Below are positions 1 through 41,291 of a stretch of DNA of 41,291 bases, piece by piece (the stretch's first letter is position 1; each line of letters opens with the position of its first letter). A model generated the notes under the pieces. That model worked only from the letters and a program-made list of their open reading frames with translations, did no database searches and was not told where the DNA came from. This DNA comes from Desulfobulbaceae bacterium (GTDB lineage Bacteria; Desulfobacterota; Desulfobulbia; Desulfobulbales; Desulfobulbaceae). A program made the translations under genes and the position numbers. The stretch is taken from NCBI GenBank assembly GCA_015484845.1, contig WFUT01000011.1, positions 1-41,291 of the forward strand, given 5' to 3'.

Positions 1-1114
1 GGAAACGGCCCAGGGGTGTGGCCAGGTAGGCCTTGCCGGAGCGCATGAGAAAGCCGTAACGCTGGAACCCCGCAATACCCCGGTCAACCCCCAGGCAGCC
101 CACGGCCCGGGCAGCATCGAGGCCGTCCATTGCCGGCCGCCGGCCCACGGTGATCCTGCCTTCGGCAAACAGGAGACGCAGCTCGTCCAGGGTGGCCTTG
201 TTGTGCCAGAGGGGCATCCATACCTCGGCCCGGGCTGGTCTTTCATCGCCGGGCGCGGCGCTGCCGCTGCCGCTGCCCGTGGTCCTGACCGTAAAGGGAA
301 AGCTGAGGGCCGACCCGGCGCTGCTCTCCAGGCGGCGGGTGACAGCGCCTGCAAAGAGAAGACTGCCCTCGAGCATGAGGATGAAGTCCCAGGGATTGAC
401 CATGAAACCGGCATCGAAACCGGTGGTGGCATTGGGGCCGCCGGCCCGGCCCGGCGCAAACTGGCCGACCGGCTTCTTCAAGAGCCCGGGCGTGGGCCCG
501 CCGTCCAGGGCGCCCCGCAGCCAGGAGCCGGAGAAGGCCGCGGGCCGGCCATCGACCGGCGAGATAACGTCCACGATCCTCTGCATGAAGTTGTTGGTAA
601 AATCAAATCGGCCGTCATTACCGCCCGTGCCGAGCAGGGGAGGATAATTTGCCCTGTCCCCGCCAAGCAGCACCGCTGCGTCAAGCCACTCCAGCGCCCT
701 GTCCGGCAGCCGTGCCCGCAACCGCGCCAGCAGATGTTCTTTTTCCTCCTTTTTCGGGCTCTCTTCAAGACCTGCAACCTGCTGTCGGCAGAGACCGATG
801 ACTTGCCGGTAAATGGCAAATCTCTCGCTTTCGGCCTTCTCCAGCTTCTGCAGGGCAGCCTGGTTGTCGCGGGGATAGAAACCGCTGCCGCCATTCCACG
901 GCGCGACAATGGGGGTGGGGCTGTACTGGCCAAGGAAAAAATCTTCCAGGTCCTCACGGGTCAGGACCGTGGTCAGGATAAACTGTTCATTGCGCCAGCA
1001 GCCGGTGGCCGCATGGTCCTTCTGCTCCGCAACCAACCGCTGGACGCCCAGGGCCTTCAGGTAGCGGGCCAGCGGCATGGGCGCGCAGCCGCGCAGGACA
1101 TGTTCATTCATCAT
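1..1114 (-). CDS. csx17: Csx17, type I-G (I-U) CRISPR effector large subunit, 5' part only
   Basis: The reading frame stays open from the start at 1114 to the window edge, giving about 371 N-terminal residues; the C-terminal half lies outside. The start of the protein carries a GCAPMPLARYLKALGV block and, some 60 residues on, PTPIVAPWNGGSGF, both of which I recognise as hallmarks of the Csx17 family, the Cas8-like subunit of the type I-G Cascade complex. Two ATG codons lie in tandem (1114 and 1111) behind an AGGAGG site, so the exact start is uncertain by one codon. It overlaps the end of cas3 by 11 bases, which implies translational coupling in one operon. In the Geobacter-type locus csb1 (cas7), csb2 (cas5/6), cas4-cas1 and cas2 would follow, so they are expected just left of this window. 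That expectation is inference from family knowledge. Confidence 0.9.
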   Translation of the reverse strand, partial: MMNEHVLRGCAPMPLARYLKALGVQRLVAEQKDHAATGCWRNEQFILTTVLTREDLEDFFLGQYSPTPIVAPWNGGSGFYPRDNQAALQKLEKAESERFAIYRQVIGLCRQQVAGLEESPKKEEKEHLLARLRARLPDRALEWLDAAVLLGGDRANYPPLLGTGGNDGRFDFTNNFMQRIVDVISPVDGRPAAFSGSWLRGALDGGPTPGLLKKPVGQFAPGRAGGPNATTGFDAGFMVNPWDFILMLEGSLLFAGAVTRRLESSAGSALSFPFTVRTTGSGSGSAAPGDERPARAEVWMPLWHNKATLDELRLLFAEGRITVGRRPAMDGLDAARAVGCLGVDRGIAGFQRYGFLMRSGKAYLATPLGRF

Positions 1115-3506
1115 GGTCTTCCTCCTGTTCCGCTCCAGAGGCCCGCCAGTCGGCAAGGCGGACCAGGGTTTCCAGCCAGGCCAGCCTGAACGGACCGTAT
1201 TGCTCGAGAAGGCGCTGCGTACGCTCGGCCCAGGATGGCCCCATGCCACCCCTGCCCAGCTCCATGATATCCAGCCGCAGCCGGGTGGGAGGCGACACCG
1301 TGTTATCCGGCAGGCGGACCTGCGGCAGCTCGTCTCCTTCCCATATTCCCCTGGCGAACCGGGGGCCGGAACCGGCCGGTGGAGGCTGTTCATCGGGCAT
1401 GGCCCGCAGGGACATCCGCACCTTGCCGTGGTGGGCGGCAATGAGAAAGGCGACAAGATCCTCCGGCAGGCCGGGCCGGGCATGTTCCAGCCAGGCCAGC
1501 ATGGAGGCCAGCTCGTGCCGGAAATAACGGCGCCGGTGGCGGCCACGGGCCGTGGGCGCCCTGGCCAGGAGCGGCCGCCCCTCTGCCTCCTTGGGGCTGC
1601 AGTCGTACATGGTGGCCTGGAACACGGGATGCGCCTTGCCCACGTCGTGCCGGGCCGCCGCGGCGAGCAGGGCCTCCTGCTCCTCCCCCTGCAGGCCAAG
1701 GCGACGGCAGAGACGCCGGGCCCGGGCAAGGGTGTTGTCCAGGTGCTCTGCCAAAGTAACGGCATTGGCGACCCGGCTGCGCCAGTCAGCGCCATAGGCC
1801 TCGGCCATGGTATCCCGGCTTGCCGTCTCCACCAGGTCAACGCGGCCGCGGCTCTCCGGCTGCAGGCCGTACCGGCTCGAATAACCGCCGGCGCTGTCCT
1901 CCAGCAGCAGGACCAGGCCCGGCCGGGGACGGTCCCGAAACGGCTTCCACTCCCCGTCCAGGCTGTCCCGGTAACAGGCGTGCTTCTGCCCGCGGCGCAA
2001 CCGCTTGAGCAGGGCCTCGGCCTGGGTGAGCGAGGCCCGGCAGAGTTCATTTTTCCGGGGCCGGATATCCGACGATGGGGGACCGTCCAGTTTGCGCCAG
2101 AAAAAGAAAACATCCATGGCGTCCGCATCCCGGATATAGGGCGCCACATCCACGTCAAAACCGGAAAGATCCGGATCCGTGTTAAAGAGTTCGAGAAAAT
2201 CCCGCCTGCGTAGCACGGGCCAGGTGCGGGCCGGTTCGTCGACGCCGGGCAATTCGGCAGGGCTCACGCCCACGCATTGCGAGAGTTTCTCCCGGGCAGC
2301 GGCAAGGGAGCTGCCATCGTAGGGCGATTCCAGGTCCTGGCCCTCTTCAAGGTCGATCCAGAAGACATCGGCGCCATCCGCGGCCTCGCCGTAGCGGTTG
2401 CAGCGGCCAAAACGCTGCACCAGCGAGGACCAGGGCGCAAGCTCGGTGAACAGGACCCGGCTGCTCATGTCCACCCCGGCCTCCACGGCCTGGGTGGCGA
2501 CGATGACCCGGCCCGGTCCGCCAGCGGCCACGGGTGCGCAGAGCCTGGCGTTGAGTACGCTCCGGTCGCCGGGCCTGAAACGGGAATGGACCACAAAGGT
2601 TTCTGCGGCCGGCCCGGTGCGGTCAAGGGCGGCAAGCAGGGCCTGGGCCCTTTCCACGCTGTTGAGGATCACCAGGGAGGTGGTGCCGGGAACATGGCGG
2701 GCCAGGACCTCTTCTGCCAGGGAATCGGCATACTGCCGGGCCTTCTTTTTCCGGTTAGCCGCGTTCAGCATGGTTTCGGCCCGGGCAAGCCGCTTGGGGG
2801 CGGAGCGCCGGCGCGCGACCACCGGGCTGGCCAGCTCGGTCCTGCCCAGGCCGAGGCGGCGCAACGCTGCGGCCCGTTCCCCGAAGTCGACAGTGGCCAG
2901 CCAGTCCGGGTTCAGGGTCGCGGACGTCCAGAGGCTGCGGCTCTGCCGGGCAAGGCCAAGGCTGCACCGGAAGGCCTCGAGCTGGGCCGTGGTGGCCAGG
3001 CCGGAGCCCATGAGCTGGACCTCGTCGAAAACCCAGAAGGCGTCGTTGTGCACCAGGGCAAAGTGCATGGGCCACTGGTAGCGGCTCATGCCATAGCCGC
3101 GCATCAGGGCGCGGGAGAGGAGCATGTCCTGGGTGCCGATGATGATCGTGGGCTGTTCAGGATTTTCCACCCACTCCTGGTGGACTTCCCCGCCCATGAG
3201 GAGAAAACTGCGGGGCATCGCAACCCCGGCATCCCGGAACAGGGGAGCGGCCCGCTCAAGCCAGGCATGGATACTGCCGGCAGTCTGCTCGGCCAGGACC
3301 CGCATGGGCAGGCAGTAGAGCAGGCGAAGCGGTGTTTCGGGATCGCCTGTAAGGCGTTTATAAAGCCAGGCCGTCACGATGGCCGCGGTCTTGCCCAGGC
3401 CGGTGGGGATATCCACCAGGCCCGGCCAGGGCGCGGTGCCAAGTTCTGCCTGGTAGGGAAAAGGATCGTGACCGGTAATGTCTTGAAAAAAATCGGTATA
3501 TTCCAT
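1104..3506 (-). CDS. cas3: Cas3 helicase-nuclease, type I-G, with C-terminal HD domain
   Basis: This protein of about 800 residues is the ssDNA translocase and nuclease recruited by Cascade to degrade targeted DNA. Walker A is TGLGKT at residues 35-40 and the DEAD-box equivalent is DEVQ at 161-164. Helicase motif III (SATL), the ATQAVEAGVD block and QRFGRCNRYGE (motif VI region) follow. The HD nuclease is at the C-terminus (ARHDVGKAHP, H620-D621, then AAHHGK), the reverse of the usual HD-helicase order and characteristic of type I-G. I place the start at the ATG at 3506, which has AGAGGA five bases upstream; the frame can be extended to a GTG at 3545, but without a comparable ribosome site. 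It follows the WYL regulator on the same strand after 129 bases and overlaps csx17 at its end. Confidence 0.95.
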   Translation of the reverse strand: MEYTDFFQDITGHDPFPYQAELGTAPWPGLVDIPTGLGKTAAIVTAWLYKRLTGDPETPLRLLYCLPMRVLAEQTAGSIHAWLERAAPLFRDAGVAMPRSFLLMGGEVHQEWVENPEQPTIIIGTQDMLLSRALMRGYGMSRYQWPMHFALVHNDAFWVFDEVQLMGSGLATTAQLEAFRCSLGLARQSRSLWTSATLNPDWLATVDFGERAAALRRLGLGRTELASPVVARRRSAPKRLARAETMLNAANRKKKARQYADSLAEEVLARHVPGTTSLVILNSVERAQALLAALDRTGPAAETFVVHSRFRPGDRSVLNARLCAPVAAGGPGRVIVATQAVEAGVDMSSRVLFTELAPWSSLVQRFGRCNRYGEAADGADVFWIDLEEGQDLESPYDGSSLAAAREKLSQCVGVSPAELPGVDEPARTWPVLRRRDFLELFNTDPDLSGFDVDVAPYIRDADAMDVFFFWRKLDGPPSSDIRPRKNELCRASLTQAEALLKRLRRGQKHACYRDSLDGEWKPFRDRPRPGLVLLLEDSAGGYSSRYGLQPESRGRVDLVETASRDTMAEAYGADWRSRVANAVTLAEHLDNTLARARRLCRRLGLQGEEQEALLAAAARHDVGKAHPVFQATMYDCSPKEAEGRPLLARAPTARGRHRRRYFRHELASMLAWLEHARPGLPEDLVAFLIAAHHGKVRMSLRAMPDEQPPPAGSGPRFARGIWEGDELPQVRLPDNTVSPPTRLRLDIMELGRGGMGPSWAERTQRLLEQYGPFRLAWLETLVRLADWRASGAEQEEDHDE

Positions 3507-3611
3507 GGCAATCCTCTGTAATGTCGGCGAATTTCCCACGGGCACGGCCAGCGGTCGTACCGGAGCGCAGGGGGTATTACCCCGGCTTCTGTCTCATCGA
3601 TACCATACCCC

Positions 3612-3632
3612 GTGGGTCAAAAACTGACCCAC
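3612..3632. promoter_or_regulatory. Perfect palindrome, candidate operator of the cas operon
   Basis: GTGGGTCA and TGACCCAC are perfect 8-base inverted arms separated by five bases. The site lies four bases beyond the stop codon of the WYL regulator and about 106 bases upstream of the cas3 ATG. On the minus strand one arm contains TTGACC, a fair -35 element, although the -10 that should follow is poor. No T-run follows on the minus strand, so it is not a convincing terminator. Binding by the adjacent WYL protein is inference. Confidence 0.55.
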
Positions 3633-3635
3633 TGC

Positions 3636-4610
3636 CTATTTTTTCTGATATTTTTTCAGGGCCGCGGTGAGGCGGGCCACTATTTCGCGGCGCAGGGAAT
3701 CCGGGGCAAGGACCTCCACGTCCGGGCCATAGCGGAGGATATCGAGCACAAGCTCGCGGCTGTCGGAAAAAGGAAGGGCCAGTTCGTAGGAGCCATCATC
3801 GTTGAACGTGCCCTGCTGGTCAGGGTGCCACCGTTCCTCGGCGATCCAGCGGGCACGTTCCGGGGTAAAGCGGAGGATGGCGGTCTGGTTCGGCGGGCCG
3901 GCAAAGATGCCAAAAGAGGGAGAGTAGTAGGCGTCGAGCTGCTGGTCGGGGATGTCAAGGGCGGGTTCGTCGAGCTGCCGGATGGAGCGGATACGGTCCA
4001 GGGCCAGGGTGCGCAGGTCGTGCCGCTGGTGGCACCAGCTATCGAGATACCAGTTTTCCCGGTAATAGACCAGCCGCTGCGGCGAGACGATACGCTGGCT
4101 CACCTGGTCCTTCTCCCGGCCGTGGTAGCGCAGGGAAAGGCGGCGGCGCTGCAGGGTCGCCGTGACCGCGGCGCGGAAATGGTCGGAGCGGCAGGAGCGG
4201 ACCCCGACGCCGATGATGCGGAAACGGCGGCCCAGCTCATCGGCGGCCACGCCGTTGGCCCTGAGAAGCGATTCGATCCGCTGCCTGAAACTGGAAAACT
4301 CGGCATGCAGAAGTGCCGGCTGCAGGTTGGAGAGCAGCTCGTGGATGGTGAGCAGGGCCTGCAACTCGGAGACCGAGAACCAGAGGCCGGGGAGTTCGTA
4401 GGGGCCGCAATCCTCCTGTTCCAGGATGTAGCCATTCTGTTTCGGATCGTAGCGGATGGGGGCGCCCAGTTCGTGGCGCAGCTTGGCGATGAGCCGCTTG
4501 ACCGTGCTTTCGGAGCACTCGAGGGAGCGGGCGAGTTCGGCAAGCGAGACCGGGTAGCGGCGGGCCTGAAAGATCGTCCGCAGTTCGTAGATGCGATCGA
4601 ACTTGTTCAT
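3636..4610 (-). CDS. WYL-domain transcriptional regulator (HTH-WYL-WCX)
   Basis: This 324-residue protein has an N-terminal winged helix (about residues 1-60, with SLAELARSLECSESTVKRLIAKLR as the recognition region), a central WYL ligand-sensing domain with VYYRENWYLDSWCH around residues 180-195, and a C-terminal WCX-like segment ending near ALKKYQKK. WYL regulators of this type bind palindromic operators and commonly repress defence loci, including CRISPR-Cas; here it sits directly upstream of cas3 on the same strand. The start is the ATG at 4610; longer in-frame extensions run through the divergent promoter region of the chemoreceptor gene and do not look coding. The family assignment is solid, while control of the cas genes is inferred from position and from the palindrome at 3612-3632. 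Confidence 0.9.
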   Translation of the reverse strand: MNKFDRIYELRTIFQARRYPVSLAELARSLECSESTVKRLIAKLRHELGAPIRYDPKQNGYILEQEDCGPYELPGLWFSVSELQALLTIHELLSNLQPALLHAEFSSFRQRIESLLRANGVAADELGRRFRIIGVGVRSCRSDHFRAAVTATLQRRRLSLRYHGREKDQVSQRIVSPQRLVYYRENWYLDSWCHQRHDLRTLALDRIRSIRQLDEPALDIPDQQLDAYYSPSFGIFAGPPNQTAILRFTPERARWIAEERWHPDQQGTFNDDGSYELALPFSDSRELVLDILRYGPDVEVLAPDSLRREIVARLTAALKKYQKK

Positions 4611-4765
4611 AATAATACCATTGTACCAGTTACCGGGCATGGTCACAACAACCTCCATGCCAGGGCCCTGCCTTCTCCCGCTCCCCTCTACCACGGCGTG
4701 ACCCTGGTGTCGAATTCCTCCCGGCACCTGGCAGACAAAATCCATTTCCTGCCCCTGCTTTTTCT

Positions 4766-4794
4766 TTGACCTGAAAAATCTCCTGTGAGACAAT
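4766..4794 (+). promoter_or_regulatory. Sigma70-type promoter of the chemoreceptor gene
   Basis: TTGACC at 4766-4771 and GACAAT at 4789-4794 are separated by 17 bases and lie 66 bases before the chemoreceptor start. The surrounding 250-base divergent gap also contains an imperfectly placed inverted pair, GGCATGG at 4636-4642 and CCATGCC at 4655-4661, just upstream of the WYL gene. I have no functional evidence for that pair. Confidence 0.5.
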
Positions 4795-4860
4795 GAACCA
4801 GCATTCAAGAATAACCCTACAAAATCAGTGGAATCTTTTCTGCCACAAGGAGTTTCGGCA

Positions 4861-6495
4861 ATGACCGTTAAACAGAAAATCTCCTCGCTCTCCGCTGCCC
4901 TCATCCTGCTCCTGGCGGTTCTCGGCTTCCTGCAGTTCCGCTCCGTGGCCGCCGTTGACCATGTCTGGCACCACTTTCAGAACAATGCCCAGCGGAAACA
5001 GGAACTGCTGACAGAGATCAAGTCCCAGTTCGGCTATGGCGGCTTCATCCACAATTTCAAGAACCATGTCCTGCGCGGCACACAGAAGTACGTGGAGCGG
5101 TTCCGGGAAAACGAGAAACTGATGAAAAAGGCCATAGCCGATTACAGGAAACTGCCCATGACATCCGCCGAGCAGCAGGCCCTGGCCAGAATCGAGGAGG
5201 TGGCCGACAGGTACAGCCGCGCCATCGGGACATCGGTCAGGATGCACGCCGGCGGCAGTACCCCGGCCGAGATCGACAAGGTGGTCAAGATCGACGACTC
5301 GCCCGCCTTTGCCGGCTTCAAGGCCCTGACCAACGAGGTCAGGACCATCCGCAAGGCCTGTTCCGCGGGCATCCGGGGCGCGGTCAGCAGGATGCACACC
5401 CTGCTGCTGGTGACCGGCCTGGCCCTCGCCCTGTTCTTCACCTTCTTTTTCACCATCCTCTTCCAGGTCGGCAGGAGGCTGCAGGCCGTGCACGCCATGG
5501 CCGAAAAGGTGGGCTCCGGTGACCTGACAGCGGCCGCCCGGATCAAAGGCAGGGACGAGATCGCCCTCATTGCCTCCAGCATGGAAAAGATGACAACAGC
5601 TATTCGGGAGATGGTGACCAGGCTGGTCAAAAATGCCGAGAACCTGCAGGACTCCTCGGCCCAGCTCAGCCGGACGGCGGAGGACACCGACTCCCGGGTG
5701 TCCGAGGTCGCGGAACGGTCCAACACCGTGGCCGTTGCCGCGGAAGAGATGAGCGCCAACATGAACAACGTGGCCACCACCGTGGACCAGGCCTCGGACA
5801 GCGTGATCAACATTGCCCGCTCCATGGAGGAGATCACGAACAATATCCAGGGGATCAGCAAGAACGGCTCCGAGGCCAAACAGATCACGGAAAGGGCCGT
5901 GGAACAGGCCCTGGAGGCCTCGGATAAGGTCAACAACCTGGGCGATGCGGCGGAGAAGATCGGCAAGGTCACCGAGACCATCATCGAGATATCCGAACAG
6001 ACCAACCTGCTGGCCCTCAACGCGACCATCGAGGCGGCCAGGGCCGGCGAGGCGGGCAAGGGCTTTGCCGTGGTGGCCAACGAGATCAAGGAGCTGGCCT
6101 CCCAGACCAGCAACGCCTCCATTGACATCAAGGACTCGGTGAGCCGGATCCAGGAGTCCACCGACGAGACCGTGCGCCAGATCACCGACATCACCGACAT
6201 CATCAGCCGCACCAGCGAGATCGTCTACCGGATCACCGCGGCAGTGGAGGAGCAGCACGGCACCACCAGGGAGATAGCCCGCAGTGTCAACGAGACCCAG
6301 GAGGGGATCGTGGAGATGGGCGAAAACATCGGCCAGAGTTCTGCCGTTGCCAACGAGGTGGCCTCGGACATCGCCAGGGTGAACCGGTCTGCCTCCGACC
6401 TGTCAGACAATTCGCGCCAGGTGCGGGACAACGCGGCCCAGTTGCGCGGCCTGGCCGATGAACTCCGGCAGCTCGTCAGCGGCTTCACCATCTGA
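4861..6495 (+). CDS. Methyl-accepting chemotaxis protein
   Basis: A 544-residue transducer with a standard architecture: a first membrane segment at about residues 11-30, a periplasmic sensor of roughly 150 residues containing GYGGFIHNFKNHVLRG, a second membrane segment near residues 182-203 (LLLVTGLALALFFTFFF), a HAMP linker, and a long helical signalling domain. The kinase-contact hairpin is clear (SEQTNLLALNATIEAARAGE). The start at 4861 is chosen over an in-frame ATG at 4828 because AAGGAG lies eight bases upstream. The C-terminus ends LVSGFTI with no CheR/CheB-tethering pentapeptide. No che genes are nearby, so its ligand and array partners cannot be deduced. Confidence 0.93.
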   Translation: MTVKQKISSLSAALILLLAVLGFLQFRSVAAVDHVWHHFQNNAQRKQELLTEIKSQFGYGGFIHNFKNHVLRGTQKYVERFRENEKLMKKAIADYRKLPMTSAEQQALARIEEVADRYSRAIGTSVRMHAGGSTPAEIDKVVKIDDSPAFAGFKALTNEVRTIRKACSAGIRGAVSRMHTLLLVTGLALALFFTFFFTILFQVGRRLQAVHAMAEKVGSGDLTAAARIKGRDEIALIASSMEKMTTAIREMVTRLVKNAENLQDSSAQLSRTAEDTDSRVSEVAERSNTVAVAAEEMSANMNNVATTVDQASDSVINIARSMEEITNNIQGISKNGSEAKQITERAVEQALEASDKVNNLGDAAEKIGKVTETIIEISEQTNLLALNATIEAARAGEAGKGFAVVANEIKELASQTSNASIDIKDSVSRIQESTDETVRQITDITDIISRTSEIVYRITAAVEEQHGTTREIARSVNETQEGIVEMGENIGQSSAVANEVASDIARVNRSASDLSDNSRQVRDNAAQLRGLADELRQLVSGFTI

Positions 6496-6581
6496 GCGCC
6501 TGTGGGCGCCGTTGACGAGCGGGACATTGACCAACAGGCGCAACTCGGCTATGATACGCGAAATTTTTTTCTGCACCAGCC

Positions 6582-7529
6582 ATGACGCCACGACAAACCG
6601 CGCCTGTGTTCCCGCTCCTGCTCTTCCTTCTCCTCGGAGGGCTGCCTGTCGCGGGCTGCAGGCCGCCGGAACAGCAAAAGGAGAGCAGCATGCCTGCCAC
6701 AGCCATCATGGACCGACCGGAGATCCTGCAGGTCCTCTTTCATCCGCGGACCACCGCACGTACCCCCATGCCGCCGGAGAGCACGGACATCGACGTTGAC
6801 GTGGACAACGGTGTCCGCATCGGCTGCCGCCTGCATGGCCAGGACCACGACGCCCCTGTCATCCTCTTTTTCCACGGCAACGGCGAGGTGGTCGCTGACT
6901 ACGACGATGTCGGCCCAAGCTATCGCCAGGCAGGTCTCAACTTCCTGGTAACCGACTACCGCGGCTATGGCTGGAGCAGTGGCACACCGACCTCCTCCAC
7001 CCTGCTCTCCGATGCGCACGTCCTGTACCGGGAATTAAGAAAATGGCTGACCGACAACGGGTTCCGGGGTGATCTCTTCCTGATGGGCCGCTCCCTGGGC
7101 AGCGCCTGCGCCATCGAGCTTGCCGCGGCCCACGACGACGAGATCAGCGGCCTGATCATCGAATCGGGCTTTGCCGAGACCCTGCCCCTGGCCAGGACCC
7201 TGGGCGTCGACCTGGCCGCCATGGGGGTGAAGGAGGAAGACACCTTCAACAACACGGCCAAGATCGGTACGGTCACCAGTCCGACCTTTATCCTGCACGG
7301 CCAGCAGGACCACCTGATTCCCATCTGGCAGGCCGAGAAGCTCATGGCCGCCTCCCCGGCCCGGACCAGGGAACTGCAGATCATCCCCGGCGCCGACCAC
7401 AACACGATGATGGCGGTGGGTGGCAGCCACTACTTCCAGGCCATCCGCCGGTTCATCGACAAGGCCACCGGCAGGACCGAGGACTGGCGCGAGCGGAGAC
7501 GGCGGATGCAGCGGGAACGGAACAGGTGA
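6582..7529 (+). CDS. Alpha/beta hydrolase, probable lipoprotein
   Basis: A serine hydrolase of the alpha/beta fold (BAAT/dienelactone-hydrolase-like). The oxyanion-region motif FFHGNGE, the nucleophile elbow GRSLGS (S171), the acid in GQQDHLIP (D243) and the histidine in GADHNT (H273) form a complete catalytic triad. From the ATG at 6582 the N-terminus is a signal peptide with a lipobox VAGC (C26), predicting a lipidated envelope protein. That start has no ribosome site, whereas an internal in-frame ATG at 6690 has AAGGAG six bases upstream and would give a cytosolic form of about 279 residues. It lies 86 bases after the chemoreceptor and one base before the dCMP deaminase. The substrate is unknown. 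Confidence 0.85.
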
Positions 7530-7530
7530 T

Positions 7531-8067
7531 ATGACCGGCAAGAGAACAGACTACCTCTCTTGGGACGAATACTTCATGGCCGTGGCCCTGCTCTCGGGCC
7601 TGCGCTCCAAGGATCCCAACACCCAGGTGGGCGCCTGCGTGGCCAACTCGCAGAACAAGATCGTGGGCGTGGGCTACAACGGCTTTCCCTGGGGCTGTTC
7701 CGACGACGAACTGCCCTGGGCCCGCGAGGGCGACTACCTGGACACCAAGTATCCCTACGTCTGTCACGCCGAGCTCAACGCGGTGCTCAACTCCATCTCC
7801 TGTGACCTGCGGGACTGCCGGATCTACGTGGCCCTTTTTCCGTGCAACGAGTGTACCAAGGTCATCATCCAGGCCGGTATCCGCGAGATCGTCTATCTCT
7901 CGGATAAATACAGGGACACCGACTCGGTGCGGGCGGCCAAGATCATGCTCGACAAGTCCGAGACCTCGTACCGGCGGTTCACCCCGGAGCGCGACTCCAT
8001 CCTGCTCAGCTTTTCCGGTCCGGAACGGCAAACCGGGACAGGGATCATGACCGACCAGTGCAAATGA
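7531..8067 (+). CDS. comEB: dCMP/cytidine deaminase family protein (ComEB-like)
   Basis: A 178-residue zinc-dependent deaminase predicted to convert dCMP to dUMP for thymidylate synthesis. The zinc site is complete: CHAE with H79 and the proton-shuttling E81, and PCNEC with C105 and C108. The [26 protein letters not shown] opening and GYNGFPWG are typical of the dCMP deaminase branch. The gene begins one base after the hydrolase stop and ends in an ATGA overlap with the S4-domain gene. Its last six residues (MTDQCK) come from the first copy of a 17-base tandem duplication whose second copy encodes the start of the next protein. Confidence 0.92.
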
Positions 8068-8080
8068 CCGACCAGTGCAG
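8047..8080 (+). repeat. 17-base tandem duplication across a gene junction
   Basis: ATGACCGACCAGTGCAA at 8047-8063 is followed immediately by ATGACCGACCAGTGCAG at 8064-8080, 16 of 17 bases identical. Because 17 is not a multiple of three, both copies read as Met-Thr-Asp-Gln-Cys but in different frames: the first closes the deaminase and the second opens the S4 gene. Confidence 0.95.
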
Positions 8081-8291
8081 GACCCTGGCCATCAGGGGCG
8101 ACCATATCGAGCTCTACAAGGTCCTGAAGCTCGAGAACATGGCGGCAAGCGGCGGCGAGGCCAAGCACATGATCGCGGCGGGCATGGTACTGGTCAACGG
8201 CAGGGTGGAGACGAGAAAACGGCGCAAGACCGTGGCGGGCGACGTGGTGGAGATGGGAGGCGAGCGGGTCCGCATCACCGCGAGCCGGTGA
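8064..8291 (+). CDS. Small S4 RNA-binding domain protein (YbcJ-like)
   Basis: A 75-residue protein consisting of a single S4 fold: [46 protein letters not shown] matches the YbcJ/RlbA type of free-standing S4 proteins, which bind structured RNA, often ribosomal. Its ATG overlaps the deaminase stop (ATGA), so it is probably translated by coupling; no separate ribosome site is seen, and an upstream in-frame start at 8058 is less likely. It is convergent with purC, 19 bases away. The exact RNA target is unknown. Confidence 0.88.
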
Positions 8292-8310
8292 TGCGGACCA
8301 TGCGAATCGG

Positions 8311-9201
8311 CTACCCGGTGATCCTCTGCAGGGCCTCCTCGTAGCGGGCCCGGGTCTTGTCGAGGATCTCGCGGGGCAGCTTCGGTGGCGGCGGCTGCTT
8401 GTTCCAGTCCAGGGAGGAAAGGTAGTCGCGCAGGAACTGCTTGTCAAAACTGGGCTGGCCGCGGCCCGGCTCGTACTCGTCCAGGGGCCAGAAACGGGAC
8501 GAATCCGGGGTCAGGACCTCGTCGATGAGGATCAGCTCGCCATCGGCCATGCCCAGCTCGAACTTGGTGTCCGCGATGATAATGCCCTTGTCGCGGGCAT
8601 ACTCCGCCGCCTTCCTGTACAGGGCCAGGCTGATATCGGCCATCTTGCGCGCCTGCTCCTTGCCCACCAGCTCCTCCATGCGGGCCATGGAGATGTTCTC
8701 GTCATGCAGCCCCTGCTCGGCCTTGGTGGACGGGGTGAACAACGGCTCCGGCAGTTGGTCCGACTCCCGCAGGCCGGGCGGCAGGGCAAAGCCGCAGACC
8801 GTCGTGTCCTGCTGGTAGGCCTTCCAGAACGAACCGGAAAGATAGCCCCGGACAATGCACTCGATGGGCACCACCTCGGTACGCCGCACCAGCATGGACC
8901 GGCCCTCGAGCTGGTCCCGGTACTGGTGGCAGACGGCCGGGTATTCCTCCACATCCGCGGTGAGCAGGTGATTGGGCACAATGTCGGCCAGCAGGTCGAA
9001 CCAGAAGAGCGAGAGCCGGGTCAGCACCCTGCCCTTGCCGGGAATGGGATCGTCCATGACCACGTCATAGGCCGAGATCCGGTCCGTGGCCACCATGAGC
9101 AGCTTGTCGTCGTGGCCGGGGATGGCGTACATGTCGCGCACCTTGCCGCGGTGCAACAGCTCCAGCTCGGGTAAATCCGTCCGTACAACGGCTGAACTCA
9201 T
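8311..9201 (-). CDS. purC: SAICAR synthetase (phosphoribosylaminoimidazole-succinocarboxamide synthase)
   Basis: A 296-residue enzyme of the larger PurC type, joining CAIR and aspartate with ATP to give SAICAR in purine synthesis. Recognisable blocks are LLHRGKVRDMY near the N-terminus, ATDRISAYDVVM, ECIVRGYLSGSFWKAY, FTPSTKAEQGLHDENIS and the ADTKFELG/LIDEVLTPDSSRFW active-site region. The start at 9201 has GGGAGGA nine bases upstream. It lies downstream of adk on the same strand, 162 bases apart, with a hairpin in the gap. Both genes serve purine nucleotide supply, so co-expression is plausible but not shown. Confidence 0.96.
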   Translation of the reverse strand: MSSAVVRTDLPELELLHRGKVRDMYAIPGHDDKLLMVATDRISAYDVVMDDPIPGKGRVLTRLSLFWFDLLADIVPNHLLTADVEEYPAVCHQYRDQLEGRSMLVRRTEVVPIECIVRGYLSGSFWKAYQQDTTVCGFALPPGLRESDQLPEPLFTPSTKAEQGLHDENISMARMEELVGKEQARKMADISLALYRKAAEYARDKGIIIADTKFELGMADGELILIDEVLTPDSSRFWPLDEYEPGRGQPSFDKQFLRDYLSSLDWNKQPPPPKLPREILDKTRARYEEALQRITG

Positions 9202-9300
9202 CGTTCAAAATCCTCCCACCCCGCGCCCGGTATACACACGGAACGGGGCGTCAAGCAAGACAGGTTCCGGTCAGGCCGGTGCCCTGGTCCTGGAGAAGGG

Positions 9301-9320
9301 CGGGAGCCGGGCGGCTCCCG
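9301..9320 (-). terminator. Hairpin between adk and purC
   Basis: CGGGAGCC and GGCTCCCG form a perfect 8-base stem with a GGGC loop. No T-run follows on either strand, so it may be a weak or Rho-assisted terminator, or an RNA-stability element. Confidence 0.4.
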
Positions 9321-9363
9321 CTCACCGGCCTGCGCAATGACACCTCCAAGCGCAGGATCCAGC

Positions 9364-10011
9364 CTACAGGCCAAGCTCCTTCCTGATCGCCTCGATCACC
9401 GCGTCACTGCTCACGGCCTCCACATTGAGCAGCAGTCCTTCCTTTTCGTAAAAGCCGATCAGGGGCGCGGTCTTCTCGTTGTAGGTGGCCAGGCGGTGGC
9501 TGATGGCCTCCTCGGTCTCGTCCTCGCGCTGCACGACCCTAGCGCCGCACTTGTCACAGATACCCTCCTGCTTGGGCGGGTTGGACTTGACATTATAGAT
9601 GGCCTGGCACTCGGGGTTCTCGCAGGTCCGGCGGGTGCAGAGCCGGTCGAGGATGACCTCGCGCGGCACGTCGATGTTCACCGCCTTGTCCAGGGTAATG
9701 CCCAGCCGCTCGAGCAGCTTCTTGAGCTCCTCGGCCTGGGGAATGGTGCGGGGAAAGCCGTCGAGCAGGAAACCCTTTTCACAGTCAGGCTCCTGCAGCC
9801 GTTTTTCCATGATGCCCATGATCAGGGAATCGGGCACCAGGTCGCCCCGCTTCATGTATTCCTCGGCCTCCTTGCCCAGCTCGGTTCCTGCCTGCACGGC
9901 GCCGCGCAGGATGTCGCCGGTCGAGATCTGGACCGAGCCGTCAATGGCGGTGAGCAGTTTGGCGACCGTGCCCTTGCCAGCCCCGGGGGCTCCAAGCAGT
10001 ATAAGCTTCAT
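9364..10011 (-). CDS. adk: Adenylate kinase, zinc-lid type
   Basis: A 215-residue long-form adenylate kinase that interconverts ATP+AMP and 2 ADP in the cytosol. The P-loop GAPGAGKG is at residues 7-14, and STGDILR (AMP-binding) and the LLDGFPRT motif follow. The lid domain carries a four-cysteine cluster (CENPEC, then CDKC), so it binds zinc, as in many Gram-positive and deltaproteobacterial enzymes and unlike the E. coli enzyme. The start has GAGGAAG upstream. Its leader is unusual: a MITE at 10051-10205 and, beyond it, a terminator-like hairpin oriented toward adk. Confidence 0.97.
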   Translation of the reverse strand: MKLILLGAPGAGKGTVAKLLTAIDGSVQISTGDILRGAVQAGTELGKEAEEYMKRGDLVPDSLIMGIMEKRLQEPDCEKGFLLDGFPRTIPQAEELKKLLERLGITLDKAVNIDVPREVILDRLCTRRTCENPECQAIYNVKSNPPKQEGICDKCGARVVQREDETEEAISHRLATYNEKTAPLIGFYEKEGLLLNVEAVSSDAVIEAIRKELGL

Positions 10012-10050
10012 CTCTTTCTTCCTCTTTTGTTCTTGCTGGTTGACATGCGA

Positions 10051-10205
10051 CCTAAATCCTGCACTTCGAAAATGAAGAAAAAAATTTTCTTTTGCCGTAT
10101 CAGCGGATTATACGAACGTAATCGTTTTTTTCGACTCACCGACCGGGTGAAGGGTTTTTTTCTTCATTTTCTCGCCCTTCGGGATTGGCAATTGCAGGAT
10201 TTAGG
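10051..10205 (-). mobile_element. MITE with perfect terminal inverted repeats and target duplication
   Basis: A 155-base non-coding element bounded by CCTAAATCCTGCA (10051-10063) and its exact reverse complement TGCAGGATTTAGG (10193-10205). It is flanked on both sides by the direct repeat TGCGA (10046-10050 and 10206-10210). A second inverted pair inside (GAAAATGAAGAAAAAAA and its complement) means a transcript could fold into a long interrupted stem. The CCTA-type ends with a 5-base duplication recall the IS1380 family; the mobilising transposase is not in this window. Strand is given relative to the two related copies at 27054 and 34200. Confidence 0.88.
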
Positions 10206-10210
10206 TGCGA

Positions 10211-10238
10211 AAAAAATCCGGCCACAACCCGTGGCCGG
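10211..10238 (-). terminator. Intrinsic terminator pointing toward adk
   Basis: CCGGCCAC (10218-10225) and GTGGCCGG (10231-10238) form a perfect 8-base stem with a five-base loop. On the minus strand this is followed by ATTTTTTTC, a proper terminator tail. No minus-strand gene is recognised between here and 11651, so it would end a leader or an unannotated short transcript before adk. Confidence 0.6.
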
Positions 10239-10353
10239 TTTCCGGACAACATTCCGCATGGCGTAAAAAAACACTACAAACGCACCGCTGGCAATATACA
10301 CCAGTTTTTCCCGGCTTGGTAGTCCAAAATACACTGATTTTGCGGGTCGCCCC

Positions 10354-10381
10354 TTGACAAGCGGTCATGGCAACTTATTTT
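10354..10381 (+). promoter_or_regulatory. Candidate promoter for the hsp20 pair
   Basis: TTGACA at 10354-10359 and TATTTT at 10376-10381 have a 16-base spacer. The start codon is about 250 bases downstream, so the leader would be long and would include the REP-like hairpin. I could not identify a convincing sigma32 or CIRCE element. Confidence 0.4.
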
Positions 10382-10541
10382 TTCCCCCAGAAAGGAAATC
10401 CATCATAACCGATGGAATCTTGGTGTTTTTTACTGGATTTACTGGATTAACTGCCAGGAGGGGTGCTGGACGTACAAGAAACGTTGTATGGACATCTTTC
10501 CTGGTAGTGTACATCCCTTGCCCGCGGAGCGGGGACTTAGT

Positions 10542-10564
10542 GTGACACCGCAGAGCGGTGTCAC
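10542..10564. repeat. REP-like palindrome
   Basis: GTGACACCG-CAGAG-CGGTGTCAC, a perfect 9-base stem. The same hairpin recurs at 20613-20635 and, with one mismatch, at 40179-40201. Confidence 0.85.
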
Positions 10565-10634
10565 CAGGTAGAAAAAACCCGAAATATTGAACCATAACCC
10601 CTGATCATCCATTGACCTGAAAGGAGGCTTGACC

Positions 10635-11096
10635 ATGGCATTCATACGGTTTGCAGAACGACCCCATTTCAGGAACCCCTGGGCTGAATTCGAACGGATC
10701 CGCCAGGGACTGGACGAGCTTTCCCGGACCTTCATCGGCGAGGGGCAGCAGGCCCTGGCCCGGGCCACGGTCTATCCGCCTCTCAATATCTTCGAGGACA
10801 AGGACAGCCTGATTATCAAGGCCGAACTGCCCGGAGTCCGGGCGGAAGACCTTGACATCTCGCTGGAGGGTGACACCCTGACCCTGCAGGGACAGCGGAA
10901 GCCACGGGAGGACAGCGACAAGGTCTCCTATCACCGGCGCGAGATCAAGGCCGGTAGCTTCAGCCGGGCCATTGCCCTGCCCACCAAGGTGGACGTGGAC
11001 AAGATGTCGGCAAAGCTGGCCAATGGCATCCTGACCATCACCCTTGCCAAGGCGGAAGAGGTGAAGCCCCGCCAGATCAGCATCACCACGGAGTAA
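10635..11096 (+). CDS. Hsp20 family small heat-shock protein
   Basis: A 153-residue holdase-type chaperone that keeps unfolding proteins soluble. The alpha-crystallin domain spans about residues 45-150: NIFEDKDSLIIKAELPGVRAEDLDISLEGDTLTLQG opens it and the conserved LANGILTITLAK closes it. The ATG at 10635 has AAGGAGG seven bases upstream. It is the first gene of a pair with a second Hsp20 19 bases downstream; a strong terminator follows the second gene, so the two form one transcription unit. Confidence 0.95.
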   Translation: MAFIRFAERPHFRNPWAEFERIRQGLDELSRTFIGEGQQALARATVYPPLNIFEDKDSLIIKAELPGVRAEDLDISLEGDTLTLQGQRKPREDSDKVSYHRREIKAGSFSRAIALPTKVDVDKMSAKLANGILTITLAKAEEVKPRQISITTE

Positions 11097-11115
11097 GGGA
11101 AAGAGGAGGTGGATC

Positions 11116-11517
11116 ATGAGCGAACATGAACTGCAGGTACAGGAGAAAAAGGAAGTGCAGCACAGCGGCGAGACCACCAAGCCGGAGAAGTACTTTGTTC
11201 CGGCCGTGGATATATACGAGACAGAGGAAGAGGTGACCGTGGTCGCCGAGATGCCCGGCGTGACCAGTGACGGCGTGGAGGTCTCCCTGGAGGACGACGT
11301 GCTCACCATCGAAGGCAGCAGGAAACCGGAGGAGATGGAGGGCAAGCGCGTCCTGCTGCAGGAATACGAGAGCGGCAACTACCTGCGCCGCTTCACCGTG
11401 GCAGAGACCATTGACCAGGACAAGATCAAGGCCTCCATGGCCGATGGCCTGCTCACGGTCGTCCTGCCCAAGGCGGCCCCGGCCAAGCCGAGAAAGATCG
11501 AGGTGCAGATGGGCTGA
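11116..11517 (+). CDS. Hsp20 family small heat-shock protein (second copy)
   Basis: A 133-residue paralogue of the preceding gene. The alpha-crystallin domain starts near FVPAVDIYETEEEVTVVAEMPGV and ends with ADGLLTVVLPK. The N-terminal arm is short, acidic and lysine-rich. A GAGGAGG site precedes the ATG. Such paired Hsp20 genes usually form mixed oligomers; that is family knowledge and not visible here. It is the last gene before the terminator at 11544. Confidence 0.95.
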   Translation: MSEHELQVQEKKEVQHSGETTKPEKYFVPAVDIYETEEEVTVVAEMPGVTSDGVEVSLEDDVLTIEGSRKPEEMEGKRVLLQEYESGNYLRRFTVAETIDQDKIKASMADGLLTVVLPKAAPAKPRKIEVQMG

Positions 11518-11543
11518 TCACAGACACCAATGCATATGCACAG

Positions 11544-11578
11544 GCCGGTGTTCCCGCCATGGAACACCGGCTTTTTTT
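11544..11578 (+). terminator. Strong intrinsic terminator of the hsp20 operon
   Basis: GCCGGTGTTCC and GGAACACCGGC form a perfect 11-base stem with a six-base loop, followed by seven T's. Confidence 0.95.
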
Positions 11579-11650
11579 GTTGCCTGTTCCCGGGTTGCCA
11601 GCCGTGGAACTGTTACTGTACGCGGCGGGGAAACGCCAGGCGCCCACTGC

Positions 11651-14128
11651 TCAGCTCTCCTTATCCCCTGTTTTCCGGTGCCGGAGGTGGGCCATGACCA
11701 TCTTGATCTCGCCGTAGGAGTACTCGTCGCCCAGGCTTTTTTTAATCTCGCCAAAGGGGCGGTCGGGCATCTCCTGGATCTTTTTTTCAATGACCTCGCG
11801 CCGTTCCGGGGCCAGAACCGTGTCAATGGCCAGCTCACCCTGTTCGATGAACCGGACCATGTGCCCCTCTATGGTGGAGACGGCCAGGCCGCGCTTCCTG
11901 GCGATATCGGGGATCGACAGCCCCTGCTGCAGGAGATCAAAGCTGATACTGCGGGTGTCCTTGTGCCCTGGCCACGGCTTTTCCCTGTCCGGCTTCTTCG
12001 CGCCGCCCGAGGGCTGCGGCAGGATGACCTCCTGGATATCGTGCTTTTCCCGGTAGGCCGACACCATGGCCACCAGCTCCTCGCCATAGCGTTCTGCCAG
12101 CCGTTTGCCGATCCCCTTCACCTTGCGCAGGTCGCTCAGGGTAGCCGGGAGCAGGACCGCGATCTGGATCAGGACCCGCTGGTGCAGGATCCGGTAGGCG
12201 GGCACGTCCTCCTCGGCTGCCTTGGCCGCGCGCCAGCGGCGCAGCTCTTCAAACAGCTCCGGATGGCCCACGTCGTCGGCCGTGTACTCCACCGTGGTCT
12301 TCTTTTTCTGTCTCGTCGTACCCGCCTCCATGGCCGCGGCCGAGATGGCGCGCAGGTACCTGGCCGGGGCAAAACCCTCTGCGCAGGACGCTATGCCCGC
12401 TCTCCGGACCGCCAGTTCCCTGGCCGTCTCCTCCATGGCCCTGCTGACCCGTTTTTTCAACTCCCTGCTGTCCGCCTCCACGGCCAGGTTCTCGAGAAAG
12501 GCCACCGGCAGCTCCTTGAACTTTTCCTCGAAATAGGCCGAGGCCTTGCTGGCCCGCTCCACCAGGACGGGATCCGACTCGGGCAGGCCGCAGCTCTCGA
12601 ACAGCGTACCGAGCTGCCGCCTGAAATTCTCGCTCACCGTGAAGATCTCGTCCTCGCACCGCTGCCGCAGTTGTTGCATATCACCCTGCCCCGTGATCTG
12701 CAGGACATGGGCATTGCCGAACAGGGTGCCGATCAGCCGCCCCAGCCAGTAGCGCAGGCGGCCCAGGTCGAAACACTCCAGCATCAGTTGCCGCTGGTAA
12801 TGCAGCCGCGCGGCCTCGAGGTGTTCCGGGGTGGGCGGATTCTGCCGGGCCTGCTCCACGAAGCCCAGCACCCGCTGGTCGGTCTGCACGGCCTGCGGGC
12901 TGATGGGCGAGCTGAGGATCAGCCCCTCGAAGGTCCGGCAGCGGCTGAGCGCCACGTAGACCTGGCCATGGGCAAAGGCCTGGTTGGCATCGATGATGGC
13001 CCGGTCAAAGGTGAGGCCCTGGCTCTTGTGGATCGTGATGGCCCAGGCCAGTTTGAGGGGATACTGGAGAAAGGCGCCGATCTTCTCCTGCCGGATCTCG
13101 CCGGACTGCTCGTCGGCCGTGTACTTGATGTTCTCCCAGACCACCGGTTCGACCTCGATGTCATGCTCGTCCCCGGGGCAGTGGACCCGGATCACCTTGC
13201 CCGAGATCCCGGTCACCCGGCCGATCCTGCCATTGAAATAGCGCCGCTCCTCGGAAGCATCGTTGCGCACGAACATGACCTGGGCCCCGACCTTCAGTTC
13301 CAGGACCGCCGAGGTGGGAAAGGTGTACTCGGGAAAATCTCCCTCCACCTTTGCCTTGAAGCGGCGCAGGGGCCGGTCGATCTCGGCGAGACGCGAGCGG
13401 TTGATGGCATCGGCATTGCGGTTGTGGCTGCAGAGGGTGATGTAGCCCTCGTCCTGGCCGCTGACGTCCGGCCGGCAGCGGGAGTTAAGCGCCGCCAGGG
13501 TGTCCTGGTCCATGCGGTTGTCACGGACCCGGTTGAGCAGGTCGATGAATTTCCTATCTGACTGGCGGTAGACATGCTGCAGCTCGATGGTGACCAGTTC
13601 GGTCCGGGCCAGGGCCTGGCTGCTGAAGAAATAGGGCGAGTCGTAGTGGCGGGAGAGCAGCTCCCACTCGTCGTCCTTGACCACGGGCGGCAGCTGGTGC
13701 AGGTCGCCGATCATCAGGAGCTGGACACCTCCGAAGGGTTGCTCGCTGCGGCGGAAGCGACGCAGGACCTCGTCCACGCCGTCGAGCATGTCGGCCCGCA
13801 CCATGGAGATCTCGTCAATGACCAGCAGGTCGAGATTCACGATGATGTTGCGCTTGTCGCGGCTGAAACGATGCCGCCGCTGGTCATAGTTGTCCCCGCC
13901 GGGCAGGAAGGGGCCAAAGGGAAGCTGGAAAAAGGAGTGCAGGGTGACGCCGCCGGCGTTGATGGCGGCAACACCGGTGGGTGCGGTGATGATCATCCGC
14001 TTGGCGGTCCTGCTGCCGAGATCGTGCAGAAAGGTGGTCTTGCCGGTGCCGGCCCTGCCGGTGAGGAAGAGGGAACAGCCGGTGTGGAGCACGTAGTCGT
14101 TGGCAAGTTCAAGTTCCCTGTTGCGCAT
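11651..14128 (-). CDS. PIF1-like DNA helicase with HRDC and C-terminal HTH
   Basis: An 825-residue SF1 helicase. The N-terminal motor begins with Walker A GRAGTGKT at residues 24-31. TAPTGVAAINAGGVTLHSFF (PIF1/RecD signature), Walker B LVIDEISM, GDLHQLPPV and a late AITIHKSQGLTFDRAIID/VYVALSRCR block follow. The C-terminal third contains an HRDC-like segment (LPATLSDLRKVKGIGKRLAERYG) and a helix-turn-helix of the HTH_40/RecQ-tail type (DLLQQGLSIPDIARKRGLAVSTIEGH). Such proteins are thought to act in replication restart or G-quadruplex unwinding; the exact role is unknown. It follows the DUF3108 gene by 18 bases at the end of the menaquinone block, probably as a read-through passenger. Confidence 0.9.
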   Translation of the reverse strand: MRNRELELANDYVLHTGCSLFLTGRAGTGKTTFLHDLGSRTAKRMIITAPTGVAAINAGGVTLHSFFQLPFGPFLPGGDNYDQRRHRFSRDKRNIIVNLDLLVIDEISMVRADMLDGVDEVLRRFRRSEQPFGGVQLLMIGDLHQLPPVVKDDEWELLSRHYDSPYFFSSQALARTELVTIELQHVYRQSDRKFIDLLNRVRDNRMDQDTLAALNSRCRPDVSGQDEGYITLCSHNRNADAINRSRLAEIDRPLRRFKAKVEGDFPEYTFPTSAVLELKVGAQVMFVRNDASEERRYFNGRIGRVTGISGKVIRVHCPGDEHDIEVEPVVWENIKYTADEQSGEIRQEKIGAFLQYPLKLAWAITIHKSQGLTFDRAIIDANQAFAHGQVYVALSRCRTFEGLILSSPISPQAVQTDQRVLGFVEQARQNPPTPEHLEAARLHYQRQLMLECFDLGRLRYWLGRLIGTLFGNAHVLQITGQGDMQQLRQRCEDEIFTVSENFRRQLGTLFESCGLPESDPVLVERASKASAYFEEKFKELPVAFLENLAVEADSRELKKRVSRAMEETARELAVRRAGIASCAEGFAPARYLRAISAAAMEAGTTRQKKKTTVEYTADDVGHPELFEELRRWRAAKAAEEDVPAYRILHQRVLIQIAVLLPATLSDLRKVKGIGKRLAERYGEELVAMVSAYREKHDIQEVILPQPSGGAKKPDREKPWPGHKDTRSISFDLLQQGLSIPDIARKRGLAVSTIEGHMVRFIEQGELAIDTVLAPERREVIEKKIQEMPDRPFGEIKKSLGDEYSYGEIKMVMAHLRHRKTGDKES

Positions 14129-14146
14129 GGTGTGCAGGTTCTCCTG

Positions 14147-14995
14147 TCAGTCGGGAACAACGGCGGGCCGGCGGTGGTCGGCCGGCGCGGCCACGTACTG
14201 CCTGGCCGGCAGACGCGGATCACAGCGCTCGTTCGAATAGTCCACCAGCTCCGCCACCAGGGAGCCGACCAGGATCTTGGAGCGGATCTCCACCGGCACC
14301 CGGCACACGTCATTGGTGAGCCAGAACACGGTGTCCCCCTCCTTGTCATAAAGTCCCTTGAAGTGCATCCTGGGCAGGACCTTGATGGTGGGCAGGGTAC
14401 CGAACATGGTCTTCTTCTCCTCCCGTCCCAGGACACTGACCACCACCTCGTGCCGCTTGCCGTCAACAAAGGCGGGCACGATGTCCTCCCTGCCGCTGGC
14501 CAGCGGCAGGGCGCGGGTGGCATAAAAGGACGAATACTCGTTGTAGGCCGGGCCGGCAATATGAAAGATCTTCCAGGGCCGGTCGTTCTTGCGGTAGCGG
14601 ACAACCAGTTGCTGCTGGTCATAGAGGGTCAGGCGCCGGGTCACCTTGCCCCTTCCCTCCTTCTGCACGACCTCGTAGCGGTAGGGCAACCCCAGCGGGC
14701 CGCGGACCAGGGTGGTGAAGGTGTCGTCCACGGGGTAGAAGAACCTGAACAGGCCGTAATCGGTCACCCGGGCCCGGATGGCATAGCCGTCGCCCGAATC
14801 GGCCGGCATGACATCCAGGACCAGGTCGCCGATCCGGATACCGCCGGACCAGGAGATGGCATAGTGGAGGCGCTCGCGGCCGGCAAAGATCGAGTGCAGG
14901 ATCGTCCGCTCAAGGGGCGGTCCCTGGCCGGTTGCCGCCGCGGCCGCGCAGGCCTGCACGAGAACCGCCAACCAGGTGAGGAGAACGAGGCGCAT
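14147..14995 (-). CDS. DUF3108 envelope protein
   Basis: A 282-residue exported protein with an N-terminal hydrophobic signal sequence (about residues 1-20). Its body matches what I know of DUF3108: GRERLHYAISWSGGIRIGDLVLDV at the start, FRFFYPVDDTF, then KIFHIAGPAYNEYSSFYATRALPL and VEIRSKILVGSLVAELVDY near the end. The family is predicted to be a beta-rich periplasmic protein of unknown function. The signal region contains a cysteine, but VQAC is a poor lipobox, so I favour secretion without lipidation. It starts three bases after ubiA. Confidence 0.85.
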   Translation of the reverse strand: MRLVLLTWLAVLVQACAAAAATGQGPPLERTILHSIFAGRERLHYAISWSGGIRIGDLVLDVMPADSGDGYAIRARVTDYGLFRFFYPVDDTFTTLVRGPLGLPYRYEVVQKEGRGKVTRRLTLYDQQQLVVRYRKNDRPWKIFHIAGPAYNEYSSFYATRALPLASGREDIVPAFVDGKRHEVVVSVLGREEKKTMFGTLPTIKVLPRMHFKGLYDKEGDTVFWLTNDVCRVPVEIRSKILVGSLVAELVDYSNERCDPRLPARQYVAAPADHRRPAVVPD

Positions 14996-14998
14996 TGC

Positions 14999-15853
14999 TC
15001 AGGCCGTGGCCAGCGACAGCCAGGTCGCGATGAACAGGGTCAGGGCGATCAGGCCGTTCATGGAAAAGAAGGAGACCTGGATCCGGGACAGGTCCCTGGG
15101 ATTGACCACGATGTGCTGGTAGAACAGGGCCACGCCGGTGAGCGCGATGCCGATGAAATACCAGAGGTTGAGCCCGGCCTGGATACCGGTGAGCGTGAAG
15201 AGGGCAAACGCCAGGACATGGAACAGCACGGCCAGGCGGAAGGCCCGCCTGCGGCCGAACCGGGCCGGCATGGAGTAGAGACCGGCCTGGCGGTCAAAAT
15301 CGGCGTCCAGGCAGGCATAGATACAGTCGAATCCGGCCACCCAGAAGAGTACGCCCAGGGAGAGCACCCAGGGAAAACCGGCCAGGGTCCCGGCCACGGC
15401 GACCCAGCCGCCCAGGGGAGAAAAGGCGAGCGCCACGCCCAGGACCACGTGGCAGAGCCAGGTGAACCGCTTGGTGAGCGAGTAGAGCAGGGTGAGCCCC
15501 AGGGCAAAGGGCGCGATCATGAGCGCCAGGGGATTGAGCATGGCGCAGGCCAGGAAAAAAACGAGGCCGGCAATGATGACCATGGCCCAGGACTCGGCCA
15601 GCGAGACCTGGCCGGCCGGGAGGGCCCTGCCGGCGGTGCGCGGGTTGGCGGCGTCAAAGCGGCGGTCCGCGATGCGGTTGAAGCCCATGGCGCAGGTGCG
15701 GGCCCCGACCATGGCCAGGACGACCCAGAAAAAGACCCGTGCCTCCGGCACCCCGCCCTGGGCGAGAAAGGCGCCGATCAGGGCAAAGGGCATGGCAAAG
15801 ACCGTGTGCTTGAACTTGATCATCTCAAGCAGGATCTGAATCTTCTTCCACAT
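14999..15853 (-). CDS. ubiA: UbiA-family prenyltransferase (menaquinone, MqnP-like)
   Basis: A polytopic membrane enzyme of 284 residues that attaches the polyprenyl tail to the aromatic ring. Both aspartate-rich motifs of the family are present: NRIADRRFD (residues 59-67) and DCIYACLDADFD, which coordinate the Mg-diphosphate of the isoprenoid. Eight or nine hydrophobic segments fill the rest. I choose the ATG at 15853, preceded at 12 bases by AAGGAG; a TTG at 15880 could extend it by nine residues. Lying with mqnA, ubiX and ubiE, it is inferred to prenylate the 1,4-dihydroxy-6-naphthoate-derived ring rather than 4-hydroxybenzoate. Confidence 0.92.
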   Translation of the reverse strand: MWKKIQILLEMIKFKHTVFAMPFALIGAFLAQGGVPEARVFFWVVLAMVGARTCAMGFNRIADRRFDAANPRTAGRALPAGQVSLAESWAMVIIAGLVFFLACAMLNPLALMIAPFALGLTLLYSLTKRFTWLCHVVLGVALAFSPLGGWVAVAGTLAGFPWVLSLGVLFWVAGFDCIYACLDADFDRQAGLYSMPARFGRRRAFRLAVLFHVLAFALFTLTGIQAGLNLWYFIGIALTGVALFYQHIVVNPRDLSRIQVSFFSMNGLIALTLFIATWLSLATA

Positions 15854-15882
15854 GGGACTTGCGGTCTCCTTGGTGAACAATA

Positions 15883-16479
15883 TTAGTCTTTTTCCGGTCC
15901 CGGCATGCCCTGCCAGCGGCTGAGGCCGGCGATCCTGATCCCCACCTGGTCGCAGATGCGGCCGGCGAAATTCGTGGCCATCTGCCGCAGGTCGGCCGGC
16001 CGGGTATAGAAGGACGGCATGGGCGGACAGATGATGGCGCCGGCATCGTGAACAGCCAGCATGTTCTTCAGGTGGGTCCGGCCAAGCGGCGTCTCCCGCA
16101 CGGCCAGGAGCAGGGGCCTGCGCTCCTTGAGCGACACGTCGGCGGCCCGGTGGATCAGGTTGCTGCTGACCCCGGCGGCAATGGCCCCCAGGGTGCCCAT
16201 GGTGCAGGGCAGGATGATCATGGCATCGTAGCGGCTGGAACCCGAGGCCATGGGTGCGGTGAAGTCATCGACCCCGTACCAGCAGACCCCGGCCAGGTCC
16301 CCGGGTTCGGCGTCCGCCTCCAGCCGCAGCACCTGGCGGCCGGCGGCGGATATAATGCCATGGACCTCCACATCCTCTCCGGCCAGCAGCTCCAGCAGCG
16401 CGGTCACGTAGATCATGCCGGTGGCGCCGGTGATGGCCAGGATGATGCGCTTTGTCCCTCTCTCCGCCACCACGCTCAC
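15883..16479 (-). CDS. ubiX: Flavin prenyltransferase UbiX
   Basis: A 198-residue soluble enzyme that makes prenylated FMN, the cofactor needed by UbiD-type decarboxylases. It shows the Rossmann-like opening IILAITGATGMIYVTALLELL, the FMN/DMAP-site segment ILPCTMGTLGAIAAGVSSNLIHRAADVSLKERRPLLLAVRETPL and the C-terminal PPMPSFYTRP. The start is GTG, overlapping the ubiE stop in the sequence GTGA. In a futalosine-pathway operon the expected client is a UbiD homologue (MqnL), which is not in this window. Confidence 0.95.
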   Translation of the reverse strand: MSVVAERGTKRIILAITGATGMIYVTALLELLAGEDVEVHGIISAAGRQVLRLEADAEPGDLAGVCWYGVDDFTAPMASGSSRYDAMIILPCTMGTLGAIAAGVSSNLIHRAADVSLKERRPLLLAVRETPLGRTHLKNMLAVHDAGAIICPPMPSFYTRPADLRQMATNFAGRICDQVGIRIAGLSRWQGMPGPEKD

Positions 16480-17183
16480 TTGACCCCGATGTAGATGGAG
16501 ACGATGCCGAAGGTGAGCGGCAGGCGCCGGGTCTCGCCAAAACCCGCCTTCTCCAGCATGGCCAGCAGCTCGCGCGGCTCGTAGAACTCGGCAATGGAGG
16601 AGGCCAGGTAGTCATAGGCCTCCTTGTCCCCGGAGATCAGGCCGGCGATACGCGGCAGCACCTGGTTGAGATAGAAGTTGTAGACCGGCTTGACAACGGG
16701 ATTGGTGGGCCGCGAGAACTCGAGAATCAGCAGCTTGCCCGTGGGCTGCAGGACCCGGTACATCTCGTTGAGTCCCTGCTGGGTGCGGGCCAGGTTGCGG
16801 ACACCAAAGGCCACGGTGCAGCCCCAGAAGGTATTGTCCGGGGCCGGGATCTCCTCGCCGTCGCCGCAGACCGGGAAGATCCGTTGCCGGCGGTCATCGT
16901 CGGGCAGGGCCCTGACACCGGCGCGCAGCATGTCCTCGCAGAAGTCCACGGCCAGCACCTGCCGGTTCTTTGCCTGCCGCGCCAGCTCCAGGGAGAGCGG
17001 CAGGGTGCCGGCGCAGAGATCAAGGACCGGGCCGGCAGGAAACTCCCGCAGCAGGCGGGTGGTCCGCCAGCGCCAGTAGCGATCGATCCGCATGGAGAGC
17101 AGCGAGTTGAGCAGGTCGTAGCGGCCGCTGATGGAGGCGAACTTGTCCCGGACAAATTTTTTCTTTTCTTCGGGTTGCTGCAT
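16476..17183 (-). CDS. ubiE: Demethylmenaquinone methyltransferase
   Basis: A 235-residue SAM-dependent methyltransferase catalysing the last step of menaquinone synthesis. The UbiE pattern is clear: KFVRDKFASISGRYDLLNSLLSMRIDRYWR at the N-terminus, SAM motif I VLDLCAGTLPLSLELA, CTVAFGVRNLA and the C-terminal FYEPRELLAMLEKAGF. It sits between mqnA (23 bases upstream) and ubiX (4-base overlap). Given the futalosine genes alongside, it is assigned to menaquinone and not ubiquinone. Confidence 0.95.
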   Translation of the reverse strand: MQQPEEKKKFVRDKFASISGRYDLLNSLLSMRIDRYWRWRTTRLLREFPAGPVLDLCAGTLPLSLELARQAKNRQVLAVDFCEDMLRAGVRALPDDDRRQRIFPVCGDGEEIPAPDNTFWGCTVAFGVRNLARTQQGLNEMYRVLQPTGKLLILEFSRPTNPVVKPVYNFYLNQVLPRIAGLISGDKEAYDYLASSIAEFYEPRELLAMLEKAGFGETRRLPLTFGIVSIYIGVK

Positions 17184-17206
17184 GTCGGTGAGCGATTGTA
17201 AAAAAA

Positions 17207-18025
17207 TCAGAAAATTTTCAGCGGTAACGCGGCCGGATCGGCCTCGCCCCGCTTGATCAGGGCGCTGAAGAACCGTTCCAGGGCCTGCTGCTTGACCGCG
17301 CCAAGGTCATACTCCATGGCCCTGAGGTACCGTGAACAGGCCTCGCAGTCCATGGGAATCCGGCGCGCCACCCGGTCGCAGATCTCGGGCAGCCGGTCCA
17401 GGCCCTGGCGGCGGCACTCCAGGAAGGCGGTGCCCACGGCGCGGGCCGCGTCGGCGTTTGCCGCCAGGAACTCCTCCCGCACCGCGCAGACGGCAAAGAC
17501 AAAGGGCAGGCCGGTATTGCGGTGCCACGCCTCGCCCAGGTCAAGACAAAAGGGATACCGATCCTCCTGGCGCAACCGCAGGGCCTCGTCGCCAATGGCC
17601 AGGACAGCGCTTATCTCCGCCCCATCGTGGGCGCCAAAGACCTCGCCCCTGACATAGGCGGGCGCAACCCCCAGGAACTCCTCCAGGACCAGCCGCACCA
17701 GGCAGACCGAGGTATCGGACTGGCCGGTGAGCAGGACCACCCTCCCCTGCAGCTCCGCCGGCGGTACCATGGAGAAGAGAAAGACCGATCCCACCGGCCC
17801 GGTGGCGCTGATGGAGAGATCGGCCAGGATCCGGTACCGGGCCGGCCGGGCCGCGTACTCGTAGGAGGAGACAAAGCCGAGATCAAGCTCGTCCGCGGCC
17901 AGCATCCGGTTCAGGGTCGAGGGCGGCGCCTCGATCACGTGCCAGTCCGGCTGCCGGACCCGCTCCTTCCACACCTCGTAGATGGGCGCGGTATTGATGT
18001 AGTTCACCATGCCGATGCGGACCAT
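17207..18025 (-). CDS. mqnA: Chorismate dehydratase MqnA
   Basis: A 272-residue enzyme with a periplasmic-binding-protein-like fold that removes water from chorismate to give 3-enolpyruvoylbenzoate, the entry step of the futalosine route. RIGMVNYINTAPIYEVW is the classic MqnA start. VIEAPPSTLNRMLAADELDLGFVSSYEYA and the TGQSDTSVCLVRLVLEEFLG segment follow. The gene begins three bases after the amidohydrolase stop, with GGAGAG upstream. Confidence 0.95.
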   Translation of the reverse strand: MVRIGMVNYINTAPIYEVWKERVRQPDWHVIEAPPSTLNRMLAADELDLGFVSSYEYAARPARYRILADLSISATGPVGSVFLFSMVPPAELQGRVVLLTGQSDTSVCLVRLVLEEFLGVAPAYVRGEVFGAHDGAEISAVLAIGDEALRLRQEDRYPFCLDLGEAWHRNTGLPFVFAVCAVREEFLAANADAARAVGTAFLECRRQGLDRLPEICDRVARRIPMDCEACSRYLRAMEYDLGAVKQQALERFFSALIKRGEADPAALPLKIF

Positions 18026-18028
18026 GAT

Positions 18029-19255
18029 TCAGCGCTCTCCGATCCAGCGGGGTTGTATGGACCGACCGGCGGTGACAAGGAACTCGTACAGTTCGTCATC
18101 ATGCGCCGGTGGCGTGGGCAGGGCAATGGCCAGGATGTCGGCCCGCCTGCCCTCTTTCAGGCTGCCAAGCTCATCAAGATGCAGGGCCCGCGCCCCGCCC
18201 AGGGTGGCCATGGCCAGGATGTCCGCCGGGGCCACCTGCGGGTGGGCCCGGGCGAGCAGCCGCATCTCCTGCCAGAGGGAGAGCTCCGGGTTGGAGGCCA
18301 GGCTGTCGGTGCCCAGGGCAGGCAGCAGGCCGTGGCGCAGGAACCCGGCCAGGGGCGGGCGTCCCACGGCCAGGAACCGGTTGCTGCCCGGACAGAGGCA
18401 GACCCCGGCCCCGGTCGCGGCCAGCAGGCCGATCTCGTCCTCGCTCACGTGGACCGCGTGAACGCACAGGGTCTTGTCGTCCAGCACACCGAGATCATGT
18501 AAGTACTGCACCGAGCCGGTGTTGTCAATTCCGGTGGGGCGGAAACTCCCGTCCCAGAAACCGCGGCGGCGCAGGAAGGCAGGCAGCTCGCCCCGGCCGG
18601 TGCTGACCATCTCCACCTCGGCCGCGGTCTCGGCCACGTGAATGGGAAAGATGTGGCCCAGCCGACGGGCCCGCTTCTTCAACTCCTGCAGCAGCACCGC
18701 GTGCACGGAATAGGGTGCGTGCGCTGTACAGCAGGTGCGACTCTCTTCCCTGGCCAGCCGGTCCAGGTGGGCCGGCAGCCCTGCCCTGCCATGGCCCAGG
18801 TACTCGGTAAAGTGGAGGAGCACGCCCGGGAAGGTCTCCTGCAGGCCGCGGGCCACCGGGGTGTTGCCGATATCGGCCACCGCGATGACGCCGTCTGCGT
18901 GCATCCGGGCCAGGGTGTCGGCGGCCGCGGCCAGGATCTCTTCGTCGCTGCGACCGTCGGCCATGCGGGCGGCAAGCAGGGCCTCGACCCAGGTGGTGAA
19001 ACCGGCGGGCCTGGTCTGGTTGAGATGGGAGAGGTGGGAAAGCTCGAGGTGGGCGTGAGCATTGACCAGGCCCGGCAGGAGGACCTGTTGCTCGTGGTCA
19101 ACAACCGGGCGGCCGGAAAAACCGGCCCGGAGATCGGCAAACGGTCCCATCGCCACGATGCGGCCCTGGCGCACGGCAATGCCGCCATCGGCGAGAACCG
19201 GCCGGGTGACGGGAATGATCCACGGGGCCCGGTGGATGGTGACGGTGGCGTCCAC
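18029..19255 (-). CDS. Amidohydrolase, probable aminodeoxyfutalosine deaminase (MqnX-like)
   Basis: A 408-residue metal-dependent hydrolase of the AtzF/TrzA-like amidohydrolase group. Metal ligands are visible in NAHAHLELS (HxH), HVAETAAE, CVHAVHVSEDE and the late GTDSLASNPE aspartate. Located directly between mqnC and mqnA, it is best explained as the deaminase turning 6-amino-6-deoxyfutalosine into futalosine, which implies that a futalosine hydrolase (MqnB) is encoded elsewhere. The start is a GTG at 19255 with no recognisable ribosome site. The family is certain; the specific substrate is inferred from neighbours. Confidence 0.85.
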   Translation of the reverse strand: MDATVTIHRAPWIIPVTRPVLADGGIAVRQGRIVAMGPFADLRAGFSGRPVVDHEQQVLLPGLVNAHAHLELSHLSHLNQTRPAGFTTWVEALLAARMADGRSDEEILAAAADTLARMHADGVIAVADIGNTPVARGLQETFPGVLLHFTEYLGHGRAGLPAHLDRLAREESRTCCTAHAPYSVHAVLLQELKKRARRLGHIFPIHVAETAAEVEMVSTGRGELPAFLRRRGFWDGSFRPTGIDNTGSVQYLHDLGVLDDKTLCVHAVHVSEDEIGLLAATGAGVCLCPGSNRFLAVGRPPLAGFLRHGLLPALGTDSLASNPELSLWQEMRLLARAHPQVAPADILAMATLGGARALHLDELGSLKEGRRADILAIALPTPPAHDDELYEFLVTAGRSIQPRWIGER

Positions 19256-19285
19256 GAGAAAAGAAAATAAAAAAAATCTGCCGGT

Positions 19286-20350
19286 TCAGAGCAGGGTGTA
19301 GTCCATGCGCCGCTGCCTGGGCTCGAAGCCGGCGTCCGTGACCAGGCGCTGGATCTCCTGCTCGGAGAGGCGGAAATGGACCCCGGCCGCGGCGACCACG
19401 TTCTCCTCGATCATGGTGGACCCGAAATCATTGGCCCCGAAGAAGAGGGAGACCTGGGCGATCTTCGGCCCCTGGGTCACCCAGGAGGCCTGGATATTAT
19501 CGAAATTGTCGAGAAAGATGCGGCTGAGCGCCAGCATGCGCAGGTAGCCGAAGCCGGTGGTCTTCTCGATCTCCACCGCATCGGCCAGGGCGGTGTTGTC
19601 GGGCTGGAAGGGCCAGGGGATGAAGGCGGTGAAACCGCCGGTGCGGTCCTGCAGGTCGCGCAGCCGCTGCAGGTGCTCCAGCCGCTCTTCCATGGTCTCC
19701 ACGTGGCCGAACATCATGGTGGCAGTGGTCCGCATGCCCAGCTCGTGGGCCTCTTCCATGACCTGGATCCAGCGGTCGGCTGAACACTTGCGCGGTGCGA
19801 GCATCCGGCGCACCCGGTCGCTGAGGATCTCGGCCCCGCCGCCGGGCATGGAGTCGAGGCCGGCCGCCATGAGACGCTGCAGCACCTCGCGGCTGCTGAG
19901 CCCGGACAGCTCGGCAAAGTGGCAGATCTCGGGCGGCGAGAAACCGTGCACGTGGATGCCGGTCTCCTTCATGAAGCCGAGCATCTCCTCGTAGAACTCC
20001 AGCGGCAGGTCGGGATGGAGGCCGCCCTGGAGCAGGATCTGGGTGCCGCCCAGCTCCTGGGTCTCGCGGATCTTGCGCAGCAGTTCGTCCCTGGAGAGCA
20101 CCGAGCCTCCACCGTCTTCGGGCGCCTTGAAAAAGGCGCAGAACTTACAGGCCGAGATGCAAACATCGGTGTAGTTGATGTTGCGGTCAATGACATAGGT
20201 GACAACCGGCTGCGGGTGCAGCCGCCGGCGGATGGCGTTGGCCATGAACCCGAGGCGGTGCAGGTCGCAGTCGCGGGCAAGGACCAGGAAGTCCTCGCCG
20301 TCGATCCGCTGCCCGGCCATCACCCTGTCTGTTATTTCCCGTAGAGACAT
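19286..20350 (-). CDS. mqnC: Cyclic dehypoxanthinyl futalosine synthase MqnC
   Basis: A 354-residue radical SAM enzyme that cyclises dehypoxanthinyl futalosine. The cluster motif is C64-x3-C68-x2-C71 inside DRNINYTDVCISACKFCAFF. GGLHPDLPLEFYEEML and SMPGGGAEILSDRVR follow, and GSTMIEENVVAAAG near the C-terminus separates MqnC from its paralogue MqnE. AAGG lies about eight bases before the ATG. A 394-base gap with repeated hairpins separates it from mqnE upstream. Confidence 0.95.
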   Translation of the reverse strand: MSLREITDRVMAGQRIDGEDFLVLARDCDLHRLGFMANAIRRRLHPQPVVTYVIDRNINYTDVCISACKFCAFFKAPEDGGGSVLSRDELLRKIRETQELGGTQILLQGGLHPDLPLEFYEEMLGFMKETGIHVHGFSPPEICHFAELSGLSSREVLQRLMAAGLDSMPGGGAEILSDRVRRMLAPRKCSADRWIQVMEEAHELGMRTTATMMFGHVETMEERLEHLQRLRDLQDRTGGFTAFIPWPFQPDNTALADAVEIEKTTGFGYLRMLALSRIFLDNFDNIQASWVTQGPKIAQVSLFFGANDFGSTMIEENVVAAAGVHFRLSEQEIQRLVTDAGFEPRQRRMDYTLL

Positions 20351-20440
20351 TTTTCAGACCTTGTTAAATAGCATGACAAACTATTTGTAACGTGTAGATC
20401 TATCAAGATATTACATGGTAATTGGACACACAACGGCAGC

Positions 20441-20640
20441 AGTACGCAAATGGCGCAGAGCGCCTGGTGAGGTGTTGCACCGCAGAGCGGTGCAACAAGA
20501 ACAACCACCCTCCAGGTTCTCCCCTAAACGCCGGGCGCCACATCAACCTCGTGACACCGCTCTGCAGGCGTGAAGGATTTTCAACCTCGTGACACCGCTC
20601 ATTTTCAACCTCGTGACACCGCTCTGCGGTGTCACGTTGG
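20441..20640 (+). repeat. Two-hairpin interspersed element, copy A
   Basis: The first hairpin is GTTGCACCG-CAGAG-CGGTGCAAC (20474-20496) and the second GTGACACCG-CTCTG-CGGTGTCAC (20613-20635). The stretch from ATGGCGCAGAGCGCC through both hairpins aligns nearly end to end with the reverse complement of 40176-40310, so it is one composite element and not two independent palindromes. This copy is longer because of a tandem array before the second hairpin. Confidence 0.8.
20543..20624 (+). repeat. Three identical 20-base direct repeats
   Basis: TCAACCTCGTGACACCGCTC occurs at 20543-20562, 20581-20600 and 20605-20624, with unequal spacers of 18 and 4 bases. The unit includes the left arm of the second hairpin of the element. 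Confidence 0.95.
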
Positions 20641-20744
20641 TTGCGCCCGCTCTGCAGCCATGGAGGATTCAATGAAATTCTCTGGAGTACACCATCGCCG
20701 ATCCACGTGACCGCCCATGCCGGTCCAGCCTGGCCAGCCATCTC

Positions 20745-21839
20745 CTAGTAAGTGGACAGCACATTGTAGAGGGTATCCCGCTCCACGGGATCGCGGCCTG
20801 CCTCGCGGATGAGCCGGATCAGGGTCCTGTGGCCCAGGGCCTGCTCGGTCTCGGCACCGGCCATGTGGGTGATCACCTCTTCCTTGACCGTGCCGTCCAT
20901 GTCGTCGGCGCCGAACGAGAGCGCCACCTGGGCCAGCTTGGGGCCGATCATCACCCAGTAGGCCTTGATATGGGGAAAGTTGTCCAGCATGAGCCGGGCC
21001 ACGGCAATGTTCTTCAGGTCATTTATGCCGGTGGTCCCGGAGTGGTCCGACATCTCGGTATTCTTCGGGTGAAAGGCCAGGGGAATAAAGGCCAGGAAAC
21101 CGCCGGTCTCGTCCTGGGTCCTGCGCAGGGCGTCCAGGTGCTCGAGCCGTTCGTCCACGGTCTCGATATGGCCATAGAGCAGGGTCGCGTTGGTATGCAG
21201 GCCGTGCCGGTGCGCGGTCCGGGTCACCTCGAGCCACCCCTCGCCGGAGAGCTTGCGCTCGCAGGTGAGCTTGCGGATGCGCGGGCTGAACACCTCGGCA
21301 CCGCCGCCGGGGATGGAGCCCAGCCCCGCCTCCTTGAGCTCCTCCAGGGTGTCGGCCACCGGTTTTCCGGCCAGCTCGGCCAGGTGGTGGATCTCGACGC
21401 AGGTAAAGGCCTGGATGTGGACATCGGGCCGCTCCTCCTTGATAACGCGCAGGATATCGAGATAGTAGGAGTAGGGCAGGTCCGGATGAATGCCACCCAC
21501 CATGTGGATCTCGGTGATGGGCTCGTTGAGCCGTTCGCGCACCTTGGCCCGCACATCCTCCACGCCCATCTCGTAGGCCTGCTCATGCCCCTTCTCCTTG
21601 CCAAAGGCGCAGAACTTGCAGAGGTTGGTGCAGACGTTGGAGTAATTGATGTGCTGGTTGTAGATAAAAAAGGCCTGGTTGCCGTTCTTGCGCTCACGGA
21701 CGATGTTGGCCAGGTAGCCCAGGGCCAGGATGTCCGGGCACTCGTAGAGACGGCGCCCGTCCTCCAGGCTGAGACGTTCTTCGGCGCGGACCCTGGCGAG
21801 GATATCGCCGAGCCCGGCCTGTTCGATGTACGAATCCAT
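20745..21839 (-). CDS. mqnE: Aminodeoxyfutalosine synthase MqnE
   Basis: A 364-residue radical SAM enzyme that couples 3-enolpyruvoylbenzoate with SAM to form 6-amino-6-deoxyfutalosine. The cluster motif is C70-x3-C74-x2-C77 within HINYSNVCTNLCKFCAFGK. VGGIHPDLPYSYYLDIL, SIPGGGAEVFSPRIR and FIPLAFHPKNTEMS are typical of MqnE. It is the first menaquinone gene after the rpoD terminator; no ribosome site is visible before the ATG. It is paralogous to mqnC downstream. Confidence 0.95.
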   Translation of the reverse strand: MDSYIEQAGLGDILARVRAEERLSLEDGRRLYECPDILALGYLANIVRERKNGNQAFFIYNQHINYSNVCTNLCKFCAFGKEKGHEQAYEMGVEDVRAKVRERLNEPITEIHMVGGIHPDLPYSYYLDILRVIKEERPDVHIQAFTCVEIHHLAELAGKPVADTLEELKEAGLGSIPGGGAEVFSPRIRKLTCERKLSGEGWLEVTRTAHRHGLHTNATLLYGHIETVDERLEHLDALRRTQDETGGFLAFIPLAFHPKNTEMSDHSGTTGINDLKNIAVARLMLDNFPHIKAYWVMIGPKLAQVALSFGADDMDGTVKEEVITHMAGAETEQALGHRTLIRLIREAGRDPVERDTLYNVLSTY

Positions 21840-21860
21840 GGGAAGCGAGGGGGTAGAGAT

Positions 21861-21894
21861 GAAAAAGACACAGCCCCGTCACGGGACGGGGCTG
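21861..21894 (-). terminator. Terminator between rpoD and mqnE
   Basis: CAGCCCCGTC (21871-21880) and GACGGGGCTG (21885-21894) form a perfect 10-base stem with a four-base loop; on the minus strand TGTCTTTTTC follows. It begins 15 bases after the rpoD stop and ends 22 bases before the mqnE start. Confidence 0.85.
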
Positions 21895-21908
21895 ATACAG
21901 GGGTCGTG

Positions 21909-23228
21909 TCAGTCGAGGAAATATCGCAGCTTTTCGCGCCGGCTGGAATGACGCAGCCGATTGAGCGCCTTTTTCTCGATCTGGCGGATACGTTCACGGG
22001 AGACATTGAACCGTTTGCCGATCTCCTCCAGGGTGTACTCGGCCTTTTCGCCGATACCGAACCGGAGACGGATGATCTTCTCCTCGCGGTCGGTGAGCGT
22101 GGAGAGGACCTCGGTGACCCGGTTGGACAGCTCCCTGTTCTGGACCGCGTCGTAGGGTGACTCGGACTCCTGGTTCTCCAGGAAATCGCCCAGGGTGGAG
22201 TCGTCGTCGCCCACCGGCGTCTCCAGGGAGATGGGCTCGCGCGACGCCTCCAGGATGGCGAGGATCTTGTCCATGGGCAGATCCGTCATCTTGGAGATCT
22301 CCACCGGCGTGGGCTCGCGGCCCAGCTCCTTGAGCAGCGAGTAGAACGCCTTGAAGAACTGGCTGCGCAGCTCGAGGAAATGGACCGGCAGCCGGATGGT
22401 CCGGGTCTTGTCCAGGATGGCGCGGGTGATGGCCTGCCTGATCCACCAGGAGGCATAGGTGGAAAACTTGTTGCCCTTCTTGTAGTCAAAGCGGAACACG
22501 GCCCGCATCAGCCCCAGGTTGCCCTCCTGGATCAGGTCGGCCAGGGTGAGGCCCTGGTGCATGTAGCGCTTGGCGATGGAGACCACCAGGCGAAGGTTGG
22601 CCCGGATCATGGAGTCCTTGGCCACCTCGATGGAGCGGTTGTAGGCCTCGATCTTGGTATGCAGCTCGAACAGCTCGCGCTTCTCGGGGTACTTGCGCGT
22701 GGCCAGGCTGACGCAGTGGCGCATGTAGTTGAGCTGCTGCTTCTTGGGCTTGAGCGAGGGATCGCGGCGCTGCCACAGGTCGATGCGCTCGATGAGCATC
22801 TTCATCTCCGTGGTGCCGGAGGTATCCTCGCGGATGGCCTGGACAATGGCGTCAAACCCCTCGCGGATGGTCTTGGAATACTTTGCCTCCTCCTCGGGGG
22901 TCAGCAGGTCGAACTGCCCCATCTCCCGCAGGTAGGTGGTTGTGGTCTCCTCGGAATCGTGCTCCTCGCTGTCCGGCAGCGGCTCGCTCACTGCCTCGTC
23001 TTCAACCTGTTTCTTGCCTGTCCATTCCTCGCCGGACAGGGTCTTCTTTTTTCCCGACTTCTCCAGGGTGACGATCTCGATGTTGTTCTCACCGAGAAAA
23101 TCAAACAGCTCCTCTATTGCCCCGGGATCCTTGATCTCTTCGGGCAGCAGTTCGTTAAGATGCTGAAAGGTGATGCATCCTTCGTTTTTTCCAGCCTCAA
23201 GAAGGTCATTTTTGATACTTGTCAGCAC
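21909..23228 (-). CDS. rpoD: RNA polymerase sigma factor, RpoD/SigA group
   Basis: A 439-residue primary-type sigma factor. A region 1.1-like domain (residues about 15-55, ITFQHLNELLPEEIKDPGAIEELFDFL) is followed by region 1.2 (TYLREMGQFDLLTPEEEAKYSK). Regions 2.1-2.4 contain LADLIQEGNLGLMRAVFRFDY and TYASWWIRQAITRAI. Region 3 and region 4.2 end the protein with YTLEEIGKRFNVSRERIRQIEKKAL. The start is a GTG at 23228 with AGGAGGG nine bases before it. It is shorter than E. coli RpoD because the non-conserved region between 1.2 and 2 is small. The region 4.2 sequence and the presence of 1.1 argue against RpoS. Confidence 0.93.
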   Translation of the reverse strand: MLTSIKNDLLEAGKNEGCITFQHLNELLPEEIKDPGAIEELFDFLGENNIEIVTLEKSGKKKTLSGEEWTGKKQVEDEAVSEPLPDSEEHDSEETTTTYLREMGQFDLLTPEEEAKYSKTIREGFDAIVQAIREDTSGTTEMKMLIERIDLWQRRDPSLKPKKQQLNYMRHCVSLATRKYPEKRELFELHTKIEAYNRSIEVAKDSMIRANLRLVVSIAKRYMHQGLTLADLIQEGNLGLMRAVFRFDYKKGNKFSTYASWWIRQAITRAILDKTRTIRLPVHFLELRSQFFKAFYSLLKELGREPTPVEISKMTDLPMDKILAILEASREPISLETPVGDDDSTLGDFLENQESESPYDAVQNRELSNRVTEVLSTLTDREEKIIRLRFGIGEKAEYTLEEIGKRFNVSRERIRQIEKKALNRLRHSSRREKLRYFLD

Positions 23229-23263
23229 CTGCCTTCTCCCTCCTGCAGCAATGGTTTACATGC

Positions 23264-23287
23264 AAAAAAGGCGTGACGCGCCTTTCA
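23264..23287 (-). terminator. Terminator-like hairpin in the rpoD leader
   Basis: AAAGGCG and CGCCTTT form a 7-base stem with a five-base loop, followed on the minus strand by a run of T's. It lies 36 bases before the rpoD start, downstream of both candidate promoters. Confidence 0.7.
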
Positions 23288-23305
23288 TAACATAAAGAGA
23301 AGAGT

Positions 23306-23334
23306 ATTCTAATGCATCCTGCACAAAAAAGCAA
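23306..23334 (-). promoter_or_regulatory. Proximal rpoD promoter candidate
   Basis: Read on the minus strand, TTGCTT (23329-23334) and TAGAAT (23306-23311) are 17 bases apart. A transcript would start near 23299 and immediately contain the terminator-like hairpin. Confidence 0.5.
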
Positions 23335-23748
23335 ATAAAGTGTTTGGCGGTCGTGGCACTCCCCGGAAGGCACCAACATCAGCCACCTGTTTCCAATTGA
23401 AAAAAATTCAAATCCCGTGTTTCATTGAGTTCCGCCCTGGTCGGATCGGCGGTACATATAAAATCCATTCCCGACGCGCCGGGCACAACAAGCGATGACA
23501 ACAGAGGCACAGGGAGCTGACGCCCTGCCACCCCCCCGCAGGCGGAAACCTGTCCGGCTTTACGTTCCCTGGTTCCTGCTTTTCGACAACGCCACACCGT
23601 GGCACATCCCCCGACGCCCGTCCGTTGGTCGGCCCGGGATTTCGGAACGTCTGCCGTCGCCCGTTCCATGGACAGTAGCCGTCGCTGTCGCCCCGGTCCG
23701 GGGGCTGCACGGATCTCGGGTCTGCCGCGGAACAGGGGCACTTTATGA

Positions 23749-23777
23749 ATTATAAGTCCATTATGAAATGAAGTCTA
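23749..23777 (-). promoter_or_regulatory. Distal promoter upstream of rpoD
   Basis: Read on the minus strand, TAGACT (23772-23777), a 17-base spacer and a perfect TATAAT (23749-23754). It lies just before malQ, which is on the other strand. Confidence 0.6.
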
Positions 23778-23804
23778 CACCAACATGGGGAAAAACCTAA
23801 GCAG

Positions 23805-25361
23805 ATGATACCAATTATCAAGAAGAGGGCCAGTGGCGTTCTCCTGCCGCTCTTCTCGCTCCCCAGCCCCTGGGGAATCGGCGACCTCGGTCCCGGGGCG
23901 ACCGCGTTCATCGACTTCCTTGCCGCCGCGGGCCAGTCCTACTGGCAGATCCTGCCTCTCTGTCCAACCGCGCCGATCTTTGGCAACTCGCCTTACATGA
24001 GCTCCTCTGCCATGGCCGGCAACCCCCTGTTCATCAGCCCGGACCTGCTGGTCCGCCAGGGCCTGCTCCGCGAAGAGGACCTGGCCGATACCGGATTTTC
24101 CGAATACGTGGTGGACTATGACCGGGTCACTCCCTGGAAGGGCCGCCTGCTGGCCCTTGCCTGGCAGCGGTTTAGCGCCACACGAAAAAACCGGCAAAGA
24201 CTTGCCGCCTTTGTCGACTCCCGGCCCTGGGTCAGGGAACACGCCCTCTTCCTGGCCCTGAAGAAAAAACTGGGTAACCGTGGCTGGTTTCACTGGCCGC
24301 GGGAACTCCGGCAACGGGAAGACCCGGCCATGCGCCGCGCCGCAGCCGAGCTTGCCGATGACGTGGAATTCGGCTGTTTTGCCCAGTTTCTCTTCAGCCG
24401 GCAGTGGCAGCAGCTCCATGATCATGCCCGCAGCAGGGGTATCCGTCTCATCGGCGACCTGCCCATCTACGTGGCCATGGACAGCGTCGATGTCTGGGCC
24501 AACCAGGAGATCTTCCAGCTCTCGGCGTCCGGGCGTCCCACGGCGGTGGCCGGCGTGCCGCCCGACTACTTCAGCAGGACCGGTCAGCGCTGGGGCAACC
24601 CCCTCTACCGCTGGAACAGCCGGAACAAGGAGATCCGGCAGCGCCTCCTTACCTGGTGGGAACAACGCCTGCAGTCCATCTTCAGCCAGGTCGACCTGAT
24701 CCGCATCGATCACTTTCGCGGCTTTGAATCCTACTGGGCCATACCAGCCCGGGAAAAGACCGCAATCAGGGGCAGGTGGGTACGCGGTCCCGGCAAGACC
24801 TTTTTCAGGGCAATGGAGCAGCGATTGGGCCGATTGCCGGTCATTGCCGAGGATCTCGGCATTATCACGGACAAGGTGCGCCGGCTGCGCGACGACCTTG
24901 GCTACCCGGGGATGAAGATCCTCCTGTTCGCCTTTGACGGCAACCCGGAGAACAGCTACCTGCCCCATAACGTGGAAAAGAACAGCATCATCTATACCGG
25001 CACCCACGACAACGACACCGCGGTGGGCTGGTACCTGAGCCCGGATGTCGCGCCGCAGGCCAAACGCCTTGCCAAGCGGTATGCCAACAGGTTCGACGAC
25101 CAGGCATCCACCTTCCACCTTGACATGATCTACCTGGCCCACAGTTCACCCTCCGTGCTCTCCGTCCTCCCCCTGCAGGATGTACTCGGTTTTGGCAACG
25201 ATTGCCGTATCAACACTCCCGGCACCACCAGGGGCAACTGGCGATGGCGATGTGCACCACGCTTCCTGACCGACGAGGTGGCAGCCGGTCTCAGGGAGAG
25301 CACAGGGACTTTCGGCAGGCTTGCGCCGGAGCCTGCGAAAGATACGGAGCATCGTCCATGA
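23805..25361 (+). CDS. malQ: 4-alpha-glucanotransferase (amylomaltase, GH77)
   Basis: A 518-residue cytosolic disproportionating enzyme that transfers maltooligosaccharide segments in glycogen or starch metabolism. GH77 features are complete: RASGVLLPLFSLPSPWGIGDLGPGA at the start, SSSAMAGNPLFIS, and IGDLPIYVAMDSVDVWANQEIFQL. The catalytic nucleophile lies in LIRIDHFRGFESYW, the acid/base in VIAEDLGIIT, and the third carboxylate in YTGTHDNDT. The ribosome site is weak. The gene ends in an ATGA overlap with the next gene. It stands alone, without other glycogen genes in the window. Confidence 0.96.
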   Translation: MIPIIKKRASGVLLPLFSLPSPWGIGDLGPGATAFIDFLAAAGQSYWQILPLCPTAPIFGNSPYMSSSAMAGNPLFISPDLLVRQGLLREEDLADTGFSEYVVDYDRVTPWKGRLLALAWQRFSATRKNRQRLAAFVDSRPWVREHALFLALKKKLGNRGWFHWPRELRQREDPAMRRAAAELADDVEFGCFAQFLFSRQWQQLHDHARSRGIRLIGDLPIYVAMDSVDVWANQEIFQLSASGRPTAVAGVPPDYFSRTGQRWGNPLYRWNSRNKEIRQRLLTWWEQRLQSIFSQVDLIRIDHFRGFESYWAIPAREKTAIRGRWVRGPGKTFFRAMEQRLGRLPVIAEDLGIITDKVRRLRDDLGYPGMKILLFAFDGNPENSYLPHNVEKNSIIYTGTHDNDTAVGWYLSPDVAPQAKRLAKRYANRFDDQASTFHLDMIYLAHSSPSVLSVLPLQDVLGFGNDCRINTPGTTRGNWRWRCAPRFLTDEVAAGLRESTGTFGRLAPEPAKDTEHRP

Positions 25362-25933
25362 AGATCCTTCTCCTTCTCGGCAGTCCCCGCAGAAAGGGAA
25401 ACACCGCCCTGCTCACGGAGGCGGTGATCGAGGGCATCCATCAGGAAAACAGCCACCACGAGACCGAACTGATCCACCTGCCCCGGCTTGATATCCATCC
25501 CTGCATCGGCTGTGGTACCTGCGAAAAAGAGGGCAACTGTATCTTTGCCGACGACATGCAGGCCCTGTATGAAAAGATCGACAGGGCCCGCCGCATCGTC
25601 ATCGCCTCACCCATCTACTTCTACTCGGTCACGGCCCAGGCAAAGCTCTTCATCGACCGCTGCCAGGCCCTGTGGAGCAGAAAGTACATCCTCAGGCAGA
25701 GGCACCCGGATCACGCCCGGCGTCGCGGCTACCTGGTCAGCGTCGCGGCCACCAGGGGCGAGCGGCTCTTCGAGGGCGCCATCCTCACCAGCCGTTACGC
25801 CCTGGACGCCATGGACTGCAGCTATGCCGGTGAACTCACCGTCCCCGGCGCTGACAGCAAGGGTGTGGTGGGCAAACGACCCGAGATCCTTGCCAGGGCC
25901 CGGCAGTTCGGCCGCACCGTGGCCTCCCCCTGA
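25358..25933 (+). CDS. Flavodoxin-fold NAD(P)H-dependent oxidoreductase
   Basis: A 191-residue flavoprotein of the NADPH-dependent FMN reductase/iron-sulfur flavoprotein group. The N-terminal phosphate-binding loop is LLGSPRRKGNTALL. A compact cysteine motif CIGCGTCEKEGNC (C-x2-C-x2-C-x5-C) lies near residues 50-60. The second flavin loop, ASPIYFYSVTAQAKLFIDR, follows. The cysteine spacing matches the iron-sulfur flavoprotein type, which may bind a 4Fe-4S cluster; whether it does so here is inference. It is translationally coupled to malQ. Confidence 0.88.
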   Translation: MKILLLLGSPRRKGNTALLTEAVIEGIHQENSHHETELIHLPRLDIHPCIGCGTCEKEGNCIFADDMQALYEKIDRARRIVIASPIYFYSVTAQAKLFIDRCQALWSRKYILRQRHPDHARRRGYLVSVAATRGERLFEGAILTSRYALDAMDCSYAGELTVPGADSKGVVGKRPEILARARQFGRTVASP

Positions 25934-25971
25934 TTTTTTCGGCAACCACCCTGCCATGCCGACAAATGGAA

Positions 25972-26000
25972 GCCCGCAACGGCGCGGCGGCTTTTTTTCG
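25972..26000 (+). terminator. Probable terminator after the malQ operon
   Basis: An imperfect GC-rich stem from AGCCCGC to GCGGCGGCT is followed by seven T's, 40 bases after the oxidoreductase stop. Confidence 0.5.
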
Positions 26001-26021
26001 TTCCCCCCTGTCGAAAGCGGC

Positions 26022-26050
26022 TTGACAAAGACGACCATTTATTTTACAAA
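26022..26050 (+). promoter_or_regulatory. Promoter of tRNA-Glu
   Basis: Perfect TTGACA at 26022-26027, a 17-base spacer and TACAAA at 26045-26050, 14 bases before the tRNA. Confidence 0.75.
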
Positions 26051-26064
26051 AGCCTGCACCACAA

Positions 26065-26140
26065 GGCCCCATCGTCTAGCGGTCTAGGACGTCGGCCTCT
26101 CACGCCGAAAACAGGGGTTCGATTCCCCTTGGGGTCACCA
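26065..26140 (+). tRNA. tRNA-Glu (anticodon CTC)
   Basis: A complete 76-base cloverleaf. The acceptor arms GGCCCCA and TGGGGTC pair with one G-T wobble, and the anticodon stem TCGGC/GCCGA holds loop CTCTCAC with anticodon CTC at 26099-26101. The T arm is CAGGGG-TTCGATT-CCCCTT and the 3' CCA is encoded. The body resembles bacterial tRNA-Glu. It has its own promoter and terminator. Confidence 0.97.
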
Positions 26141-26147
26141 GAACGAA

Positions 26148-26188
26148 GAAAGGGACTTGGCTCATATGGCCAAGTCCCTTTTTTTTAT
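26148..26188 (+). terminator. Intrinsic terminator of tRNA-Glu
   Basis: AAAGGGACTTGGC and GCCAAGTCCCTTT form a perfect 13-base stem with a seven-base loop, continuing into a T-run. Confidence 0.95.
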
Positions 26189-26291
26189 GGACTGCCGGGA
26201 CCACCCCTTTTGCTGCCGGGCAGGGGTTTCCCGTGCTAACCCGCTGTTGCCGGCGACGTCGGCGTTCACCGGCGAGCCGTCTGGCTGCCGC

Positions 26292-26714
26292 CTACTGTAT
26301 CTCCACCGGATCGTGGCGGTTCAACACCTCCCTGATCTCCGGTTCAATGACCGAACCGGCGATAACCTTGACCTGCCTGTTCTCCTTGTCCGCGAAGATC
26401 TCTTCCGCCGGCAGACCGATATTGATGAGATCATCGGTCACATTTTTCAGCGCCTCGGCCGAGGCAAAGGTGGCGGTGATGACCTTGGCCGTCTCCGGTT
26501 CCTTGAGTTCCCTGGTCTCCGTGCCAGTGGGTTTGTGCCTGTTCACCACCTCCAGGATCTCGGGTTCGACGTCAGGGCCGGAGATGATCTTCATCTGCAG
26601 TTCGACGCGGTTGATAAAGATCTTTTCCGCAGGCAGACCGACATTGACAAGGTCATCCATGGTGTTGTCCAGGGTTTCCGCAGATGCATAGGTCGCTGTA
26701 ATGATCTTTGCCAT
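26292..26714 (-). CDS. Unknown protein made of two copies of one ~62-residue domain
   Basis: A 140-residue soluble protein with an internal duplication. Residues 2-61 (AKIITATYASAETLDNTM...EPEILEVVNRHKP) and 76-135 (AKVITATFASAEALKNVT...EPEIREVLNRHDP) align without gaps. Each unit has a beta-alpha-beta pattern with shared GLPAE and EPEI blocks. It resembles small stress-protein folds of the general-stress 17M kind, but I cannot name the family with confidence. The ATG at 26714 has GGAGGA seven bases upstream; longer in-frame starts add a Gly/Pro-rich tail that does not look coding. It is monocistronic, opposite to and downstream of tRNA-Glu. Confidence 0.75.
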   Translation of the reverse strand: MAKIITATYASAETLDNTMDDLVNVGLPAEKIFINRVELQMKIISGPDVEPEILEVVNRHKPTGTETRELKEPETAKVITATFASAEALKNVTDDLINIGLPAEEIFADKENRQVKVIAGSVIEPEIREVLNRHDPVEIQ

Positions 26715-27481
26715 CGACTTTCCTCCATGGTGGTTATTGCTTTGTTCTGCTGCCGGGGCGGCACCACCCCCTGCCGGACCATCCATGGAACCCATGGCCG
26801 GCCGGGCAAAAGGGCCCACTCTGCCGCCAGGGAACATGCCGGCCGGGATGCGGGAGACACGCACTCGCCCACCCGGGTTCCGCCAGGACGGGGCACCCTG
26901 GAAAGAATATAAGTACGGAAGCGGATCTGTGCGATGTTTTTTCCTGTTCCACCCAAATCCTGCCATTGCCGATCTTGCCGGTGATGCGAGCTACCACGGG
27001 GCACAGACACGTAAAAACACCTCACCTCCTTGATAACAACGCAGATCCGGTGAAATTGCCCATCCAGAAGGACAAAAAAAATCCTTTCACACGGCCGGTG
27101 AGTCAAAAAAAACGAACACGTTCGTATAATCCACTGATACGGCAAGAGAAAATTTTTTCATTTTCGAAGTGCAGGATTCAGGTTGGAGGAACCATTCCCA
27201 GGCTGGAAAGCATGGCGGCTGCAGACGGAAAATCATTACGACCGCCACCGGATCGATGCTCAGAGATGCAACAGGAGCGGCAGGAAGGAATGCACAGGAG
27301 CGCGGTCGCGCCCGTGATAACAGAGGCCAAAAGGGCTCAGCCGCCGGCAGCTTGCCGGGGCGGATGAGAGGCAGTCCGAGCCGGCCGCAGCGAAAGAAGG
27401 CCCTGCCGCCGGCAACATGGCGGTGCCGGCAGATACCAGCGATGGTGGGGCCAGCCTCGGGGATTGCCGGCCAGCGGCCTG
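26715..27481. other. 767-base non-coding stretch
   Basis: No frame here has a ribosome site together with a recognisable domain. It holds a degenerate copy of the MITE (27054-27182). The rest shows no further structure I can support. Confidence 0.6.
27054..27182 (+). mobile_element. Degenerate MITE copy 2
   Basis: About 129 bases align with the reverse complement of the element at 10051-10205. Shared blocks include AATTGCC, GGTGAGTC, CGTTCGTATAATCC, CTGATACGGCAA, GAAAATTTTTT and CATTTTCGAAGTGCAGGATT. The right end TGCAGGATTCAGG has one mismatch to the intact end. The left terminal repeat is eroded, and no target duplication could be found. Confidence 0.75.
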
Positions 27482-27817
27482 TCACAGTGGTTCGTGCACC
27501 TTTTTCAAATACAAAGGCACCAGGGAAAACCACTCCAGGAAGTGGGAAAAGGCAAGGGCAAAACCGTCTTCCTCGAGCCGGACGACGGTTCCCTGCAGGG
27601 GCTCTATCTCCAGGTCGCTGTAGAGACCCCGAAAGACGATTTTTGCCGTACACGCCCCTGTCTGCCCGGGTTTTTCGCGGGCCAGCATGTACAGCCCGGC
27701 CATGCTGAGATCCCGTACCGGCCCCACGTACCTTGCTCCTCCCACATCCACATGACACTCCACCCCTGCCCCCAGCGGCAGGCGGATGTTCCTTCGCCGT
27801 TCACTTTCCCTGTCCAT
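27482..27817 (-). CDS. PilZ-domain protein
   Basis: A 111-residue single-domain protein of the PilZ type, a c-di-GMP receptor fold. The two signature pieces are an arginine cluster near the N-terminus (RRRNIRLPL, the RxxxR part) and VRDLSMAGLYM (D-x-S-x2-G), spaced as expected. The ATG at 27817 has AGGAGG immediately upstream. It is isolated: the nearest genes are the duplicated-domain protein and the universal stress protein, both likely adaptive responses. The target process (motility, exopolysaccharide or other) cannot be deduced. Confidence 0.82.
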   Translation of the reverse strand: MDRESERRRNIRLPLGAGVECHVDVGGARYVGPVRDLSMAGLYMLAREKPGQTGACTAKIVFRGLYSDLEIEPLQGTVVRLEEDGFALAFSHFLEWFSLVPLYLKKVHEPL

Positions 27818-28503
27818 GGTCCTCCTGTGATGCTGCCGGCTGCCTGCCCGCTGACGGGCTGTTGATCGGAAAAACAGCGGCCTGGTAACGGAGACCAGTG
27901 GCAGGGGGGCGGTCTTGCCCGCAGAGGAGATATCCCCGGCCCTGTCTCTCAACCTGCTGTTTTCACCAGTTGTTACATTCCTGGAAGCGGGAAAAATTAT
28001 CCGGAAAACCCATTGCGATGATGCACCGCGACAAGCATGCTGGCAGTGCCCTGCGGCGCCATGCAACGCAATGTGGCAACACATTGTGCATGCCCGCGCA
28101 GGCGGGCATGATGACGCGGACAAACAGGCCTGTACAAGGCCCCTGTTCTCATCATGACAGTTCACCAGGCCGGCCGGAAGCAGGCCCTTTGACAGCGGAC
28201 CCGAAGGCGAACGGCCTCGTTCCGCCAGGTGCTTTCATCCGGAAATATCCGGCCCGGCCATGCTGTTTTCTTCATAATATGGTAAGTATATGGATCATTG
28301 CAACAGATAAATGCCATGTCCTGCGGATATAACAAAAGTGGCCAGGTGCGTGAAACCGGGGCAGTCACCTGTCTCTCTCCCCTGTCTCCCCTGTCTACAG
28401 CATCCGTGCCCTGGTTCGGCGGGCAACACGCCAGGGCGGGACTTCGCGGGAAACCTTCATGTGGGGCATCGACCGCTGAACACCCGTGCACCAGGAGGAA
28501 ATG
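27818..28503. other. 686-base intergenic region between PilZ and usp genes
   Basis: No supported gene. It includes a REP-like hairpin (28089-28110) and a CATAAT -10-like hexamer at about 28274-28279 without a good -35 partner. Confidence 0.55.
28089..28110. repeat. REP-like palindrome, CATGCCCGC type
   Basis: CATGCCCGC and GCGGGCATG form a perfect 9-base stem with a GCAG loop. A shorter relative is at 40130-40146. Confidence 0.7.
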
Positions 28504-29433
28504 ATGACGAACAGACAGATTATTGCGGCCATCGACGGCTCCATCTACAGTTCCAATGCCCTGGATTACCTGATCAGGCTGTTCGGCGGCCAGTCCGACA
28601 TCGCCATCCACCTGCTTTCCGTCGTCTCCTCGGCCGGCAGTGACCGGAACTGGATGCTGGACGTGGACCCCCTGCGCGGCCAGAGTTCAGCCATGAAACG
28701 GCGTGTACGCATGGCGGAGAAGTATCTCCACGATGCCAGGGCTCGGCTGCTGCGCAACGGTTTTGCCGAGGAGCAGATCACCATCCGGGTCGACGTGAGC
28801 ACGGCCAGCGTGGCCACCGCAATCCACCACGACGCCAACAGGGGAAAGTATGACAGTCTCCTGATCGGCCGCAGGGGGATGGGCAAGGTGGGGGAGATGT
28901 TCTTCGGCAGCGTATCGGCCTACCTGGTCAAGCAGTGTCACGAGGTACCGCTCTGGGTCATTGACGGAGAGGTAAGCTCCAGCCGCTTTCTGCTTGCCGT
29001 CAACTCCACGCCCGAATCCCTGCTGGCCGCGGACCATCTCGGCTACATGATGCAGGGCAGCAGTGACGTCGAGATATGCCTCTATCATTCCATCCCGATC
29101 TTCGGCGGCAGGACGGCGACCAGGGAAGAAGACTTCATCAGGCAGTGGGGCAGAGAGTGGTGCGAGGAGAACCTGGACATCGAGAACTACCTCTTCCACG
29201 CCCACGCCCGGATCCTGATGGACAACGGCATTGAACGTCGCCGTATCTCGCAGCTGCCCATGCGCAGGGATCTCGACGCCAGCCGTGACCTGCTGCGCCA
29301 GGCCAGGAAGCACGACTGCGGCACCATTGTCATCGGCAGGCGGGGCCGGGACATCGCCAAGGGTTTCCTGGGTGGCGTCTCCGACCGCACCATGCAGCAG
29401 GCGCAGAACATGGCCATCTGGCTGGTGGGGTGA
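28504..29433 (+). CDS. Universal stress protein, tandem UspA domains
   Basis: A 309-residue cytosolic protein with two UspA folds. The first (residues 1-155) ends with the nucleotide-binding loop GRRGMGKVGEMFFGSVS. The second (about 160-309) ends with IGRRGRDIAKGFLGGVSD, where the G-x2-G spacing is altered. The first domain therefore looks ATP-binding and the second less certainly so. Of tandem ATGs at 28501 and 28504, the second has better spacing (5 bases) from AGGAGG. It is convergent with the M16 peptidase, with nine bases between the stops. Confidence 0.88.
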   Translation: MTNRQIIAAIDGSIYSSNALDYLIRLFGGQSDIAIHLLSVVSSAGSDRNWMLDVDPLRGQSSAMKRRVRMAEKYLHDARARLLRNGFAEEQITIRVDVSTASVATAIHHDANRGKYDSLLIGRRGMGKVGEMFFGSVSAYLVKQCHEVPLWVIDGEVSSSRFLLAVNSTPESLLAADHLGYMMQGSSDVEICLYHSIPIFGGRTATREEDFIRQWGREWCEENLDIENYLFHAHARILMDNGIERRRISQLPMRRDLDASRDLLRQARKHDCGTIVIGRRGRDIAKGFLGGVSDRTMQQAQNMAIWLVG

Positions 29434-29442
29434 ACGAGGCCG

Positions 29443-32310
29443 TTATTTCCGCGCCGGCCGGATGACGATCCTGGCCGCGCGCCCGGCCCGCAGGTACCGG
29501 GCTGCAAGGTGACTGATCTCCGGGGCGGTGATGGAGGCGAAGTCGCGCCTGATGGACAGCGGCCACTGCAGCTGGACAGGATGGCGACTGGACAGGGCAA
29601 GCACGGAATCCCGCCAGTAGCGGTTCTCGCGCATCATGTCCCGTATCGAGGTCAGGGTCGGCTTCAGGGCCCGTTCGAGTTCTTCCTTCCCCACGCCTGC
29701 CCCGGCCAGACGGGCACCGGCCTTCCTGATCCTGGCGGCCAGCTGTTCCGCCTGGTCCGGTGCCACGGTCAGCATGGCACGCAGGACACCGTATCCCGGA
29801 TCGACGCGGCTTGAACGGTTATAGACCACCGGCGAATAGGTGGCCCCCAGTTCCTCGCGAATCTCGCGCCGCAGCCGGTCCTCAAACACCGAGGCCAGGA
29901 CGTTGAGCCGCCGGGTCCGCGAGATATCCCAGAAATCGGCCGTGGGCCAGGCGACCACGATCAGGGCCTTGTCAATGGCGGTGGGAACCGTGAGATCCAG
30001 TTCCCTGCCGGCCGGAAAACGGATGACCCTGCCCCGCGCCGAGGCCGTCAGGTCCCGGCCGCCGGACCCGAAATATTTCCGGACCAGGGCAAGCACCCTG
30101 TCCGGCGTCACGTCACCCACCACGGTGATCTCCAGCTTCTGCCGTGCAAAGGCGGGCCGGAGCCAGCCCCTGACATCGTCCAGGCCAAGGCGACGGAACT
30201 CCTGCCAGGGCACCATGCCGTACCGGCTGTCGCCACCGGCCAGGAACCGCTCGCCCTTGAGCTGCAGCATACCCTCGACAGAGCTCTGCATGCGTGAATA
30301 CAGCTGGGAGTACCGCTCCATGGCCAGGCGGTAGGCCTCGGGCCGAAAGGCGGGATCGGCAAGATGGGTATAGAGCAGTTGCAGCAGGAGATCCAGCTCC
30401 GTGTTCAGCCCCTTGCCATTGAAGAAAAAGCTCTCCTCGCCCACCCGGAAGTTCAGCTGGACGCTGGTGCCGGCCAGGGCCCGGTCGAGCTGCTCCCTGG
30501 TCAGGGCGCCCACCCCGCTCTCGGCCACAACGCTCTCGGCAAGACGGGCCAGGCCCGGCTTCGGTTCTGTCAGCAGGCCGGACCCGAAATGGACAGCGAC
30601 CAGGACCTCGTTCTTCCTGAAGTCCGTCTGCTTGACATTGAGGACAAGGCCGTTTTCCAGGGTATAGATGTCGGCGCCGATCCCGGCCGGCCGGACATGC
30701 CTTTTCACCGCCGCCTCCTTCTCCGGTACCGGCAGGTAGGGAAAGCGGGGCCTGCTTTCCGTGACCCAGGGTGCGACAGGGGCGGCCGCCGCCCTGGCAA
30801 AGACCTTGCGGATCACCTGCTCGGGCCGCTGCTGTCCGTGGTCGATCCTGGCCGTGCCGGCGACCATGACCAGGCGCCGCTTGTGTCCCCAGAGCTCCCG
30901 CAGGGCGCCGTTGACATCATCCAGGCTCATCCGGGAAAGCATCCGCCCGAAGATTTCCAGTTCCTGCCGCGGCGAAAGCGGGACCTCGCCGCTGTTGAGC
31001 TTCCTGATCAGCATGGAGGCGATCTTCCGGGAATCCCGGCTGTCCGCCGTGCGGACCTCCTTCTCCAGATCGGCCATGATCTCCTTTCTGACCCGAGCCA
31101 GCTCGTCGGCGGTAAAGCCGAACTTCAGGGCCTGGCGCAGGGTGGTCTCCAGCAGGGTCAGGGCCTCCTGCCAGCGGTCGCGGTCCACCCTCCCCCCCAG
31201 GGAGATGTAGCCAAGCCGGCGGGCAAAGACCCCGGTATAGACCCGCACCCTGGTCAGGGGGCTGTTCTTCTCGGTGACCAGGCGGGAGAGCCGGTTGTCA
31301 AGGATGGATGCGGCCACGTAGCGCTCCAGCTGTTTCCCTTCCCAGGCCCTGGTATCGATCCGGGGTTTCACGTTCCAGACCGTCTCCACGGAGACCTCGG
31401 TATAGCCCAGGTCCGGTTCATGCTGGTAGAGGACATCGGTTCCCTTTTCGGCCACCCGGCCAAAGGGAGGGCAGACCGGCTGCACCGGCGCTGGCCGCAG
31501 GCCGGCGAAGTGACGCGCCAGCACCCTGCGTGCCGTGAGCGGGTCCACGTCGCCGACCACGACCACGATCATGTTGTCCGGCCGGTACCAGGCATCATAG
31601 TAGGCCCGCAGGCGGGCGCTGTCAGCGGCGAGCAGGCTCTTCTCCGTGCCGATGGGATCACGCAGGGCCACCCGGGTACCGGCAAACTCGAACCGGAAGC
31701 GCTTCTTGGCCACCCGGCTGGCCGCGGAATCCCTGGCCCGCTTTTCGGACAGGATCACGCCCCGTTCCTTGTCCACCTCCCTTTCCAGGAGCAGGGCGCC
31801 GCGGGCATAGTCGGCCAGCACCTGCATCCCCTTGTCCAGCTCTCCCTCGCTGCTGCCCGGCAGCAGGAGATTGTAGACGGTCTCGTTGTAGCCGGTATGG
31901 GCATTGCTGTCCGCGCCGAACGCCATGCCCAGGGACTGGAAATACTTGACCAGGGTCCCGGGCGGATAGTGGGTGGTGCCGTTGAAGACCATGTGCTCCA
32001 TGTAGTGGGCCAGGCCACGCTGCTCATCGGTCTCGTACAGGGAGCCTGCCTGCACGTCCAGGTAGAGGGCTACCCGGCCCCGGGGCTGGTGGTTGACCAT
32101 GACCAGGTAGCGCAGGCCATTGTCCAGGGTACCGTAGACCAGGGCCGGGTCGGGCTTGAGGTCGGACTGGTCCCAGGGCCAGCCGCCGTGGATGCAGGGC
32201 GGTTTCGATCCCGTGGCCGCGGCCCGGCCCGGCGCCAGGAAGAGGGTGAAGAAGAGGAAAAGCGACAGGAATCCGGCAAGGGGACGGGCGGAAAAGCTGG
32301 CAAGTTGCAT
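29443..32310 (-). CDS. M16 family zinc peptidase, two-domain, exported
   Basis: A 955-residue insulinase/pitrilysin-type protease. A signal peptide (about residues 1-32) predicts an envelope location. The inverted zinc motif HYMEH gives H102, E105 and H106, and the further glutamate ligand of the family lies in the REVDKERGVILSEKRAR region. The second, inactive M16 half starts near residue 545 (YTLENGLVLNVKQTDFRKNEV), and the RxxxY-type end block (EELGATYSPVVY) is present. The ATG at 32310 has AGGA seven bases upstream. Such periplasmic M16 proteins degrade peptides and small proteins; the specific substrate is unknown. Confidence 0.94.
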   Translation of the reverse strand: MQLASFSARPLAGFLSLFLFFTLFLAPGRAAATGSKPPCIHGGWPWDQSDLKPDPALVYGTLDNGLRYLVMVNHQPRGRVALYLDVQAGSLYETDEQRGLAHYMEHMVFNGTTHYPPGTLVKYFQSLGMAFGADSNAHTGYNETVYNLLLPGSSEGELDKGMQVLADYARGALLLEREVDKERGVILSEKRARDSAASRVAKKRFRFEFAGTRVALRDPIGTEKSLLAADSARLRAYYDAWYRPDNMIVVVVGDVDPLTARRVLARHFAGLRPAPVQPVCPPFGRVAEKGTDVLYQHEPDLGYTEVSVETVWNVKPRIDTRAWEGKQLERYVAASILDNRLSRLVTEKNSPLTRVRVYTGVFARRLGYISLGGRVDRDRWQEALTLLETTLRQALKFGFTADELARVRKEIMADLEKEVRTADSRDSRKIASMLIRKLNSGEVPLSPRQELEIFGRMLSRMSLDDVNGALRELWGHKRRLVMVAGTARIDHGQQRPEQVIRKVFARAAAAPVAPWVTESRPRFPYLPVPEKEAAVKRHVRPAGIGADIYTLENGLVLNVKQTDFRKNEVLVAVHFGSGLLTEPKPGLARLAESVVAESGVGALTREQLDRALAGTSVQLNFRVGEESFFFNGKGLNTELDLLLQLLYTHLADPAFRPEAYRLAMERYSQLYSRMQSSVEGMLQLKGERFLAGGDSRYGMVPWQEFRRLGLDDVRGWLRPAFARQKLEITVVGDVTPDRVLALVRKYFGSGGRDLTASARGRVIRFPAGRELDLTVPTAIDKALIVVAWPTADFWDISRTRRLNVLASVFEDRLRREIREELGATYSPVVYNRSSRVDPGYGVLRAMLTVAPDQAEQLAARIRKAGARLAGAGVGKEELERALKPTLTSIRDMMRENRYWRDSVLALSSRHPVQLQWPLSIRRDFASITAPEISHLAARYLRAGRAARIVIRPARK

Positions 32311-32410
32311 TGTTCAATCCTGGAAACTGGTGTAGAGATGAAACAACAGCATGGCTGGCGGGAGGTTCAGAAATCATCCCGGCAGGCCGACAACAACAGA
32401 GACATGGAGA

Positions 32411-32449
32411 GGCCAGCCCCGTCAGCCCCTCCGCAGGGGGAGGCTGGCC
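32411..32449. other. Nested inverted repeats in a divergent promoter region
   Basis: Outer arms GGCCAGCC (32411-32418) and GGCTGGCC (32442-32449) enclose an inner CCCCT-CCGC-AGGGG hairpin. They lie between the divergent M16 and SDR genes; whether they are regulatory or the end of a leader is not clear. Confidence 0.5.
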
Positions 32450-32484
32450 CGGGGCTTCTGTCCCTGATTATACGGTAGCTACCC

Positions 32485-33312
32485 ATGAAACTGGCAGGAA
32501 AAAATGGACTGGTCCTCGGTGCGTCGAGGGGAATAGGACTTGCCACGGCCCGGGCCCTCGCCGCCAGGGGCGTGCGCCTTGCCCTGACCTGGTACGACTG
32601 GCCCGAGGCCTCGAAAAAGATGCGCGACGAGTTCGCGGCCATGTCGGATGACCACCTGGTCGTGCGCGTGGACCTGCGCAGGCCGCAGGAGGTGCGGCAG
32701 CTGCTGGATCGGATCGGTGCACGGTTCGGCAGCCTGCACATCCTGGTCAACAACATCGAACGGGGCGGCATGCCGGTGGTGCACGGTTCCTACCAGCGGC
32801 AGGTCAACCGGGACCAGTGGCAGCGGGAGATGGAGACCACGCTGCGGGCCAAGTGGCTGGTCTTTGAGCAGAGCCTGCCCCTGCTGCGGGCCGCGCAGCA
32901 GGCGGCGGTGGTCAACATCTCCTCCATCGCGGGCATCGTCGGCAGGAGCGGGCCGGCCGGCCTGCTCTTCAACGACGGCTATGCCGCCGCCAACCGGGGG
33001 GTCAGCTCCTTTACCGAGACCTGGGCCCGGCTCGGCGCTCCGTCGATCAGGGTCAACGAGATCATGCTCGGTATCATCGAATCCAGGCACGGTCCGGGAA
33101 CCCGGGGCTGGGACCTGCTGAGCGCGGAGCAGAAAAGAGACCTCCTGGCCCACACCCTGCTGGGACGGACCGGGACCACGCAGGAGGTGGTGCGGGCGAT
33201 CCTCTTTCTCCTGGAGGACGCCGACTTCATGACCGGTTCGGTGATTCGGCTGGATGGAGGCTACGTCCTTGGAGCGGAACGGGTACCAGCGATGCCGGAG
33301 GGAGTGATCTGA
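32485..33312 (+). CDS. Short-chain dehydrogenase/reductase with altered active site
   Basis: A 275-residue Rossmann-fold protein of the classical SDR type. The dinucleotide loop is intact (GASRGIGLATA, residues 13-23), as is NISSIAG with S146/S147, and the C-terminus has the usual TGSVIRLDGGY. Two hallmark sites differ: NNAG is NNIERG, and the catalytic Y-x3-K is Y166-AAA-N170, so the lysine is asparagine. It may still bind NAD(P) but normal SDR proton relay is doubtful. A perfect GGTAGCTACC palindrome abuts the ATG, and no ribosome site is seen. Product and pathway are unknown. Confidence 0.85.
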   Translation: MKLAGKNGLVLGASRGIGLATARALAARGVRLALTWYDWPEASKKMRDEFAAMSDDHLVVRVDLRRPQEVRQLLDRIGARFGSLHILVNNIERGGMPVVHGSYQRQVNRDQWQREMETTLRAKWLVFEQSLPLLRAAQQAAVVNISSIAGIVGRSGPAGLLFNDGYAAANRGVSSFTETWARLGAPSIRVNEIMLGIIESRHGPGTRGWDLLSAEQKRDLLAHTLLGRTGTTQEVVRAILFLLEDADFMTGSVIRLDGGYVLGAERVPAMPEGVI

Positions 33313-33313
33313 G

Positions 33314-33352
33314 CCCGGGCCGACAGGATGGCGCTCCGGCCCTCGGCCCGGG
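33314..33352. terminator. Hairpin after the SDR gene
   Basis: CCCGGGCCG (33314-33322) and CGGCCCGGG (33344-33352) form a perfect 9-base stem with a 21-base loop, directly after the SDR stop. It lies between convergent genes and could serve both strands, but there is no T-run. Confidence 0.45.
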
Positions 33353-33433
33353 AAACAGTTTCGGCACCATTACCTCCGGCGGGCGAGTTGCGGAGACAGC
33401 GGTGCCGCAGGGGATGGTGGAGGGGCCGCGGTC

Positions 33434-33688
33434 TCAGAGATCCAGGGCCCACTCCGGAATACGGTGCATGATGTAGTTGGCCACCACGTCCTTTTCCTCT
33501 TCCTTGCTGGCCGGCGCGGCATCCTTCAGGACCTCGTCGAAGTCGAACCAGCAGATCTCCTTGTCGTCGTGATTGTAGACCGTGAGTATCCGGTGATTGG
33601 GCCGCAGCACATCCTCTTCCTCCTGGATGGCGGCCACGATACGCAAGGCTTCCTCGTAAGGCAGAAAACGAACTTCTTCCTGGCTCAT
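33434..33688 (-). CDS. Small unknown protein (84 residues)
   Basis: An acidic soluble protein beginning MSQEEVRFLPYEEALRIV. It contains a VYNHDDKEICWFDFDEVLKDA segment and a helical end, NYIMHRIPEWALDL. The start at 33688 has AGGAGGG five bases upstream, which favours it over the longer frame to 33724. I do not recognise the family. It is convergent with the SDR gene and follows rpmB on the same strand after a terminator. The clear ribosome site and protein-like composition argue that it is real. Confidence 0.7.
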   Translation of the reverse strand: MSQEEVRFLPYEEALRIVAAIQEEEDVLRPNHRILTVYNHDDKEICWFDFDEVLKDAAPASKEEEKDVVANYIMHRIPEWALDL

Positions 33689-33792
33689 TGCTTCCCTCCT
33701 GACGATTTCTGTCTCAAGATACATCTTCCACCCTGCGGATCCGGCGTTGGTGCCTGTTCCTGTCCCGGCAGGACCCGCTGGGGCTCATCAAC

Positions 33793-33818
33793 AAAAAGGC
33801 GGGAAAGAGGATCCCGCC
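33793..33818 (-). terminator. Intrinsic terminator of rpmB
   Basis: GGCGGGA and TCCCGCC form a perfect 7-base stem with a seven-base loop; TTTTTG follows on the minus strand, 26 bases after the rpmB stop. Confidence 0.85.
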
Positions 33819-33844
33819 CCTGCCTGGACAATGCGACAGACCGG

Positions 33845-34039
33845 TCAGGCCGGCTTGACCACTGCTCCGGAACGGATGCAGCGTGTGCAGACGCGGATAC
33901 GGACCGTGCGACCGCTGTCGGTCACGGTCCGGACCTTCTGCAGGTTCGGCAGCCAGCGGCGCCGGTTCTTGTTATGGGCATGGCTGACATTGTTGCCGGT
34001 CGCCGGTCCCTTGCCACAGATTTCACATACACGGGCCAT
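33845..34039 (-). CDS. rpmB: 50S ribosomal protein L28
   Basis: A 64-residue ribosomal protein of the large subunit. ARVCEICGKGPATGNNVSHAHNKNRRRWLPNLQKV is the L28 signature, and two CxxC pairs (CEIC and CTRC) make it the zinc-binding form. The ATG at 34039 has AAGGAG eight bases upstream; a GTG three codons earlier is less likely. It is monocistronic with its own terminator, and rpmG is not adjacent. Confidence 0.96.
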   Translation of the reverse strand: MARVCEICGKGPATGNNVSHAHNKNRRRWLPNLQKVRTVTDSGRTVRIRVCTRCIRSGAVVKPA

Positions 34040-34199
34040 GATATCCACTCCTTAGAATAAAGGTTGCATTTACAACAAACGCCGAATATTACCTTCGCGA
34101 CAGAGAAAAAGCAAGATTTTTTGCCCGGGGCAGAGAAATGCGGACCAACGTCATCTGTACTCGCCCCCCGGAGGGGGAAAACACGGAAAAATCCGACCT

Positions 34200-34263
34200 G
34201 GATCGTCTAATCCAACGATACGGCAAAAAACTTTTCCTTCACCTGCGAAGCGCAGGATTTAGA
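34200..34263 (+). mobile_element. Degenerate MITE copy 3 (right end only)
   Basis: The stretch with TCGTCTAATCCAACGATACG, GCAAAAAACTTTTCCTTC and GCGAAGCGCAGGATTTAG follows the order of blocks in the right half of the element at 10051-10205 (reverse complement). The left half is not convincingly alignable and the terminal bases have changed. Confidence 0.55.
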
Positions 34264-34503
34264 TTTGACTGTTCGATGATATTGTGGTTAAATATAAGCC
34301 CAACTGATCAGGCAAACCTGCCTGCTGTCCGCAGAGCCCCCTCCCGGGTCCAGGTGCACGGGGTCAGCCCCAGCGCCAGGGGACAACTGTCTACCTGAAA
34401 TCCCATCACCCCTCTCCCCTGATCCAGGTATAAAAATACCGTCCCTTCGGGATTCCCTTCCCGGGCCGCATGCCCTATAAGTAAAGCACAAGGGAGTGAA
34501 TCC

Positions 34504-34668
34504 GTGGAAACAAGTCGAAATACAACCTGCATGAAATCCGGTCTTCCCGTAACCAGTCCCACGGTCTGCCTGATGTGCAAGCGATTTTGCCCCAGGGCAG
34601 GGAGCCGTGGAAAGCGTTACGCGTCAACCCAACCGCGCAAGGCCACCCGAAAAACACTTGTGCAATAG
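34504..34668 (+). CDS. Possible small Cys-rich basic protein (54 residues)
   Basis: A GTG start with AAGGGAG seven bases upstream opens a 54-codon frame. The product is basic (many Lys/Arg, especially the last 30 residues) with four cysteines, three in CLMCKRFC (residues 22-29). I do not recognise it. In favour: a proper ribosome site, a TATAAG hexamer at 34476-34481 and a strong terminator 140 bases downstream with no other gene to serve. Against: short length, GTG start, a weak -35 and no known domain. Confidence 0.3.
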   Translation: METSRNTTCMKSGLPVTSPTVCLMCKRFCPRAGSRGKRYASTQPRKATRKTLVQ

Positions 34669-34704
34669 AACTGAATCAACGATTTGCCACCACCGATTCA
34701 GTTC
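34668..34704. other. Perfect 10-base inverted repeat
   Basis: GAACTGAATC (34668-34677) and GATTCAGTTC (34695-34704) flank a 17-base loop. The repeat begins on the last base of the possible small gene's stop codon. It could be a hairpin in the same transcript or a protein-binding site. Confidence 0.6.
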
Positions 34705-34807
34705 AGGGTCACCGGAGACGCAGGTTACTGTTGCCGACAGCATCCTCCTACCTTTTACCCTATGATGTCAGTATGGCTTGTTTCCCGCTTCCTCTCTCCT
34801 CCTCCTC

Positions 34808-34843
34808 CTGCAACCCGGCACCTCCGCCGGGTTGCAGTTTTTT
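34808..34843 (+). terminator. Strong intrinsic terminator without an obvious gene
   Basis: CTGCAACCCGGC and GCCGGGTTGCAG form a perfect 12-base stem with a six-base loop, followed by TTTTTT. It lies 58 bases before the histidine kinase gene on the same strand. Confidence 0.92.
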
Positions 34844-34901
34844 CTGACCCACGCCGGCTATCCGCTCCGTCGCACCCTTCCGGGAACTGCCAGGGCCTGC
34901 C

Positions 34902-37331
34902 ATGTTGACCAGTCTGCGCGGAAAGCTGATATTCATCTTCATCATCCTCACTGTCTCCGTTGTGATCATCAGCAGCGGCTATGCCCGCTATAAACAGCGG
35001 CAGTTCGCCCTTGAACAGGCCCGCGAGCGGGCCCTCACCGACCTTCATCTCATCGACTCCGACATCCGCTCCGTCCTGCAGTGGATCCGCCGGGACCTGC
35101 TCATGCTGCGCGACCTGCCCCAGCTTCGCAGGCTGCTTGACAAGGGGGACCACATCGACCGGACCGGGGTCGGCGAGACAGTGCTCAACATCGCCAGGCA
35201 TCACAGGATATTCCGCCAGATCGGCCTGTTCGACCTGTCCGGCAACCAGGTCCTGCGCGTTGACTGCGACCGGGACACGACCTGTCGCCAGGTTCCGGCA
35301 GTCCCCGGCGCAGGTCTGGCCGACCAACCCTTTTTCCGCGCCGCCCGACGCCTGCGGGCCGGCGCCTTCCTGGTCTCGACCATGGAAGCGGACAGGACAC
35401 CACATGCCGTCGGCCGGCCGCCGCTGCCGGTCCTTCGCTACGCAACCCCCATCCTGAACAGGGAGGGCAGGAAAAACGGCATCCTGATCCTTACCGTCTT
35501 CGGCTCCACCTTTCTCGATATCATCGCCAGGCAGCAGGATGAACTCCACGGCGGCGAGGTCTACTTCCTGCTGGACCGGAACGGCCACTATCTCTACCAC
35601 CCTGTAAAATCGTGGCATTCCGGCACAAGTAGCAGCAAGGCCCTCTCCTTCTTCCAGCAGGAGCCGGAGCTCGCCCAGTGGCTCAGGAGCAGCGAGCGGG
35701 GTGTTGTCATCCGCCGGAGCCGGCAGACCTACCGGCAGACCCTGTTCGCCTTCCAGCGAATCCACTTCACCTCGCTGGTCGGCACCGGCGCCGCGGCCGG
35801 CGGCAGGCTTGCCAACAACGGCGGCGCGGGCAGCGACTACTGGATCCTGATGACCAGTGTCGACGACGCCAACCTCCTGGTCGGCTTCCAGGAGTACGTC
35901 CGGTCCCTGCTCATCTTCACCCTGCTCCTATTGATCATCTGTATCATAACCGCGATCCTGGTGGCCTGGAACTGCTCGCGGCCCATCGTCTCCCTGGCCC
36001 GGGCGGCCAAGGAGATCCAGCAGGGGGACCTCTCGGCCCGGGCCGAGGTCTACTCCGGGGACGACATGGGGAAGTTTGCCCGCCTGTTCAACGAGATGGC
36101 GGACAAGCTGGAAAAGACCATCCGCCGGCTCCAGCTCTCCGAGTCCAACTACCGGCAGATCTTCGAAAACTCCCGCGACTGCATCTTTGTCACCGACACC
36201 CACTGCACCATCATCGACATCAACAAGGCGGGGATGAAACTGCTGGGCCTTGACGAGACCAGTTCACCGGACGAGCTTGCCCTGACCTGCGCCAGCATCG
36301 AGCATGGCTTTGACCACGCCAACAACGCGATCCTGGAGGAGATCCATCGCAAGGGATATGTCAAGGACTTTGAGACCTACCTGCGGCGCCCGGACGGCTC
36401 CAGGCGCCACTGCACCATGACCGCCACGGCCCGTTACGACGAAAACGGCAACCTGGTGGGCTACGAGGGCATCCTGCGTGACATCACCGAGGTCAAGCGC
36501 CAGGAGGAGGCACGGGCGGCGTTCCAGAAGCAGTTGCAGGAGGAGATCGTCCTGGCCGAGGAACGGCAGCGACGTCATATCGGCCAGGTCCTGCACGAGG
36601 AGATGGCACAGAACCTGGCCCTGGTCAACCTCAAGATCCAGGAGGTGGAAGACCGGGCGGCCAGGGAGTGCGATTCCATCAACAGCACCTGCAGGAAACT
36701 GGTCGAGCAACTGCGGGAGGCCCGTGAGCTGATCAGCGTCATGATCCGCCAGATCCGGACCATGATCTTCGACCTCTACCCCACCGTGCTCGACGACCAG
36801 GGCCTGGTCCCGGCCATGCTCTGGTACGCGGACAACTTCGCCAAGCGGACCGGGGTCAGGGTCTCGGTCTACGGAATACCGGGGACCCTGGGGCTCTCCG
36901 AGTCCCAGATGATCTACATGTTCAGGTCCTACAAGGAGCTTCTCCACAATGCCTGGAAACACGCCAGTGCCCGGGAGATCGTGGCCACGGTCAAGAAGAA
37001 GGGCAACCATGTCCGGTTGACCGTTGACGACGAGGGCCAGGGCTTTGACACCGGCCGGCTGGAGGAGGCCGGCAGGGGTCTTGGCGGACTTGGCCTCATG
37101 AGCATCCGGCAGTGGACCACGGCCATGAACGGGACCCTCTCCATCGAATCGCAACCCGGCAAGGGGACCCGGGTGTCCATCGACATTCCCATCGACACCA
37201 CCGGCAGGGCACCCGGCCCGGACAGGACCCCGGACCCCGGGCCCGGACCGGCCGACGCGGGCAGCACCGGCGGGCAGCCCCCTCCAGCGCCGGGCGGACA
37301 GGAGGACCACCAGGACCGCAGCGGGAACTGA
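34902..37331 (+). CDS. Membrane histidine kinase, NarL-type (HisKA_3)
   Basis: An 809-residue sensor kinase. TM1 is about residues 8-26, and a large periplasmic sensor of probable double-Cache type follows to about 330. TM2 is about 333-353, HAMP about 354-405 and a PAS domain about 415-530 (YRQIFENSRDCIFVTD). The HisKA_3 dimerisation helix has the phospho-acceptor in VLHEEM (H565), with HEE where HD is usual. The HATPase has N-box ELLHNAWKHAS and G-boxes DEGQGFD and GLGLMSIRQW. The last 40 residues are Pro/Gly-rich and probably disordered. It is followed after 152 bases by its likely partner regulator. Confidence 0.92.
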   Translation: MLTSLRGKLIFIFIILTVSVVIISSGYARYKQRQFALEQARERALTDLHLIDSDIRSVLQWIRRDLLMLRDLPQLRRLLDKGDHIDRTGVGETVLNIARHHRIFRQIGLFDLSGNQVLRVDCDRDTTCRQVPAVPGAGLADQPFFRAARRLRAGAFLVSTMEADRTPHAVGRPPLPVLRYATPILNREGRKNGILILTVFGSTFLDIIARQQDELHGGEVYFLLDRNGHYLYHPVKSWHSGTSSSKALSFFQQEPELAQWLRSSERGVVIRRSRQTYRQTLFAFQRIHFTSLVGTGAAAGGRLANNGGAGSDYWILMTSVDDANLLVGFQEYVRSLLIFTLLLLIICIITAILVAWNCSRPIVSLARAAKEIQQGDLSARAEVYSGDDMGKFARLFNEMADKLEKTIRRLQLSESNYRQIFENSRDCIFVTDTHCTIIDINKAGMKLLGLDETSSPDELALTCASIEHGFDHANNAILEEIHRKGYVKDFETYLRRPDGSRRHCTMTATARYDENGNLVGYEGILRDITEVKRQEEARAAFQKQLQEEIVLAEERQRRHIGQVLHEEMAQNLALVNLKIQEVEDRAARECDSINSTCRKLVEQLREARELISVMIRQIRTMIFDLYPTVLDDQGLVPAMLWYADNFAKRTGVRVSVYGIPGTLGLSESQMIYMFRSYKELLHNAWKHASAREIVATVKKKGNHVRLTVDDEGQGFDTGRLEEAGRGLGGLGLMSIRQWTTAMNGTLSIESQPGKGTRVSIDIPIDTTGRAPGPDRTPDPGPGPADAGSTGGQPPPAPGGQEDHQDRSGN

Positions 37332-37483
37332 CGAATTTTTATTGGCAAAACCGGAGAAATGGTGCAGTGTTGAGGGGCCGGCCAGGGCCGGGAGAGATCC
37401 GTGGCGGCTCCCGGTCCTGCCCCGGGAAGAGACCTGAGCGGAAGATCACTCGCAGCTGACAAGGATCCCGCGGGGAGATGGGG

Positions 37484-38128
37484 ATGATCACTGTTTTTCT
37501 TGCCGATGACCACCAGATGTTCCGGCAGGGTCTGCGGACCCTGCTGGCCTCGACCAGTGATATCGATGTCATCGGCGAGGCCAGTGACGGGCAGGAGTGC
37601 CTGCAGCAGATCGAGGCCCTGCAGCCGGACGTGGCCGTGCTCGACATCGCCATGCCCGGCCTGAGCGGTATCGAGGTGACCCGGCGCCTGAAAAAGATCG
37701 CCCCCCGGACCGGGGCCATGATCCTGACCATGCATGCGGACTGCTATTACGCCGTGGAGTCCCTGAAGGCAGGGGCCCTGGGCTACATGCTCAAGGAAGA
37801 GAGCTTCGACATGCTGACCGACGCCATCCGTACCGTGGCCACGGGCAGGATGTTCATCTCGCCCACCCTGGAGACACCGGTCCTCAAGGAATTCATCGGC
37901 GTGGCCCGGCAGTCCGACGACACCCCGGGCAACCTCCTCACCGACCGGGAGCGGGAGATCCTGCAGCTGGTCGCCGAGGGCATGACCAACCAGGAGATCG
38001 CGGCCAAGCTCTCCATCTCTGTCTCCACCGTGGATACCCACCGCAAGAACATCATGGCCAAGCTGGACATCCACTCCGTGGCCGGCCTGGTCAAGTATGC
38101 CATCCGCCACAGGATCGTCACCCTGTAG
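37484..38128 (+). CDS. NarL/FixJ-family response regulator
   Basis: A 214-residue regulator with a receiver domain (D8/D9 acidic pocket, phosphorylated D54 in VAVLDIAMPG, and lysine in GYMLKEES) and a C-terminal LuxR-type HTH (LTDREREILQLVAEGMTNQEIAAKLSISVSTVDTHRKNIMAKL). I use the ATG at 37484, six bases after GGGGAG; an ATG at 37478 abuts the ribosome site. It pairs with the upstream kinase by orientation, adjacency and matching families. Target genes are not visible; neighbouring resB/ccsA are candidates only by position. Confidence 0.95.
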   Translation: MITVFLADDHQMFRQGLRTLLASTSDIDVIGEASDGQECLQQIEALQPDVAVLDIAMPGLSGIEVTRRLKKIAPRTGAMILTMHADCYYAVESLKAGALGYMLKEESFDMLTDAIRTVATGRMFISPTLETPVLKEFIGVARQSDDTPGNLLTDREREILQLVAEGMTNQEIAAKLSISVSTVDTHRKNIMAKLDIHSVAGLVKYAIRHRIVTL

Positions 38129-38644
38129 AGCTGCCCCCTCCCGGCCCCCTGCCTGAAGAGACAGAACCGGCAAGACCGCTTTCCGTGCAATAGCCCGCCG
38201 CCGGCCAACAAGGGAAGGAAAAAAGATGCCGGTTGCGGGAACCAGGCCCTGCCCCGGTCAGGCCCAGGGCAAAATCAGGCTTGCCATTCCGGCCGACTCT
38301 TATTAAGATTAAATATTATTCATACAAAATAACGCTCCAGGGCCGCAGGTGACAAGGAACGATAATGATGGGGTGAAGAGTTGTTTTTCAAAACCGTGCA
38401 TAGTATATAGATGGCCGTACATCCGGATCCGCAGGCAGACGCACGGCCGGTGCACCGGACATTGAACGTGGCGAGGCAGACACGGCAGAGGCCCGGTGCG
38501 GGCTGGACAAAGCTCCAATGTCGGATGACTGCAGGATTCGGTTAAATTCATTGACAGGTCCGGGTCTGCGTGGTAGCTCAATCGCTCATGCCACATGGTG
38601 TCAATAATTCCCCGCAACCTTCATCCATACCCCGAAAACAACTC
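38129..38644. other. 516-base region before resB
   Basis: I see no gene. A promoter candidate TTGCCA (38281-38286), 17-base spacer, TAAGAT (38304-38309) would give resB a leader of about 330 bases. A TTGACA at 38550 has no good -10. TGCAGGATTCGG near 38529 resembles an end of the MITE family but nothing around it aligns. Confidence 0.45.
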
Positions 38645-39997
38645 ATGACAAAAAAGAAAAAAAATCCCGTCTGGGCCTTTTTTGCCTCGGTCAAGCTGGC
38701 CCTGTTTCTCCTCTTCGTCCTTGCCGGTACCTCCATCATCGGCACAGTGGTGCCGCAGAACCAGCCGCCCGAATTCTATGTCCGCCAGTATGGGCCCGAC
38801 ACGGCCGCCTTCATGCAGCATCTCGGCGTGCCGGACATGTACAACTCCTGGTGGTTCCTCGGCCTGCTCGGTCTCTTCTGCCTCAACCTGATCGTCTGCA
38901 GCCTGGAACGTATTCCCCAGGTCTGGCGCCTGGTTACCAAGGACAACCTGGCAACCCCTGTTGACCGGCTCCGCAAGATGGGCATCAGGAAACGTATCGT
39001 CCTGGACCGTCCCCTGCCCGAGACGGTAAAAATGATCAAATCCCACCTGGGCCGGCATCACTGGAGGACCGACAGGCGGGACATGGAAGGTGGCACCATG
39101 CTCTTTGCCCAGAAAGGTGCCTGGACCAGGTTTGGTGTCTACGTCGTCCACACCTCGATCCTGGTCATCCTGCTGGGCGCCATCATCGGTTCTCCTGCCG
39201 TGGCGAGAAAGATCCTGAAAAATCCCAATATCGCCTTCAAGGGAAGCATCATGATCCCGGAGAGCCGGGAGAGCGACTTTGTCTGGGCCTTCCAGACCGG
39301 GGAGAAGATCAACCTCGGTTTTACGATCCGCTGCGACTACTTTACCATCGACTATTATGCCAACGGCATGCCCAGGACCTATCTCTCCAAGGTCACGGTG
39401 ATCGATCACGGCAAGAAGGTGCTCACCACCGACCTCAAGGTCAACAAGCCCCTGACCTACAAGGGTGTGACCTTCTACCAGGCAAGCTACCAGCCGTTCC
39501 CGGACTTCATCGTCACCCTCAAGAACAATACCACCGGGGCCAGCAGGACATCGATCATCCCGTTTGGCAAACAGATCAAGTGGCCCGAGATCGGCGCCTC
39601 GTTCGGCATCATCAACAAGGAGACCTTTGGCGAGGTCGTGCGGCGGGTCAAGGTCTGGTTCAGGGACAACAAGGACAAGCCCTCCATCTTCTGGGTCAAC
39701 GCCGGCCGCGAGGCGGTGATCGAACGGCCGTCCGGCAACTTCAGCCTCATGACCAAGCAGCTCTACGCCACCGGCCTCCAGGTGACCAAGGATCCCGGTG
39801 TCTGGTTTGTCTACATTGGCTGCGGCATGATGCTTGCCGGCCTGCTGGTGGCCTTTTTCATGTCCCACCGCAAGATATGGGCCTTCATCCATGAAGAGGA
39901 CGGGAAAACCGTTGTTCTTCTGGCCGGCAGTGCCAACAAGAACAAGCTCGGTTTCGAAAAGCGGTTCACGGCCCTTGTCGATTCGCTCCAGGCCTGA
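38645..39997 (+). CDS. resB: Cytochrome c biogenesis protein ResB
   Basis: A 450-residue membrane protein of the system II (Ccs) haem-delivery and apocytochrome-ligation machinery. N-terminal membrane segments include LALFLLFVLAGTSIIGTVVPQ and WWFLGLLGLFCLNLIVCSLE, and a third near YVVHTSILVILLGAIIGS. A large periplasmic part (TYKGVTFYQASYQPFPDF is characteristic) follows, and the last membrane segment is VWFVYIGCGMMLAGLLVAFFM. The ATG at 38645 has no clear ribosome site, and in-frame starts as far as 38570 are possible. It works with CcsA, encoded 344 bases downstream. Confidence 0.93.
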   Translation: MTKKKKNPVWAFFASVKLALFLLFVLAGTSIIGTVVPQNQPPEFYVRQYGPDTAAFMQHLGVPDMYNSWWFLGLLGLFCLNLIVCSLERIPQVWRLVTKDNLATPVDRLRKMGIRKRIVLDRPLPETVKMIKSHLGRHHWRTDRRDMEGGTMLFAQKGAWTRFGVYVVHTSILVILLGAIIGSPAVARKILKNPNIAFKGSIMIPESRESDFVWAFQTGEKINLGFTIRCDYFTIDYYANGMPRTYLSKVTVIDHGKKVLTTDLKVNKPLTYKGVTFYQASYQPFPDFIVTLKNNTTGASRTSIIPFGKQIKWPEIGASFGIINKETFGEVVRRVKVWFRDNKDKPSIFWVNAGREAVIERPSGNFSLMTKQLYATGLQVTKDPGVWFVYIGCGMMLAGLLVAFFMSHRKIWAFIHEEDGKTVVLLAGSANKNKLGFEKRFTALVDSLQA

Positions 39998-40129
39998 TCA
40001 ACGGGAACGATTCCTGTATCCAGCGCCCGGGGGCCCTGCAAGGCGTGACCCGATGATCAGGTCGCGCCTCAACAAACCATGAGAATACCGCCGCTCCTGG
40101 TGCCGTGGGCGGCCATTTATACAACTTCA

Positions 40130-40146
40130 TGCCCGCGGGGCGGGCA
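40130..40146. repeat. REP-like palindrome, short TGCCCGC form
   Basis: TGCCCGC and GCGGGCA form a perfect 7-base stem with a GGG loop, related to the one at 28089-28110. Confidence 0.6.
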
Positions 40147-40175
40147 CAACCAGCAATAAAAAAGGGCAGCAGCAT

Positions 40176-40310
40176 TACGTGACACCGCAGGGCGGCGTCA
40201 CGAGGTTGCGGTGGCGCCAACGTGTGCGGGAACATACGAAGGGTGGTTGCCCCTGTTGCACCGCCCTGCGGTGCAGCACCTCACCCGGCGCTCTGTGCCA
40301 TTTTGCTGTT
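40176..40310 (-). repeat. Two-hairpin interspersed element, copy B
   Basis: In the minus orientation this aligns with 20441-20640. Shared blocks run in the same order: AAATGGC.CAGAGCGCC, GGTGAGGTG, the GCACCGC hairpin, CAACCACCC, GGCGCCAC, CAACCTCGTGAC and the CCGC/GCGGTGTCACG hairpin. It lacks the tandem array of copy A. Confidence 0.8.
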
Positions 40311-40341
40311 CCCTCACGGAAATTTTACCGACGGATACGTT

Positions 40342-41193
40342 ATGAACAGTTCGCAACTCTTCGGAATCACCACCCTGGCATACCTGCTCTCCTCGGCCTT
40401 CTACCTCGCTCTCTTTGTCTTCAAGAACAGGAAACTGGGAACCATAGCCCGCCTGCTGGCCATTGCCGGTGTCCTTGTCCAGACCGCGGCCCTCGGCCTC
40501 CGCTGGTACGAATCCTACCAGATAGGCATCGGGCACGCGCCACTGACCAACATGTACGAATCACTGGTCTTCTTTGCCTGGTGCACGACCCTGTTCTACC
40601 TCTTCATGGAGTATAAATTCAAGGCCAGCGTGGTGGGCGCCTTTGTCATGCCGTTTGCCTTTGTCGCCATGGCCTACGCCTCCTTTGCCAGGGGAATCAA
40701 CCAGCAGATCAGTCCGCTGATCCCTGCCCTGCAGTCAAACTGGCTCCTTGCCCATGTCATTACCTGCTTCATCGGCTACGGCGCCTTTGCCGCCGCCGGT
40801 GGCCTGGGCATGATGTACCTGCTGAAAAAACGGGCCAATAACCGGAATCTCTCCCCGGAGACCCTGACCGGGTCCCTGCCCGATCTCAAGGTCATTGACG
40901 ACCTCATCTACAAGACCATTGTCTTCGGCTTCATGTGGCTCTCTGCCGGCATCATCACCGGCGCCATCTGGGCCAACGAGGCCTGGGGCACCTACTGGAG
41001 CTGGGACCCCAAGGAGACCTGGTCGATCATCACCTGGTTCATCTATGCCTCCACCCTCCATGCCCGCTTCACAAGGGGGTGGAGAGGCTCGCGGATCGCC
41101 TGGCTGGCTATCATCGGGTTCATTGCCGTTTTCTTTACCTATTTCGGCGTCAACTACCTTCTCTCCGGGCTGCACAGCTACGGCTCCGCATGA
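40342..41193 (+). CDS. ccsA: Cytochrome c biogenesis protein CcsA (CcsB/ResC family)
   Basis: A 283-residue polytopic membrane protein that transports haem and, with ResB, attaches it to apocytochromes outside the membrane. The WWD haem-handling motif is present (WANEAWGTYWSWDPKETW), together with conserved histidines in HAPLTNMYESL, LLAHVITCFIGYG and STLHARF. The real start is the ATG at 40342 (MNSSQLFG); an upstream frame from 40222 would read through repeat element copy B. It follows resB, interrupted by that element. Confidence 0.95.
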   Translation: MNSSQLFGITTLAYLLSSAFYLALFVFKNRKLGTIARLLAIAGVLVQTAALGLRWYESYQIGIGHAPLTNMYESLVFFAWCTTLFYLFMEYKFKASVVGAFVMPFAFVAMAYASFARGINQQISPLIPALQSNWLLAHVITCFIGYGAFAAAGGLGMMYLLKKRANNRNLSPETLTGSLPDLKVIDDLIYKTIVFGFMWLSAGIITGAIWANEAWGTYWSWDPKETWSIITWFIYASTLHARFTRGWRGSRIAWLAIIGFIAVFFTYFGVNYLLSGLHSYGSA

Positions 41194-41261
41194 GCTGCGA
41201 CGGCCCGTAACGCCGCCGGGGCCGGGCAGGACATCGCCGGATAACGGTCGAGAGCTGTTTC

Positions 41262-41290
41262 TTGACAAGGCCCCTGGAACGAGTTATAGA
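41262..41290 (+). promoter_or_regulatory. Strong promoter at the window edge
   Basis: Perfect TTGACA at 41262-41267, a 17-base spacer and TATAGA at 41285-41290. The pattern is as good as that of the tRNA-Glu promoter in this window and suggests a tRNA or highly expressed gene immediately to the right. Confidence 0.6.
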
Positions 41291-41291
41291 G

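Follow-up and report, generated by a model that had tools for sequence, protein, structure and literature searches.

Insertion in the adk leader

The window, by which we mean the whole 41,291-nucleotide stretch of Desulfobulbaceae DNA analysed here, carries a short insertion between two copies of TGCGA in the leader of the adenylate kinase gene adk, and a second, decayed copy of the same element further along. The features concerned are the following.

9364..10011, minus strand: adk, adenylate kinase (PF00406 and PF05191)
10046..10050, no strand: left copy of the target duplication TGCGA, read from the sequence
10051..10205, plus strand: 155-bp MITE with IS1380-type ends, a short form with the right hairpin deleted
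10051..10063, plus strand: left terminal inverted repeat CCTAAATCCTGCA, the same sequence as at the ends of a 1674-bp IS1380 element in genome G091
10068..10171, plus strand: left hairpin, with arms at 10068-10084 and 10155-10171 that covary between genera
10107..10134, minus strand: promoter-like TCGAAA-16-TATAAT within the MITE, directed towards adk, a candidate only
10184..10193, plus strand: ATTGGCAATT, putative junction left by loss of the right-hairpin module, placed by aligning 12 short copies with 35 long ones
10193..10205, plus strand: right terminal inverted repeat TGCAGGATTTAGG, read from the sequence
10206..10210, no strand: right copy of the target duplication TGCGA, read from the sequence
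10218..10238, minus strand: terminator-like hairpin in the adk leader, CCGGCC..GGCCGG with a trailing T7, immediately upstream of the insertion
26952..27182, minus strand: second MITE copy, long-form and decayed, 231 bp, with ends CCTGAATCCTGCA and GGCAGGATTTGGG and flanks alike at 3 of 5 bases

The start codon of adk lies at 10011 on the minus strand, with the duplication beginning about 35 bases and the MITE about 40 bases upstream of it. Terminal repeats agree at 13 of 13 positions and the duplication at 5 of 5, and the 129 bases between the ends contain an inner inverted pair of 17 bp with 100% complementarity; on re-reading, all of this proved letter-exact as the first-pass annotation had given it. 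That annotation also suggested that RNA read through the element could fold into a long arm ahead of adk, in keeping with a predicted fold of -61.4 kcal/mol against -39.5 +/- 3.9 for shuffled sequences (z -5.7). At 155 bp (below approximately 500 bp), without a transposase gene and with about 100 copies in the genome, the insertion has the size, content and multiplicity of a MITE.

Copies in the genome and empty sites

Allowing at most one mismatch, the 3.38-Mb genome contains 201 occurrences of the 13-bp end, equivalent to the approximately 100 copies given above, compared with 2 occurrences of a reversed control pattern, and a DNA search of the genome recovered at least 40 full or near-full copies in different flanks. 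From the stretches around genome matches we reconstructed 63 end pairs, a few of which are doubtful pairings with degenerate ends; they comprise 35 long copies (239-245 bp), 12 short ones (146-167 bp) and a remainder of smaller or odd sizes (for example, 36, 56 and 131 bp). A perfect 5-bp duplication flanks 33 of the 63, the first base being T in 32 and the last A in 29 of these 33, and the 5-bp target duplication seen at adk recurs, mostly as a T...A pentamer, at its sister copies. We also considered a 3-bp duplication with longer terminal repeats, but several copies have identical pentamers of other composition on both sides (TGGTC, TCTCC, TTCAC), which fits a 5-bp duplication better.

The joined flanks of ten copies were searched in two congeners (G001 and G002). 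Two clean empty sites, each with a single copy of the target, were found in G001: TTGAA (locus L016) and TCATA (L026). At L026 the site is occupied by the MITE in G002, which makes that insertion older than the split of the window species and G002. In a third joined-flank test (L132), both congeners have a gap where the site should be, and this locus was left out of the clean empty sites. The genome copies, their duplications and these empty sites of sister copies bear out the earlier identification of the adk insertion as a MITE.

A probable IS1380 source for the terminal repeats

Full-length elements with matching ends are present in genomes of the same GTDB family. In G091, a 1674-bp IS1380 element is bounded by CCTAAATCCTGCA...TGCAGGATTTAGG, matching at 13 of 13 bases on both sides, with a 5-bp duplication; this is the element of one among 19 transposase copies of near-equal score in that genome, and its end has 17 of 17 bases in common with the right end of the MITE (CCTAAATCCTGCAATTG). 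G081 holds a 1667-bp IS1380 element with a 5-bp duplication and one end matching at 12 of 13. The transposases of G091 and G081 score 293 and 269 bits, respectively, against NF033539 (cut-off 180) and also match PF13701. The IS1380 kinship that the first-pass annotation had offered as a guess is thus supported by sequence comparison, and with its sister copies and the G091 and G081 elements the insertion is neither solitary nor lacking in IS with matching ends.

The proposed search for such IS succeeded in the family and failed in the window genome itself: its assembly (97% complete) gave no match to PF13701 or PF01609, and the two congeners gave none to PF13701. An IS4-superfamily transposase (PF01609) was accordingly rejected as a resident source, as was a candidate resident IS on contig C198, where an end pair 2 kb apart encloses ordinary genes and has mismatched flanks. 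An autonomous partner in the genome of the MITE is usual but not a requirement, and the IS1380 partner could have been lost from the window genome or left unassembled.

We consider it very probable that the adk insert is an IS1380-type MITE and that it arose from a longer element by shortening. An IS1380 transposase would recognise the 13-bp ends in trans, and insertion into a 5-bp target, mostly TNNNA, would duplicate that target.

A longer parent and recurrent loss of its right hairpin

The consensus of the long copies has two hairpins within the terminal repeats; in the copy at adk the right-hand hairpin is missing. To judge from this comparison, that copy is a short form derived from a 243-bp parent by loss of the right hairpin, and the first-pass description of the 155-bp element as intact has to be replaced by that of a deletion derivative. 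The loss maps to two near-direct repeats, ATTGGCAATT and ATTGCCAATT, which bracket the right palindrome (a module of approximately 89 bp), and both junction variants occur. In a tree of the part common to both forms, short copies are scattered among long ones and well-supported branches force at least four changes. The short forms are polyphyletic and the right hairpin was lost several times, probably by slippage between the 10-bp near-direct repeats flanking the palindrome.

The left hairpin retained at adk covaries as well: between genera, arms paired with their own partners form duplexes with a mean of -18.9 kcal/mol, compared with -10.1 kcal/mol for swapped arms, a difference reached in 0 of 20,000 permutations. 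A UUCG-like loop of a small hairpin was dropped as proof of an RNA form, the stem being broken in some members.

A core hairpin common to MITEs with unrelated ends

The right hairpin missing from the adk copy, which we call the core, has a constant inner text, ATCTGCTKYGTT...GCCTYGCATCT, and is present at 26959-27073 in the second window copy (42.2 bits, E 5e-8). A covariance model built on it found matches in 47 of the 146 genomes sampled from the order (26 of 54 genera); with a broader core model, matches came from 40 of the 297 genomes sampled across the phylum (34 of 199 genera). No core pattern was found in viral contigs, and the element had no match in Rfam at gathering score. Sixteen further genomes were reached through chance matches to the 17-base end; the core is absent from 14 of these and present in a Thermodesulfatator MAG and a Desulfoarculaceae MAG.

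The core occurs within MITEs of three IS1380-type ends (CCTAAATCCTGCA, CCTAAATTGAGCG and CCTGAATCCGTGA) with 5-bp duplications; among the listed core-bearing copies of types A and C, most have a perfect one. Elements encoding an IS1380 transposase and carrying the second and third of these ends (CCTAAATTGAGCG and CCTGAATCCGTGA) were found in the relatives G088 and G026. The core also lies inside 154-161-bp MITEs with GTAA-type ends. Among these, 14 copies have flanking 8-bp duplications with seven or more bases alike, and in 10 of the 14 all eight agree. G079 and G395 contain elements that encode an IS66 transposase, end in GTAACTACTCAC and GTAACTATTCAGC and are likewise flanked by 8-bp duplications; the end of MITE L328 is GTAACTACTCAC and that of MITE L329 is GTAACTACTCGC. 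With their GTAA ends and 8-bp duplications, the GTAA-type relatives conform to IS66-derived MITEs. Nine loci holding IS1380 or IS66 elements were searched for the core, and none contained it. The presence of one core in MITEs with other IS1380-type ends and with IS66-type ends indicates that it is most likely a passenger under selection of its own, which would fold as single-stranded DNA or as RNA and might recruit a host factor or soften the effect of insertion.

Several loci add detail on how the core is carried. The Thermodesulfatator MAG (G491; loci L432, L434 and L436) has 26 core copies, with IS1380-type and GTAA-type carriers both visible, and the Desulfoarculaceae MAG KA05 (G493; L433, L435, L437, L439 and L440) has 55, those that were read being of the GTAA type. 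At L310 (G036) a core hairpin is followed directly by a partial tandem second copy, with no recognised terminal repeats. Shorter palindromes with CATCTGCTKYGTTGYC...GCCKCCTYGCATCT-like text and other outer stems occur at L365-L368 and L373 (G404, G436 and G474) and may represent this motif within a further type of repeat. Among cultured relatives, Desulfogranum marinum has related MITEs.

Covariation of the core and its possible causes

In 32 diverse rows, double changes were seen at 35 of 38 core pairs, with a covariation of 0.608 compared with 0.188 for shuffled and at most 0.129 for slid pairings, in an alignment that was fitted to the model and so leans towards structure. The starting alignment, A1, which was not fitted to the model, gave the same sign (0.244 versus 0.118). 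Among 50 rows less than 75% alike, mismatches in paired columns are A-C in 99 cases and G-T in 33 (Wilcoxon test over pairs, p 0.008; sign test, p 0.05), a count over related rows that excludes one conserved T-G column pair and one bulged pair; a first, small set had shown no clear bias (37 versus 27). An A-C mismatch on the written strand corresponds to a wobble on the other, and the folding strand, if a single one folds, is therefore probably the reverse complement, although the strand count is suggestive only.

Two readings of this covariation deserve weight. We give roughly an even chance to the view that the core is a covarying DNA or RNA module, spread across the phylum as the common interior of MITEs from at least two unrelated families (IS1380 and IS66), absent from the full-length IS examined and analogous to eukaryotic CORE-SINE domains, and that it serves its own function, for instance recruitment of a host protein or a lower cost of insertion. 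A serious, if somewhat doubtful, competitor holds that the arms covary solely through template switching between them at replication, with no selected function, and that the core spread by shared ancestry or by recombination between MITEs. Long palindromes are known to be corrected by arm-to-arm template switching, and the changes in the core are nearly all from one Watson-Crick pair to another, with few G-T intermediates on the written strand. However, the internal-loop letters ATCTGC, GTT and GCATCT are conserved phylum-wide while the stems change completely, which counts against template switching because copying from arm to arm would make the arms fully complementary; the bias of mismatches towards wobbles of the opposite strand speaks against it too.

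Consequences for adk

At adk the insertion would lengthen the leader by 160 bases and leave the ribosome-binding region free. In the congener G001, hsp20 and adk stand in the same order, a promoter-like TGGTGTATATT and a terminator-like hairpin resemble those seen here, and there is no MITE. The element is thus already missing from a congener rather than conserved ahead of adk in distant relatives. The proposed comparison of adk orthologues yielded this MITE-free arrangement but not the empty TGCGA itself, which is unreadable in G001 because the bases around the site have diverged; the adk contig of G002 is truncated, and the first-pass opinion that the insertion is probably recent is not borne out by these data.

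The terminator-like hairpin at 10218-10238, which lies between a promoter-like box and adk, may be an adk attenuator or the end of a small RNA. Located downstream of this older structure, the MITE may add a promoter and, as its promoter-like boxes suggest, could restart transcription past the hairpin towards adk. It is unlikely, in our judgement, that the insertion has been domesticated as a regulatory leader in which its hairpin or promoter-like box sets adk expression. Such a role would suit its position close ahead of the start codon and on the 3' side of a terminator-like hairpin common to the congener, the orientation of TCGAAA-16-TATAAT towards adk and the precedent of the IS1380 elements ISEcp1 and ISPme1, which are known to drive adjacent genes (PMC9330008). 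Of 50 sister copies, 20 have both hexamers unchanged, 19 of these with the 16-base spacing, and 39 have them within one change each. On the other hand, G001 lacks the MITE, copies are found in every orientation relative to genes, and matches to consensus promoter boxes carry little weight. A preference of the family for insertion at terminators, judged by eye alone, was dropped as a claim.

The remaining alternative, that the insert is no transposon but a REP/BIME-like repeat (a short palindrome without target duplication) spread by another route, would suit the high copy number, palindromic make-up and mostly extragenic location of the family but is refuted, and in our estimate virtually eliminated, by terminal repeats that match exactly, a duplication of constant 5-bp length, the empty sites and the IS that share the same ends.

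Significance and comparison with known elements

Taken alone, the 155-bp insertion adds a new but ordinary MITE to a known type; the unusual part of its parent form is a core common to unrelated MITE families. If MITEs of unrelated transposases do keep this folded core phylum-wide, small elements carry selected structure and are more than decaying transposon remnants, and the benefit that non-autonomous bacterial elements draw from their interiors becomes testable.

Like the IS1380-family elements ISEcp1, IS1247 and ISPme1, the window MITE has CCT... ends and a 5-bp duplication, and the full-length copies of G091 and G081 (1674 and 1667 bp) are close in length to IS1247, which has 1672 bp and 5-bp repeats (PMC3281130, Table 2). 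It differs from these IS in its length (155-245 bp for the family), in having no transposase and in an interior unrelated to theirs. The relation to the IS66 family is through the core: the ends of the G079 and G395 elements match GTAA-ended MITEs of relatives that hold the same core, whereas these carriers differ from the window element in ends, duplication length and transposase.

Bacterial type II MITEs, such as Chunjie of Geobacter uraniireducens, QMITE1/2 of Coxiella and MITEAba12, resemble the window family in size, copy number, size classes formed by internal deletion, stable fold and similarity to IS at the ends alone (traits as in PMC10969869). What separates the window family from these three is a core common to MITEs of other IS families, Chunjie being set apart by its description. 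In the open-access literature we found no description of a core common to unrelated MITE families. As an analogy only, with no homology claimed and with RNA-copied eukaryotic elements as the other term, the arrangement recalls that of CORE-SINE type elements, in which a conserved central domain is common to otherwise unrelated non-autonomous elements.
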